Positions 1 to 50,354 of a stretch of 50,354 nucleotides of DNA are shown in pieces. The notes beneath the pieces were generated by a model. The model searched no databases and was not told the DNA's origin. It was given only the letters and a program-made list of their open reading frames with translations. The DNA is from Nevskia sp. (lineage in GTDB: Bacteria > Pseudomonadota > Gammaproteobacteria > Nevskiales > Nevskiaceae). The DNA lies in the NCBI GenBank assembly GCA_028291645.1, contig JAQGNU010000232.1:1-50354 (forward strand), read 5' to 3'. The first letter of the stretch is position 1. Every line of letters begins with the position of its first letter. The position numbers and the translations under genes are program-made.

Positions 1-61
1 CTGCGGTCGCCTTAAAGTTCCGGCTGTACCGGTACGTCGTTCTCGGGCCTGGTGATGCCAT
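1..61 (-). CDS. IS3-type transposase OrfA, N-terminal 20 codons (cut by window edge)
   Basis: Reading leftward from an ATG at 61, the strand encodes MASPGPRTTYRYSRNFKATA before the window ends. The RTYRYSRxFKATA pattern is the usual start of the helix-turn-helix OrfA protein of IS3-family elements, which binds the terminal repeats and is joined by frameshift to the OrfB integrase. An AGGAG box sits about seven bases before the ATG. The segment between this gene and the cassette site at 117 would hold the element's end (GTGGACACCC region near 88-97), but I cannot fix the terminal repeat without the other end. Only 20 codons are visible, so the family call is moderate. Confidence 0.55.
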   Translation of the reverse strand, partial: MASPGPRTTYRYSRNFKATA

Positions 62-116
62 CTGAAGACTCCTGAAGGGTTAGTTCAGGGTGTCCACTAA
101 AGCGTAGGAACCATCC

Positions 117-141
117 GGTCCGCTTGAAGGAAGGGTTAGGT
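117..141 (-). repeat. Truncated attC-like recombination site (left half only)
   Basis: On the minus strand this reads ACCTAAC, then CCTTCC, then TTCAAGCGGACC. ACCTAAC fits the inverse core site RYYYAAC, and a TTCAAGCGGAC-type L'' box follows at the spacing common in attC sites. The matching right half (a GTCCGCTT-like arm and a GTTRRRY core) is absent: the sequence runs instead into the IS3-type element that begins near 100. I infer that the site was cut by that insertion or by a later deletion. The stop codon of the gene at 136-537 lies inside ACCTAAC, as is common for cassette genes. Confidence 0.5.
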
Positions 142-537
142 GCCATGCTTCTCCTGCCATTGAACGTTGGAAACAGCGGGGATTTCTTGGGCTATGGCTC
201 GCAGGTGCTTTCGAAGCTCCGCAATCTGTGGCTCTGGATTAACTCTCCGAAAGAGCCGGGCAACCCACGTAAACTCTGCAGCCAGAAAAAGTTGCCACTG
301 CGTTGTGCTTCCGTCAACGTTCGCACACCCAACCCATAACCAAAATGGCTTGCGCTGCACCATGACAAGGCGACCAAAATCTTCTTCGATAAGCTCGACC
401 GAATAGCCTCGACCTCTAAGCCTCTCTGCGATCCAAGCGGCCAGTGCCTTGCCGTAAATGCCCGGATTAATGTCTTCATCCTCGCCTGGCTCAACTATAA
501 AATGCGGAGAAGTGAAAACCACGTGATCGGTTTGCAT
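136..537 (-). CDS. Integron-cassette-type hypothetical protein, 133 aa
   Basis: A small soluble protein without signal peptide or membrane segment. I do not know its function. Residues 16-35 (PGEDEDINPGIYGKALAAW) and the later PFWLWVGCAN segment resemble a group of small uncharacterised proteins I recall from gene cassettes; this is recall, not a search. The ATG at 537 is chosen because GTTAGGT (core-site type, minus strand 547-541) is followed by GCC and then this ATG, which is how cassette genes often begin, leaving almost no room for a Shine-Dalgarno box. The TAA at 136-138 is within the opposite core site. The base composition looks less GC-rich than the genes to the right, in keeping with transfer. 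No integrase gene is visible. Confidence 0.7.
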   Translation of the reverse strand: MQTDHVVFTSPHFIVEPGEDEDINPGIYGKALAAWIAERLRGRGYSVELIEEDFGRLVMVQRKPFWLWVGCANVDGSTTQWQLFLAAEFTWVARLFRRVNPEPQIAELRKHLRAIAQEIPAVSNVQWQEKHGT

Positions 538-547
538 GGCACCTAAC
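534..547. repeat. Core-site GTTAGGT and arm of a 14-bp inverted repeat flanking the cassette
   Basis: GCATGGCACCTAAC here is the exact reverse complement of GTTAGGTGCCATGC at 135-148. Seven of the 14 bases are explained as paired GTTRRRY/RYYYAAC core sites of an integron cassette; the other seven cover the start codon on one side and the last codons on the other. The minus-strand sequence upstream of this core (547 to about 700) holds several CCTAAT/ATTAGG words but no clear attC right arm and no integrase, so I cannot say whether it was an attI or an attC. Confidence 0.5.
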
Positions 548-729
548 TTACAATTAGGTTGAACATACTGCCGCCTAATCCCTGCCTCTTAAAGCCTAAT
601 CTGTCACGCATTCGACCAGACCCCCTATTAAACAATGGCTTCTCCGTCGTTCCCCCGGATTAGGCCGCTAACAACACCGCAGCACAATCTCAACCAGTCG
701 GCACCAGTTTGTCCAGCCGCGGGGCAATC

Positions 730-930
730 TCATGGAGCCGACGCGTACGCCGGAGTAGCGCGCGCCGCGAGCGATAGCAAGCGTGCCAGTTGCCGTGCGC
801 AATAGTCTCGACCTGCCGCATCGCTGATCAGGTTCTGGCGGATTTCGAGTTCGAGGTGGGCGATGCCGTGGCGCTCGCCGTATAGCGCAGCGTCCCGTGG
901 GATTCGGTCATTTCCAACTTCCGCGACGAG
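730..930 (-). pseudogene. C-terminal remnant of an N-formylglutamate amidohydrolase-like gene
   Basis: The minus strand encodes, without a start codon, a peptide containing LVAEVGNDRIPRDAALYGER, then HGIAHLELEIRQNLISDAAG and a C-terminal helix, ending at TGA (732-730). The order VGDN-like turn, HG...HLELEIRQ(N/D)LI matches the C-terminal third of the predicted N-formylglutamate amidohydrolase family (zinc hydrolase, normally about 250 residues). Roughly 70-85 codons survive. The frame is open back to the TGA of the epoxide hydrolase at 988-990, but similarity stops near 930. The front two thirds, with the metal site, are missing, so it cannot be active. The loss probably happened in the rearrangement that brought the cassette and IS to this spot. 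Confidence 0.65.
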
Positions 931-987
931 GCTGGATGCGGCGCAATCCGCGCACCTATCCGGCTCGACTGCAGTACCGCGCGTCGC

Positions 988-2151
988 TCAGTCGCGCTTC
1001 AAACGATAGAACGCGCGGATGTCTTCGACCAGCCGCTCGGGTTCTTCCATCGGCGCGAAGTGGCCGCCGGAGGCCATCGGCGTCCAGCGTTCCAAGTTGT
1101 AGTAGTTCTCGGCCCACTTGCGCGGCATCAGCACCACTTCCTGGTCGAAGATCGCGGCGGCGGTGGGCGCTTCCACCACCGGCTGGCGATCGTGCGAAGG
1201 CTGCCAGGGGTTGTGCACGCATTCGTAGTAGTAGCGTGCCGAGGTGCCGAAGCTTTGCGTCGCCCAGTAGATCGTCATCGTCGTCAGCAGTTCGTCTTTG
1301 CTGAAACGCTTCTCCACATCGCCGCCGCAATCGCTCCAGGTGCGGCGCTTTTCCAGCAGCCAGGCGCAGAGGCCGACCGGCGAATCGTTCAGCGCGTAGG
1401 CCAGCGTCTGCGGCTTGGTGGTCTGCAGCGCGGAGTAGCCGCTTTCAGCGGCGAAGAAATGCCGGTTCTTCTTGATCCAGTCTTTCTCGGCCGGCGCATA
1501 CAGCGATTCGTCCGGCAGCGGTCCAACAAAGATGTCCAGCGGCACCAGCAGATGGATGTAGATGCCGATCAGGCGCTCGGCGTATTTGTGGCCGAGTTGC
1601 GCGGTGAGGATCGCGCCCCAGTCGCCGCCCTCGGCGGCGAAGCGCGGATAGCCGAGGCGCTCCATCAACTGCACCCACAGGTCGGCGGTGCGCCAGAAGT
1701 TGAAGCCGGGCTTGCGCAGTGGCGTCGAGAAACCGTAGCCCGGCAGCGAGGGCACGACGACATCGAAGGCATCGTGCGGATCGCCGCCGAAGGCGGCGGG
1801 ATCGATCAGCGGACGGATTACTTTCTGCAGATCCCAGAAGGTCCACGGCCAGCCGTGGCTGAGGATCAGCGGGATCGGCTTGGGGCCTTTGCCGCGCTCG
1901 TGGATGAAGTGGATCGGCACGCCTTCGATCTCGGTCTTGAAGTGGCGGAACGCATTGATCTTGCGTTCCTGCTCGCGCCAGTCGAAGCCGTGCTGCCAGT
2001 AGTCGACCAGTTCCTTCAGGTATTCCAGGTTGGTGCCGTACTGCCATTGATCGTTGGCGAAATCTTCGGGCCAGCGCGTGGCTGCGAGGCGCTGTTGCAG
2101 ATCGCTCAATACGGCATCCGGAATCTTGACTTCGAACGGTTGAATCGACAT
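988..2151 (-). CDS. Epoxide hydrolase (microsomal/EHN type), 387 aa
   Basis: Alpha/beta hydrolase that opens epoxides to diols through an aspartyl ester. Residues 1-110 match the N-terminal EHN region of microsomal-type enzymes. HGWP at 99-102 supplies the oxyanion loop. The nucleophile is the Asp of GGDWG (about residue 177), the lid carries the usual Tyr residues, and the C-terminal GGHFAPMEEPE holds the catalytic His. Length is normal for the family. The start at 2151 (MSIQPF) is preceded by AGGAGGA at a good distance; an ATG 27 bases further up has no such site. It is the last gene of a probable minus-strand unit with the RND exporter (79-bp gap) and the outer-membrane protein. The substrate is unknown; the setting suggests hydrophobic compounds. 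Confidence 0.9.
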   Translation of the reverse strand: MSIQPFEVKIPDAVLSDLQQRLAATRWPEDFANDQWQYGTNLEYLKELVDYWQHGFDWREQERKINAFRHFKTEIEGVPIHFIHERGKGPKPIPLILSHGWPWTFWDLQKVIRPLIDPAAFGGDPHDAFDVVVPSLPGYGFSTPLRKPGFNFWRTADLWVQLMERLGYPRFAAEGGDWGAILTAQLGHKYAERLIGIYIHLLVPLDIFVGPLPDESLYAPAEKDWIKKNRHFFAAESGYSALQTTKPQTLAYALNDSPVGLCAWLLEKRRTWSDCGGDVEKRFSKDELLTTMTIYWATQSFGTSARYYYECVHNPWQPSHDRQPVVEAPTAAAIFDQEVVLMPRKWAENYYNLERWTPMASGGHFAPMEEPERLVEDIRAFYRLKRD

Positions 2152-2230
2152 CGCCTTCCTCCTGCTCGTTACTTGCACTGTATTTTTTCCGGCGCCGCGC
2201 TTGCAGACGCGGCGGCCGTTTGCGTTCGGT

Positions 2231-4645
2231 TCAGGTGTCGATTTCGGCGAGCCGCTCGAGATCGACGCCTTCCGCCAGCAGCCGCTGCGCGCGCGTGACG
2301 AAGGCCGGTTTCACCAGCCACACCAGCAGCGGCAGCACGATCAGCGACAGCAGCATGTTGATGCCCATGATGACCATCAGCAGCAGGCCCATGTCGGCGA
2401 CGAACTTGAGGCCGGACAGCAGATACCAGGGTGCGATGCCGAGCATCATGATGCTGGCGGTGAACAGGATCGCCTTGCCGGTGGTGCGCAGCGCGGCGTT
2501 GATCGCGGCGGCCCAGTCGCGCTGGCGCGCATGGAATTCCTCGCAGATGCGCGACAGCAGATAGATGCCGTAGTCGATGCCGACGCCGACGCCGATCGCG
2601 GCGACAATCATCGAGTTGACGTCGAGGCCGACGCCGAGCAGGTGCATCGCGGCGATCAGCGCTTCGTTGGCGAGGTTCACCGGAATCAGCAGCAGCAGGC
2701 CGGCGACGATCGAGCGGTAGGCCAGCGCGCACATCACGAACACCATCAGGTTGACCGCGCCGATCACCCACCATTGATAGCGCACGATGACGCGGTTGAC
2801 CGCTTCCTGCAGCGCGATGGTGCCGGTGCCGAGCCGCACGCGGAACTGTGCATGCTCGACGCCGACGCCGGCGATCGCGGCCTGCGCCGCGGCCAGCGCG
2901 GCATCGACGGTCGGCTGCGTGTTGTCCTTGTACCAGAGCGACACCGTCGCGTTCTGCATGTCGTCGCTGATGACATGGCTGAAGTTCTTCGCGCTCGAAC
3001 CCATCATCGCGCCGGTGGCGGCGGCGTCGATCGCGCCCTGCTTCGCATCGAGCGGCATCCAGCCGGGGTTGCCGCCGTTGAACAGGCGATTGGCCTCGGC
3101 CAGATAGTCGGCGAACGATAAGGTCGCGCGCGGCGGCGCACTGCCCTCTTCCATCGCGCGCTGCAGCGCGCTCATCGTCAGAATCGTGTCGGACTGCTGC
3201 GCGGTCCACAGCGGGCTCTTCGGGTTCTTGCCTTCGAGCACGATCTCCAGCGTATTCACGCCGGGGAAATTGGCATCGATCGCGCGCACCGCGGTGTTGT
3301 ACTCGGACGTCGACCACAGCAGATTGGTGCCTTCGACCGGATTGCCGATCTTGATCTGCGCGGCGATGTAGATCACCACGACGGCGCTGATCACGACGAC
3401 CGCGCTGGTCCAGCGCGCCGGCTTGCCGTAGCTCAGTCGCGCAATGCGTCCGAGCAGGCTCTGGATACCGCGATGGAAGCCGGAACCGGCGCCGCGCCCG
3501 ACCAGGCGCTGCACGTTGTTCGGCGGCGGCAGACTGGCCAGCAACAGGGAAATCAGCACGACTCCGGTCGGGATCAGCCACACCGCCCACATGCCGCAGA
3601 AGATCGCGTGGCGCACCATCGCCGGAATCGGCGCGGCGACGACGACGATGATGCCGAAGATATCGGTGAGGATGCCGAGCACCGACGGCGCCATCATCAC
3701 GCTCATCGTGATCGCCGCCGCCTTGCTGCGCTCGCCGACCTGTGCGTAGACCTCGTAGAAGCGCTCGGTGAACTGCACGCTGTGCGAGAACGAACGCGCG
3801 GTGAGCAGCAGCGGCACCACCATCAGCAGCGGCTCGATCGAGATGTGCAGCCAGCCGACGAAGCCGAACGCCCAGATGCCGGCGGTGGCGCTGCAGATGA
3901 TCGGCGTCAGCACGCCGACCAGGTTGCGCATGTACAGCGCCAGCGCCACCAGCAGCAGCACGATGGTGACGCCGAAGATCATCAGCATCTGCCGCTCGTA
4001 CTGGTAGACCCAGCCGATCAGTGCCGGCTGCCCGGCCAGATAGACTTCGTGATGCGCATCGCGCGCGCCTTCGACCAGGTTCTGCAGGTATTTGAAGGTG
4101 ACGCCGTAGTCGATGCGCCGCTCGATGAAGGTCGCCAGGATGACGGTGGACTTGTCGTCCGGCGAGATCAGGAACACGCGCACGTTCGGCGCATGGTCGA
4201 CGTGTGCACGGAACTGGGCGATTTCCGCGTCGCTCACCGGCGGCGCGCCGCCCATCAGCGGACGCATGTCGATGCCGAACGGTGTTGCCTCGGAATAGCG
4301 CGCCTTCTCGGTGGTGATCGACAGGATCTGCTCGTGATCGACCGCCGGCGTCAGGTCGACATCGCGCGTCAGCTTCCAGACTTTCGCCAGCGTCTCCGGG
4401 TTATAGATGTCTCCATCTTTGCGGCGGATCATGATCTCCGCGGTCAGCGGACTGCCGAAATTCGGATGCGCCTTGAACACCTGCACGAACGGATCGTCGG
4501 TCGGCAGCAGGTCGGAGAAGATCGTGCGCAGCTGCACGCGCGGCAGGCCGGCGGCGAAGAACAGCGTGATCAGGCCGAAGGCGATGAACGAGATGCGCCG
4601 ATGCGCGAGTACCCAGCGCGCCAGCCGCAATCGCAAGGAATACAT
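2231..4645 (-). CDS. RND/MMPL-type inner-membrane exporter, 804 aa
   Basis: A proton-driven transporter of the RND superfamily, hydrophobe/MMPL branch. The layout is typical: one N-terminal helix (about 17-35), a large periplasmic loop (about 40-215), a block of five or more helices (about 220-375), a helix near 415-430, a second periplasmic loop (about 435-625) and a final helix block (about 630-785). The second block contains the GVGVGIDYGIYLLSR segment; its Asp is the usual proton-relay position. Members of this branch move lipids, hopanoids or hydrophobic compounds. The gene starts 39 bp after the stop of the outer-membrane protein gene and is followed by the epoxide hydrolase, so the three probably share a transcript. 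No strong Shine-Dalgarno box precedes the ATG at 4645. Confidence 0.88.
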   Translation of the reverse strand: MYSLRLRLARWVLAHRRISFIAFGLITLFFAAGLPRVQLRTIFSDLLPTDDPFVQVFKAHPNFGSPLTAEIMIRRKDGDIYNPETLAKVWKLTRDVDLTPAVDHEQILSITTEKARYSEATPFGIDMRPLMGGAPPVSDAEIAQFRAHVDHAPNVRVFLISPDDKSTVILATFIERRIDYGVTFKYLQNLVEGARDAHHEVYLAGQPALIGWVYQYERQMLMIFGVTIVLLLVALALYMRNLVGVLTPIICSATAGIWAFGFVGWLHISIEPLLMVVPLLLTARSFSHSVQFTERFYEVYAQVGERSKAAAITMSVMMAPSVLGILTDIFGIIVVVAAPIPAMVRHAIFCGMWAVWLIPTGVVLISLLLASLPPPNNVQRLVGRGAGSGFHRGIQSLLGRIARLSYGKPARWTSAVVVISAVVVIYIAAQIKIGNPVEGTNLLWSTSEYNTAVRAIDANFPGVNTLEIVLEGKNPKSPLWTAQQSDTILTMSALQRAMEEGSAPPRATLSFADYLAEANRLFNGGNPGWMPLDAKQGAIDAAATGAMMGSSAKNFSHVISDDMQNATVSLWYKDNTQPTVDAALAAAQAAIAGVGVEHAQFRVRLGTGTIALQEAVNRVIVRYQWWVIGAVNLMVFVMCALAYRSIVAGLLLLIPVNLANEALIAAMHLLGVGLDVNSMIVAAIGVGVGIDYGIYLLSRICEEFHARQRDWAAAINAALRTTGKAILFTASIMMLGIAPWYLLSGLKFVADMGLLLMVIMGINMLLSLIVLPLLVWLVKPAFVTRAQRLLAEGVDLERLAEIDT

Positions 4646-4684
4646 GGTTGGGTCGACGGCTCGCTAACTTCTATCGGTTGATCG

Positions 4685-5653
4685 TCATAACGGAAACGCG
4701 CATTCGAGCCACATCAGGTCTCCTCGCGGCGCGTTGCGCACGGCCATTTCATGCTGCCATTTCACCACAACCGCGACCGCCGGTGAGACCCAGTAGACCG
4801 CCTGCGGACCGACGGCGAACTTGCGCAGGCGCGCACCGGTCGGTACCGGCTGGCCGAAGCTGTGATCATCGCTGAACTGCTGCTCGTAAAAACCGTTGAT
4901 GCCGAACTGCCACTTTTGGTTCGAATCGAACGGCCGGTAGTTGACGCCGTAGGTCACGGCGAACAGATCGCCGGAACGGTAGCCGGTGGCCTTGTTGCGC
5001 AGATTGAACGAGACGTTGCTATCGAGCGAGACATCCCATTTCGGCGTCGGCATCCAGGTCGCCGCAAGCTCGTGCGCGAAGGTCGCGTAATGCGTCGTGC
5101 TGTTGGCCAACGAGGTCGGATCGTAGGGCCCGACCGGCAGATAGAAAAAGGGTCCGGTCTGCAGATGCAGATGACCCCAGTCGAAATTGACGTGCAGGGG
5201 ATCGAGCTCGAGCAGATCGATGCCGAAGGTGTCGTCGGTTTCGCCGCCAGCATGCACCTTGGCATAGACCGTCTCCGCGATCGCGCTGCTGCTGAAGCTG
5301 AATCCGCCAGCGCTGTAGCCCCAGGTATGCGCAACGCGATATGCCTGCGCGAGGATGTTGGCCTCGAAATCGGGAATCGCCGAATGGCCGTGGTCGTCGC
5401 GGAAACTGCCGGCGTGGTAGTACAGCAGATAGCCGTAGAACTCGGTCAGATTCGGCGGCGGAAAATAGGCGGCGATCACGGTCTGCGCGCCGACCGCGAA
5501 ATTGCCGGAGCCGTTCTCCGAGGCTTCTACCGATGGCGCCGCCAGCAGCAGCGCAGCGCACAGCAGGCCTGGTCCGATCAGACGACGACGCAAGCACTGA
5601 CTGCGGCGCCGCGCTTGCACGATTCTTCTCAACGCCCGCGCTGTGCTTGTCAA
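4685..5653 (-). CDS. SphA / MetA-pathway-type outer-membrane beta-barrel protein, 322 aa
   Basis: Probable outer-membrane channel or sensor of the family named after meta-pathway phenol degradation proteins (SphA-like). The arginine-rich front is followed by a hydrophobic stretch (about 25-42, ending in PSVEA), read as a signal peptide. The mature part begins with FAVGAQTVIAAYFPPP, typical of the family, and continues as alternating amphipathic strands rich in Tyr, Phe and Gly. The start is TTG at 5653, chosen because GGAGG lies five bases upstream and no ATG is near. It heads the unit with the RND exporter and epoxide hydrolase. The pairing suggests movement of hydrophobic compounds across the envelope; this is inference. 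Confidence 0.75.
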   Translation of the reverse strand: MTSTARALRRIVQARRRSQCLRRRLIGPGLLCAALLLAAPSVEASENGSGNFAVGAQTVIAAYFPPPNLTEFYGYLLYYHAGSFRDDHGHSAIPDFEANILAQAYRVAHTWGYSAGGFSFSSSAIAETVYAKVHAGGETDDTFGIDLLELDPLHVNFDWGHLHLQTGPFFYLPVGPYDPTSLANSTTHYATFAHELAATWMPTPKWDVSLDSNVSFNLRNKATGYRSGDLFAVTYGVNYRPFDSNQKWQFGINGFYEQQFSDDHSFGQPVPTGARLRKFAVGPQAVYWVSPAVAVVVKWQHEMAVRNAPRGDLMWLECAFPL

Positions 5654-5941
5654 TATCTCCTCCCAAAATATTTTTTGATTGCGGCGCGTCCAGGGCTCGA
5701 TCGACGAGTCGGGCGCGCGCGAAGCTAGCTTCAGCAGCTCGCAGACTAGTGCGGCGCCGGTAATCCAGTCAGTCGGTCAAACCCTCAGCGACTTAGGGTT
5801 GTTCCGCATGCGCCGCGCGTTGTGCAGCGCGACGATGATGTTGCACAGCACATTGGCTACTATCGGCTCAGCCGAGTGATTCTTCCGATGATGCGTCCTC
5901 TGGAAGACACTCTTATAAATTTTTATAAATGGGACCTTCTC

Positions 5942-8251
5942 GTGCGACTTCGCCAGCTCAGCGACAAGCATCACCCGCATATCCGGCTGCTACCGCAGCC
6001 TGCACGCTGGCCGCAGCGGAGCGCGCTTGTGTTGTCGCTCTGCGCGCTGGCCTTGAGCAGTGCGCTGGCGCTCGCTGCGGACGAGGTCTCGCCGGCAGCG
6101 GACCTGGTCGCGGCCAGTAGCGATGTCGAAACCGCCGCCATACGCGCAATCGCCGCAGGCCGCAGCCTGATCGACGATCGCATCACGCCGGCGCCGGCAC
6201 GGGTCAGCGTCTACATCGGACAGAACCAGGCGAGCGTGCTCATGCAAAGCCTGGAGGTTACGATCGATCAGGCCGAACCGCTGCGCATCGGCTTCAGCCA
6301 GCCGATTGCGACCGCGCTGGCGGACAGCTACGGGCTGATCCGCGTCGGCCGCTTCACGCTGCCGCAAGGCATCCACAACGCGCATGCACACTTGAGTTAC
6401 GTCGACCGCTACGCGGAGACGCCGAAGACGCTCGAACTCGATTGGGACGGCGCCATCGACAGGCAGCCGGGCGAACTCAGCATCGAGATCAGCCTGAAAC
6501 GCAACCTGTCGGCGTCGTCGGCGAAAATCGACGTCGCGCAATGGCAGCTGATCGCACAGAAAGAGAGCTGGCTCGATCGCGCCGTGCGCGGCATCCAGCG
6601 GCGCAATTCGGTGATCAGCCTGTTCCATCCGGGCGAACGGCAGGACCCGATCGGGCGCTATGCGAAATATCTGTCGGCGCTCGGCAAACCCGAGGCGGCG
6701 CTGTTCGAACTGCAGGGCCTCGCACGCAGCAACGATCCGAACCTGTTGCCGGTGGCCTATTGGCAGCAGCTCGCGGACGCCTATCGCAAAGCCAATCTGC
6801 TGGACGATGCCAGCGCGATCTGCGATCGGCTGAAAGCGCTCGGCGGCGACAAGCAGGACATTGCGATGGAGCGCCTGCATCTGGCGCAAGCCGAATACAG
6901 CCGCGGCAATCTGCGGCGTGCGCAATCGCTGCTGCTGCTGGCGCGTGCCGATGTGCCGCCGATCCAAGCGCTGAACTGGCGCTTCGCCTATGCGCAGGTG
7001 CTGTTCGCGCAGAACAAGGTCGCCGAAGCGACCGATCTGCTGAAGACGCAGGACTCCGACTACATCTCGGCGCTGCGCTACATGAACGAACCGGTCGAGT
7101 CGATCCGCGAGACCGGCTACAACCGCTACAACTTCGCGGTGGAACTGCTCAAACGCGGCGAAGAGCAGCGCGGCCTCAGCTGGCTCGATCTGGTCGGCCG
7201 CCTGACCAGCAACGACGAGCAGATGCTGGCGCTGCGCGACAAAGCCAATCTGACGCTCGGCTGGCATTTCCTCAAGGACAAGCAAGGCAAGACTGCGCTC
7301 GGCATCCTCGGCCGCGTGCGCGAGACCGGTCCGTTCTCGGATGCCGCGCTGCTCGGCATCGGCTGGTCCGAACTGGTGCCGGCCGGCGATACGCATTGGC
7401 GCAGCCGGCTCAGCCTCGAATCGAAATCCTCGCCTGAATACGTGATGGATCTGAATCCGGTGATGCGGCATTCGCTGACGCAATTGAAAGTGCTGGAGCC
7501 GGAACTGCATGGCGAGGTCGGTCCGCGAAGATTCAGCAAGGACACGCCGCCCAGCAACAGGACCGAAGGCCTGCAGCGCGCATTGCAGTTGTGGAGCCTG
7601 CTGCTCGACCAGCACAGCGACAGTCCGGCGAGCGAGGAAGCCGCGCTCGCGGTCGGCTATGCCTATGACCAGCTGCACGATCAGGCGCGCGCGCGCGACG
7701 CCTATCTGCAGGCGGTGCAGAAAATGGAACTCGCGCAGGCGCGCTTGAGCGAAGCCGCGAACGCAATCCAGGCCGGCGCATTGACCGAACAGCTGGCAAA
7801 GGCGCATAACGCCTTCGACCTGTTTCAGGTGCTGGGACACTTCGGCTTCGCCGCCGACACGCTCGATCACGGCTTCTATGCCGCGCTGAACCGCTATCGC
7901 GCGAATGCGCGGATGATCGAGGCGATCGACAGCATCGAAACGCAGTTGCCGAATCTGCCTGCGGCGGTTGCAGAGTCCACACCCAGCGATACCAGCAGCG
8001 ATCCGGCCATCGCCGCCTTACTGGCGTATACCCCGGCACCGATCGATAGCGCGGCGCTGCTGGCGCAACTGGATGAGTTGAAGCAGGCGCTCATCGACGA
8101 GCAGCAGACTGCGGCGAAAAAACTCGACGCCACTGCATTGAGCTTGATCGACCGGCAGCAGCAGGTGCTGAAAACCTATCTGAAGGCGGCTTACTTCTCG
8201 GCCGCACGCCTGCAGGACAACCGGCCCGCCAGCGATCGACTGGGACCGTGA
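5942..8251 (+). CDS. Secreted or periplasmic helical (TPR-like) repeat protein of unknown function, about 769 aa
   Basis: I do not recognise this protein. It has a basic front, a hydrophobic stretch (SALVLSLCALALSSALALA) ending in a plausible signal-peptidase site before ADE, then a beta-rich part (about 60-170). From about 215 to 660 come helical pairs such as KYLSALGKPEAALFELQGLA and YWQQLADAYRKANLLDDASA, which look like tetratricopeptide repeats. The tail is Ala/Gln-rich and helical. Start choice is uncertain: GTG at 5942 or ATG at 5888/5891 in the same frame; none has a good Shine-Dalgarno box. An AT-rich TATAAATTTTTATAAAT patch at about 5914-5930 could be promoter DNA, which favours 5942. 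It is divergent from the outer-membrane protein gene (288 bp between). A cell-envelope or assembly role is a guess. Confidence 0.75.
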   Translation: MRLRQLSDKHHPHIRLLPQPARWPQRSALVLSLCALALSSALALAADEVSPAADLVAASSDVETAAIRAIAAGRSLIDDRITPAPARVSVYIGQNQASVLMQSLEVTIDQAEPLRIGFSQPIATALADSYGLIRVGRFTLPQGIHNAHAHLSYVDRYAETPKTLELDWDGAIDRQPGELSIEISLKRNLSASSAKIDVAQWQLIAQKESWLDRAVRGIQRRNSVISLFHPGERQDPIGRYAKYLSALGKPEAALFELQGLARSNDPNLLPVAYWQQLADAYRKANLLDDASAICDRLKALGGDKQDIAMERLHLAQAEYSRGNLRRAQSLLLLARADVPPIQALNWRFAYAQVLFAQNKVAEATDLLKTQDSDYISALRYMNEPVESIRETGYNRYNFAVELLKRGEEQRGLSWLDLVGRLTSNDEQMLALRDKANLTLGWHFLKDKQGKTALGILGRVRETGPFSDAALLGIGWSELVPAGDTHWRSRLSLESKSSPEYVMDLNPVMRHSLTQLKVLEPELHGEVGPRRFSKDTPPSNRTEGLQRALQLWSLLLDQHSDSPASEEAALAVGYAYDQLHDQARARDAYLQAVQKMELAQARLSEAANAIQAGALTEQLAKAHNAFDLFQVLGHFGFAADTLDHGFYAALNRYRANARMIEAIDSIETQLPNLPAAVAESTPSDTSSDPAIAALLAYTPAPIDSAALLAQLDELKQALIDEQQTAAKKLDATALSLIDRQQQVLKTYLKAAYFSAARLQDNRPASDRLGP

Positions 8252-8351
8252 TGCGCGGTGCAGCGGCACGATTCGATTCAAAGCATCCGCGGATGCCGAG
8301 GTCGGATTGCAGACCCGGCCCTGCATCGATGCCGCGGCAATATCGACGCGC

Positions 8352-8388
8352 AAAAAAAAGATGCGGCGGCGCATCGGCACGCCGCATC
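8352..8388 (-). terminator. Rho-independent terminator of the HU gene
   Basis: On the minus strand, GATGCGGCG pairs with CGCCGCATC across an 11-base loop and is followed directly by eight T residues. It begins 12 bases after the HU stop codon. The plus-strand gene ending at 8251 lies 100 bases away; there is no T tract on that side, so the terminator works for HU only. Confidence 0.88.
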
Positions 8389-8399
8389 CAGATGCGCTT

Positions 8400-8768
8400 T
8401 TAAGCGGCGGCGTCTTTCAGCTTCTTCAGCGGACGCACTTTCACCTTCACCGAAGCCGGCTTCGCGGCGAACCACTGTTCCTGCTTGGTGAACGGGTTGA
8501 TGCCTTTGCGCTTCGGCTTCGCCGGCACGCTGACGGCGGTGATCTTCAGCAGGCCCGGCAACACGAACGTGCCCGCACCCTTCTTGTTGATCGAGCCGGC
8601 GACCGCACCTTCCAGCGCGCTCATTACCGCACGCACGTCTTTCGCGATGATGCCGCTGGCCTCGGCGAGATGCGCAACCAGCCCGGACTTGCTCAGTGCT
8701 TCTTTGAGTACCTTCGGCGCTGCCGGCTTGGCAGCGGCCTTCTTTGCAACCTTCTTCGTCTTCGTCAT
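8400..8768 (-). CDS. HU-family DNA-binding protein with Lys/Ala-rich N-terminal tail, 122 aa
   Basis: Histone-like nucleoid protein. After a tail of about 20 residues made of Lys, Ala and Pro, the HU fold begins: helices around KEALSKSGLVAHLAEASG and KDVRAVMSALEGAV, then the strand segment GAGTFVLPGLLKITAV. The DNA-clasping arm contains RKGINPFTKQEQ, where the Pro normally intercalates. The end is again basic (KVKVRPLKKLKDAAA). Ordinary HU is about 90 residues, so the extra length is in the two tails. Start at 8768 gives the family-like MTKTKK; upstream in-frame codons have no HU character. It stands alone with its own terminator. Tails of this kind in other bacteria add non-specific DNA contacts; here that is inference. 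Confidence 0.9.
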   Translation of the reverse strand: MTKTKKVAKKAAAKPAAPKVLKEALSKSGLVAHLAEASGIIAKDVRAVMSALEGAVAGSINKKGAGTFVLPGLLKITAVSVPAKPKRKGINPFTKQEQWFAAKPASVKVKVRPLKKLKDAAA

Positions 8769-8974
8769 ATATATCCCAGTGCTGCACGATGGATTGATAG
8801 TTTTTGCCCGGGAATCCCCCCCTCGGCAGACGGAATGTAGGCCAAGCGGGCCGCGCCGCCAAGCCCACCGGTTCGCCTTAACACAGCTGGAACTGCAGTG
8901 CGCATCGGATTGCCGCCTGCGTGCGCGGCGGAAAATCCGGCTGTTTTTCTCGGCGCGCACGGCGGCGACTGCGT

Positions 8975-9013
8975 AAAAACCCCATAAAACAGCGGGGAAA
9001 CAGCTGTTTTATG
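8975..9013 (-). terminator. Hairpin after the valine operon, probable terminator
   Basis: CATAAAACAGC (8983-8993) and GCTGTTTTATG (9003-9013) are an exact 11-bp inverted repeat with a 9-base loop. On the minus strand the stem is followed by GGG and five T residues. It begins 14 bases after the mmsB stop at 9027. The stem is AT-rich, so termination may be weak. A role as a protein-binding palindrome upstream of the HU gene is the alternative. Confidence 0.55.
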
Positions 9014-9026
9014 CGCGTTCAGCGTC

Positions 9027-9926
9027 TCAGGATTTTGCCGGCGAGGCGCCGCCGAGCAGCGTCGTGATGCTGGAAAAATCGAGCGCCGCGGAACCATTCT
9101 GCGCGTGCAGCTGATACAGCTGGCGCGCAATTGCGCCGAGCGGCGTAGCGACTTGCGCAGCCGCGGCGGCTTCCTGCGCAAGTCCCAGGTCCTTCAGCAT
9201 CAGTTGGCTACCGAAGCCGCCGGCATAGCCGCGCGCGGCTGGCACGTTTTCCATCACACCGGGCCAGGGGTTGTACAGCTCCAGCGTCCAGTTGCGACCC
9301 GAGCTTTGCGCCATGATGTCGGACAGCACCTTGGCATCCATGCCGTTGGCGACGCCGAGCGTGATCGCCTCGGCGGTGCCGATCATCTGGATCGCCAGCA
9401 GCATGTTGTTGCAGATCTTGGCGATCTGGCCGGCGCCGCTGGCACCAGCGTGAAAAATGTTCTTGCCCATCTTCTGCAGCAGCGGCCGCGCGCGTTCGAG
9501 CGCATCGGCGGCGCCGCCGACGATGAAAGTCAGCGTGCCGGCCGCGGCACCGGCAGTGCCGCCGGACACCGGCGCATCGATCATCGGCAGGCCCTTTGCC
9601 TGTGCGGCCGCGGCGACTTCCTTCGCAGCACCCGGTGCGATCGTGCTGCAGTCGATCAGCAGCGTGTGCGGACGCACCTGCGCCAATACGCCGCCGTCGC
9701 CGAGATAGAGTCCGCGCACGTGCGCGCTCGCCGGCAGCATCGAGACGACGACATCGGCATCGCGCACGGCGAGTGCCGCGCTCGCCGCCGCGCTGGCGCC
9801 GGCATCGGTGAGGATTTTCACTGACGCCGGCATCAGATCGAACACGCTCAATGCGTAGCCGGCCTTCAGCAGGTTCAGCGCCATCGGGCCACCCATGTTG
9901 CCGAGGCCGATAAATGCCAGTTTCAT
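9027..9926 (-). CDS. mmsB: 3-hydroxyisobutyrate dehydrogenase, 299 aa
   Basis: NAD-dependent oxidation of 3-hydroxyisobutyrate to methylmalonate semialdehyde in valine degradation. The N-terminal Rossmann motif is FIGLGNMGGPMA (5-16). DAPVSGG (118-124) is the substrate loop. The catalytic Lys lies in GQIAKICNN (about 170). The C-terminal helical domain has NWTLELYNPWPGV, usual for true 3-hydroxyisobutyrate enzymes. Length is normal. Start at 9926 has GGGAG upstream; long open frames further up are antisense to the next gene. It is the last gene of the valine operon, 59 bp after the hydrolase gene. Confidence 0.93.
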   Translation of the reverse strand: MKLAFIGLGNMGGPMALNLLKAGYALSVFDLMPASVKILTDAGASAAASAALAVRDADVVVSMLPASAHVRGLYLGDGGVLAQVRPHTLLIDCSTIAPGAAKEVAAAAQAKGLPMIDAPVSGGTAGAAAGTLTFIVGGAADALERARPLLQKMGKNIFHAGASGAGQIAKICNNMLLAIQMIGTAEAITLGVANGMDAKVLSDIMAQSSGRNWTLELYNPWPGVMENVPAARGYAGGFGSQLMLKDLGLAQEAAAAAQVATPLGAIARQLYQLHAQNGSAALDFSSITTLLGGASPAKS

Positions 9927-9985
9927 TGCCTGTCTCCCTTCGATTCGCGTATGCGCGCACAGAGCTTGCGATGGACGAACGTCGG

Positions 9986-11143
9986 TCAGAGATCGTTCAG
10001 TGGATGAACTTCGTTCAGCAACGGCGACCACGGTGATTCGAAGTGTGCGGCGATCCAGTCGGCCGACACCTGCTCCGGCCGTGCCGGTGTCCACCGCGGC
10101 TGACCGTCCTTGTCGACCAGCAGTGCGCGCACGCCTTCGGCAAAGTCGGGATGCGCGCAGCAGGCCAGCGAAACGATCAGCTCCATCCTGAACGCATCGG
10201 CCAGACTCAGATGCTTGGCGCGCTGCCAGATTTCCCAGATCAATGCCGCCGATGTCGGCGAGCCGCCGGCGAGCGCAGCAGCTGCACGCTTGAGCCAGGC
10301 GTCGTCGCCTTGATAGCCAGTGATCGCCGTGCGCACTTCTGCGAGGCTGTCGCCGCCGGTCAGTCGCTCGATCGTGTCCGCATGCCTGCGTAGGTTCGAC
10401 GCGGGCAAGGCATCGGCCGCCGCGCTGGCAAACGCACGCAACAGCTTCGACAGAATCGCGTGATTCGCCGTTGCCGCCTGGTCCCACTCAGTGGCACTCA
10501 AACGTTCGATCAGCGTGTCGCGATCGGCGGACTGCAGAAAGAAATCCGCCAGTCCGACCGCCAGGGCGTCGTCTGCATTGAGCGACGCGCCGGTCAATGC
10601 CAGGAACAGGCCGCTGCGCCGCGGCATGCGCTGCAGGAACCAGCTGGCGCCGACATCGGGGTAGAGGCCGAGGGTGATTTCCGGCATCGCGATGCGCGAG
10701 GTTTCGGTGACGACACGGTGACTGGCGCCGGCCATCAAGCCGAGGCCGCCGCCCATGACGATGCCGCTGCCCCACAGCAGGATCGGTTTTGGATAGCTGT
10801 GAATACGGTGATCGAGACGGTATTCCTCGCTGAAGAAGGCCTGCGCCTGCGGATTCGGTTCTGGGCCCGCATGCGCGAGGATCGCGGCGCGCAGCGAGCG
10901 CACGTCGCCGCCGGCGCAGAACGCTTTCTCGCCGGCGCCGTGCAGCACGACGCAGGCGATGTCCGCATCGGCGGCCCAGGCGCGCAGCTGCGGATCGAGT
11001 GCACGGATCATCGGCAGCGTCAGCGCGTTCAGCGATTTCTCGGCGTTCAGCTGCGCGAAGCCGAGCTTCATGCCGCCAGCGACAGCCTGCTCGCGAAACA
11101 GCACCGGCGCTGGCGCGCGATTCGAATCGGCCGAATCAGGCAT
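9986..11143 (-). CDS. 3-hydroxyisobutyryl-CoA hydrolase (HIBCH type), 385 aa
   Basis: Crotonase-fold thioesterase that releases 3-hydroxyisobutyrate from its CoA ester in valine degradation. The family is told from ordinary enoyl-CoA hydratases by its length and by CAGGDVRSL in the first oxyanion-hole loop, MGGGLGLM in the second, MPEITLGLYPDVGASW with the catalytic Glu/Asp, and an extra C-terminal domain (about 260-385). The ATG overlaps the end of the enoyl-CoA hydratase gene by eight bases (ATGCCTGA), which points to coupled translation. Producing the hydrolase together with the hydratase makes sense because methacrylyl-CoA is toxic. Confidence 0.92.
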   Translation of the reverse strand: MPDSADSNRAPAPVLFREQAVAGGMKLGFAQLNAEKSLNALTLPMIRALDPQLRAWAADADIACVVLHGAGEKAFCAGGDVRSLRAAILAHAGPEPNPQAQAFFSEEYRLDHRIHSYPKPILLWGSGIVMGGGLGLMAGASHRVVTETSRIAMPEITLGLYPDVGASWFLQRMPRRSGLFLALTGASLNADDALAVGLADFFLQSADRDTLIERLSATEWDQAATANHAILSKLLRAFASAAADALPASNLRRHADTIERLTGGDSLAEVRTAITGYQGDDAWLKRAAAALAGGSPTSAALIWEIWQRAKHLSLADAFRMELIVSLACCAHPDFAEGVRALLVDKDGQPRWTPARPEQVSADWIAAHFESPWSPLLNEVHPLNDL

Positions 11144-11918
11144 TGGTCCACTCCGGTTTGCGCTTCTGCAGGAATGCGCCGACGCCTTCCTTCTGATCCT
11201 GCGTGTCGAACAGATCGACGAAGCGCTCGCGCTCGACCGGCAGGATCTGCTGCAGCGGATTCGCGCGTGCGCCCTGAATCAGCGCCTTGCAGGCCGCGAC
11301 ACTGCTCGGACTTTGCTTCGCCGCCTGCTCGGCAAGCTTGAGCGCAGTGTCGAGCGCGGTGCCGGTCGCGACCACTTGCTCGACTAGGCCGATCGATTGC
11401 GCGGTGGCCGCGTCGATACGCTCGCCGCACAGGATCATGCGCTTGGCCCAGCCCTCGCCGACCAGCCACGGCAGATTCTGCGTGCCGCCGGCGCAAGGCA
11501 ACAGGCCGACGCCGGCTTCCGGCAGCGCCATCTGCGCCTGCTCTTCGGCGATGCGGATGTCGCAGGCCAGCGCGCATTCGAGTCCGCCGCCCATCGCGTA
11601 GCCGTTGATCGCAGCGATGCTGACGCCGCGGAACGCCGCCAGCGTTTCGAAGGCTTCGCCGAAGCGCCGCGCCATTTCGCGCGCGACAGCTTTGTCGCCG
11701 TCGGCGAACAGCTTCAGATCGGCGCCGGCCGAAAAGAATTTGGCGCCGTCGCCGGTGATCACTAGCGCGTAGATGCGGCGGTCCGCATTCAGATCGCGCA
11801 CCAGTTCGGCCAGCGCGCCCAGACTCTCGGCCGTCCAGGTATGCGCCGGCGGATTGTTCAAGGTGATGATCGCGGTGTGTCCGCGCGTCTCCAGTTTCAA
11901 ATTCGTGTACGGCTTCAT
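11136..11918 (-). CDS. Enoyl-CoA hydratase (methacrylyl-CoA hydration), 260 aa
   Basis: Crotonase-family hydratase. FSAGADLKLF forms the first oxyanion loop and AINGYAMGGGLECALACD the second; MALPEAGVGLLPCAGGTQ carries the catalytic Glu region. Length is normal. The start at 11918 (MKPYTN) has an AGGAG box five bases upstream; an ATG 78 bases earlier lacks one. In this operon its likely substrate is methacrylyl-CoA, made by the acyl-CoA dehydrogenase encoded just upstream (79-bp gap). The assignment to this substrate rests on context. Confidence 0.9.
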   Translation of the reverse strand: MKPYTNLKLETRGHTAIITLNNPPAHTWTAESLGALAELVRDLNADRRIYALVITGDGAKFFSAGADLKLFADGDKAVAREMARRFGEAFETLAAFRGVSIAAINGYAMGGGLECALACDIRIAEEQAQMALPEAGVGLLPCAGGTQNLPWLVGEGWAKRMILCGERIDAATAQSIGLVEQVVATGTALDTALKLAEQAAKQSPSSVAACKALIQGARANPLQQILPVERERFVDLFDTQDQKEGVGAFLQKRKPEWTNA

Positions 11919-11997
11919 CGCAGCTCCTCGGTTGCGCCCATGCTCAGGAGAATCAGCACTGGCGCTCAGGTTTTCGGATCGGTTCAGGGACAGCATT

Positions 11998-13158
11998 TCA
12001 TCGGAGTGATTCGGTCGCGCCTTCGCGCAAGATGGCGCGGGCGATGATCACCCGCATGATTTCGTTGGTGCCTTCCAGGATCTGATGCACGCGGCTGTCG
12101 CGCACGTGGCGTTCCAGCGGAAACTCGCGGCTGTAGCCGTAGCCGCCGTGCAATTGCAGCGCCTGGTTGGCGACTTCGAAGCCGATGTCGGTGGCATAGC
12201 GCTTCGCCATCGCGCAGTAGGTCGTCGCGTCGCTGCTGCCGCTATCGAGCTTCCACGCCGCAAGCCGCACCATCTGCCGCGCGGCGACCAGTTCGGTCAG
12301 CATGTCGGCGAGCCGGAACTGCAGCGCCTGGAACTGCGCCAGCGGCTGGCCGAACTGGCGGCGCGTATTCAGATGCATCTGCGCACGTTCGAGCGCGGCC
12401 TGCGCGGTGCCGATCGAACAGGTCGCGATATTGACGCGTCCGCCGTCGAGGCCTTTCATCGCAATCATGAAACCCTCGCCTTCCGCGCCGAGACGATGCT
12501 CGATCGGCACTTCGACCGCATCGAAACTGATCGCGCGCGTCGGCTGGCTGTTCCAGCCCATCTTGTGTTCGAGCTTGCCGTAACGAACGCCCGGCGTAGC
12601 GGCCGGTACTGCGAACGCGGAAATGCCTTTCGCACCGGGAGCGCCGCTGCGCGCCAACACCACCAACAGATCACTGGCGCCTGCTCCGGAGATGAACACC
12701 TTGCTGCCGCTGATGACATAGCGATCGCCGCGCCGTTCCGCCCGCGTGCGCAGCGAGGCCGCATCCGAGCCGGCTTCGGGCTCGGTCAGGCAATAGCTGC
12801 CGAGCTTCTCGCCGTGTGCGAGCTGCGGCGCCCAGCATTGGGCGATTTCCGCCTGCGCGTACGTCGCCACCATCCACGTCACCATGTTGTGGATCGTGAT
12901 GTACGCCGCCGTGCTGGTGCAGCCGGCGGCCAGCTCTTCGAGAATGATGGTCGCATCGAGCCGCCGCAGGCCGAGACCGCCGCGTGCTTCCGGCGTGTAG
13001 ATGCCGCAGAAGCCGAGCGCGCCGGCACGCGCAATCGTGTCGCGCGGGAACTCGCAATTCGCATCCCAGCGCGCTGCATGCGGCGCCAGTTCGCCACGCG
13101 CGAAACTGCGCGCGGCATCCTGGAACGCAAGCTGCTCTTCGGTCAGCGCGAAGTCCAC
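11998..13158 (-). CDS. Acyl-CoA dehydrogenase, probably isobutyryl-CoA dehydrogenase, 386 aa
   Basis: FAD enzyme that makes the alpha,beta double bond of a short acyl-CoA. It shows the family pattern: N-terminal helices from FALTEEQLAFQDAARSFA, the YCLTEPEAGSDAASL segment (FAD/substrate contact), KVFISGAG, the RRQFGQPLAQFQALQFRLADM signature and a C-terminal LHGGYGYSREFPLERHVRD plus HQILEGTNEIMRVI with the catalytic Glu. The start is taken as GTG at 13158, giving MDFALTEEQ, 19 bp after the mmsA stop; longer readings are antisense to mmsA. Gene order favours isobutyryl-CoA as substrate; 2-methylbutyryl-CoA is possible too. Confidence 0.9.
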   Translation of the reverse strand: MDFALTEEQLAFQDAARSFARGELAPHAARWDANCEFPRDTIARAGALGFCGIYTPEARGGLGLRRLDATIILEELAAGCTSTAAYITIHNMVTWMVATYAQAEIAQCWAPQLAHGEKLGSYCLTEPEAGSDAASLRTRAERRGDRYVISGSKVFISGAGASDLLVVLARSGAPGAKGISAFAVPAATPGVRYGKLEHKMGWNSQPTRAISFDAVEVPIEHRLGAEGEGFMIAMKGLDGGRVNIATCSIGTAQAALERAQMHLNTRRQFGQPLAQFQALQFRLADMLTELVAARQMVRLAAWKLDSGSSDATTYCAMAKRYATDIGFEVANQALQLHGGYGYSREFPLERHVRDSRVHQILEGTNEIMRVIIARAILREGATESLR

Positions 13159-13177
13159 GACGATGGCTCGTTGAAGC

Positions 13178-14707
<1,530 letters not shown>

Positions 14708-14758
14708 GCGCACTCCTGCAGCGGTGGGCGGCGCCCGCACTTGGCAAACGCCGGGTTG

Positions 14759-14850
14759 TTTCGCATTATTCGCACTTGTGAAGCCAAGTAAAGGCCTGAA
14801 AATGCTTAGATTTGCGAAGATTCCACGAGCGTTTTGCGAAGTTTGCGAAG
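14759..14850. promoter_or_regulatory. Repeated TTTGCGAAG operator boxes between mmsA and the ScfR-type regulator
   Basis: TTTGCGAAG occurs exactly at 14811-14819, 14833-14841 and 14842-14850, the last only six bases before the regulator ATG. Degenerate copies in the opposite orientation lie nearer mmsA: TTTCGCATT at 14759-14767 and ATTCGCACT at 14768-14776. ScfR/RamB-type regulators are known to bind short TTTGCAAA-like words and to control their own genes. The placement suggests that the regulator represses itself and controls the valine operon, with an acyl-CoA as the signal; that part is inference. Confidence 0.7.
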
Positions 14851-14856
14851 ACCTTC

Positions 14857-16284
14857 ATGGCTAAGGCGTTCGTCGGCGTGCGACTGCAGCGGCTGCGCGA
14901 AGAACGCGCGATCAGCCAGGTTGCGCTGGCGCGCACGCTCGGCATTTCGGCGAGCTATCTGAACCAGATCGAGCACAACCAGCGGCCGCTGACGGTGCCG
15001 ATCCTGCTGCGACTCAACGCGCAGTTCGGCGTCGACGTGCAATGGTTTTCCGAGGACGAGGAAGCACGGCTGATCACCGATCTGCGCGACGTGCTGGCGG
15101 AGACCGGTGCGGAATCGATCTCGCTGGCGGAGACGCGTGCACTCGCCGCGAACATGCCCGCCATCGGCCGCGCGCTGGTCGAACTGCATCGGCGCGGCCG
15201 TGCCGCCGCCGAGCGTGCCGACACGCTCGCCGCGCATCTCGGCGAAGGTCACAAGCTGGCGACGCGTGCAGTACCCGGCGCGCACGACGAAGTGCGCGAC
15301 AATCTGAATCGTCGCCACAATCACGTGCCGGAACTCGATCGCGCCGCCGAGCAGATTTTCCAGGAGAGCGCGCTCGCGGTCGGCGATGTCGCTTCGCGTC
15401 TCGCACAGCGACTGCTGGAACGCCATGGCATTCGCACCGTGGTCGTCGGCGAGTCCAGCGGCCCGAACAAGCGCAGCTTCGATGCAGCCGCACGCGTACT
15501 GCGCTTGCCCGACTATCTGCGTCCCGGTCAGCAGGCGTTCCAGATGGCGGTGCAACTGGCCTTGCTGGAATTGGGCGAGGTGCTCGATGCGCTGATTGCC
15601 GAAGGCCACTTCGCCAGCGCCGAATCGCGAAGGCTCGCAAGAGTCGGCTTGTCCAACTATTTCGCCGGCGCGCTGGTGATGCCCTACGGCGCGTTCCTGC
15701 AAGCTGCCGAAGAACTCGGCTACGACATCGAACGGCTCGCCAACCGTTTCGGCGTCGGCTTCGAAGCGGTGTGCCATCGGCTCAGCACTTTGCAGCGTCC
15801 GGGCGCGCCGGGACTACCGTTCTTCTTCGTCAGAGTCGATCGTGCCGGCAACGTTTCCAAGCGCCACTCCGCGGCCGACTTCCACTTCTCGCGCGTCGGC
15901 GGCACCTGTCCGCTCTGGATCGTCTACGAAGCTTTCAGCCAGCCCGAGCGCGTGCTGACGCAGATCGCCGCGATGCCCGACGGCCGCAACTATTTCTGGA
16001 TTGCGCGCCAGGTGGTCAGCGGGCCGGTCGGTTATGGACGGCCGCAAAAAACCTTCGCGGTCGGACTCGGCTGCGATCTACGCCACGCGCATCGGCTGGT
16101 GTATTCACGCGGCCTCGATCTGTCCGACCCGACTGCGGCGACGCCGATCGGTGCCGGCTGCAAAGTCTGCGAACGCGAGGACTGCGCGCAGCGTGCGTTT
16201 CCGTCGCTGCTGAAAAGCGCACGACAAGGCGGCGCTACGGCCAATACGATGCCAGTCGAAACTGCACCGCGCAAACGCCGCTAG
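14857..16284 (+). CDS. XRE-family regulator of the ScfR/RamB (short-chain fatty acyl) type, 475 aa
   Basis: A transcription factor with an N-terminal helix-turn-helix (about 4-60: LQRLREERAISQVALARTLG, SASYLNQIEHNQRPL), a central IrrE/ImmA-like part (about 140-290; the family has AxxxNYFAGALVMPYGAF, seen near 268-283) and a C-terminal ligand domain with a Cys cluster CKVCEREDCAQRAFP. Members bind acyl-CoA-type ligands and control propionate, acetate or branched-chain acid genes. ATG at 14857 is preferred over an in-frame TTG 45 bases upstream, which would be inside the operator boxes. It is divergent from the valine operon and converges with the G3E GTPase gene (16-bp gap). Confidence 0.88.
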   Translation: MAKAFVGVRLQRLREERAISQVALARTLGISASYLNQIEHNQRPLTVPILLRLNAQFGVDVQWFSEDEEARLITDLRDVLAETGAESISLAETRALAANMPAIGRALVELHRRGRAAAERADTLAAHLGEGHKLATRAVPGAHDEVRDNLNRRHNHVPELDRAAEQIFQESALAVGDVASRLAQRLLERHGIRTVVVGESSGPNKRSFDAAARVLRLPDYLRPGQQAFQMAVQLALLELGEVLDALIAEGHFASAESRRLARVGLSNYFAGALVMPYGAFLQAAEELGYDIERLANRFGVGFEAVCHRLSTLQRPGAPGLPFFFVRVDRAGNVSKRHSAADFHFSRVGGTCPLWIVYEAFSQPERVLTQIAAMPDGRNYFWIARQVVSGPVGYGRPQKTFAVGLGCDLRHAHRLVYSRGLDLSDPTAATPIGAGCKVCEREDCAQRAFPSLLKSARQGGATANTMPVETAPRKRR

Positions 16285-16300
16285 CAAGCCTGCATCGCGC

Positions 16301-17341
16301 TCAGCTGTGCGCAGCAGACTCGGTGACTTCAGGTCTGCGCAGCCAGCGCTCGATGGTTTCCTGTGACCAGCCGCGCGTGATGAAGACGATGCGCGTGCGG
16401 TGATCGTCGCTCGGCCATGCCGGCAAGGTCGTCACCGGATGTAGCACGTACTGCACCGCGTGGATCACTACCGGTCCCTTGAAGCCTTTCAGATTGACGA
16501 TGCCCTTCATGCGCAGCAGGTCGGCGCCGCAGACGCCGCGCACCTGCTCCTGCCATTCGAAGAATGCGCGCGGATCGAGCGGCTGATCGACCGTCATGCA
16601 GAAGTTCTTGATCTTCGGATCGTGCGGCGAGTTCTGTTGCGACGCCGGCGCGAGCGAGCCGACTTTCGAGAGCGTGTCGACACCGAGCCAGGGCAGCACA
16701 TCGAATTCCTGCGAGCGCGGATTGTGGCGGCCGCCGCTGAACAACAGCGTCAGATCGCTTGCGTCCGGCGTCATCACGAGCTGCTCGGCCTGCGGATTGA
16801 GCTGCGTCAGCCGCGCCTGCAGCTGCGCCAGGCCGGCGGCATCGCCCATCTCGCGCTTGGTGATCAGCAGACGATCCGCCGCCGCCACCTGCTGCACCGC
16901 TTCCTGGTGACGATCGAGCGTGCCGGCGCCATTCACCGCATCGACCATCGCGACGACGCTGTCGACGACGAAGCGCTGCGACAGCAACGGGTCTTTCTCG
17001 AAATCCTTCACCACCGGCCCGGGATTGGCGAGACCGGTGGTTTCGATGACAACGCGCACGAACGCCGGAATCTCGCCATCCGCCGCACGCTGCAGCAGCC
17101 GGTCCATGCACTCGGGCAAGGCCCCGCGCACGGTGTGGCAGATGCAGCCGCCTTCCAGCAAGGTCGGCGCATTGTCGAGCGGCGTGTCCAACAGCAGGTG
17201 ATCGATACCGACTTCACCGACCTCGTTGATGATGACGGCGGTATTGGCCATCTGCGGCAGCTTCAGCATCGCGTTCAACAAGGTGGTCTTGCCGGCACCG
17301 AGAAAGCCGGTGAGTACGGTGACTGGAATCTTGGACGTCAT
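16301..17341 (-). CDS. G3E-family (CobW/YjiA-type) metal-chaperone GTPase, 346 aa
   Basis: GTP-driven metal insertion protein. Walker A is GFLGAGKTT (12-20), the Walker B region ETTGLANP follows, and TKRE serves as the guanine-recognition motif. The C-terminal domain (about 245-335) is the usual CobW_C fold. The metal motif at 65-69 reads GCICH; most relatives have CxCC, so a His replaces the second of the paired Cys residues. Start at 17341 is preceded by GAGGAG. The metal and client are unknown; zinc is common in the group. A 96-bp copy of codons 23-54 lies 4.6 kb away at 21805-21900. Confidence 0.88.
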   Translation of the reverse strand: MTSKIPVTVLTGFLGAGKTTLLNAMLKLPQMANTAVIINEVGEVGIDHLLLDTPLDNAPTLLEGGCICHTVRGALPECMDRLLQRAADGEIPAFVRVVIETTGLANPGPVVKDFEKDPLLSQRFVVDSVVAMVDAVNGAGTLDRHQEAVQQVAAADRLLITKREMGDAAGLAQLQARLTQLNPQAEQLVMTPDASDLTLLFSGGRHNPRSQEFDVLPWLGVDTLSKVGSLAPASQQNSPHDPKIKNFCMTVDQPLDPRAFFEWQEQVRGVCGADLLRMKGIVNLKGFKGPVVIHAVQYVLHPVTTLPAWPSDDHRTRIVFITRGWSQETIERWLRRPEVTESAAHS

Positions 17342-17587
17342 GCAGCTTGTTCTCCTCGGATGTATTCGTTATTTCAGCGATTGAAGCGACTAGCGATCCG
17401 AGTGTACTGCACAGCCTGGCCTGCGAATCGTTTGGATGGCATGCGCTACCCATTCGAGTGGTAGAACCTTGCGCTAGCTGAGCGCGCGGCAAACAGGGCT
17501 CGCGGATTTCAAACGCATTGATGAATATTCCGAGGAAGGACGCCATGCGGCAGCGTCCTCCCTGCGGAACTTCCATTGCCGCACGGC

Positions 17588-18385
17588 TCAGTACGAGAAG
17601 TTCGCAACGACCTTGAACGGCACGATCTTGGTGTCGTCCCAGCTCGCAGTGCGCATTGCCGTACCGAGATAGCCTGCGGTTTCCGTCGAACTCTGGCCCC
17701 ACAGGTTCGCCTGCAGCGCCTGCTGCCGCACAACGCCGTGATCGCAGGACGTGGTGGTACCGACCGCGAGCACTTTCAACTCGATGCGATCACCCGGCTT
17801 GACCGGGCCGAGGTCGACCGGCATCGGCGAGCTCAACGCCTGGTCCAGCGCAGGCAGCGCAAACACCACGCGGCCATTGCTGTTGCGCAGGAACTGCGCG
17901 GACTGCGGCGCGGCGAGCACGGCGGTTACGGTGCGCGACGCAGAGCCATCGGCCGAGGTGATGAGGTATTGCGCCTCGGCGCCGATCTGCTGCTGGCCGC
18001 CGTCGACTTGCACATTGGCCGGGCACACGCCTGCCTTCAGCGCCAGCACCGGCGTGCCGCTGCCGAAACCGTCACGCGTGATCGCCAGGCTGCTGATCGC
18101 CCGACCGGGCGCGGTGACGACGATCGAGTCCTCTGCGGGCGTAGGCGCACGCTCGGATGCGTGGCAGTCGAGATCCTCGGTGCTCCAGCGCGAGCCCGAC
18201 TCGCAGACGCCGTCGCCGGGTGCGCCCATCAGCACGAGACTCTGCGAGAACGGCTGCGTCGCCGCTGCGGTGCTGGCGCTCGCCGGCGCACAGGCCAGCG
18301 CCGACATCAGCGCGGTCGCCGCAGCGAACGCGCCTAACTTGAACGATTTGGTTTCCATGGTTGCCAGCTTCTTCAGGTTTTCCAT
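17588..18385 (-). CDS. Secreted protein of unknown function in the ECF regulon, 265 aa
   Basis: I do not recognise this family. The N-terminus (MENLKKLATMETKSFKLG, then an Ala-rich hydrophobic stretch ending in APASAS) is a signal peptide; cleavage after ASA is likely. The mature part is beta-rich with repeated strand-turn patterns such as SIVVTAPGRAISSLAITRDG and ends in VVANFSY. Four Cys residues (in GVCES, LDCH, GVCP and TSCDH) could form two disulfides. The start at 18385 has AGGAG; an internal ATG at 18358 would also leave a signal peptide. A GGAATAA-N14-CGTC promoter 59-83 bases upstream matches those of the catalase and sigma genes, so it probably serves the same stress response in the periplasm or outside. 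Confidence 0.75.
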   Translation of the reverse strand: MENLKKLATMETKSFKLGAFAAATALMSALACAPASASTAAATQPFSQSLVLMGAPGDGVCESGSRWSTEDLDCHASERAPTPAEDSIVVTAPGRAISSLAITRDGFGSGTPVLALKAGVCPANVQVDGGQQQIGAEAQYLITSADGSASRTVTAVLAAPQSAQFLRNSNGRVVFALPALDQALSSPMPVDLGPVKPGDRIELKVLAVGTTTSCDHGVVRQQALQANLWGQSSTETAGYLGTAMRTASWDDTKIVPFKVVANFSY

Positions 18386-18443
18386 TTGAACTCTCCTTGA
18401 TCGAAACGATTTGCACGGGTGGTTACAAGCTTGACCTGCGTAA

Positions 18444-18468
18444 GACGAAACGACCGGAGATTTATTCC
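18444..18468 (-). promoter_or_regulatory. ECF-type promoter of the secreted protein gene
   Basis: On the minus strand GGAATAA (18468-18462), 14 bases, then CGTC (18447-18444) followed by TTA. The same words at the same spacing stand before the catalase operon and the sigma gene, so this is read as the -35 and -10 of the local ECF sigma factor. The untranslated leader would be about 50 bases. Confidence 0.72.
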
Positions 18469-18593
18469 ACGGACAATTCAAAAACTCTCTGCTATCAAAA
18501 ACGAAGCGGCGCCTGCATCGATCGAAACTGCACGATCGAATGCGGCGCCGCCGGCTACAACACTTCGGCAACGATCAGCTCACTTCTCATCAT

Positions 18594-19124
18594 TCACGAC
18601 GCCATGCTGCGAAACACGCCGTCCTTGCGAATCAGACCGTGAAACATCGCCGCAGCCAGATGCATCAGTACCGTCAGCAAGAACAGATAGGCCAGATAGG
18701 TATGCAGACGATGCAGAACGGTATAGAGATGCAGATCGTGCGGCGCAATCGGCGGCAATCGCAGCGTGCTGAAGATCTGTACCGGATAACCGCCGGCAGC
18801 AAGCATCGCCCAGCCGATCAAAGGCATCGCGATCATCAGTGCGTACAGCAGCCAGTGCGACAGCCTTGCCGCATGACGCTGCCAGGCCGGAATGTCGGAC
18901 GGCAGCGCCGGCGGCGGATGCCGCAAGCGCACGACGATGCGCAGCAGCACCAGCAGCAGAATCGCGCTGCCGATCGGCCGATGCCATGCCACCAGCGTGC
19001 TGTGCGCGGTGCTGACGGTCGACACCATCGCGGCACCGATGAACAGCATTGCGATGATCATCAGCGCCATCGTCCAGTGCAGCAGGCGCGCCGGCAAAAC
19101 GAAATGTTCGGTGTGCGGATTCAT
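18594..19124 (-). CDS. Cytochrome b561, 176 aa
   Basis: A four-helix inner-membrane di-heme b protein that passes electrons between the quinone pool and periplasmic partners. Helices lie at about 10-33, 42-63, 85-107 and 140-165. Heme-ligand His candidates are in LLHWTM, AWHRP, LSHWLL and the H-rich HDLHLYTVLHRLHTYLAYL stretch. The ATG overlaps the catalase stop by four bases (ATGA), so the two are translated together. In this pair it may feed electrons to the periplasmic heme enzyme. No T-run hairpin is evident after the stop. Confidence 0.9.
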   Translation of the reverse strand: MNPHTEHFVLPARLLHWTMALMIIAMLFIGAAMVSTVSTAHSTLVAWHRPIGSAILLLVLLRIVVRLRHPPPALPSDIPAWQRHAARLSHWLLYALMIAMPLIGWAMLAAGGYPVQIFSTLRLPPIAPHDLHLYTVLHRLHTYLAYLFLLTVLMHLAAAMFHGLIRKDGVFRSMAS

Positions 19125-20242
19125 GGCTTGCTCCGATTGCCGTTCTGCGCGGCATCGTGAATGGCCGGCGCCTGCGCGCTCGGCTGTGGACCTTCGCTCG
19201 CGCGACGCGTGAATGAGGTTGAATAAACCGCTGAGCGCGCCGCCAGCAGCGGATCGCCGGAAGCCGCAATGCCCGGCGGCAGAATCAGCGGATCGAAATT
19301 GAGATCGCGGCAAGGGCTGTCTTCTTCGCTGGCGACACGCTCGATGCTGAGCGTGCCGACATCGACGCTCTCGCGATCGTCCGGCCATTGCTTCGTCGCG
19401 TTGTTGGTCGGATCGCCATCCTTGGCGAGTGTCAGCAGCAGATGCCAGCGCAGCGGACCGTGTGTAATGCGCGTGCGCACGTCGTCGAACAGGAAGTCGT
19501 GATCGAGCGTCGCCAACCGGTCCTTGTCGATCGCTGCGAACGGTGTTTCCGGCAAGCTCGACCAGCGCACGAAATGGCTGTCGCCCTGGGCATTGATGAA
19601 GCGGAACGCGTTGATGCTGTAGTAGGTGCCGTTGGCGAAGCTCGACGGCAACGGATGGTCCTTCAACCACTGCATGAACGCGCGCGTTTCCGGATGCGCC
19701 TGCAGGTAAGCCGCGACCTTGGCCGGGTCCGGCTTGCCGTTCGCATCCGGTTGGGTCGCGACCTGGAAGTCGAGAAACGCCTGCGGGGTGGCAACCGGGA
19801 AGACCGGCGTGTCGTCCATGCCGGTGCGCCACTGTTCGCCGTTGGCGGCAGTAATGCTCAGCGCCATCGCATGAAATACGAGGCGGCCATCCGGCGAATA
19901 CGGCTGGCCGCCGCCGGTCGAGAAGCGTCCGATCAGCGACGAGCGGCCGGCGGCGAATACGCGCGCCTTCGACAGACGTACGCCCTCGCCGTTCGCATCG
20001 AAATGGCCAACGAAGCACACGCCCTTGGCGTGCGCGCGACGGAAGCCTTCGTGCAGGCCGTCGTGCGCCTCCAGCGCGTTGGCGATTTTGGCCGGCGTCA
20101 GCCGGCGCGGATCGAGCCAGCCCGCGTCGAAGGCAAACAGCAGCGCGACGGCGCCGACGGTGGCCGCAATCAAAGCGGCCGCGCGTCCATGCTCGCGCAG
20201 CGCCCTGCCAAGCTGCTGCCGCAAAGGCAGTCGATCGTTCAT
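19121..20242 (-). CDS. Catalase-family peroxidase (SrpA type), membrane-anchored, 373 aa
   Basis: Small heme catalase-like protein without the C-terminal domains of full catalases. A hydrophobic segment at about 20-42 (AAALIAATVGAVALLFAF) is an anchor or signal. RRAHAKG at 68-74 matches the catalase distal-His segment, RFSTGGG and FHAMALSI follow, and FRFINAQGDSHFVRW stands in the middle of the fold. The C-terminus carries DPLILPPGI as in SrpA-type proteins. The start at 20242 (MNDRLP) has GGAGCAGGA upstream. It is first in an operon with cytochrome b561 and is divergent from the sigma gene, with an ECF-type promoter at 20286-20310. A role against periplasmic peroxides is likely. Confidence 0.87.
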   Translation of the reverse strand: MNDRLPLRQQLGRALREHGRAAALIAATVGAVALLFAFDAGWLDPRRLTPAKIANALEAHDGLHEGFRRAHAKGVCFVGHFDANGEGVRLSKARVFAAGRSSLIGRFSTGGGQPYSPDGRLVFHAMALSITAANGEQWRTGMDDTPVFPVATPQAFLDFQVATQPDANGKPDPAKVAAYLQAHPETRAFMQWLKDHPLPSSFANGTYYSINAFRFINAQGDSHFVRWSSLPETPFAAIDKDRLATLDHDFLFDDVRTRITHGPLRWHLLLTLAKDGDPTNNATKQWPDDRESVDVGTLSIERVASEEDSPCRDLNFDPLILPPGIAASGDPLLAARSAVYSTSFTRRASEGPQPSAQAPAIHDAAQNGNRSKP

Positions 20243-20285
20243 GTCCTGCTCCAAAGCCGCAAGGGCTAGCCTGTTGAACCGGTAT

Positions 20286-20310
20286 GACGCGGCGGCGCGC
20301 GATTTATTCC
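20286..20310 (-). promoter_or_regulatory. ECF-type promoter of the catalase/cytochrome b561 operon
   Basis: Minus strand: GGAATAA (20310-20304), 14 bases, CGTC (20289-20286) and then ATA. Identical words and spacing occur at 20349-20373 on the other strand and at 18444-18468. The distance to the catalase ATG at 20242 leaves a leader of about 35-40 bases. Confidence 0.75.
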
Positions 20311-20348
20311 CGCGAAAAAACTCGTTCCTAAAATTTCTTTCGCGCCGT

Positions 20349-20373
20349 GGAATAATTGGCCGCGGCGGGCGTC
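20349..20373 (+). promoter_or_regulatory. ECF-type promoter of the sigma/anti-sigma operon (autoregulation)
   Basis: Plus strand: GGAATAA (20349-20355), 14 bases, CGTC (20370-20373), then TGA. It is back to back with the catalase promoter, 38 bases apart. Transcription would start near 20380 and the sigma ATG is at 20416. Confidence 0.75.
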
Positions 20374-20415
20374 TGACCTGCAATCAGGCACTTTTGCCGC
20401 GACGGAATACCCTTC

Positions 20416-20928
20416 ATGCAAGCCACCATCAGCGACGAGGAACTGCGCGAACTGCTGCCGCGGCTGCGCCGCTTCGCGCAGTGGCTGACGCGCGAACCGA
20501 GCAGCGCGGACGACCTCGTGCAGAACTGCCTGGAGCGCGCACTGTCGCGCTGGCAATCGCGCGATCCGCAAGCCAGCCTGCGCGCCTGGCTGTTCACGAT
20601 CATGTACCGCCAGTTCGTCGACAGCCGCCGTCGCAGCAATCGCATCCAGCGTTTTTTCGAGCGCTTCCAAGAAGAGCCGGAACTGGCGCCGTCGGCAGAG
20701 GATGCCGTCATCGCCAATGCTTCGCTGGAAGCCTTCGGTCAGCTTTCGCCGGACCATCGCGCGATCCTGCTGATGGTTACGGTCGAGGGCTTCAGCTACC
20801 AGGAAACCGCGGACACGCTGGGCCTGCCGCTCGGCACCGTGATGTCGCGCCTGTCGCGCGCGCGCAGCGCCTACCGCGCATTGACCGAGGGCGAAGCCAG
20901 CCCGGCGCCGCTGAGGAGAATCAAATGA
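20416..20928 (+). CDS. ECF sigma factor, 170 aa
   Basis: RNA polymerase sigma factor of the extracytoplasmic-function class. Region 2 spans about 15-75 (SSADDLVQNCLERALSRW, then LRAWLFTIMYRQFVDSRRR). Region 4 spans about 105-160 (LSPDHRAILLMVTVEGFSYQ and TADTLGLPLGTVMSRLSRAR), with its helix-turn-helix. Regions 1 and 3 are missing, as expected. The last four bases overlap the anti-sigma start (ATGA), a standard sigma/anti-sigma arrangement. The promoter at 20349-20373 matches the promoters of the neighbouring catalase operon and secreted protein gene, so it probably activates itself and both of them. I do not assign an ECF group number. Confidence 0.92.
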   Translation: MQATISDEELRELLPRLRRFAQWLTREPSSADDLVQNCLERALSRWQSRDPQASLRAWLFTIMYRQFVDSRRRSNRIQRFFERFQEEPELAPSAEDAVIANASLEAFGQLSPDHRAILLMVTVEGFSYQETADTLGLPLGTVMSRLSRARSAYRALTEGEASPAPLRRIK

Positions 20929-21698
20929 ACACGATGCGTCCCAGCGAAGACGAACTGCATGCCTACGTCGACCAGCAGCTCGACCCGCAACGTCGCGCCG
21001 CAATGGAATCGTTCCTGGCCGCGTCGCCGGAAGATGCCGCGCGCGTTGCTGCTTGGCGCCGCGATGCCGATGCACTGCGCACCGCACTCGCTGGCACGAT
21101 GAGTCTGCCGATGAATCCGGCGTTCGATCCGGCAGCCATCCGCCGCCGCATGCGCATGCGCACTACGCGACGCTGGTCGATGGCCGCTTCGTTCGTATTG
21201 GTGATGGGCCTGAGCGGCATGGGCGGCTGGTTCGCGCACAACACGGTGATGAATCGTGCCGCGCCGCCGATGCAGGATGCGGTCGATGCCTATCGCGTGT
21301 TCGCCACCGACAGCGTGCATCCGGTCGAATGGCGCCCCGATGCGAATGGCGGCAGCGATAGTGGCGGCGATCTGCAGACCTGGCTCGGCGCACGCCTCGG
21401 CCGGCCGATGTCGCTGCCCGATCTGGGCGCCTATGGTTTCAAGTTGATGGGCGGACGTCTGCTGTCGACCGACGACGGCCCGGCCGCGCTGATCCTGTAC
21501 GAGGATGCCGCCGGCCAGCGCGTCAGCTTCTACCTGCGCCCCAGCTCACGCACCGCGCCGGGCACGCAGGGACAGCGCACCGACAAGGGCCTGCAGACTC
21601 GCTACTGGTTCCGCAACGGCTATGGCTTCGCGGTGGTCGGTCGTTCGAGCGATCCGCGCACGACCGAAATCCAGGACGCGTTTCCGTCGGCGACTTGA
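20925..21698 (+). CDS. Membrane anti-sigma factor, 257 aa
   Basis: Partner of the ECF sigma factor. The cytoplasmic N-terminus (DELHAYVDQQLDPQRRAAME, about 9-28) is the usual anti-sigma helix set. The HxxxCxxC zinc motif is absent, so redox sensing through zinc is unlikely. One transmembrane helix lies at about 85-104 (SMAASFVLVMGLSGMGGW). The periplasmic part (about 105-257) has segments such as DLGAYGFKLMGGRLLS and RYWFRNGYGFAVVG. Start at 20925 has GAGGAG and overlaps the sigma stop. The signal could be sensed outside the membrane; its nature is not visible. Confidence 0.88.
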   Translation: MNTMRPSEDELHAYVDQQLDPQRRAAMESFLAASPEDAARVAAWRRDADALRTALAGTMSLPMNPAFDPAAIRRRMRMRTTRRWSMAASFVLVMGLSGMGGWFAHNTVMNRAAPPMQDAVDAYRVFATDSVHPVEWRPDANGGSDSGGDLQTWLGARLGRPMSLPDLGAYGFKLMGGRLLSTDDGPAALILYEDAAGQRVSFYLRPSSRTAPGTQGQRTDKGLQTRYWFRNGYGFAVVGRSSDPRTTEIQDAFPSAT

Positions 21699-21804
21699 GC
21701 GGCTGCAGGAATCAGAAAATGCCCCGTCCCTGCGGGTTGTTTACGGATAAGCTCTTGACTGGCGGAGTCTGTACATGAGGTTTCGCCGGATGCTGCCGCT
21801 TTCG

Positions 21805-21900
21805 CGGCGTTTCCAGCAGCAAGTGATCGATACCGACTTCACCAACCTCGTTGATGATGACGGCGATATTGGTCATCTCCGGAAGCTTCAGCATCGCGTT
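21805..21900 (-). pseudogene. 96-bp fragment copied from the G3E GTPase gene (codons 23-54)
   Basis: Compared by eye with 17180-17275, 88 of 96 bases agree and 28 of 32 codons give the same residue (NAMLKLP..., then INEVGEVGIDHLLL). Both copies are on the minus strand, so they are direct repeats. The fragment lacks the Walker A motif and everything after Pro54 and cannot work. It ends 27 bases before the rhomboid gene. The two copies bracket the secreted protein, cytochrome b561, catalase, sigma and anti-sigma genes. Confidence 0.85.
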
Positions 21901-21926
21901 CGACATTGCCGCCAGAGCACAGCTCA

Positions 21927-22511
21927 ATGACACCCATCACCTATGCGCTGCTGATCGCCAACCTGATCGCCTACGGCATCGAGGCTGCGGTCGGCGGCAA
22001 CCTCGTCGAGCAATTCGCGCTGTGGCCGCTCGGCGCCGGCTTCCAGATCTGGCAGCTGGTGACGAGTGCCTTTCTGCACGCCAACCTGACGCAGCTGGCG
22101 ACCAATATGTTCGGCCTGTGGATGTTCGGGCGTGCGGTGGAACAGGCACTCGGCTCCGCGCGTTTCCTGCAGCTGTATTGCGCCAGCGTGCTCACCGCCA
22201 GCCTGGCGCAGCTGCTGGTCTGCGCCCTGCTCGGCCAGGTGCAGCCGACGCTGGGGGCCTCCGGCGGCCTGTTCGGCGTGCTCGCCGCGTTCGCGCTACT
22301 GTTCCCGAAGCAGACCATCGTGCTGCTGTTTCCGCCGATCCCGCTGCCGGCGCGCGTGTTCGTGCTGCTGTACGCGGCGTTCGAACTGTTCTCCGGCGTC
22401 GCCGGCACGCAGAGCGGCGTCGCCCATTTCGCACATCTCGGCGGCCTGGTTGGCGGCTACACGATGCTGCTGCTGTGGCGGCGCCGGGCGGCGCCGATGC
22501 ACCGCTCCTGA
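21927..22511 (+). CDS. Rhomboid-family intramembrane serine protease, 194 aa
   Basis: Membrane protease that cuts helices inside the bilayer. Six hydrophobic segments fit the basic rhomboid core. The catalytic Ser is in LGASGGLFG (Ser112), the His in HFAHLGGLVGG (His170), and the oxyanion/loop motif FLHANLTQLATNM lies at 49-61. All key residues are present. The start at 21927 (MTPITYALL) is chosen because the upstream codons belong to the GTPase fragment; there is no clear Shine-Dalgarno box. The fragment directly upstream means the original promoter region may have been replaced. It converges on creA (34-bp gap). Confidence 0.9.
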   Translation: MTPITYALLIANLIAYGIEAAVGGNLVEQFALWPLGAGFQIWQLVTSAFLHANLTQLATNMFGLWMFGRAVEQALGSARFLQLYCASVLTASLAQLLVCALLGQVQPTLGASGGLFGVLAAFALLFPKQTIVLLFPPIPLPARVFVLLYAAFELFSGVAGTQSGVAHFAHLGGLVGGYTMLLLWRRRAAPMHRS

Positions 22512-22545
22512 ATTCCGGCGTCGCGCGCTGGGCGAGCGCGAACCT

Positions 22546-23043
22546 TCAAGGCTTGGCGAAGGGCACCACCGAAACGGCGTTCATCGGCGAACCGTCGACG
22601 ATCTTGGTCGAGTACGCCAGATAGACCAGCACGCCACGCTGCCGATCGACGAAGCGATGCACCGTGGTCTTCTTGAAGATGATCGAGGTGCGCTCGCTGA
22701 AGACGTCGGCATCGTCTGGCAGGTTCGCCGGTAACGATACCGCCTGCGTCGCCGTGCAGGCGACCGAGAAACGCGCCGGATCTTCCGCGAGACCGACCGC
22801 ACCCTTGTAGCCGCCGGTGCGCGCCTGGCTCAGATAACAGGTCACCGCCGGCACCAGCGGATCGGAGTACGCGGTCACGCAGATCTTGTCATTCGGACTC
22901 GCCAGCCGGAACGTGGTGCTGACACAGCCGACGTCGTCGGAACCGGACGCTGCGGCGCGCGGTGCCGGCAGCAGCAGCGCAGCGGCAAGCACCGTCAGCA
23001 TCGCGCCCGACAAGGCGCGCGTCATTGCATCGATCACTTTCAT
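22546..23043 (-). CDS. creA: CreA family protein, 165 aa
   Basis: Exported protein of unknown biochemical role. A signal peptide at about 1-32 ends in APRAAA. The mature part has the CreA features: VGCVSTTFRLASPNDKICV near the front, VTCYLSQARTGG, a FSVACTATQAV segment and the end VYLAYSTKIVDGSPMNAVSV. Four or five Cys residues suggest a disulfide. Length is typical. GGAGCG lies upstream of the ATG at 23043. Neighbours give no functional hint. Confidence 0.88.
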   Translation of the reverse strand: MKVIDAMTRALSGAMLTVLAAALLLPAPRAAASGSDDVGCVSTTFRLASPNDKICVTAYSDPLVPAVTCYLSQARTGGYKGAVGLAEDPARFSVACTATQAVSLPANLPDDADVFSERTSIIFKKTTVHRFVDRQRGVLVYLAYSTKIVDGSPMNAVSVVPFAKP

Positions 23044-23161
23044 CAGGAACGCTCCGAGTCGCGCACGCCAGACATGAGGCGCGTTGCGTCCGGCAGTATG
23101 CCCGCCGCGAGCGGCGAACGGATGACCACCGCGAACTGTGCTCGGACGCCCCTCGCCGCAA

Positions 23162-24208
23162 TCAATGCCGCGCCGGTTCCTCCGCGACCTTGACCAGCAG
23201 CTTGCCGGTATTGGTGCCGTTGAACAGCTTGGTCACCGCCTGGGCTGCGTTCTCCAGGCCGTCGACGATATCGAGCTTATATTTCATGCGGCCCTGCAGG
23301 TACCACTGCGTCATGTCGTCGTGCGCCTTCGCCCACCAGCGCTTGTCGGCCGCGTAATCGAGCACGATGAAGCCTTCGAGCTTGGCGCGCTTGTTGAGCA
23401 GGTTGTAGATGTTCGGCGGCCCGACCATCTGGTCGTCCTTGCCGTACTGCGAGATCGCACCGCACATGGCGATGCGTGCTTTCATATTGATCAGATCGAG
23501 CACCGCTTCGAGGCATTCGCCGCCGACGTTGTCGAAGAACGTGTCGACGCCCGTCGGGCAGGCCGTGGCCAACGCGGCGCGCCAGGATTTCTGCTTGTAG
23601 TTGACCACTGCGTCGGCACCCAATTCATTCTTGACCCACTGGCACTTGTCGTCGGAGCCGGCGATGCCGACGACACGGCAGCCCATGATCTTGCCGATCT
23701 GCACCGCGACCGAACCGACTGCGCCCGCCGCACCGGACACCAGCATGGTTTCGCCGACTTTTGGATGCAGCAGATCGAGAATGCCGAAGTAGGCCGTCAG
23801 TCCAATGTGTTCGAACAGACCGAAGCGCGCGGTCAATGGCAGTCGCGGGTCCATCTCGACCCGATTGACGAAGCCACTGCCGTCGGAAATCGAATATGCC
23901 TCCCAGCCGAGCACGCCGGTGACGATCGCACCGGTCGGGAAGCCGGGATGATTGGAAGACTCGACCACGCCCATCGTGAAACCACGCATGACCTCGCCGA
24001 GCTTCACCGACGGCATGTAACTCGCCTTCTCGCGCGTCCACAGCCGATGCGTCGGATCGAGCGATAGATACAGCGTGCGGATGCGGAACTGGTTCTTACC
24101 CGGCTGCGGCATCGCCGACTCGCGCAGTTCGAAATTCTCAGGCTGCAGATCGCCCTGCGGACGCGAAGCCAGATGCCAACTGCGATTCACCGGCTGGCCG
24201 TTGTTCAT
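23162..24208 (-). CDS. NADP-dependent oxidoreductase, leukotriene-B4-dehydrogenase/CurA type, 348 aa
   Basis: Zinc-free medium-chain dehydrogenase/reductase that reduces enones or quinones. It begins with RSWHLASRPQGDLQPENFEL, typical of the branch, then FGLFEHIGLTAYFGILDL and the nucleotide loop SGAAGAVGSVAVQIGK, a GSDDKCQWVKNELGAD segment and VDTFFDNVGGECLEAVL. No structural-zinc Cys cluster is present. The start at 24208 (MNNGQP) has GAGGAG. It is followed on the same strand by nothing for about 120 bp and preceded by the PLP enzyme gene 180 bp away. The true substrate is not known. Confidence 0.9.
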   Translation of the reverse strand: MNNGQPVNRSWHLASRPQGDLQPENFELRESAMPQPGKNQFRIRTLYLSLDPTHRLWTREKASYMPSVKLGEVMRGFTMGVVESSNHPGFPTGAIVTGVLGWEAYSISDGSGFVNRVEMDPRLPLTARFGLFEHIGLTAYFGILDLLHPKVGETMLVSGAAGAVGSVAVQIGKIMGCRVVGIAGSDDKCQWVKNELGADAVVNYKQKSWRAALATACPTGVDTFFDNVGGECLEAVLDLINMKARIAMCGAISQYGKDDQMVGPPNIYNLLNKRAKLEGFIVLDYAADKRWWAKAHDDMTQWYLQGRMKYKLDIVDGLENAAQAVTKLFNGTNTGKLLVKVAEEPARH

Positions 24209-24388
24209 GCTTGCTCTCCTCATTGTTCGAATAGCGGCGTCGCACGGCGCCGGGTTGGTCGGGTCGGCCTGGCGTCTATCGCGCCACGGCGCCGCGCCCG
24301 CTCGCCTATTCGTAAGCGATTTGAGGCCGTCTTGTCTGCCTGGGGAATGCCCTACATCGACGCGGGATTGCCCGCGTAGCGCGCGGAG

Positions 24389-25621
24389 TTATGCGGCGCC
24401 GAGCACGACCTCGAGCGCTTCGATCAACCGGTCGATCTCTGCCGTCGACGTGTAGTGCAGGAACGACAGCCGCAGCACGCCGCGTTGCGGGTCGACACCG
24501 AGCGCTTCGAGCAGGCGCACCGCATAGAAGTGCCCGGCGGCGGCCATGATGCCGCGTTCGGCGAGCGCGGGAATCAGTTCCTGAGGTGTGCGCCGCGTTG
24601 GCACGCAGGCCACGGTCGCAGCACGCTGCCTGGCGTCGGCTGGCCCGAGCAGACGCACGTCCTTGCGATGGCTGAGATAGTCGAGCAGGCGCGTCAACCC
24701 AGGCCGCTCGGCGTCACGCAGTAACTGCCGCACGCGTTGCGGCCGCGCATCGGGCGCACCGCCGCCATGATGCGCATCGAGTGCATCGAAGTATTCGGCA
24801 ACGCCGCGCGCAGCCGCGATCTGCGCATGATCGGGGCCGGCCGGCACCAGGCGTTTGCGCGCGTAGGCATCGTTGAAATAGTGCGCCTCGTTGCCGAGCC
24901 GCTCGAACAGCGGCGTGCGCACGACCATCGCGCCGAGATGCGGCCCGAAGGTCTTGTATAGCGAGAACAGCACGACATCCGCGCCCATCGCGGCGACATC
25001 GGGCAGCCCGTGCGGCGCCGAGGCGACGCAGTCCACCACCGTGATCGCACCGACCGCGCGCGCCTTCGCCGCAATCGATGCCACTGGATTGAACTGCGCG
25101 ACGATATTGGAACAGTGCGAAAACGCCAGCAGACGCGTGCGTTCGCCGAGCAGGCGATCCAGCGCCGTGAGATCGAGCGCGCCGCTCTGCGGATCGACCT
25201 GCCATTCCTTGATGACGAGGCCATCCGCCGCCAGCCGGCGCCAGACACCGTTGTTGGCTTCGTGATCCTGATTGGTGACGATGACTTCGTCGCCGGCGCG
25301 CAGCAGCTTGCGCAAGGCCTGCGCCAGCACGTAACTGTTCTGCGAGGTCGAAGGACCGAAATGCAGTTCGTCGACGCCAACGTTGAGATATTCGGCGAGA
25401 CGCAGGTACGCGGCGTCCATCCACTCGCCGGCTTCCTGCGACGCGGGATAGTCGTAGTAAGGCTGCAGCTTGAGCCGACGATAATATTCACCGAGCCGAT
25501 CGATCACCTGGCGACAGGCGTACGAGCCGCCGGCGTTTTCGAAGAAGGCGTGCCGCTGCAGCGAGGGCTCGGCGAACGCGGGGAACTGGGCACGCACGAA
25601 ATCGACATCGAACTGCGTCAA
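24389..25621 (-). CDS. Aminotransferase class V fold PLP enzyme (desulfurase-like, catalytic Cys not seen), 410 aa
   Basis: PLP enzyme of fold type I. FFENAGGSYACRQVID opens the fold, HEANNGVWRRLA and SHCSNIVAQFNPV follow, VVDCVASAPHG holds the Asp that pairs with the pyridine nitrogen (Asp197), and SLYKTFGPHLGAM holds the Schiff-base Lys (Lys223). In cysteine desulfurases a loop Cys precedes the C-terminal Arg region; here the matching stretch reads GIMAAAGHFYAVRLLEALG with no Cys, so desulfurase activity is doubtful. The start is TTG at 25621 with GGAG nine bases upstream. It is third in a likely unit with the isomerase-like and FrnE-like genes (62-bp gap). Confidence 0.82.
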   Translation of the reverse strand: MTQFDVDFVRAQFPAFAEPSLQRHAFFENAGGSYACRQVIDRLGEYYRRLKLQPYYDYPASQEAGEWMDAAYLRLAEYLNVGVDELHFGPSTSQNSYVLAQALRKLLRAGDEVIVTNQDHEANNGVWRRLAADGLVIKEWQVDPQSGALDLTALDRLLGERTRLLAFSHCSNIVAQFNPVASIAAKARAVGAITVVDCVASAPHGLPDVAAMGADVVLFSLYKTFGPHLGAMVVRTPLFERLGNEAHYFNDAYARKRLVPAGPDHAQIAAARGVAEYFDALDAHHGGGAPDARPQRVRQLLRDAERPGLTRLLDYLSHRKDVRLLGPADARQRAATVACVPTRRTPQELIPALAERGIMAAAGHFYAVRLLEALGVDPQRGVLRLSFLHYTSTAEIDRLIEALEVVLGAA

Positions 25622-25683
25622 GGCTGCGGTCTCCTGCGAAACATTGATTGATAGCGGTGCGGCGCACGCCCGCTACATATCGG

Positions 25684-26340
25684 CTATGCAGCGCTGCTTT
25701 CGGCAGCGATCTGCAATAGCGCACGCTCGAACACTTCGACCGGCTGGCCGCCGGAGATCAGATGCCGTTGATTGATGACGATCGCCGGCACCGAATGGAT
25801 GCCGTGGTCGAGATAGAACTGTTCCTGTGCACGCGTCTCCGCCGCATATTCGTCAGATTCCAGAATCGCTTTCGCGCGCAAAGGATCGAGCCCGCTGGCC
25901 TGCGCGATTTCAACCAGTACCTGGTGATCGGCAGGATTGCGGCCCTCGCCGAAGTAAGCGCGCAGCAAGGCTTCTTTCAACACCTGCTGACGACCTTCCA
26001 GTGCGGCCCAGTGCAGCAGGCGGTGCGCATCGAAGGTGTTGTAGATGCGACCGCGCTGTTCCATGTTGAAGGTGAAGCCGACTTCGGCACCGCGCTGGCG
26101 GATCGCTGCGCGATTGCGTTCGACATCGCTCGCCGACGAACCGTATTTCTGCCGGATGTGCTCGACGATGTCCTGCCCTTCCGGCGGCATCTGCGGATTC
26201 AGCTCGAACGGCTGGAAATGCAGCTCGGCCTCGATCCGATCGTCGACGCGCGCCAGCGCCTGTTCCAGCGACTTCAATCCGATCGCGCACCAGGGGCAGG
26301 ACACGTCCGACACAAAATCGATCTTCATTCGCGACTTCAT
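25684..26340 (-). CDS. FrnE-like DsbA-family oxidoreductase, 218 aa
   Basis: Thioredoxin-fold protein with a CPWC motif (Cys15, Cys18) after the first strand and a helical insertion, as in the FrnE and hydroxychromene-carboxylate-isomerase branch of DsbA proteins. GIHSVPAIVINQRHLISGGQ carries the cis-Pro loop and the usual FrnE C-terminal motif. There is no signal peptide, so it acts in the cytoplasm. AAGGAAG stands upstream of the ATG at 26340; a second in-frame ATG is at 26328. It lies 93 bp after the isomerase-like gene. Redox isomerase work is likely from the intact CPWC. Confidence 0.88.
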   Translation of the reverse strand: MKSRMKIDFVSDVSCPWCAIGLKSLEQALARVDDRIEAELHFQPFELNPQMPPEGQDIVEHIRQKYGSSASDVERNRAAIRQRGAEVGFTFNMEQRGRIYNTFDAHRLLHWAALEGRQQVLKEALLRAYFGEGRNPADHQVLVEIAQASGLDPLRAKAILESDEYAAETRAQEQFYLDHGIHSVPAIVINQRHLISGGQPVEVFERALLQIAAESSAA

Positions 26341-26433
26341 CGTTGCACTTCCTTGTTTCGATGCGCGCTAGCTTAATCAGTTTTCTGCGGATCGACGCCG
26401 GCAGCGCGCCATCCACCGCAGCACAGCGGGCGT

Positions 26434-26907
26434 TCAATCGACCGGCTTCGCGCGCAGCAGAACGATCAGCGCGATCAGCAGGGTCACCGCGCCGACGATC
26501 GCCGGAATGAACGCCAGCGTGCCGGCCCAGTTGCCCTCGCCAAGCCGGTTGCTGCCGAGCGTAAGGCCGTGGTTGTGGCCGAACATGCTGAACAGGTAGA
26601 AGCAGAAGTTGCCCCACACGGCAATGAGGGTACCCCAGGTGACCCAGGCCGCGCCGCGTTCGGTCACCACCAGCCAACGCATTGCCAGGCCAAGCGCGAC
26701 CGCCATCATGCCGTTCAGCAGCATGCCGAGATGCACCGCGCGCCAGCCTTCCATCGTGCCCGGCAGTTCGACGCCAAAGAACAGCGGCAGCGGCGACAGC
26801 GAGATGCCGCCGAGCATCGAGAACGTCAGCATGAAGCCGCCGAGCAGGGCGACGATCATCGCGGCGATGCCGTTCTTGATCAGAAGGTTTGAGCCGGTGC
26901 GTGCCAT
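26434..26907 (-). CDS. Membrane protein resembling styrene oxide isomerase (StyC-like), 157 aa
   Basis: Four hydrophobic helices at about 12-33, 59-80, 88-107 and 128-151. From memory of the Pseudomonas StyC sequence, several blocks align without gaps: PGTMEGWRAVHLG with LNGMM (StyC has PGSPEGWARAHSG and LNGMM), FYLFSMFGHNHGLTLGSN (StyC FYLFSNFSPNRGLTFGPN) and LAFIPA (StyC LALAPA). His59, Asn65, Asn100 and Tyr104 fall one position from the His, Asn, Asn and Tyr residues reported for the heme and active site of StyC. StyC turns an aryl epoxide into an aldehyde. GGGGAG precedes the ATG. No styrene monooxygenase genes are near, so another epoxide or a different reaction is possible. First gene of a unit with the FrnE-like and PLP genes. 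Confidence 0.72.
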   Translation of the reverse strand: MARTGSNLLIKNGIAAMIVALLGGFMLTFSMLGGISLSPLPLFFGVELPGTMEGWRAVHLGMLLNGMMAVALGLAMRWLVVTERGAAWVTWGTLIAVWGNFCFYLFSMFGHNHGLTLGSNRLGEGNWAGTLAFIPAIVGAVTLLIALIVLLRAKPVD

Positions 26908-27128
26908 GCGTGTTTCTCCCCGTGCGTGTCGATTGAATTTGTTGTTCGGCGTTGCCGATGGATGTTGTCCATTCGCGGGCGCCAGCCGCGGCGACGATCA
27001 TAAAGCCTGTAGCGCTTGTGCAATGCAGCAGCGGGCGGCAGATTGCCGCCGACGCATGGCGGATGGTTTATCCGCGAGTGCAGGCAGATACTAGCGCCGC
27101 TCCAACAGGGCACAGCCCGAGGACGATC

Positions 27129-28031
27129 ATGCAGACGCTTGCGCAACACCCGATGGATAACTTCCCGGTGCGGCCGCTGCAGTTCGATCTGAGCAGCGTT
27201 GGCAAACGCGATCTGGTGTGGAGCCGCACCTGCCCCGAGTTCGCCGTGTTCATGAACGCACTCGGCCTGCATGTGCCGCACTTCGAACGCTATCTGATCC
27301 ATGCGCTGCGCCAGGCCAAGGAGCAGGTGCAGAATCCGCAGCTGCGGCGCGACATCGCGGCGATCATCGGCCAGGAAGCGCATCACGCGAAGAACTTCCT
27401 GCAGGTGAACCAGGCGCTCGCCACACGATACCCGCAGGTCGCGCGCTTCGATGCGCAAGCGAAACGGTACTTCGGCGCACGCGCAAAGTCCGATCCGCTC
27501 AAGCGGCTGGTGGGCTTCACCGCCGGCTACGAAACCTTCACCTTTCTTGCCGGCATCATCCTCCTGCAGAACTATCAGCGCTGGTTCGAGGATTCCGATC
27601 CGGTGATGAAAGCGATCTGGGTCTGGCACCAGGTCGAGGAAGTCGAACATGGCGCAGTGGCTTTCGATGTCTACAAGAATCTCTATGGCCGGTACGAGTG
27701 GTATCGCAAGTGGATGGTGTTGGCAGCGTTGACCCACATCGGCGGCGAAACCATCAAGACCTATGTCCACATGGCGCGAATCGAAGGCTGGCTGCGCAAT
27801 CCGTTCAGAGCCGTCGCCAAGCTGAGCTTCTGCGGCGTGATGCTGATGCGCTTGCTGAACAGCGCGCTGCCGGTATTCCGCAGGTCCTATCACCCGCGTC
27901 GTCATCCGGTGGTGACGTCACAGCAGAACCCGATTCAGATGGCCTGGCGCCGCTACGAGCACAACGGCGGCGATGTGCTTGCCATCGATCATCACAAAAT
28001 GGCGCAGATCATGGGGATCGACCCGGCCTGA
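27129..28031 (+). CDS. PF10118-type protein with ferritin-like diiron ligand set, 300 aa
   Basis: Family usually named predicted metal-dependent hydrolase. The sequence shows the classic four-helix diiron pattern: Glu53 (HFERYL), Glu83-x-x-His86 (QEAHH), Glu135 (GYETFTF) and Glu171-x-x-His174 (EEVEH). Helices dominate throughout; a hydrophobic stretch near 225-245 may be a membrane contact. This suggests an oxygen-activating or desaturase-like enzyme rather than a hydrolase; that is inference. ATG at 27129 has GAGG eight bases upstream; ATG 27153 is possible. It is divergent from the StyC-like gene (221 bp) and converges with the DUF445 gene. A paralog with the same ligands is at 29701-30540. 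Confidence 0.8.
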   Translation: MQTLAQHPMDNFPVRPLQFDLSSVGKRDLVWSRTCPEFAVFMNALGLHVPHFERYLIHALRQAKEQVQNPQLRRDIAAIIGQEAHHAKNFLQVNQALATRYPQVARFDAQAKRYFGARAKSDPLKRLVGFTAGYETFTFLAGIILLQNYQRWFEDSDPVMKAIWVWHQVEEVEHGAVAFDVYKNLYGRYEWYRKWMVLAALTHIGGETIKTYVHMARIEGWLRNPFRAVAKLSFCGVMLMRLLNSALPVFRRSYHPRRHPVVTSQQNPIQMAWRRYEHNGGDVLAIDHHKMAQIMGIDPA

Positions 28032-28058
28032 GCAGCAGCACGGCCTGTCGCGACACCG

Positions 28059-29297
28059 CTACAGCATCAGCTGGATCTGGATTTCACCGACGATGAAGCC
28101 GAGCACCGCGCCGACCGTGATCAGCGTCATCTCGTCTTCCTTGAACGCTGGCCGCAGCATGCCTTCGAATTCCTCCGGCGTCAGCAGTTCCATGCGCGCG
28201 ACGATGGTATTGCTGATGTCGAGCGCATCGAGCGCATAGCGCTCGACTTTCTTTGAAGTCTCCGGCAGCAGTTCGAGTATGCGTTTGACCAGATGCTCGC
28301 GGATTTCGATGAAGCGCTTCGAGCCCAGCGCCAGCATCACCAACGGTCGCGCGGCACCGAGTTGCGAATCCGTCGCCTGCTGCACGTGCTTCTGCACCAG
28401 ATCGACGACACGATCGGCGAACGGGCCGCGCAGCAGTTCCTCGACCAGATTGGCCGGCGTCAGCAACTGCTTCGCCATGATCTCGGCGTAGTCGCGCGCA
28501 ACTTCCTTTTGGCGCGCGATGAACAGGCCCTGCACTTTGAAGCCGAGGATGCGATGCGGCTGCAGCGGCCGGAACAGCAGTTGCAGCGCGACCCAGTCGC
28601 TGACGAAGCCGACCACTGCGCCGAACGCCGGCATCAGCCAGGGTTTGTGCCAGATGATCCAGCAGACCAGTTGTACCAGGCCGAGGCCGAAGCCGAACAC
28701 CAGGCCGGCATTGCGAAAGAACGAAAACTCCTTGTAGCCGACTTTGCGTAGCACGCGATTCAGCAGCGCGCGATCCTTCACCAGATTCGACACCAGCATG
28801 TGGCGCACGTCGAGGTAGTGGTCGACATCGCGGCCGATGTCCTGCCACAGCTCGGTGGCGACCTGCGGAATCTCCTGCTGCACGCGGCGGATGATCGCGC
28901 GCCGTGCGAAATCCGGCAGCGTCATCCAGAAGCCGGGCAGATAGTGTTCGCCGATTTCGCGCACTAGGTCTTCGCAGGACTCGCGCAGCGGCTGCTCCAG
29001 CTCCTTGACGATGCGCTGCGGATCGAGCCGGCGGATCAGGTCTTCCGGCTTCAGCACGCGGCCGAGCAGCAGGTCGGCGGCGGTGCTGGCCATTTTCTCG
29101 GCTTTGCGCGGCACCACGCCCTGCCAGCCGAACCAGGGCTTGATGCCGACGAATTCGAGCGGCGCGAAAATCATCTCGACCGCCAGCATCTTCGAGGTAT
29201 AGCCGACCAGCGCCGCCACCAGCGGCATCGACAGGTACGTCCAGCGATGTGCCTGGAAGTCGGCAAGCACGCTTGCGATAGTGGTCCGCCAGTCCAT
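28059..29297 (-). CDS. DUF445 family membrane protein, 412 aa
   Basis: Uncharacterised membrane protein. One helix near the start (about 18-38, LVAALVGYTSKMLAVEMIFAPLE) is followed by GWQGVVPRKAEKMAS, the DUF445 hallmark. A long amphipathic helical region then holds two more helices (about 200-240) and a second copy of the hallmark pattern (ALQLLFRPLQPHRILGFKVQGLFIARQKEVARDYA). A C-terminal hydrophobic segment (ITVGAVLGFIVGEIQIQLML) closes the protein. The start at 29297 has GGGGGA upstream. Convergent with the diiron gene (27 bp gap). Its role is not known for any relative I can name. Confidence 0.85.
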   Translation of the reverse strand: MDWRTTIASVLADFQAHRWTYLSMPLVAALVGYTSKMLAVEMIFAPLEFVGIKPWFGWQGVVPRKAEKMASTAADLLLGRVLKPEDLIRRLDPQRIVKELEQPLRESCEDLVREIGEHYLPGFWMTLPDFARRAIIRRVQQEIPQVATELWQDIGRDVDHYLDVRHMLVSNLVKDRALLNRVLRKVGYKEFSFFRNAGLVFGFGLGLVQLVCWIIWHKPWLMPAFGAVVGFVSDWVALQLLFRPLQPHRILGFKVQGLFIARQKEVARDYAEIMAKQLLTPANLVEELLRGPFADRVVDLVQKHVQQATDSQLGAARPLVMLALGSKRFIEIREHLVKRILELLPETSKKVERYALDALDISNTIVARMELLTPEEFEGMLRPAFKEDEMTLITVGAVLGFIVGEIQIQLML

Positions 29298-29447
29298 GAT
29301 TCCCCCGGATGTTTCGCACGCTGCGCCCGATCTCAAGGTCGGGCTGACCGAGCGCGAGTGTAGCGTTCGGCAGGCACGTGCGCGTGCTTCGGGGCGAAGG
29401 TACCGGACTCGCGCAGTGCGCCGCTGAACCGACGCGGAGCCTGCAAC

Positions 29448-29687
29448 CTAGCCGAGCCGCTGCCACCAGGGCGGCGCCCTGCTCGCTTGCGGCATCGGCT
29501 CGACCAGCGTTAGGTGAAAATGCGTGGTCAGTTCGTCGTACAGCGTTTCGTGATCGATGCCGACGTCGGACTGGCGATAGCGGCCCAGACGCAAGTGGAC
29601 GTGAACCGCCGCAATGATCGCCAGATAGCCGGCGCTCAGTAGCAGCGCCAGCCCGGCGGCGTAAGCGGCAAAAGATGCAGCGTGCAT
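29448..29687 (-). CDS. Small membrane protein of unknown function, 79 aa
   Basis: One N-terminal transmembrane helix (about 4-29, AASFAAYAAGLALLLSAGYLAIIAAV) followed by a short soluble part with HLRLGRYRQSDVGIDHETLYDELTTH. I do not recognise it. It starts 13 bp after the stop of the second PF10118-type gene, so the two are probably co-transcribed. The codon pattern looks like that of its neighbours, which supports a real gene. Confidence 0.6.
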   Translation of the reverse strand: MHAASFAAYAAGLALLLSAGYLAIIAAVHVHLRLGRYRQSDVGIDHETLYDELTTHFHLTLVEPMPQASRAPPWWQRLG

Positions 29688-29700
29688 GACGGTCTCGGTG

Positions 29701-30540
29701 CTAAGCGGCCTGCGCCATTGCGGTGGTGCGAGCCTGCGGGCCGATCCGCTTGATCTTGCGCAGCAACGCGCGGTTGTCGTGCTGCCAGGGATGGAACGAC
29801 GGCCGGAAGTACGCCAGCCAGGCCGGCAGGCTTGCGCGCACCAGCCCTTTGCGTCCCAGCAGGAACTGCAGCAGTTCGCGATAGCCGCCGCGTTGATCGC
29901 GCAGGTGCGGATCGTTCTCGATCAGCACGGCGCTGAACGCCGTGACCAGCGTGACGAACGCGGCGGCCGTCACCAGCATGCCGCCGGTGCGCACTGCATA
30001 AGCCGCGGCACCGCGGCCCATCACCTGCTGCCAAACGTCGTAAGCCACCCCCTTGTGCTCGGTCTCCTCGATCGAATGCCATAGCCACAGGTTTCTGAAC
30101 TCCTCGACCGAGCCCTGCAGCAGTTCGTCGTCGCGCAGCAGGCGGTCGGCCAGAATTGCGGTGAAATGCTCCAGCGCGATGGTCGACGACAGCTGCCAGG
30201 CCGGCGGCGTCGCCTGCTGCGTCAGGCTCAGCACTTTGGCGACGCAGCGCTCGAGCTTGTCGGCCGGCAGCCCGGCCTGCGCGATCAGCCGGTTGTAACT
30301 CTCGTGCTCGCGCCCGTGCATCGCTTCCTGGCCGATGAAGATGCCGACTTCGTCGTTCAGCCCGGCATCCGTCACGCGGTTGCGATGGGCGCGCACGCTG
30401 GCAATGAAATAGCGCTCGCCGACCGGGAAGAAAATCGACAGTGCATTGAAGAAATGGCTGACATGCGCACCCCGGCCATGCCAGTTGCGCACCCGCGAGG
30501 GTGGTAGGTGAAAACGGAAATCGCGACGTGTCGGCAGCAT
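29701..30540 (-). CDS. Second PF10118-type diiron protein, 279 aa
   Basis: Paralog of the protein at 27129-28031. Ligand set: Glu42 (GERYFIAS), Glu72-x-x-His75 (QEAMH), Glu124 (ALEHFTA) and Glu159-x-x-His162 (EETEHKGVAYDVW). It has a hydrophobic region around 180-205 that may touch the membrane. The start at 30540 (MLPTRRDF) has GGGGGA upstream; in-frame codons further up overlap the promoter region of the divergent hydrolase. Followed by a small membrane protein gene. Two paralogs so close suggest a shared task; the substrate is unknown. Confidence 0.8.
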   Translation of the reverse strand: MLPTRRDFRFHLPPSRVRNWHGRGAHVSHFFNALSIFFPVGERYFIASVRAHRNRVTDAGLNDEVGIFIGQEAMHGREHESYNRLIAQAGLPADKLERCVAKVLSLTQQATPPAWQLSSTIALEHFTAILADRLLRDDELLQGSVEEFRNLWLWHSIEETEHKGVAYDVWQQVMGRGAAAYAVRTGGMLVTAAAFVTLVTAFSAVLIENDPHLRDQRGGYRELLQFLLGRKGLVRASLPAWLAYFRPSFHPWQHDNRALLRKIKRIGPQARTTAMAQAA

Positions 30541-30774
30541 GGGCAGTCCCCCTTGGCGACAAAATGGTGCATTGCAATATTGGGACCAGCTTAGCGCGCG
30601 GGCGTTCATTCCGTTCACGCCAATTTGACCACCGTCCGTCGCCCACCGGGTCGGCACCGGCGTGCGGCGGGCACGACGGCCGCGGTCCGAACCATCTGCC
30701 AGGCGCCTTGTCTGCAGCAACGGTGCGGCAAACTACGGCCCAGCTCGTTCACTTTCCAACATCAGGAACATTCC

Positions 30775-31611
30775 ATGAACTTCATCAGCGCAGGCAAGGA
30801 TTCATCCGGCAAGCAGGTCAAGCTGTTCTACCAGGACTGGGGCCACGGCAAGCCGGTGGTGTTGATCCACGGTTGGCCGGTGACGCACGCGATGTGGGAA
30901 TACCAGTCCGCCGAACTGCCGAAGCATGGCTTGCGCGTGATTGCGTACGACCGCCGCGGCTTCGGCCAGTCGTCGAAACCCTGGGACGGCTACGACTACG
31001 ACACCTTCGCCGACGATCTGAAAGCGCTGCTCGACGAACTCGATCTGCACGACGTCACGCTGGTCGGCTTCTCGATGGGCGGCGGTGAAATCGCCCGCTA
31101 CATGAGCCGCCACCACGGTGCACGCATCAGCCGCGTCGCGCTGGTCGGCGCGGTGACGCCGTTCCTGCTGAAGACCGCCGACAACCCGGAAGGCGTCGAC
31201 CACAGCGTGTTCGACGGCATGATCGCCGGCGTCGACCAGGACCGGCCGGATTTCCTGAGCAACTTCGGCAAGCTGTTCTTCGGCGTCGGCGTGATCGGCA
31301 CCACGGTCAGCGAGGCGACGCTGGCATGGACCACCGCACTGGCACTGCCGGCTTCGCACCGCGCGACGGTGGAATGCATCCGCGCCTGGAGCGCAACCGA
31401 CTTCCGCAAAGATCTCGCGGCGATCAAAGTGCCGACGCTGATCATCCATGGCGACAACGACTCCACCGTGCCGGCGCCGATCAGCGCCGACCGTGTCGCC
31501 AAGGCGCTACCGAAGGCCGAATACAAGCGTTACAAAGACGCGCCGCACGGGCTGTACGTCACCCACAAGGAGCAGTTGAATCGCGATCTGCTGGCGTTCG
31601 CCAAGGGCTAG
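30775..31611 (+). CDS. Alpha/beta hydrolase (arylesterase / non-heme chloroperoxidase type), 278 aa
   Basis: Serine hydrolase. VVLIHGWPVTHAMWEYQ gives the oxyanion loop, YDRRGFGQSSKP the second strand pair, GFSMGGGEIARY the nucleophile elbow (Ser near 100), IIHGDNDSTVP the Asp and DAPHGLYVTH the catalytic His. It matches the group annotated as non-heme chloroperoxidase or arylesterase, which hydrolyse esters and lactones. AGGAA precedes the ATG. It ends 20 bp from the convergent ABC exporter gene and shares a 234-bp upstream space with the second diiron gene. Confidence 0.92.
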   Translation: MNFISAGKDSSGKQVKLFYQDWGHGKPVVLIHGWPVTHAMWEYQSAELPKHGLRVIAYDRRGFGQSSKPWDGYDYDTFADDLKALLDELDLHDVTLVGFSMGGGEIARYMSRHHGARISRVALVGAVTPFLLKTADNPEGVDHSVFDGMIAGVDQDRPDFLSNFGKLFFGVGVIGTTVSEATLAWTTALALPASHRATVECIRAWSATDFRKDLAAIKVPTLIIHGDNDSTVPAPISADRVAKALPKAEYKRYKDAPHGLYVTHKEQLNRDLLAFAKG

Positions 31612-31631
31612 CGCGAGATCGCGGCTGGGAT

Positions 31632-33392
31632 TCAGCCCGTAGCACGCACGCGTGCGGCGCTGTTTTCGACGGCGAGATGGCCGTCCTTCAGTTTCAGTAC
31701 GCGGTCGGCGACCGACATCCAGGCCTGGTGGTGCGAGATCGCCAGCACCGTCAGTCCGCGTTCGCGCGCCAGCCCGCAGACATTGTTGACGATCAGATGC
31801 TCGTTGACCGGATCCAGCGCGCTGGTGGCTTCGTCGAGAATCAGCAGCTTCGGCTGATGCACCAGTGCGCGGGCCACTGCGATGCGCTGGCGTTGGCCGC
31901 CGGACAGCAAGGTGCCGCGTTCGCCGGCGATGCTGTCCATGCCCTCTGGCAGCTGCGCGACGAACTCCCAGGCGCCGGCCTGACGCAGCGCGCGCTCGAC
32001 ATCGTCGCGGCTGAACTGCGCTTCACCGAGGGTGACGTTCATCAGGATGGAATCGTTGAACAGCATCAATTCCTGCGGCACATAACCGGTGAGCCCGCGC
32101 CAACGGATCACGTCGATGTCGCTCAGCGGCACGCCGTCGATGAAGATATTTCCCGAAGTCGGCGTATGCAGGCCCAGCAGCAGATCGACCAATGTGGTCT
32201 TGCCCGCGCCGGACGGGCCGGTCAGCGCGATGACTTCGCCAGCGGCCAGCGTGAAGCCGGCGTGGCGGATGATGTCGCGCTCGCCGAAGGAAAAACCGAC
32301 ATCGCGGAATTCGATGTCGCGTTCGAAGCTCGGCGGCCGCTTGCCGGCAGCGGTTTCGCGTTGCGCGCGCGCTTCCGCGATCGCATCGAACACCGACCAG
32401 TAGCCGCTTTCCGAGCGGTAGACGTTCTGCAGCTCCATCTGCGCCTTGCCGACGATCGAGACGGTCTTGGCCAATAGCAGACTCATCACCATCACTTCGC
32501 CGACCTGCAGATGCAGCACCTGCAGGGCCATGAAAATGCCGAAGGTCAGACACAGCGCCAGAATCGGTTCCTGCAAGGAGCGGTTGGTATTGCGCGCGAA
32601 CACCTGCCGCCGCGCCGCTCTCTTGATGACTTTCAAATCTTCCAGGAACAGCACGCCGAAACGCGCCTGGCGCGACATCGCCTTCATCGGCTTGATGCCG
32701 ATCAGCACGTCGGTCAAGCGCGCCAGCATCGACTTCAGGCGTTCGTTCTGGGTGCGCGCGTTGCGCTTGGCGACCAGTAGAAACCGGTTCAGCGAACCGA
32801 CCATGATCAGCGACACCAAGATCGACAGCAGCGCCAGCTGCCACGAGGCGATCGCGGCGATGATCAAATAGATCGTCGCCTGCACCAGCTGCGAAAACAG
32901 CTGGGTCATTGCGTCGTAGGCATCACCGGCACGCGAAGATTCGTCGCCGAGTGCACCGGCGAAACGACCGACCGGCTGGCGCACGTAGTAGCTCCAGCGC
33001 GCCTTGAGCAGGGCATCGATCAGTCCCAGACGCATGCCGGCACCGACGTCCGCCACCGCGCGGCCGACCTGGCGCAGCGCCAGCAAGGACAGCGCGCCCT
33101 TCAACAGCATGCCGCCGCCGATGATGGCGAGCAGCACGATCGGATTGTGTGGCAGATGCACGCGGTCGAGCGCATGCAGAATCAGCTGACTGATCTTGTT
33201 GGTCTTCGAGCCGTCGTCGCCGATCACCGCAATCAGCGGCAGCAGCGTCGCGATGCCGATGCCTTCGAAAATACCGGCGAGCACGATGCAACTCAGCACA
33301 GCCGCATTGCGGCGGCCTGGAATCGCCGTCGCGATACGCCAGATTGGACGGCTGCTGACTTGCGCGGGTGTGTGGCTGGGAACTGCGGACAT
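31632..33392 (-). CDS. ABC exporter, fused membrane and ATPase domains (MsbA/polysaccharide type), 586 aa
   Basis: Half-size ABC exporter that works as a dimer. Six helices span about 20-315. The ATPase domain runs from about 345: Walker A GPSGAGKTTL, Q-loop GYVPQELML, signature LSGGQRQRIA, Walker B LLILDEATSALDP and switch His in ISHHQ. All catalytic parts are present. The start at 33392 (MSAVPSHTP) has GCAGGCG upstream. It stands at the edge of the glycan cluster on the same strand as the GT4 gene at 33632, so export of a lipid-linked sugar or lipid is likely; drugs or peptides cannot be excluded. Confidence 0.88.
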   Translation of the reverse strand: MSAVPSHTPAQVSSRPIWRIATAIPGRRNAAVLSCIVLAGIFEGIGIATLLPLIAVIGDDGSKTNKISQLILHALDRVHLPHNPIVLLAIIGGGMLLKGALSLLALRQVGRAVADVGAGMRLGLIDALLKARWSYYVRQPVGRFAGALGDESSRAGDAYDAMTQLFSQLVQATIYLIIAAIASWQLALLSILVSLIMVGSLNRFLLVAKRNARTQNERLKSMLARLTDVLIGIKPMKAMSRQARFGVLFLEDLKVIKRAARRQVFARNTNRSLQEPILALCLTFGIFMALQVLHLQVGEVMVMSLLLAKTVSIVGKAQMELQNVYRSESGYWSVFDAIAEARAQRETAAGKRPPSFERDIEFRDVGFSFGERDIIRHAGFTLAAGEVIALTGPSGAGKTTLVDLLLGLHTPTSGNIFIDGVPLSDIDVIRWRGLTGYVPQELMLFNDSILMNVTLGEAQFSRDDVERALRQAGAWEFVAQLPEGMDSIAGERGTLLSGGQRQRIAVARALVHQPKLLILDEATSALDPVNEHLIVNNVCGLARERGLTVLAISHHQAWMSVADRVLKLKDGHLAVENSAARVRATG

Positions 33393-33483
33393 ATCGCCTG
33401 CTATGGAAGCGGATGGAAGGCCACCGGTGCGATGCCGCCGTCGGTTGCCAGACGCGGACCGGAACCGCATCGGCTGGGCTAGC

Positions 33484-33495
33484 TAGTTTAACCTA
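33484..33495 (-). promoter_or_regulatory. Shared 12-bp word TAGGTTAAACTA upstream of the ABC exporter
   Basis: On the minus strand TAGGTTAAACTA lies about 90 bases before the ABC exporter start. The same 12 bases occur at 39483-39494, upstream of the AsnB-type gene on the same strand. TAAACT could serve as a -10 box. Two exact copies before two minus-strand genes of one cluster suggest a shared promoter element or binding site; the evidence is only the repetition. Confidence 0.35.
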
Positions 33496-33631
33496 TGCGC
33501 CCGTGGCGCTCGCCGCTACAGCGGGTGCGTCTTTGCCGGAGTTTTTGTCGGCCCACAGGCGTTCGTGGGCTCGCTAGCAGCGAACCTCGACGATGGTCGG
33601 TGCGGTTGAACAGCCGCGGCGTTGGCGGACT

Positions 33632-34813
33632 TCAGTCTGCAGACGCGAGCGGCGCGACGTGCCACAAGGCCAGATATTGCTGCAAGGCACGGTCGAGCGA
33701 GAACGCCTCGGCGCGCGCGCGCAATACCGCGCGATCCGGCCGCGCGCTGCTCAGCGCCGCGTGCAGCGCGGCGGCCATCTGCGGCGCATCGCCGACGTCG
33801 ACCAGGCTGCCCCAGCGGGCCTCACGATCATCGGCTTCGAGGATTTCGTCGGGACCGCTCGGGCAGCGCGTCGCCACGATCGGCAGCCCCACGGCCAGCG
33901 CCTCGATCAGCACCGCTGGCAGTCCTTCGCGGCGCGACGACAGTGCGAATACGTCGGCGCGCGCCATCCACGCGGCCGCATTTGCAACCCGGCCCGGCAG
34001 CGCGACGCTGTCCGCCAGGCCGAGACTTTCGACCAGCGCGGTCAGAGGTTCGCGCTCCTTGCCTTCGCCCAGAATCACCAGCCGCACGTCGATCCGCTGC
34101 CGCAGCAGCGCGAATGCGCGCAGCAGATCGTCGAAGCCCTTGACGTAATGCAGCCGGCCCGCCGCCAGCACGATCGGACTGCGCTTGTCGGTGAACCAGG
34201 GATGATCGACCGGCTGTTTCGCAAGCTCCAGCACGCCCGGACGAAACGCTGGATTGTAGATCGTGTGCAGCTTCGATTCGGCCACGCCCCAGTTATCCCG
34301 CAGATCGGTGGCGAGTCCCTTGCTCACTGTGACGACTGCGTCGGCGCGATTGAAATAGCGGCGCACGCCAAGCGTGTTCCACCAGTATTTGAGTGGCTTG
34401 CGCCAGGCCATATCCGCGCTGAGATTCTCGCGCTGCGTCAACATCACATGCACGCGATCGCCGAATCGGCGTTTGAGCTTGGCCGCGCGCAGGTTGTAGT
34501 AGTCGAGTGCCGCCACCAATCGCACCCCCGGATGCTGCTGCACGTATTGGCGCAAGCGCAGCCAGGCCGCGATGCCGTTGCCGAGAATGACGCGGCGCAC
34601 GCGCGCGTCGAGCAGCGGCTCGTCGACGAAGCGGCTCTGCGGCGCCTCGACCAGCATGTCGACCGCATGACCGCGCTCGACCAACGCATTCGCCATCGTC
34701 AAGGTCCACTGGCGCACGCCGCCATGCGAGCGCTTATGCGAGGCCAGCAGATTGTTGTAGAACGCGATGCGCAGTGCAGGCGCATCCGCTGCCCGGGTTG
34801 CAACCGAGTGCAT
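33632..34813 (-). CDS. Glycosyltransferase family 4 (GT-B fold), 393 aa
   Basis: Sugar transferase using a nucleotide sugar. The N-terminal domain has FYNNLLASHKRSHGGVRQWT (acceptor loop). The C-terminal domain begins IVLAAGRLHYVKGFDDLLRA and has LVILGEGKEREPL, LPGRVANAAAWMARADVFAL and SSRREGLPAVLIEALAVGLP with the EX7E-type motif of GT4. All parts for activity are present. The ATG is at 34813, divergent from the pyruvyltransferase-like gene (109 bp). Donor and acceptor sugars are unknown; a lipopolysaccharide core or capsule sugar is likely from context. Confidence 0.9.
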   Translation of the reverse strand: MHSVATRAADAPALRIAFYNNLLASHKRSHGGVRQWTLTMANALVERGHAVDMLVEAPQSRFVDEPLLDARVRRVILGNGIAAWLRLRQYVQQHPGVRLVAALDYYNLRAAKLKRRFGDRVHVMLTQRENLSADMAWRKPLKYWWNTLGVRRYFNRADAVVTVSKGLATDLRDNWGVAESKLHTIYNPAFRPGVLELAKQPVDHPWFTDKRSPIVLAAGRLHYVKGFDDLLRAFALLRQRIDVRLVILGEGKEREPLTALVESLGLADSVALPGRVANAAAWMARADVFALSSRREGLPAVLIEALAVGLPIVATRCPSGPDEILEADDREARWGSLVDVGDAPQMAAALHAALSSARPDRAVLRARAEAFSLDRALQQYLALWHVAPLASAD

Positions 34814-34922
34814 GTGCTCGATCCATTTAAGGTGAAACGATGGCGCGACAGGCCGGGAACATCGAGGCTTACGCTAAAATCCCCGATCGAAATCTTATCA
34901 AAACGACACGCTGCTTCGAAAA

Positions 34923-35879
34923 ATGCGGAAGCTCCTGATCTTCAACGACACCTCGCGCTATCAGCATTATGGCTGCGACCTAGTGATGGAAAGCGTGTTC
35001 CGCAATCTGCGCAACCGCAAGCAAGCGCCGCTATCGGTGCACTGGGTCGGCACCGCCGTCGAGACTCGCTTCGACAAAATCATCCGGCGTCATCCGGATG
35101 CCGCGGCGATTATCGTCAATGGCGAAGGCGTGATCCATCACGACCGCAAGCACGCCAAAGGACTGGCATCACTGGCGCGCCGGGCCGGCGCAAACGGGCT
35201 GCCGGCCTATCTGATCAATGCGGCCTTGTTCGATAACTCGGCGGCGCTTTACCGCGACCTTGCACACTACCAGGCAGTCTATGTACGCGATGGCGCAAGT
35301 CTGCGCGAAGCCCGCGTCCACGGCATCGACGCGCAACTGGTGCCGGATCTGAGCTTCGACAGCATCGCCGCGTTCGCGCTGCCCGATCGTACGCGCGCGG
35401 GAACGCTCGTCACCGACAGCGTGCACCCGGCTTTGAGCGCTGAACTGGCCGCTCTGGCTCGACAGACTCAATCCGGCTGGATGCCGATGCGGCGGCGCAT
35501 CGCGATGCCGGCAAGCTGGATGCGCTGGTTCGGCGCGCAGCGTTTCGTGCGCCGGGTCGCGGCTTGCGAACAGGTGCTGACGGGCCGCTTCCACGCGGTG
35601 ACGACCTGCATCGCAACCCGCACGCCGTTTCTCGCGATGAGTTCGAATACGCCCAAAATCGAGGCGCTGCTCGATGATGTGTTTGGCCAGGACGAAAGAG
35701 TTGTGCCGTCGCTGGCAGCGCTTCGCGAGCGTTTACAGCAGGGCGCTACGACGTTCCGCGAAGTCGAAATGCAGGCGATTGCGGCCTATCTGACGCGCGG
35801 CACAGCCAGCACCCGGCAAATGTTCGACCACGTCGCTCATGCGACTGCATCACAGCAGAACGTTGAACCTAGCGCCTAG
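34923..35879 (+). CDS. Polysaccharide pyruvyltransferase-family protein, 318 aa
   Basis: GT-B-like fold of the PS_pyruv_trans family, which adds ketal pyruvate to sugars or acts as a related sugar enzyme. NGEGVIHHDRKHAKGLASLA, the YVRDGASLREARVHGIDAQLV stretch with the typical RD-S pattern, PDLSFDS and LTGRFHAVTTCIATRTPFLA (the conserved GRFH motif) are all present. A TAAAAT box at 34875-34880 is a candidate -10. The other side of the 109-bp spacer is the GT4 gene. It converges with the two-part GT42-like gene. Pyruvylation of the glycan made by this cluster is the natural reading, unproven. Confidence 0.85.
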   Translation: MRKLLIFNDTSRYQHYGCDLVMESVFRNLRNRKQAPLSVHWVGTAVETRFDKIIRRHPDAAAIIVNGEGVIHHDRKHAKGLASLARRAGANGLPAYLINAALFDNSAALYRDLAHYQAVYVRDGASLREARVHGIDAQLVPDLSFDSIAAFALPDRTRAGTLVTDSVHPALSAELAALARQTQSGWMPMRRRIAMPASWMRWFGAQRFVRRVAACEQVLTGRFHAVTTCIATRTPFLAMSSNTPKIEALLDDVFGQDERVVPSLAALRERLQQGATTFREVEMQAIAAYLTRGTASTRQMFDHVAHATASQQNVEPSA

Positions 35880-35944
35880 ACCCTAGCGGCTGATGCTTCT
35901 TGTTGAGATCGAATGCGGAGAGACAGCCCGAATGCAATCGGACG

Positions 35945-37315
35945 CTAATCAGGTCGCGTGCTGTTGGTTACGCCCCGAGATACGCTCGACTTCGAGTTGG
36001 CTTCGAGCAGCGGAAGCATGGCAGCAGACAGCACAGGCACGGCGTCGGGTTCGCCGGTCGTTGCTTCGCCCGGAGCGCGCTCGTACGCGAGCCGCAGCGC
36101 TTCGCTCAAAATAACCAGCTCACCCCGATATCGGCGCAAGGCGGCGATCAGGAAGGCCAGCTCGCGCTGGGCATCGTGGCCGACGGCATAGGCATTGGCG
36201 GTCTCGGTGTCGCCGGGATAGGCACCGGCCGGATGCTGGTACAGATCGATGCCGCCAACGATCAAGCGCGCCGGTTGCAGCGCGACCGCGATCGCCAGCA
36301 TCAGTGCGCCGTTGGTCGGGGCGAGGCTTTCCGGTTGCGCGCCTTCAATGAAGCCCAGACGCTCTGCGGTCGCGTAGCGCAAGCGCTGGGCCGAAACCAG
36401 CGAGCGGCTCAGAATGGTCTCTTCGCTTTGGATAGTGCCGAACACGAAGCCGGCAGTCGGCCGCAGCTTTTCGACCGCGTCGACCAGCCCGGTGAACACG
36501 ACATCCGGTGCCGTTAGAAAGCCCCGCTGCAGCCAGCACAGGTTGACGCGGAACAGACGGTCGAACTGCAGCTTCAGCAACTCGGGATCTTCGCTCGAAG
36601 GACCGTTGCCCAAGCACAGGATCGAGGTCGGTCGGCCGAGGGCCTGACGCAGTTGATCGATCGAACGGTATTCGCGGAATTTGAATCCAACGAACTTGCG
36701 CAAGATCGGCTGCTGCAAAAAGCGTAGCAGAGACGCCCCGGGAGTCAGGCTGCCGCGCTGTGCCATGGTTCGCTTGCGGCTGCGCGTTACCAGACGATCG
36801 AGCAGATTCGTCGTAGCGCTCGCGGCTGGCGCAAGTGTCAGGTGGGCGTGTGCAGGCAGGACCTCGGCATCGATCACGCCATCGAGCAAGCGCGTCCAGT
36901 CGCCCGCTGCCGACGCTTCAGCACTGCTCCGAGCAGCGCCGCCGCGCAGCAATACCAGCGAGGCACCACGGACATAGGCCGCCCGAATCGGATTTGCGGC
37001 CACGTCGGGCGGCTGGCCGGCGAGGATCAGCGTCTGCGTGCGCAGCCGGTTCTGGAACCACCGCACCAGGAGCGGCACGCGCAGCGGTGCCGAAAAAACC
37101 GGGAAGCCGTGTGCGCGATCGGCATCGTCCGGTTGTACGAACACCACCAGGACGCGGGGAAAACGCTGTTGGATGCAGCGCGCAAGCACGACGGCCGCCG
37201 GCAATAATTGAACGTCGGCGACCCAGAACGTGACGCTCCGGCTCGGCAATCGCGGAATCGCTCCCAAGTATCGCAACGGGCGATTCGGCGCATGGACGCT
37301 GATGGCAGTGGTCAT
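35945..37315 (-). CDS. Two-part protein: WaaA-like front half and GT42/sialyltransferase-like back half, 456 aa
   Basis: The back half (about 225-420) has CLGNGPSSEDPELLKL, FRVNLCWLQRGFLTAPDVVF and TNGALMLAIAVALQPARLIV followed by GGIDLYQHPAGAYPGD. These match in order the GNGPS, FRxN, TSG and SGIDFYQ motifs of CstII-type sialyltransferases and DUF115-like relatives. The front half (about 25-190) has the layout of the N-terminal domain of Kdo transferase WaaA (a VADVQ..AA...A..Q.RFP start, a PL..PLLVRWFQ..LRTQTLIL stretch), but the nucleotide-binding C-terminal domain of WaaA is absent. A Kdo- or sialic-acid-like sugar is a fair guess. No clear Shine-Dalgarno box. It follows the AsnB-type gene on the same strand after 148 bp. 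Confidence 0.65.
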   Translation of the reverse strand: MTTAISVHAPNRPLRYLGAIPRLPSRSVTFWVADVQLLPAAVVLARCIQQRFPRVLVVFVQPDDADRAHGFPVFSAPLRVPLLVRWFQNRLRTQTLILAGQPPDVAANPIRAAYVRGASLVLLRGGAARSSAEASAAGDWTRLLDGVIDAEVLPAHAHLTLAPAASATTNLLDRLVTRSRKRTMAQRGSLTPGASLLRFLQQPILRKFVGFKFREYRSIDQLRQALGRPTSILCLGNGPSSEDPELLKLQFDRLFRVNLCWLQRGFLTAPDVVFTGLVDAVEKLRPTAGFVFGTIQSEETILSRSLVSAQRLRYATAERLGFIEGAQPESLAPTNGALMLAIAVALQPARLIVGGIDLYQHPAGAYPGDTETANAYAVGHDAQRELAFLIAALRRYRGELVILSEALRLAYERAPGEATTGEPDAVPVLSAAMLPLLEANSKSSVSRGVTNSTRPD

Positions 37316-37463
37316 ATTGAGTAGGGCACTCGTACTGCGGCAACGCCGCCATGAAGCTCAGACCAGTCGAACCGGTCGGCCGTTCCATGGCCTACTCAAC
37401 TACCCACCCAGCTGGGGCGTACTCCTGAAAAAAACGCCACTTTTTTTGCACTGCAATAAATGC

Positions 37464-39302
37464 TCAGCCAAGCTGCTTTGAATTCTGCAGCAACCAACGA
37501 TTCAATACCAGCAGTGTCCAGACTTGCTTGTGCTGCGACTGCAGCTTATGCGTGATCGCCTGAACCTGTTCGTAGTCCAGATGCCGGTAAATCGGTTGCT
37601 CTCGATCGCCTGCCAATTCACGCACCTCGGCCTGCAGTTCCCTTTTCAGCCAGCGCTTGGTGGGCGAAGCAAAGCCGCGCTTGGGCAGATTCCAGATATG
37701 CCCGGGCAGGCGTCCGGCATAGGCCGCACGTAGCAAGTATTTGCCGCCGCCATTCGCCAGCTTCCACTGCGGGCTTAGCGTTCGTATGAAGCGAATCACG
37801 TCTGTGTCGAGCAAGGGCGAGCGCGCTTCGAGACCGCAATGCATCGATGCGCGATCCATCTTGACCAGCAGATCGTTGCGCAGATACGCGCGGTAATCGT
37901 CGCCCTCGGCGGCGGCGAAGCTGCATTCGTCGAGCCACAGGGTCGACGGCGCCCGATTGCCCATCAGCCGTGCAACTTCGGCCGGAGAAAAAATCCATAG
38001 CAGCGCGCGCCAGCGCTGGAATGGCGGTTGATAGTTCTCGCAGACCGAGCGGCCGAGGATGATTTCCTTGGCGCGCTGGCGCGTCGCCTTGCGGCCCAGT
38101 TTCGCCCTCAGCTTCAAGGCCAGCAGCGAAGACGTGTCTGCCGTACCGTTAGACATCTCCATCAATAGTCGCGAACGCGGATAGCCGGCGAATGCCTCAT
38201 CGCCGCCATCGCCGTTGAGGACGACGCCAACCTGTTCCTTCGCGGCGCGGCAGATGCGCACGCTGGCCACCGAGGACGAGTCCGCGAAGGGCTCGTCGTA
38301 GGCAGCCTCGGCATCCTCGATCGCCTGTCGCGGTTGTAGTTCGATTCGCAAATCCCGATGCCGCGTGCCGAGCGCTGTCGCCGTAGCGCGAGCAACTTCG
38401 CGTTCATCGTTGATGCCGGCGAACCCCAAGGTGAAGGTCTGTACGTCGGGATGCAGTTGCGCGGCTTCGTAGGCGATGATCGTACTGTCGATGCCGCCGC
38501 TCAGCAGCACCCCCAGCGGGACATCGCTCATCAGACGCCGTTCGACCGACGCGCGAACCAGGCTGCGCAATTCCTCGCACAAGGCGGGTTCAAGCCTGCG
38601 GTCGAACGCGATCTGCGTTTCCGCCGCGGGCAGATTCCAATGCACGCCGCGGCTGGTCGCGCCGTCCGCATGGATGGCCAGCCATTCGCCGGCGGGCACT
38701 TTGTGGACATCCTGGTAGATCGAGCCGGGATCGGCGACGCAGCGATAACCCAGGTATTCGGCGATGCCGGCATCGCGCAGCCGCGCGCGGAATTGCGGAT
38801 GAACATTAAACGCGCGGACATCGGAAGCAAACAGCAACGATGTCGGATTGAGCCAGGTATAGGCGAGCGGCTTCTTGCCCAGACCGTCGCGCGCGAGGAT
38901 CAGGGTTTGCGTACGGTCGTCCCACAGCGCCAGCGCAAACATGCCGTGCAGGCGCGCGAACACCGCGTTGCCGTATTCCTCATAGCCGTGCACCACCACT
39001 TCGCTATCGGATTCGCTGCTGAAGCGATGCCCTCTCGCGAGCAGATCGCGGCGCAGTTCGCGATAGTTATAGATCTCGCCATTGACGATCACCGCGAGCC
39101 GGCCATCTTCGTTGAGCAGCGGCTGGCGACCGCCGGCCACGTCGATGATGGCCAGACGCTCGTGCGCAAGACCGCAGGCGCCAAAGTTCACCGCCGCGTG
39201 ACCATCCGGCCCGCGACTGCGCATGCTCGAACTGATTTTTTCCAATAGCGTCAGATCGACGATGCCGCCGCCGATCTTCAACATGCCGGAGAGTGCACAC
39301 AT
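37464..39302 (-). CDS. Asparagine-synthase-type glutamine amidotransferase, 612 aa
   Basis: Class II amidotransferase. Cys2 (MCALSG) is the glutaminase nucleophile after Met removal; RGPDG, AHERLAIID, NGEIYNYRELR and SDSEVVVHGYEEYG follow. The synthetase domain has SDVPLGVLLSGGIDSTIIAY (ATP-pyrophosphatase loop) and GDGGDEAFAGYPR. Length is usual. In polysaccharide clusters such enzymes amidate uronic or other acidic sugars (WbpS-like), which fits the place better than bulk asparagine synthesis; I cannot choose by sequence alone. MCAL in place of the usual MCGI is a small deviation. The start has no strong Shine-Dalgarno box; TAGGTTAAACTA lies about 180 bases upstream. Confidence 0.88.
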   Translation of the reverse strand: MCALSGMLKIGGGIVDLTLLEKISSSMRSRGPDGHAAVNFGACGLAHERLAIIDVAGGRQPLLNEDGRLAVIVNGEIYNYRELRRDLLARGHRFSSESDSEVVVHGYEEYGNAVFARLHGMFALALWDDRTQTLILARDGLGKKPLAYTWLNPTSLLFASDVRAFNVHPQFRARLRDAGIAEYLGYRCVADPGSIYQDVHKVPAGEWLAIHADGATSRGVHWNLPAAETQIAFDRRLEPALCEELRSLVRASVERRLMSDVPLGVLLSGGIDSTIIAYEAAQLHPDVQTFTLGFAGINDEREVARATATALGTRHRDLRIELQPRQAIEDAEAAYDEPFADSSSVASVRICRAAKEQVGVVLNGDGGDEAFAGYPRSRLLMEMSNGTADTSSLLALKLRAKLGRKATRQRAKEIILGRSVCENYQPPFQRWRALLWIFSPAEVARLMGNRAPSTLWLDECSFAAAEGDDYRAYLRNDLLVKMDRASMHCGLEARSPLLDTDVIRFIRTLSPQWKLANGGGKYLLRAAYAGRLPGHIWNLPKRGFASPTKRWLKRELQAEVRELAGDREQPIYRHLDYEQVQAITHKLQSQHKQVWTLLVLNRWLLQNSKQLG

Positions 39303-39482
39303 AGATAGAAGCTCAGACCGGCGGGATTGTTGTTAGGTTTCGAATGGTTGCGCCGACGGCGGTGTGCAGAGCAGCAGCTTGCGACATCACTGCTTCGGCA
39401 ATGCTGACGAACAGCTAAGACAAATCTTGGCGGCTCGTTGTTGCCGCCGGAATCATCATCGCGAGCGCTTCGAATCGGCCGA

Positions 39483-39494
39483 TAGTTTAACCTA
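39483..39494 (-). promoter_or_regulatory. Second copy of the 12-bp word TAGGTTAAACTA, upstream of the AsnB-type gene
   Basis: Exact repeat of the word at 33484-33495, on the minus strand, about 180 bases before the AsnB-type start, in the 295-bp divergent space shared with the GT4 gene at 39598. That space also holds GGCGGC/GCCGCC arms near 39430-39450, and nothing else that I can name. Confidence 0.35.
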
Positions 39495-39597
39495 GGCGGC
39501 GGGCTGCGGCCGTAGGCATGTGGGCTTCCATGTCGAATCCTGGGTCGACAGCGACCTCCTTTCAAACCTCAGGCCGGAGGACGACCGGCGGCAGCGT

Positions 39598-40695
39598 ATG
39601 CGCATTCATTATCTGATCAACGGCCTCAACGGCGGCGGCGCCGCATTCCCGGTGATCGACGTCATCAAGCTGATGCGCGACTGCGGACACCAGGTGCAAA
39701 TGCTCGCACTGATGCCGCAGGACCGCCGCGCAATCCCGCGGCTGGAGCAGGCAGGCATCGACTGCGAAATCATCGGCGATGGCCCCGGCGATATTTTCAA
39801 GTCGGGCGCCAAACTGATTGCCCGCCTGCGCCGCGACCGTCCCGATCTGCTGTGGACCTCGCTGACGCGCGCGACGATTTACGGTCAGCTGGCCGGCCGC
39901 CTGCTCGGCATCCCGGTGGTCAGCTGGCAGCACAACGCGTTCTTGAAAGCGCACAACCGAGCGATCCTGCGCCGCAGCCGCGCACTGACGCTGCGCTGGG
40001 TCGCCGATTCGGTGGCGGTGAAGCGGTTTGCCGAGCTGGAACTCGGCATCGCCGCCGATCTCGTCGACATCTGGCCGTTGTTCATCGCGCATCTGGACGT
40101 GCCGCAAGTCGCGGGCTGGCGCGGCAACGGCCGATTTCGCATTGGCAGTCTTGGACGCCTGCATCCGAACAAACAATACGATGTGCTGATCCGTGCGGCG
40201 GCGCGCGTCCGCGAACTGGATGCCGCGCTATCGCAACAGCTCGAATTCGTCGTCGCCGGCGCCGGCCCCGAACGCGCAGCACTGGACACGCTGGCGGCCG
40301 AACTGGGTGTCGACAACCTGAAGTTCGTCGGCTTCCGCGAACAGCCCCGCCAGTTTCTTGGCGAACTGCATGCCTACATTCAGCCGTCGCGCAACGAAGG
40401 TCTTTGTCTGGCGGCCCACGAAGCGATGCAAGCCGCGCTGCCGGTGATCGCTACATCCGTAGGAGAACTCGCGCATAGCATTGTCGACGGCGAAACCGGC
40501 CTGCTCTGCGGCGTCGGCGATGTCGAAGCCTTGGCGCAGGCGATCTTGACCCTGGTACGCGATCCGCAGCGTGCCGCGCAGATGGGCCAGGCCGCGCGCG
40601 CGCGCGTCATCGCGCGCTTCGGCGAAGATCAGTTCAGCACCAAGGGCCGCGCAATTCTGCAGCGCATCGAACGCGAGATCAGCGCGCGACGGTGA
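39598..40695 (+). CDS. Glycosyltransferase family 4 (GT-B fold), 365 aa
   Basis: Second GT4 enzyme of the cluster. NGLNGGGAAFPVIDVIKLM at the front is the usual acceptor loop, SWQHNAFLKAHNRAILRR follows, then the donor domain: RIGSLGRLHPNKQYDVLIRA, VVAGAGPERAALDTLA, FVGFREQPRQFLGELHAYIQ and PSRNEGLCLAAHEAMQAALP with the paired Glu residues. Complete. The start at 39598 (MRIHYLING) follows a purine-rich stretch. It is divergent from the AsnB-type gene, and its 3' end overlaps the convergent gene by 17 bp. Confidence 0.9.
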   Translation: MRIHYLINGLNGGGAAFPVIDVIKLMRDCGHQVQMLALMPQDRRAIPRLEQAGIDCEIIGDGPGDIFKSGAKLIARLRRDRPDLLWTSLTRATIYGQLAGRLLGIPVVSWQHNAFLKAHNRAILRRSRALTLRWVADSVAVKRFAELELGIAADLVDIWPLFIAHLDVPQVAGWRGNGRFRIGSLGRLHPNKQYDVLIRAAARVRELDAALSQQLEFVVAGAGPERAALDTLAAELGVDNLKFVGFREQPRQFLGELHAYIQPSRNEGLCLAAHEAMQAALPVIATSVGELAHSIVDGETGLLCGVGDVEALAQAILTLVRDPQRAAQMGQAARARVIARFGEDQFSTKGRAILQRIEREISARR

Positions 40696-41902
40696 CCGAG
40701 CCGCGCTCGAGGAATTCAGCGATGGCGGCGGCCGCACGTTGCGACGACGGCACCGCCGACAGATCAAACGTCTGACGCACGTACTCCTCTTGCAAGGCGC
40801 GATACTGGGGATGCGATGCGATCGCGCGTTCGAGCGTCGATTCGAGCGCGCCGACCTCTTCGAAGACCGGGCCTAGCGTCCACGCCGTGTAGTTGACGTC
40901 GCCGGCCCAGGCGACGTGTTGCGCGTTGGCGAACAGGCAGGGCCGCGGCCGCAGCAGAAATTCGCAGACCTGACTGCTGACGTCGCCGAGGTAGATATCG
41001 GCACCGAGTGTGTACGTCATGTCGGTGCAGGCGACGCTGCCGGTATCGATCAGCATGTGCGAGCAGTTGCGGTATTTGCGGTCGACGTCGGCGACCCAGG
41101 CGAGGTTGGGCGGATCGAAGTCGATCTGCAGGCGCCGGCGAAACAGCATCACATGCGGCGCGAAGACGAGATTGTAGCGATCGCTACGATAAAAGAACTC
41201 GAGGATGTCGCGGCCCATGCGGAACCAGGACGTCAGACCCGGCGCGCGGTGCGGGTTGTACAGCACCGTCGGCCGATCGTTGTCGAACAGTTTGCGCGGC
41301 TGCGGATCGAAGGCACCGACCGCGTCGAACTTCGAATAGCCGACCACCGCATAGTGTCCTTCGCGCAGCTCACCGGCTGCAGCCAGACGCTGGCGGATTT
41401 TTTCGCCGGCGACCAGCACCAGATCGAAGTCGCCACTGCGCGCGTCGAAGCCGATCGCACGGTCGCCGGCGCCGTGGCGGGTGTGGATCATCTGCAGATG
41501 CTTGAGTCCATACCGCGAGCGCAGCTGCAAGCTGGTCTTTTCCGGCACGACCAGCGCATCGAACTGCCGCAGCAAGTCGATATTCTCTCGCAGCCCGGCG
41601 ATCTTGCGGATCGGCGCGAGGTGGTCGAGCGCTGAATTCAAGCGCCGCCAGCTGGCGCGCATTCCCAGCCTTGCCCACTCGCAGCGCTGGCCCGGAAAAC
41701 GCGCGCCGATCACTTCAAGTGCGCTGCGTTCTTCATCCGAGCCGAAGATCAAGGTGATGCACCACTGCGGATATTGGCGCGATAGTTCGAACGCGATCGG
41801 TGCGCTATGCGCGACCTGATGCACGTGGTCGTGGTTGAACAGAAAGCCGATGTGATGCGTGGACAAGAGCGAGCCGGGAAGTTGATGGCGGACGGCCGGC
41901 AT
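40679..41902 (-). CDS. CDP-glycerol-glycerophosphotransferase-like protein, about 407 aa
   Basis: GT-B-type protein. The middle has VLYNPHRAPGLTSWFRMG (compare the VLYAPTWR motif of TagF-like enzymes), FAPHVMLFRRR, and near the end DIYLGDVSSQVCEFLLRPRPCLF, which matches the DxSS...F..L.KP motif of CDP-glycerol:poly(glycerophosphate) transferases. The UDP-GlcNAc-epimerase-like fold is shared. Whether it moves glycerol phosphate or a sugar is not visible. ATG 41902 is chosen over TTG 41911; neither has a Shine-Dalgarno box. The last 17 bases overlap the end of the GT4 gene on the other strand. Teichoic-acid-like enzymes in Gram-negatives usually build capsule or O-antigen phosphates. Confidence 0.7.
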   Translation of the reverse strand: MPAVRHQLPGSLLSTHHIGFLFNHDHVHQVAHSAPIAFELSRQYPQWCITLIFGSDEERSALEVIGARFPGQRCEWARLGMRASWRRLNSALDHLAPIRKIAGLRENIDLLRQFDALVVPEKTSLQLRSRYGLKHLQMIHTRHGAGDRAIGFDARSGDFDLVLVAGEKIRQRLAAAGELREGHYAVVGYSKFDAVGAFDPQPRKLFDNDRPTVLYNPHRAPGLTSWFRMGRDILEFFYRSDRYNLVFAPHVMLFRRRLQIDFDPPNLAWVADVDRKYRNCSHMLIDTGSVACTDMTYTLGADIYLGDVSSQVCEFLLRPRPCLFANAQHVAWAGDVNYTAWTLGPVFEEVGALESTLERAIASHPQYRALQEEYVRQTFDLSAVPSSQRAAAAIAEFLERGSVTVAR

Positions 41903-42079
41903 TCTAAGCAAAACGCTGCGCTCGAATATGCCGCTGCAATGTAAACGCGGGCGCCGCCGCCGCAGCGCTCAGTCGAACCGGCACGCGTGTTAGCGGCCCG
42001 ACGGCCAGCAAGGACTGCCGCGCGCAGCTGTGCGACCGCTTGATTTACTATCCACAGCCCGATCCGGCCACGAAAAAAC

Positions 42080-43117
42080 TTGCACATCGCCGAAACCGAA
42101 AAGCCCACGACCGCAACGCGTGCTGCGCCGACGGTATGGCTGTTGCTGGGCGAGAAAGCCGGCGAGATTGCGCAGTTGCGGCTGGTCGCTGCGAACCTCG
42201 GCTGGCCTGTCGTGGAACAAGCGCTCAGCACCGCGCGCGATTTCGGGCTCAAGCCGCCCTGGCCCGAGTTGGCGCTGTCATTCGGTAAAAGCCTGCCGGC
42301 AGCGTTGCACCTTCAGCGCGTCAGCGCTGGCCATACTCGGCTGGTGCACTTCGGACGCCCGCGCCGCATGCGCATGGATCGTCTCGATCTGATCGTGCCG
42401 ATGCCGCCGGATCGTGTGCCGGCAGCGCGCAATGTCCTGTCTCTACGTATGCCCCTCAACCGTCAGGACGCTGCTGCGCTCGCTGCAGGTGCGGAAAAAA
42501 TTGCACCACGGCTGGCCGCTTTACCGCGGCCTTGGACCGCGCTGATCGTCGGCGGTCGCACGCGCCATCTGGAGTTCGACTCCGCGGTCGCCACCACGCT
42601 CGGCACAGCCGCCGCGGCACATGCGAAAGCAAGACGCGGCAGCTTATTGGTGTCGACCAGTCCACGCACTGCGTCTGCAACCACCGACGCACTGCGCGCT
42701 GCGATCGACGTGCCCTGCGCTTTCTACGAGTTCCGTGCCGGCGATAGCGAAAATCCGCTGGCAGGCTACCTGGCGCTGGCCGACGACATCATCGTCAGCG
42801 GCGACAGCGCATCCATGCTCGCCGAAGCCTGGCGCACCGGCAAGCCGGTGCGCGTCGCCCGGCTGCCACGCCGCGCTGCGACACCGCTGCGCGCTGCGCA
42901 ACGAATCTTGGACCACCTGCCCGGCATGGAGGATCGTCTTGTCCACGGCGGCTGGGTCGCTGCGCGTACCGATCTTCCAAGATGGCTCGACACCTTGGTG
43001 CAGCAAGGACTGGTCGGGGAACTCGGCGGCGCAGCGCCGAGAATACCGTTCGCAAACGAACTCGACGACGACCTGGCGCGCTGCGTACAGCGCATCCGCA
43101 GCCTGGTCGATTCCTGA
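42080..43117 (+). CDS. ELM1-family (mitochondrial-fission ELM1-like) GT-B protein, 345 aa
   Basis: Bacterial relative of plant ELM1. Motifs: VWLLLGEKAGEIAQ near the front, LIVGGRTRHLEFD, LLVSTSPRTASATTDAL (the conserved S-RT segment), FYEFRAGDSENPLAGYLALA followed by DDIIVSGDSASMLAEAWRTG. This pattern (NP..G.LA.AD..VV.GDS.SM..EA) defines the family. In bacteria such genes often lie beside lipopolysaccharide core genes, and a glycosyltransferase role is suspected but not proven. The start is TTG at 42080; no ATG and no Shine-Dalgarno box is near, so it is uncertain. It converges with the GT8-like gene (99 bp gap). Confidence 0.8.
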   Translation: MHIAETEKPTTATRAAPTVWLLLGEKAGEIAQLRLVAANLGWPVVEQALSTARDFGLKPPWPELALSFGKSLPAALHLQRVSAGHTRLVHFGRPRRMRMDRLDLIVPMPPDRVPAARNVLSLRMPLNRQDAAALAAGAEKIAPRLAALPRPWTALIVGGRTRHLEFDSAVATTLGTAAAAHAKARRGSLLVSTSPRTASATTDALRAAIDVPCAFYEFRAGDSENPLAGYLALADDIIVSGDSASMLAEAWRTGKPVRVARLPRRAATPLRAAQRILDHLPGMEDRLVHGGWVAARTDLPRWLDTLVQQGLVGELGGAAPRIPFANELDDDLARCVQRIRSLVDS

Positions 43118-43216
43118 TCGAGGGATGGCGCGCTAAAGAAGAAATTCAGCGCGACAAAAGCTGGGTGACTGCGGGCGCCTAGCGCTGGCAAGTCCAAGCG
43201 TACGGAACAGCGAGGT

Positions 43217-44161
43217 TCATGCAAGCTCAGCGGTCGCGCTCAGCGAAGCCAAGGAGAGCGGCTCACGGCGTGCCGCAGCGGCTAACTCGAAAGCGTCGCT
43301 GCGGATGTGCTTGCGTGCGATTTCCGCTTTTAGCAACTCGGTGGTGACAATGCCGCGGTCCATGCATTCCACCAGCAAGGTGAAAAAAAACCGTTCTTGC
43401 CGTGGGTCTGGATGCGGCTGGTAGCGACCCTGCGGAGCCTGGTCGCCGGTGAGCGCCGACCTGAGTCGCCGCAGCCGCTGCTTGGCGCGTGCCGAAAGAC
43501 TGGTGCCATGAGTGACGAAATCGGCGGCGAGCCCGGTTTTCCACGGCTGAGTGCGACGACGTGTGTTGTGCAGCATGCGTGTCGCCGGCGTCAGATGGTC
43601 GAAGTCATTCCATACCGGCGCCAGCGGTGCCACCGCGCCGGCTACTTCCAAGCGCAGCCACATCCATTCGCGATAATCGCGTTCGAAAGCGAACAAACAG
43701 CCGAAATCTTCTTCGACGCGCCAGTGCTTCAACTTTGCGCAATCGAGCAACATGACGCTGGACGCCCAGTGCGGCGCACCGCCAGGCGCATCTTCGTCGT
43801 CGGCATGCCGCGCCAGAATCGCAGCGTGCTGCATGTCGCAGGCCAATAGTTCGTTGACATCGCCAACGGCGAATACGTCGGGATCGATGACCAACGCGCG
43901 TCCGCGGTAGTCCATCAGACCGGGCACGGCAAAACGCAGCGGCGGAAATGATTGGAGATCGTCGTTGCGCCACACCGCCGATGCGCCGTCTCGCAGGTAG
44001 GTCTGTCCCTCGCGGGCCGCGAGGAACGGAAAGTCCTCGGCATGAATCAGGCACACCTCAAAGTTCTCGGGCGCAGCGCTGTTGCGCTTGAGCGCGTACT
44101 CGGAGACCAGCGCGCCGATGAGCTGTTTGGCGTTGGATTGGATGTAGACGCTGGGTTTCAT
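43217..44161 (-). CDS. GT8-like glycosyltransferase (GT-A fold), 314 aa
   Basis: SVYIQSNAKQLIGALVSEYA begins the nucleotide-binding fold. GLMDYRGRALVIDPDVFAVG holds a DPD motif where GT8-type enzymes have DxD for metal and nucleotide sugar. SSVMLLDCAKLKHW follows as in GT8 (the N-G-V/M-L-D strand), and the late WNDFDHLTPATRMLHNTRR stretch with HNT is the usual product-side loop. The start at 44161 (MKPSVYIQ) fits the fold; the reading frame further up is intergenic. Upstream lies a 554-bp space. Sugar and acceptor are unknown. Confidence 0.72.
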   Translation of the reverse strand: MKPSVYIQSNAKQLIGALVSEYALKRNSAAPENFEVCLIHAEDFPFLAAREGQTYLRDGASAVWRNDDLQSFPPLRFAVPGLMDYRGRALVIDPDVFAVGDVNELLACDMQHAAILARHADDEDAPGGAPHWASSVMLLDCAKLKHWRVEEDFGCLFAFERDYREWMWLRLEVAGAVAPLAPVWNDFDHLTPATRMLHNTRRRTQPWKTGLAADFVTHGTSLSARAKQRLRRLRSALTGDQAPQGRYQPHPDPRQERFFFTLLVECMDRGIVTTELLKAEIARKHIRSDAFELAAAARREPLSLASLSATAELA

Positions 44162-44559
44162 AACGGCTGAATGAGGTCTGTGGAGCGGGCCGGAAAGGCC
44201 CGGCGCTTGGGCCAAAGTATCAGCCACAATCCAAGGCGCCTGCCAGTGCCGCGCTGGGCGAATTCGATTTCGATCGAATGGGTCGCTGTCAGCGCATATG
44301 CGCATCGGGCCCAGCGCGGCGGTCGCCCGCGTGCAAAAAAGCTGAACAGCTTGCAACGGGTCCATCGCAAAGCACGCGGCGGTCGAACGCTAGACCAACG
44401 GAAAGTGAACGCGGGCGACGCTCATATACGAGCCGGCGCAAAGCCGGCTCACCAACTTCTCCCCTTGTGTTTCCGCTTTTTGCTGAATCCGCACCTAGCT
44501 TGAGCCGCCCCTTGCAGCGCGCCGTCCGCTCGCGGCGTTTGTCACTAATATTTCATCGG
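44162..44559. other. Intergenic space between the GT8-like gene and the PmrA-type boxes
   Basis: No convincing reading frame or RNA gene was seen. It contains the perfect hairpin listed at 44430-44450. The remainder is unremarkable; the GT8-like gene promoter must lie in its left part. Confidence 0.6.
44430..44450. repeat. Perfect 8-bp-stem palindrome GAGCCGGC / GCCGGCTC
   Basis: GAGCCGGC, loop GCAAA, GCCGGCTC. It is in the 554-bp space between the divergent GT8-like and cytidylyltransferase-like genes, where no transcript ends, and has no T tract, so a terminator is unlikely. It resembles a single repetitive extragenic palindrome; no second copy was noticed here. Confidence 0.45.
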
Positions 44560-44560
44560 T

Positions 44561-44599
44561 GTTAAGCTGGTTTTAAGATTTTGTTAAGCTGGCTTTAAG
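44561..44599 (+). promoter_or_regulatory. Double PmrA/BasR-type box: four TTAAG half-sites at 11-bp steps
   Basis: TTAAG begins at 44562, 44573, 44584 and 44595, exactly 11 bases apart. The half-sites read GTTAAG, TTTAAG, GTTAAG, TTTAAG, so the unit GTTAAG-N5-TTTAAG is present twice. PmrA/BasR and QseB of the OmpR group bind YTTAAK-N5-YTTAAK. The site is 117-155 bases before the chosen start of the cytidylyltransferase-like gene and could also act on the divergent GT8-like gene. I infer control by an OmpR-family regulator; the regulator itself is not in the window. Confidence 0.65.
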
Positions 44600-44715
44600 C
44601 TCATTCGTACCGATACCAGGATGTCAATGAAGAGTCGCCGGCCTCAGGAGGAATGCTTGAACAGCGCTTTTTGCCATCCTCGGCCGAACCGGGAACAGGC
44701 CCGGAACCGTCACCC

Positions 44716-45501
44716 ATGAAGGCTGTAATCCTAAGTGCGGGCCAAGGCCGCCGCTTGTTGCCGCTGACGGCGAACCGGCCCAAGTGCTTGATCGAACTTG
44801 GCGGCCGCAGCCTGCTCGAATGGCAGCTGTGGTGCCTCGCCGAAGCCGGGATCGAGGAAGTCGTGATCGTCGTCGGCTACGGCGCTGAACAGGTAGAAGC
44901 TGTGCTGCAGGCACGTACGCCGCCTGGCCTTTCGGTCCGCACGCTGTACAACCCGTTTTACGAAGTCGCCGACAATCTCGCGAGTTGCTGGATGGCGCGC
45001 AGCGAACTGCGCGGCGAATGCCTGATCCTGAATGGCGACACCCTGATCGAACCGGCGATCGCGCGCCGGCTGCTCGGTCCGGTGACGCGGCCGATCACGG
45101 TCACGATCGATCGCAAGCCGAGCTACGACGCCGACGACATGAAGATCGAAAGCTTTGGCGACCGCCTGTGTGCGATCGGCAAGCAGCTGTCGGCAACGAC
45201 CGTCAACGGCGAATCGATCGGCTTTCTGCGCTTCAGCGCCGAAGGCGCGCTGCGCTTCGTCGGTGAACTCGAACGCATCATGCGCACACCGGAAGGGCTG
45301 AAGTTCTGGTATCTGTCGGTGATCGATCGCATCGCGCGTGCGAGCGGCGACGTCGGCGTTCTGTCGATCGAGGGCCTGGGCTGGGGCGAGATGGATTTCC
45401 TCGAAGACGTCGCCAGCAACGAAGCCTTGGTTGCAGACTGGCTACAGCCTTCGATGCAACGGATCGCATCTTCTGCGCGTGCCGTCGCGTCCGGCCGCTG
45501 A
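44716..45501 (+). CDS. Nucleotidyltransferase, choline/inositol-phosphate cytidylyltransferase-like, 261 aa
   Basis: NTP-transferase fold. MKAVILSAGQGRRLLPLTAN, then RPKCLIELGG with the catalytic Lys, is the signature loop; LLEWQLWCLAEAGIEEVVIV, LNGDTLIEP (metal Asp) and GWGEMDFLEDV follow. The order and the EIDF-like end resemble phosphocholine and inositol-1-phosphate cytidylyltransferases more than hexose-1-phosphate ones. Start 44716 is chosen by family alignment; an in-frame ATG at 44653 has AGGAGG only one base away, too close for normal use. It probably supplies a CDP-alcohol to the phosphotransferase at 46098. The PmrA-type boxes lie upstream. Confidence 0.78.
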   Translation: MKAVILSAGQGRRLLPLTANRPKCLIELGGRSLLEWQLWCLAEAGIEEVVIVVGYGAEQVEAVLQARTPPGLSVRTLYNPFYEVADNLASCWMARSELRGECLILNGDTLIEPAIARRLLGPVTRPITVTIDRKPSYDADDMKIESFGDRLCAIGKQLSATTVNGESIGFLRFSAEGALRFVGELERIMRTPEGLKFWYLSVIDRIARASGDVGVLSIEGLGWGEMDFLEDVASNEALVADWLQPSMQRIASSARAVASGR

Positions 45502-45519
45502 ATCGTCGCGACCTTGGCG

Positions 45520-45957
45520 TTAATCCGCACGCCAGACGGCGGCGAGGCTTGCGGCGAGTTCGACGATCTGTGCGTCCTCCAGGCCCACCGCCTCAGCCAG
45601 CTTCGGCATCTCGGGCCAGCCGGCATCGGCGAACTCGCGGCCGAAATGACTGCGCGTCCCTGCATAGCGCGGGATGACGTGGAAGTGCACGTCCGGATCG
45701 ACCATCATCAGCATCAGGTAGTTGATGCGCTCGTACGCGACGAAGCCTCGCAGCATGCGCTCGATGCCCGCAGTGACATCGCGCAACTCGGCAAACGCCG
45801 CCGGACTGATCGCCGAAAACGTGCCAACCGGTTCCTTGCAAATCAGCACCAGCGCGCCCAGCGTCGGCTGCTTGGGCCTGAGCTGCACCGTCCAGCACGC
45901 CGTCTCGGCGATCAGGGACTTCGGGTACGCAAATTTAACCGCGGTGGCATTCGGCAT
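45520..45957 (-). CDS. HIT-family protein with incomplete histidine triad, 145 aa
   Basis: Histidine-triad nucleotide-binding fold. GALVLICKEPVGTFSAISPA is the usual strand and helix, and DVHFHVIPRYAGTRSHFG is the triad region. In a complete triad the pattern is HxHxH; here the first position is Asp, leaving the second and third His. The middle His is the nucleophile in HIT enzymes, so nucleotide hydrolase or transferase activity may remain. The start at 45957 (MPNATAVK) has no Shine-Dalgarno box. The gene is antisense-oriented between the cytidylyltransferase and phosphotransferase genes, divergent from the latter by 140 bp. Confidence 0.78.
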   Translation of the reverse strand: MPNATAVKFAYPKSLIAETACWTVQLRPKQPTLGALVLICKEPVGTFSAISPAAFAELRDVTAGIERMLRGFVAYERINYLMLMMVDPDVHFHVIPRYAGTRSHFGREFADAGWPEMPKLAEAVGLEDAQIVELAASLAAVWRAD

Positions 45958-46097
45958 GGTGGCTGGTGGTCTGCTGGCACGCGCTGGATCGACAGTGCCC
46001 GGAATACAAAAGTTTACGCGGCTGCCGCAGGCGCGTGCGCCGAAGCCGGGCTTGGTCGCGGCGAGACCACTGCGCTCCTCTTCCTCTGCACGATTCA

Positions 46098-47276
46098 ATG
46101 ACATCGACCAATCCCGTCGATGCCGTGGCCGAACCGGTGCATGGCCTGATCGTCGACGCCAACCCGGTGCGCCTTTGGGGCATGAGCTCCACCGAGCGCC
46201 TGCACCGCAGCCTGCGGCTGGTGGGTGTGAAAGCGGTCGAGACTGAGTCCGATCACCGCGCTGCGGCAGCACGCCTGCCGCCGCAGTGCCGGGTCGTCAT
46301 CGTGTCCGACGACTGGGTATTCGACATGGCCCTGATCCGCGATCTCGCAGCCCGTCGCGACGGCGTGGTGCTGATCGATGCAGTCGATGGCATGGCGGTC
46401 GCGGCGAATGTCGCAGCAGCGCAGGTCGACGCCGCACGCGCAGCGCTTGCCGGCTCCAAGACCGCGCTGCCGGACGCTGCGCGGCTGACGCCGGAGCAGC
46501 TCAGCGGTGCCTACAACCACCAGCTGCGCAAACGCCAGACACCCTATCTGTTGCGGCTCACGCCGGCGTCGCTGCCGGCCATCGAGGCGCTCATGTTCGG
46601 TGCCTCGTACAAGGGTGTCACCGACGTCGTCACCAAGTACGTCTGGCCGCGGCCGGCGCGTTATGTCACGCGTGTCTGCGCCGAGCTGAAGGTGACGCCG
46701 AACCAAGTCACCTTACTGAGCTTGGTGTTGACCCTATGGTCGTTCTGGCTCTTTTGGAACGGGCACTATGCGCTCGGTCTGGCGAGCGGCTGGCTGATGA
46801 CGTTTCTGGATACGGTCGACGGCAAGCTCGCACGGGTCACGCTGACCTATTCCAAATTCGGCGACATCTTCGATCATGGCATCGACCTGATTCATCCGCC
46901 GTTCTGGTGGTGGGCCTGGGTCGTCGGTCTGCCGGCCTACGGCACGCCGCTGAGCGCTGACGATGCGGAATGGATACTCGCGGTGATCCTGGTCGGCTAC
47001 GTCCTGCAACGCGTGCTCGAAGGCGCCTTCATCAACCTGTTCGACATGCATATGCACGTGTGGCGGCGTTTCGACAGCCAGTTCCGCCTTTGGACCGCAC
47101 GACGCAATCCCAACCTGCTGATCCTGACCCCGGCAGTGGCGCTGGGTCGCCCCGATCTCGGCATCGAACTGGTCGCGCTGTGGACCGCGCTGAGTCTCGC
47201 CGTGCACGCGCTGCAGATCGTGCAGGGATTATTCGCACGCCGTCACGGGCCGCTCGAATCCTGGTTGCGGCAATAA
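46098..47276 (+). CDS. CDP-alcohol phosphotransferase with degenerate nucleotidyltransferase-like front domain, 392 aa
   Basis: Membrane enzyme that joins a CDP-activated alcohol to another alcohol or a sugar phosphate. The complete signature D-x2-DG-x2-AR-x8-G-x3-D-x3-D lies at 238-263 (DTVDGKLARVTLTYSKFG, DIFDHGID), followed by five further hydrophobic segments to 385. Residues 14-115 (GLIVDANPVRLWGMSSTERL, LRLVGVKAVETE, RVVIVSDDW, GVVLIDAVDGMAV) follow the layout of an NTP-transferase domain but lack the LxAGxGxR loop and a metal Asp, so that part is presumably inactive. This is the arrangement of inositol-phosphate cytidylyltransferase/DIPP synthase fusions with the active front half supplied elsewhere. 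Product is unknown. Confidence 0.82.
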   Translation: MTSTNPVDAVAEPVHGLIVDANPVRLWGMSSTERLHRSLRLVGVKAVETESDHRAAAARLPPQCRVVIVSDDWVFDMALIRDLAARRDGVVLIDAVDGMAVAANVAAAQVDAARAALAGSKTALPDAARLTPEQLSGAYNHQLRKRQTPYLLRLTPASLPAIEALMFGASYKGVTDVVTKYVWPRPARYVTRVCAELKVTPNQVTLLSLVLTLWSFWLFWNGHYALGLASGWLMTFLDTVDGKLARVTLTYSKFGDIFDHGIDLIHPPFWWWAWVVGLPAYGTPLSADDAEWILAVILVGYVLQRVLEGAFINLFDMHMHVWRRFDSQFRLWTARRNPNLLILTPAVALGRPDLGIELVALWTALSLAVHALQIVQGLFARRHGPLESWLRQ

Positions 47277-47521
47277 AGAAACCAGCATTGCACTGTGACC
47301 GCCTTACGCATGATGTATTCCGATGCGGGAGCCGGGTAAATCGCGCGCGATGATCGCGACGGGGTAGAACTTAAGTTTGTGGATACTGCGGCGAAACGCG
47401 CTTCGAGCGCACTCAGTCAAGCTGTGGGTAAAGTCCAGGGATCGAGGAGTTGCATAGAATTTTGAGCGCTAGCCGGATATTGATTTATAGAATGCGCAGC
47501 TTTGCGTCATGTTGATCCTCA

Positions 47522-48610
47522 GTGCGTAAGCCAGCTTTCATCCTGTTCGTACCATCCTACGGCTCCGGCGGCACCGGCGAATTCGTGCGCTCCGTGAGCC
47601 TCGCGCAAGCCGTCGCACAGCGTTGGCCGCAGGCGCGTATCGAGTTCCTGCTGCCCGGCGGCGCCGGCACCCGTCAGGATGCTCCGTTCCCGAAAACCTG
47701 CCACCAAGGGCCGCGTTCGAGCAAGGCCCAATTCAACAACGAGCACATTGCTCGTTTGCAGCCGGATCTGGTGATTTTCGACACGGGCTTGCACAGCAAG
47801 ACGCTCCGACTATGTTCCCGCCTGGGCATCTTGACTGCCTTCGTCAGCGACCGCGGTGAAATCTGTCGCAGAGCGTTCAAGTTGGACCGACTACGGCTAC
47901 TGGATGAGCACTGGCATCAGCGTGAGCACTGCGGCCTGCCAATATTCACCTCCACGCAGCGGTTCCTGAGCATTTTCGGCAAAACCGCGCGTCGCACCTT
48001 CGATACCTACATCGCCAGTGAACCGTACGAAGATGCACTCCCGCAGGAATTCACCGCATGCTTGTCCAAGCCCTTCGTATTACTGGCGCCTGGTGGTGGG
48101 GGTTATCAAATCGGCGGCCAACCGGTCAGCGAGATATATCTCTCAGCAGCCGAGCAGATCGCTGCGGAAACAGGCCTCGAATGTCTAACCTTGCTCGGCC
48201 CACTGTACGAAGGCTCCGCACGCGGGACTCGCACGCTTACGACGAAAACGGTCAGCCCAAGCCAGTTTATCGATCTTATGCGATGTGCTCGACTATTGGT
48301 TTGCAACGGCGGGCACAGTCTCACTCAGGCCATCGCCTGTGGTGTCGTTTGCATCGCCGCACCGCTTGGCGGCGGCGATCAGGAGGGTCGCATAGCGGCC
48401 TACAAAGCCGTCGGCCTTGTGCAAGGCTGTGCACCAACTGCCGCTGCGATTGTCGAAGCAACGCTGGCTTTGCTCGATCCGGAAACGTACAGACGACAGC
48501 GCATGCGAGTAGTCGCTGAAAAGATGGTCAACGGAATTCCTCTGATGTGCGACTCAATCGCGCGCCTTCTACCCAATCTGGGCCAGGCACTGGAGTCAAG
48601 GAACAATTAG
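47522..48610 (+). CDS. GT28/MurG-like glycosyltransferase, 362 aa
   Basis: GT-B fold. FVPSYGSGGTGEFVRSVSLA opens the acceptor domain, FVLLAPGGGGYQIGGQPVSE starts the donor domain, and ARLLVCNGGHSLTQAIACGV followed by IAAPLGGGDQEGRIAAYKAV is the typical GT28 C-terminal nucleotide-sugar loop. The start is GTG at 47522 with no Shine-Dalgarno box; an ATG 13 bases upstream is out of frame. The 245-bp leader is AT-richer than the surroundings and shows no named feature. It is the last gene of the glycan cluster and converges with the MFS gene (70 bp gap). Confidence 0.75.
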   Translation: MRKPAFILFVPSYGSGGTGEFVRSVSLAQAVAQRWPQARIEFLLPGGAGTRQDAPFPKTCHQGPRSSKAQFNNEHIARLQPDLVIFDTGLHSKTLRLCSRLGILTAFVSDRGEICRRAFKLDRLRLLDEHWHQREHCGLPIFTSTQRFLSIFGKTARRTFDTYIASEPYEDALPQEFTACLSKPFVLLAPGGGGYQIGGQPVSEIYLSAAEQIAAETGLECLTLLGPLYEGSARGTRTLTTKTVSPSQFIDLMRCARLLVCNGGHSLTQAIACGVVCIAAPLGGGDQEGRIAAYKAVGLVQGCAPTAAAIVEATLALLDPETYRRQRMRVVAEKMVNGIPLMCDSIARLLPNLGQALESRNN

Positions 48611-48680
48611 CAGGCGCATGCGCGCTCTTCGATCGCCAGCCGGGTCCGCTCAAGACTCGAGGACAAGCTTGAGCGATGTC

Positions 48681-49868
48681 TCAACGGTCTCTCACCTGCT
48701 TGACGCCGTCCGCAACGGAAACACTTACGGACCGCTCGCGCCACGCTGACCAGATCGTCAGGCCCAGACCCGCCAACGCCACTGCGGCACCGGCGACCGG
48801 CACTGCGCTGAGCGAGCCGGTCTGCGCGATGACGACGCCGCCCAGCCAGGCGCCGCCGGCATTGCCGATGTTGAAGGCGCCGATGTTCAGAGTCGACGCC
48901 AGATTCGGCGCATCGCGTGCCTGATCGACGATGCGCACCTGCAGCGGCGGCACCGTCGCGAACGCCGCCGCACCCCATAGCACGAACACGATCGCGGCAG
49001 GCACTTTGGCGTGCATCGCGAACGCGAACAGGAACAGCAGCACGCTCAATGTTGCCAGAATGCCAATCAGGCCGGGCATCAGTTTCCAGTCGGCGATGCG
49101 GCCGCCGAGCCAGTTGCCGAAGGTAATGCCGACGCCGAACAGCAGCAGCAGCCAGGTCACCGCATGCGGCGTGAAGCCGCTGACCTGTTCGAAGATCGGC
49201 GCGATATAGGTGAACACGGTGAAGGTGCCGCCGAAGCCGAGCACGCTCATACCGAGTCCCATCCACACCTGCGGCTGACGCAGCACGCGGAATTCGCCGA
49301 GCAGACTGCCTTTCGGCATGTCGAGCTTGGCCGGCACCCAGGCGGCGATCGCGAGCGCGGCGATGATGCCGATGCCGGTGACGCCCCAGAACGTCGAGCG
49401 CCAGCCGAGCGCCTGCCCCAGGCCGGTGCCGAACGGCACACCGAGCACGTTGGCGAGGGTTAAGCCCGTGAACATCAGCGCAACCGCGCCGGCACGCTTG
49501 TCCGGCGGCACCAGGCTCGAAGCGACGACCGCGCCGATGCCGAAGAAGGCGCCGTGACTGAATGCGGTCAGCACGCGCGCCGCCATCAGCACCGCGTAGT
49601 TCGGTGCAATCGCACACAGCAGGTTGCCGACGATGAAGATGCCGGCGAGGCCGAGCAGCGCGGCTTTGCGCGGCAAGCGCGCCGTGGCGACGGCGAGAAT
49701 TGGCGCGCCGACCGCGACACCGAGCGCATAGCCGGTGACCAGCAGGCCGGCGCTGGGAATCGACACCGCCAAATCCTTCGCCACCTCGGGCAACAAGCCC
49801 ATGATGACGAACTCGGTAGTGCCGATGCCGAATGCGGCGAGGGCCAGGGCGATGATCGGCAAGGGCAT
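48681..49868 (-). CDS. MFS exporter, DHA1 (AraJ/YdhP-like) type, 395 aa
   Basis: Twelve-helix proton-linked exporter. MPLPIIALALAAFGIGTTEF at the start, VMGLLPEVAKDL, GAPILAVATARLPRKAALLG (loop 2-3 motif A), LTGLTLANVLGVPFGTGLGQ-like segment in helix 5 (motif C region) and the YIAPIFEQVSGFTPHAV loop are typical of arabinose-efflux-like DHA1 proteins. AAGGAA precedes the ATG at 49868. Divergent from epmB with 215 bp between. Substrate unknown. Confidence 0.9.
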   Translation of the reverse strand: MPLPIIALALAAFGIGTTEFVIMGLLPEVAKDLAVSIPSAGLLVTGYALGVAVGAPILAVATARLPRKAALLGLAGIFIVGNLLCAIAPNYAVLMAARVLTAFSHGAFFGIGAVVASSLVPPDKRAGAVALMFTGLTLANVLGVPFGTGLGQALGWRSTFWGVTGIGIIAALAIAAWVPAKLDMPKGSLLGEFRVLRQPQVWMGLGMSVLGFGGTFTVFTYIAPIFEQVSGFTPHAVTWLLLLFGVGITFGNWLGGRIADWKLMPGLIGILATLSVLLFLFAFAMHAKVPAAIVFVLWGAAAFATVPPLQVRIVDQARDAPNLASTLNIGAFNIGNAGGAWLGGVVIAQTGSLSAVPVAGAAVALAGLGLTIWSAWRERSVSVSVADGVKQVRDR

Positions 49869-50083
49869 CAGATTTCCTTCAGTGGCGCCGTAACGGCTGG
49901 CGCGCAGCACGCTTACGAATGCGGTGGACGAAGTACGAAGTGAACGACGCGAAAGACGGCCTTCCTGGCGGACCCAACATTCGTGCCGATCTGCGTAATC
50001 CGGCTTCGACCACGGGGTAGCGTTAAGAGTTGCCGAGCCCACGGTTTGAGGCGCGACGCAAAGTCCGCAACAATCCACGCCCG

Positions 50084-50354
50084 ATGGACGATCATTACCC
50101 TCTGAGCGAACTCCCCACGCGTGCCGCCTGGCAGCGCAGCCTCGCCGAAGCGATCACGCGGCCGGCGGAACTGCTCGACGTGCTGGGACTCGATCCGACA
50201 CTGCCCGCGCTCGACGGCTCGCCGCTACGCGACTTTCCGCTGCGTGTGCCGCGCGCCTTCGTCGCCCGCATGCGCCATGGCGATGCGCGCGATCCGCTGT
50301 TTCTGCAGGTCTGGCCGGCGAGCCTGGAACAGCAGCAGACGCCGGGGTTCAGCC
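50084..50354 (+). CDS. epmB: EF-P beta-lysylation protein, N-terminal 90 codons (cut by window edge)
   Basis: Radical-SAM lysine 2,3-aminomutase-like enzyme that makes (R)-beta-lysine for elongation factor P. The visible part has WQRSLAEAITRPAELLDVLG, then FPLRVPRAFVARMRHGDARD and PLFLQVWPASLEQQQTPGFS, which match the N-terminal region of EpmB (YjeK) in order. The CxxxCxxC cluster motif would come after the window's end. ATG at 50084 is the first in frame. In many gammaproteobacteria efp lies divergent from epmB; here the divergent neighbour is an MFS exporter, so efp must be elsewhere or further away. Confidence 0.85.
   Translation, partial: MDDHYPLSELPTRAAWQRSLAEAITRPAELLDVLGLDPTLPALDGSPLRDFPLRVPRAFVARMRHGDARDPLFLQVWPASLEQQQTPGFS

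Follow-up and report, generated by a model that had tools for sequence, protein, structure and literature searches.

A likely ECF26-type sigma factor regulon with a catalase-family enzyme and a cytochrome b561 as predicted targets in Nevskia sp.

On one contig of Nevskia sp. (JAQGNU010000232.1, positions 1 to 50,354; this whole stretch of 50,354 nucleotides is called the window) the pattern GGAATAA-N14-CGTC stands before three transcription units, which raises the question whether an ECF sigma factor encoded there controls its own operon, the adjoining catalase/cytochrome b561 operon and the gene of a secreted protein, and to which stress such a regulon would respond. A first-pass annotation had joined these five genes into one oxidative-stress circuit. 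The part of this proposal that concerns the sigma and catalase promoters was borne out by footprinting and by the published ECF26 consensus, whereas the secreted-protein gene is attached by one site and the type of stress is one that we infer. The finding itself is considered correct and the regulon likely, adding one more case to the ECF26 kind, here with catalase and b561 as targets. The features of the locus are the following.

17179..17280: first copy of a 102-bp direct repeat, within the 5' portion of a cobW-like gene
17588..18385, minus strand: secreted protein of 265 aa, N-terminus signal-peptide-like by eye, no family at the default cut-off
18444..18468, minus strand: ECF promoter predicted for the secreted-protein gene, exact GGAATAA-N14-CGTC, 58 nt from CGTC to ATG (18385)
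18594..19124, minus strand: cytochrome b561 of 176 aa (PF01292, 6.6e-28)
19121..20242, minus strand: catalase-family protein of 373 aa with an N-terminal hydrophobic segment (21-39) (PF00199, 2.5e-26)
20286..20310, minus strand: ECF promoter predicted for the catalase/b561 operon, exact GGAATAA-N14-CGTC, 43 nt from CGTC to ATG
20311..20348: 38-bp AT-richer spacer between the back-to-back -35 elements, 45% GC versus 64% in the window
20349..20373, plus strand: ECF promoter predicted for the sigma/anti-sigma operon (predicted autoregulation), exact GGAATAA-N14-CGTC, 42 nt from CGTC to ATG
20416..20928, plus strand: ECF sigma factor, ECF26-like, 170 aa (Sigma70_r2 and r4_2; tree)
20925..21698, plus strand: anti-sigma factor of 257 aa (weak NCBIfam anti-sigma matches below the cut-off; hydrophobic segment and Cys scan)
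21804..21905: second copy of the 102-bp direct repeat (91% identity), lying between the anti-sigma gene and a rhomboid gene

The motif scan returned the three sites at the coordinates and on the strands given by the first-pass annotation and, likewise in agreement with it, no further copy in the window. If transcription starts ~6-8 nt past CGTC, the leaders before the nearest start codons would be roughly 35-52 nt long, in line with the 35-55 bases estimated previously. None of 100 dinucleotide-preserving shuffles of the window produced an exact match. The annotation had also proposed a search of the genome with the exact pattern; over the assembly (3,828,035 bases on 234 contigs, 91.4% complete) this search gave three matches, all at this locus within a span of 2 kb and none scattered elsewhere, compared to one match for the reversed-pattern control. 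With one mismatch allowed 33 matches were obtained versus 32 for the control, so the contrast is confined to the exact pattern. The wider form GGAATA-N15-[CT]GT[CT] occurred 12 times in the genome (control: 7). Of its nine sites away from the locus, seven are located inside open frames of 150 codons or more. None of the nine has, in the next 120 nt, an ATG that is preceded by a ribosome-site-like stretch and begins a frame of at least 60 codons; the sigma gene of the window, in which no ribosome site stands out by eye, would be overlooked by this test too. When GGAATA-Nk-CGTC was scanned in the window for k = 6 to 25, k = 15 alone occurred. All three sites read GGAAT-N16-CGTC and fall within the 16-17 bp between GGAAT and CGTC that characterize ECF26 promoters.

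Four of 61 genomes contained a match to the window sigma factor at E <= 1e-25, with three exact sites in the window genome, three in G006 (a relative in the same genus group), two in G027 and none in G018, whose sigma match was the weakest (38% identity). The 57 genomes without such a match held 28 exact sites in sum (control: 20), corresponding to a background of about 0.5 per genome. As to the AT-richer spacer at 20311..20348, it is possible that it serves both flanking promoters as a shared UP-like element. Over 26 divergent pairs of -35 elements, the window's included, the stretches in between had a mean GC content of 0.52 versus 0.63 for their surroundings, and an A/T-run core was present in 11 of the 26.

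The sigma and anti-sigma genes overlap by ATGA, as do the catalase and b561 genes, so that two promoters could be enough for four genes. The anti-sigma factor has a single hydrophobic segment (residues 86-104, mean hydropathy 1.51) and no cysteine. In a tree of 43 sigma factors the window sigma groups with those of G006 and Sorangium (support 99/96) within a 34-row clade of catalase-linked and plasmid sigma factors (88/99); this clade takes in an Aminobacter sigma factor near a sulfite oxidase. Sigma region-4 matches elsewhere in the genome number 17; nine of them were placed in the tree, all outside the clade, and eight were left out owing to a low score against the sigma profile. Among the ten sigma factors placed from its own genome, the window sigma is the only clade member, and no other protein of that genome matches it at E <= 1e-25. 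The catalase-linked sigma factors do not form one clade; this label changes three times on the tree.

Footprinting was carried out at the loci of catalase relatives from the 61 genomes (14 with a match at E <= 1e-20, the window genome included) and from a named collection, in which the best 80 of 568 matches were considered, a sample that favours near relatives. The resulting set of 86 loci comprised the window, six loci from the 61 genomes and 79 from the named collection (best 80 of 568); L050, which shares its contig with L033, L038, for which no b561 match was found, and the more distant L039-L047 were excluded. A locus is counted as lacking a sigma gene if there is none within the locus sequence, irrespective of the genome elsewhere. 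On this basis (best 80 of 568) GGAAT[AT]-N15-[CT]GT[CT] preceded the catalase gene at 40 of 49 sigma-linked loci and was missing there at the other nine (9/49), versus 7/37 loci without a sigma gene. For the sigma gene the search was extended into the open reading frame because many starts were over-called, and the wider motif was found ahead of the sigma frame or close to its first codons at 42 of the 49 loci and at both genes at 34 of them (again among the best 80 of 568). The wider -10 element [CT]GT[CT] was adopted after exceptions had been seen, namely TGTC or TGTT in some sphingomonad, Pandoraea and Paraburkholderia loci; the strict form GGAAT-N16-CGTC preceded the catalase at 18/49 sigma-linked loci versus 1/37 others (best 80 of 568, L050 and L038 being left out). 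Fisher's test for the association of motif and sigma gene gave p = 5e-9 (49 versus 37 loci, best 80 of 568), a value that overstates independence because the loci share ancestry and come mostly from Burkholderiaceae. Among the best 80 of 568, all nine loci of Dyella and all three of Rhodanobacter had neither a sigma gene in the locus nor the motif. Two Pantoea plasmids carry the gene order catalase, b561, sigma, anti-sigma, with GGAAT-N16-CGTC upstream of the catalase in each. The linkage of catalase, b561 and sigma genes recurs in many genera and is not new in kind.

The spacer was nearly constant. When k was varied from 8 to 25 in GGAATA-Nk-[CT]GT[CT] before the sigma-linked catalases, N15 was observed 40 times, N16 three times and any other length at most twice (best 80 of 568); over all 798,488 bases of the loci the counts were 124 for N15, 28 for N16 and 0-8 for other lengths (same best 80 of 568). 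Exceptions with 17 bp after GGAAT are found at plasmid loci, namely the catalase and sigma sites of Gluconobacter and the Aminobacter sites. Within this comparison of sequences, nothing points to a promoter more strongly than the near-constancy of the spacer. The motif agrees with published work on ECF26, for which a -35 element GGAAT and a -10 element CGTC are given as consensus (PMC6527743; PMC6180224, Table 1) and a spacing variation of 1 bp is mentioned (PMC6527743). In the mapped ECF26 promoters of S. meliloti (PMC6180224), e.g. before sorT and rpoE4, GGAAT and CGTC are separated by 16 or 17 bp by our own count. On the Aminobacter plasmid pUSP5 GGAAT-N17-CGTC lies before a gene run with sigma and anti-sigma genes, and another copy lies before a sulfite oxidase.

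Because footprinting, the nearly fixed spacer and the published ECF26 consensus coincide, the assignment of the three sites as promoters of the adjoining ECF sigma factor is strongly supported on comparative grounds, and the predicted promoters of the sigma and catalase operons have strong support individually. Two conserved half-elements at a fixed distance might in principle also be bound by another protein, as the operator of a different regulator, e.g. a repressor. We regard such an origin as highly improbable, as the motif is not palindromic, is directed towards the start codon where it precedes the catalase and the sigma gene, is associated with the presence of a sigma gene and agrees with a published sigma consensus that was mapped experimentally. 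The case of the secreted-protein gene is different, since its only homolog that was found, in G006, lacks the motif within the 3.7 kb examined, so that the membership of this gene in the regulon rests on its single site. The site might accordingly be a chance or decayed match, with control limited to the sigma/anti-sigma and catalase/b561 operons. This narrower regulon appears unlikely to us: a third exact copy within 2 kb is hardly expected by chance, given 0 matches in 100 shuffles and ~0.5 per genome in relatives, and the gene has, besides the exact motif, a well-placed leader and ribosome site. The secreted gene is a predicted, more weakly supported member of the regulon.

One homolog of the secreted protein was found in 60 relatives (in G006, 50-52% identity, on another contig) and none in 273 other genomes of a class sample. 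No Pfam or NCBIfam family was assigned at the default cut-off, and a looser cut-off gave DUF7155 only, below threshold. A crude signal-peptide test did not flag the protein, and an AlphaFold2 model from two sequences had a mean pLDDT of 43, too poor for a fold search. At one end of a G006 contig (L194, G006:C205) two tandem exact sites at about 8882 and 8979 precede a signal-peptide-like start, an echo of the window's secreted gene.

In the other lineages, 33 extra motif sites are not located before catalase, b561, sigma, anti-sigma or secreted genes (own sorting, best 80 of 568), and 14 of these 33 precede exported-looking proteins (best 80 of 568): three in Nitrospirillum, four in Salinicola, one in Modicisalibacter, four in Paraburkholderia/Burkholderia (spacer N16) and two in sphingomonads. 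The one Paraburkholderia/Burkholderia protein that was tested belongs to DUF4148. Together with the window protein the exported-looking proteins fall into six families, and no member of one family resembles a member of another at E <= 0.01. Export of the extra targets was rejected as a general rule; the crude signal-peptide test flagged 6/7 full examples but also 201/527 control ORFs (38%), too many for a statistical statement. As for the other extra sites, five precede anti-sigma-like proteins and one a trypsin-like protease (both by eye), and 13 are in-gene or unclear. Extra anti-sigma-like genes (by eye) with their own motif copy were seen at L065, L066, L089, L098 and L124 (four Paraburkholderia, one Trinickia); the motif before the trypsin-like protease (by eye) was noted in Burkholderia sp. 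Leaf177 (L062, minus strand, site 2678 in reverse-complement coordinates).

The catalase-family protein was compared with known structures and with its relatives. Its best PDB match was 3e4w/3e4y (catalase family, 1.3e-36, residues 48-360). Residues H71, R336 and Y340 are identical in 86/86 aligned sequences (best 80 of 568); we take H71 to be the distal His and R336 and Y340 the proximal Arg and Tyr of catalases. With the profile match and these three residues the protein has the features of family PF00199. The distal Asn of human catalase aligns with Asp143, so that the Asn expected of a true catalase is absent; in the 86 aligned sequences this column holds Asn 67 times, Asp 18 times and Val once, i.e. 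most of the family keeps Asn (best 80 of 568). The exchange is relevant to activity, not to membership in the fold family. A second catalase-family stretch in the same genome (L046, G000:C131:30623-31519) is 35% identical and has one internal stop; the scan of its locus gave no GGAAT-N16-18-CGTC. For the b561 protein, E. coli cytochrome b561 (5oc0) was the sole PDB match at E <= 0.001 (4.9e-11), with several histidines aligned, some of which are presumably heme ligands. Profile match and these putative ligand histidines place it in PF01292.

With respect to the stress signal, we infer peroxide for the window's regulon from the catalase-like enzyme and from the induction of a Burkholderia cenocepacia gene pair. 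According to PMC2830190, the catalase gene BCAL3477 and the divergent sigma gene BCAL3478 were induced 23.1- and 16.6-fold by H2O2 (qPCR, 60 min), while no significant change is reported for either after 5 min of NaOCl. The induction of BCAL3477 peaked at 60 min, H2O2 being present just in traces after 15 min (PMC2830190), and its authors describe a similar pattern for both genes and propose an indirect trigger for the catalase. This time course would speak for a genuine regulon with a signal other than peroxide, i.e. sulfite or other reactive species as for RpoE1/RpoE4, with the enzyme acting as a peroxidase for something else. The characterized ECF26 sigma factors of S. meliloti, RpoE1 and RpoE4, are sulfite-responsive (PMC3511301), and two plasmid sigma factors, from L139 (sulfite oxidase in view) and L141 (molybdopterin oxidoreductase in view), share the clade of the window sigma; four plasmid rows of the tree are labelled 'sulfite' in all, but just these two have such a gene in view. 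Nevertheless, the targets in the window are a catalase-family enzyme and a b561, and no sulfite oxidase was found in a scan of seven genes of the module and its vicinity. A signal other than peroxide is therefore given a smaller, though still appreciable, probability.

Taken together, it is quite probable that the locus encodes a small envelope-stress regulon under an autoregulated ECF26-type sigma factor. The anti-sigma factor, with a putative cytoplasmic N-terminus, one predicted transmembrane segment and a putative periplasmic C-terminus, would sequester the sigma factor until its release is brought about by a periplasmic oxidant or some other reactive compound there. The free sigma factor would then guide RNA polymerase to GGAATAA-N14-CGTC, a step for which the comparison of loci gives strong support. 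It would thereby fire its own operon in a positive feedback and, back to back with it, the catalase/b561 operon; judging from the motif, the secreted-protein gene might be fired as well. The membrane-anchored catalase-fold enzyme may be a peroxidase of the periplasm, to which cytochrome b561 could pass quinol electrons; alternatively, cytochrome b561 could handle superoxide.

A broader idea is a widespread envelope peroxide module under ECF26-type sigma factors and exact-spacer promoters, in which the membrane-anchored catalase-fold enzyme would be a quinol peroxidase fed via b561 and several lineages would each have added an unrelated exported target, perhaps as a sacrificial oxidant scavenger or as a feedback sensor for the anti-sigma factor. 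We offer this as a speculation that is rather doubtful as it stands. We found no description of a catalase/b561 ECF26 regulon in the open-access papers searched, and work on ECF classification may mention the gene context. If the regulon proves true, the unexplained peroxide-induced catalase/sigma pair of Burkholderia would gain a promoter code and a regulon, a sigma group characterized for sulfite would extend to catalase/b561 genes in alpha-, beta- and gammaproteobacteria, and the role of the membrane-anchored catalase-like enzyme with its b561 partner would become directly testable.

The 102-bp repeat is a fragment of the cobW-like gene, and its two copies flank the block of sigma, catalase and secreted genes. 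In G017 the interval between cobW and rhomboid genes is occupied by a different gene, a 690-codon frame. The flanking repeat and the different gene in G017 indicate that the module lies at a variable site, and it may have been inserted there.

In comparison with known systems, the locus resembles BCAL3477/BCAL3478 of B. cenocepacia in its divergent catalase and sigma genes, which are co-induced by H2O2 there (PMC2830190) and are presumably homologous; the passages on that pair name no promoter motif. Contrary to 3e4w/3e4y, whose match begins past the N-terminal hydrophobic segment of the window protein, the window catalase gene has a b561 partner, and unlike E. coli b561 (5oc0) the window b561 gene is paired with a catalase-family gene. 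As in the ECF26 systems described for S. meliloti RpoE1/RpoE4 and Starkeya SigE, the promoter is of the GGAAT/CGTC type with 16-17 bp in between, the sigma gene is followed by the anti-sigma gene, the regulon is small and, as for RpoE1/RpoE4, the sigma factor is directed to its own promoter, which is predicted from the motif in the present case. The difference lies in the targets: a catalase-like enzyme, a b561 and a secreted protein in the window, versus sulfite oxidase, cytochrome c and pseudoazurin in those ECF26 systems.
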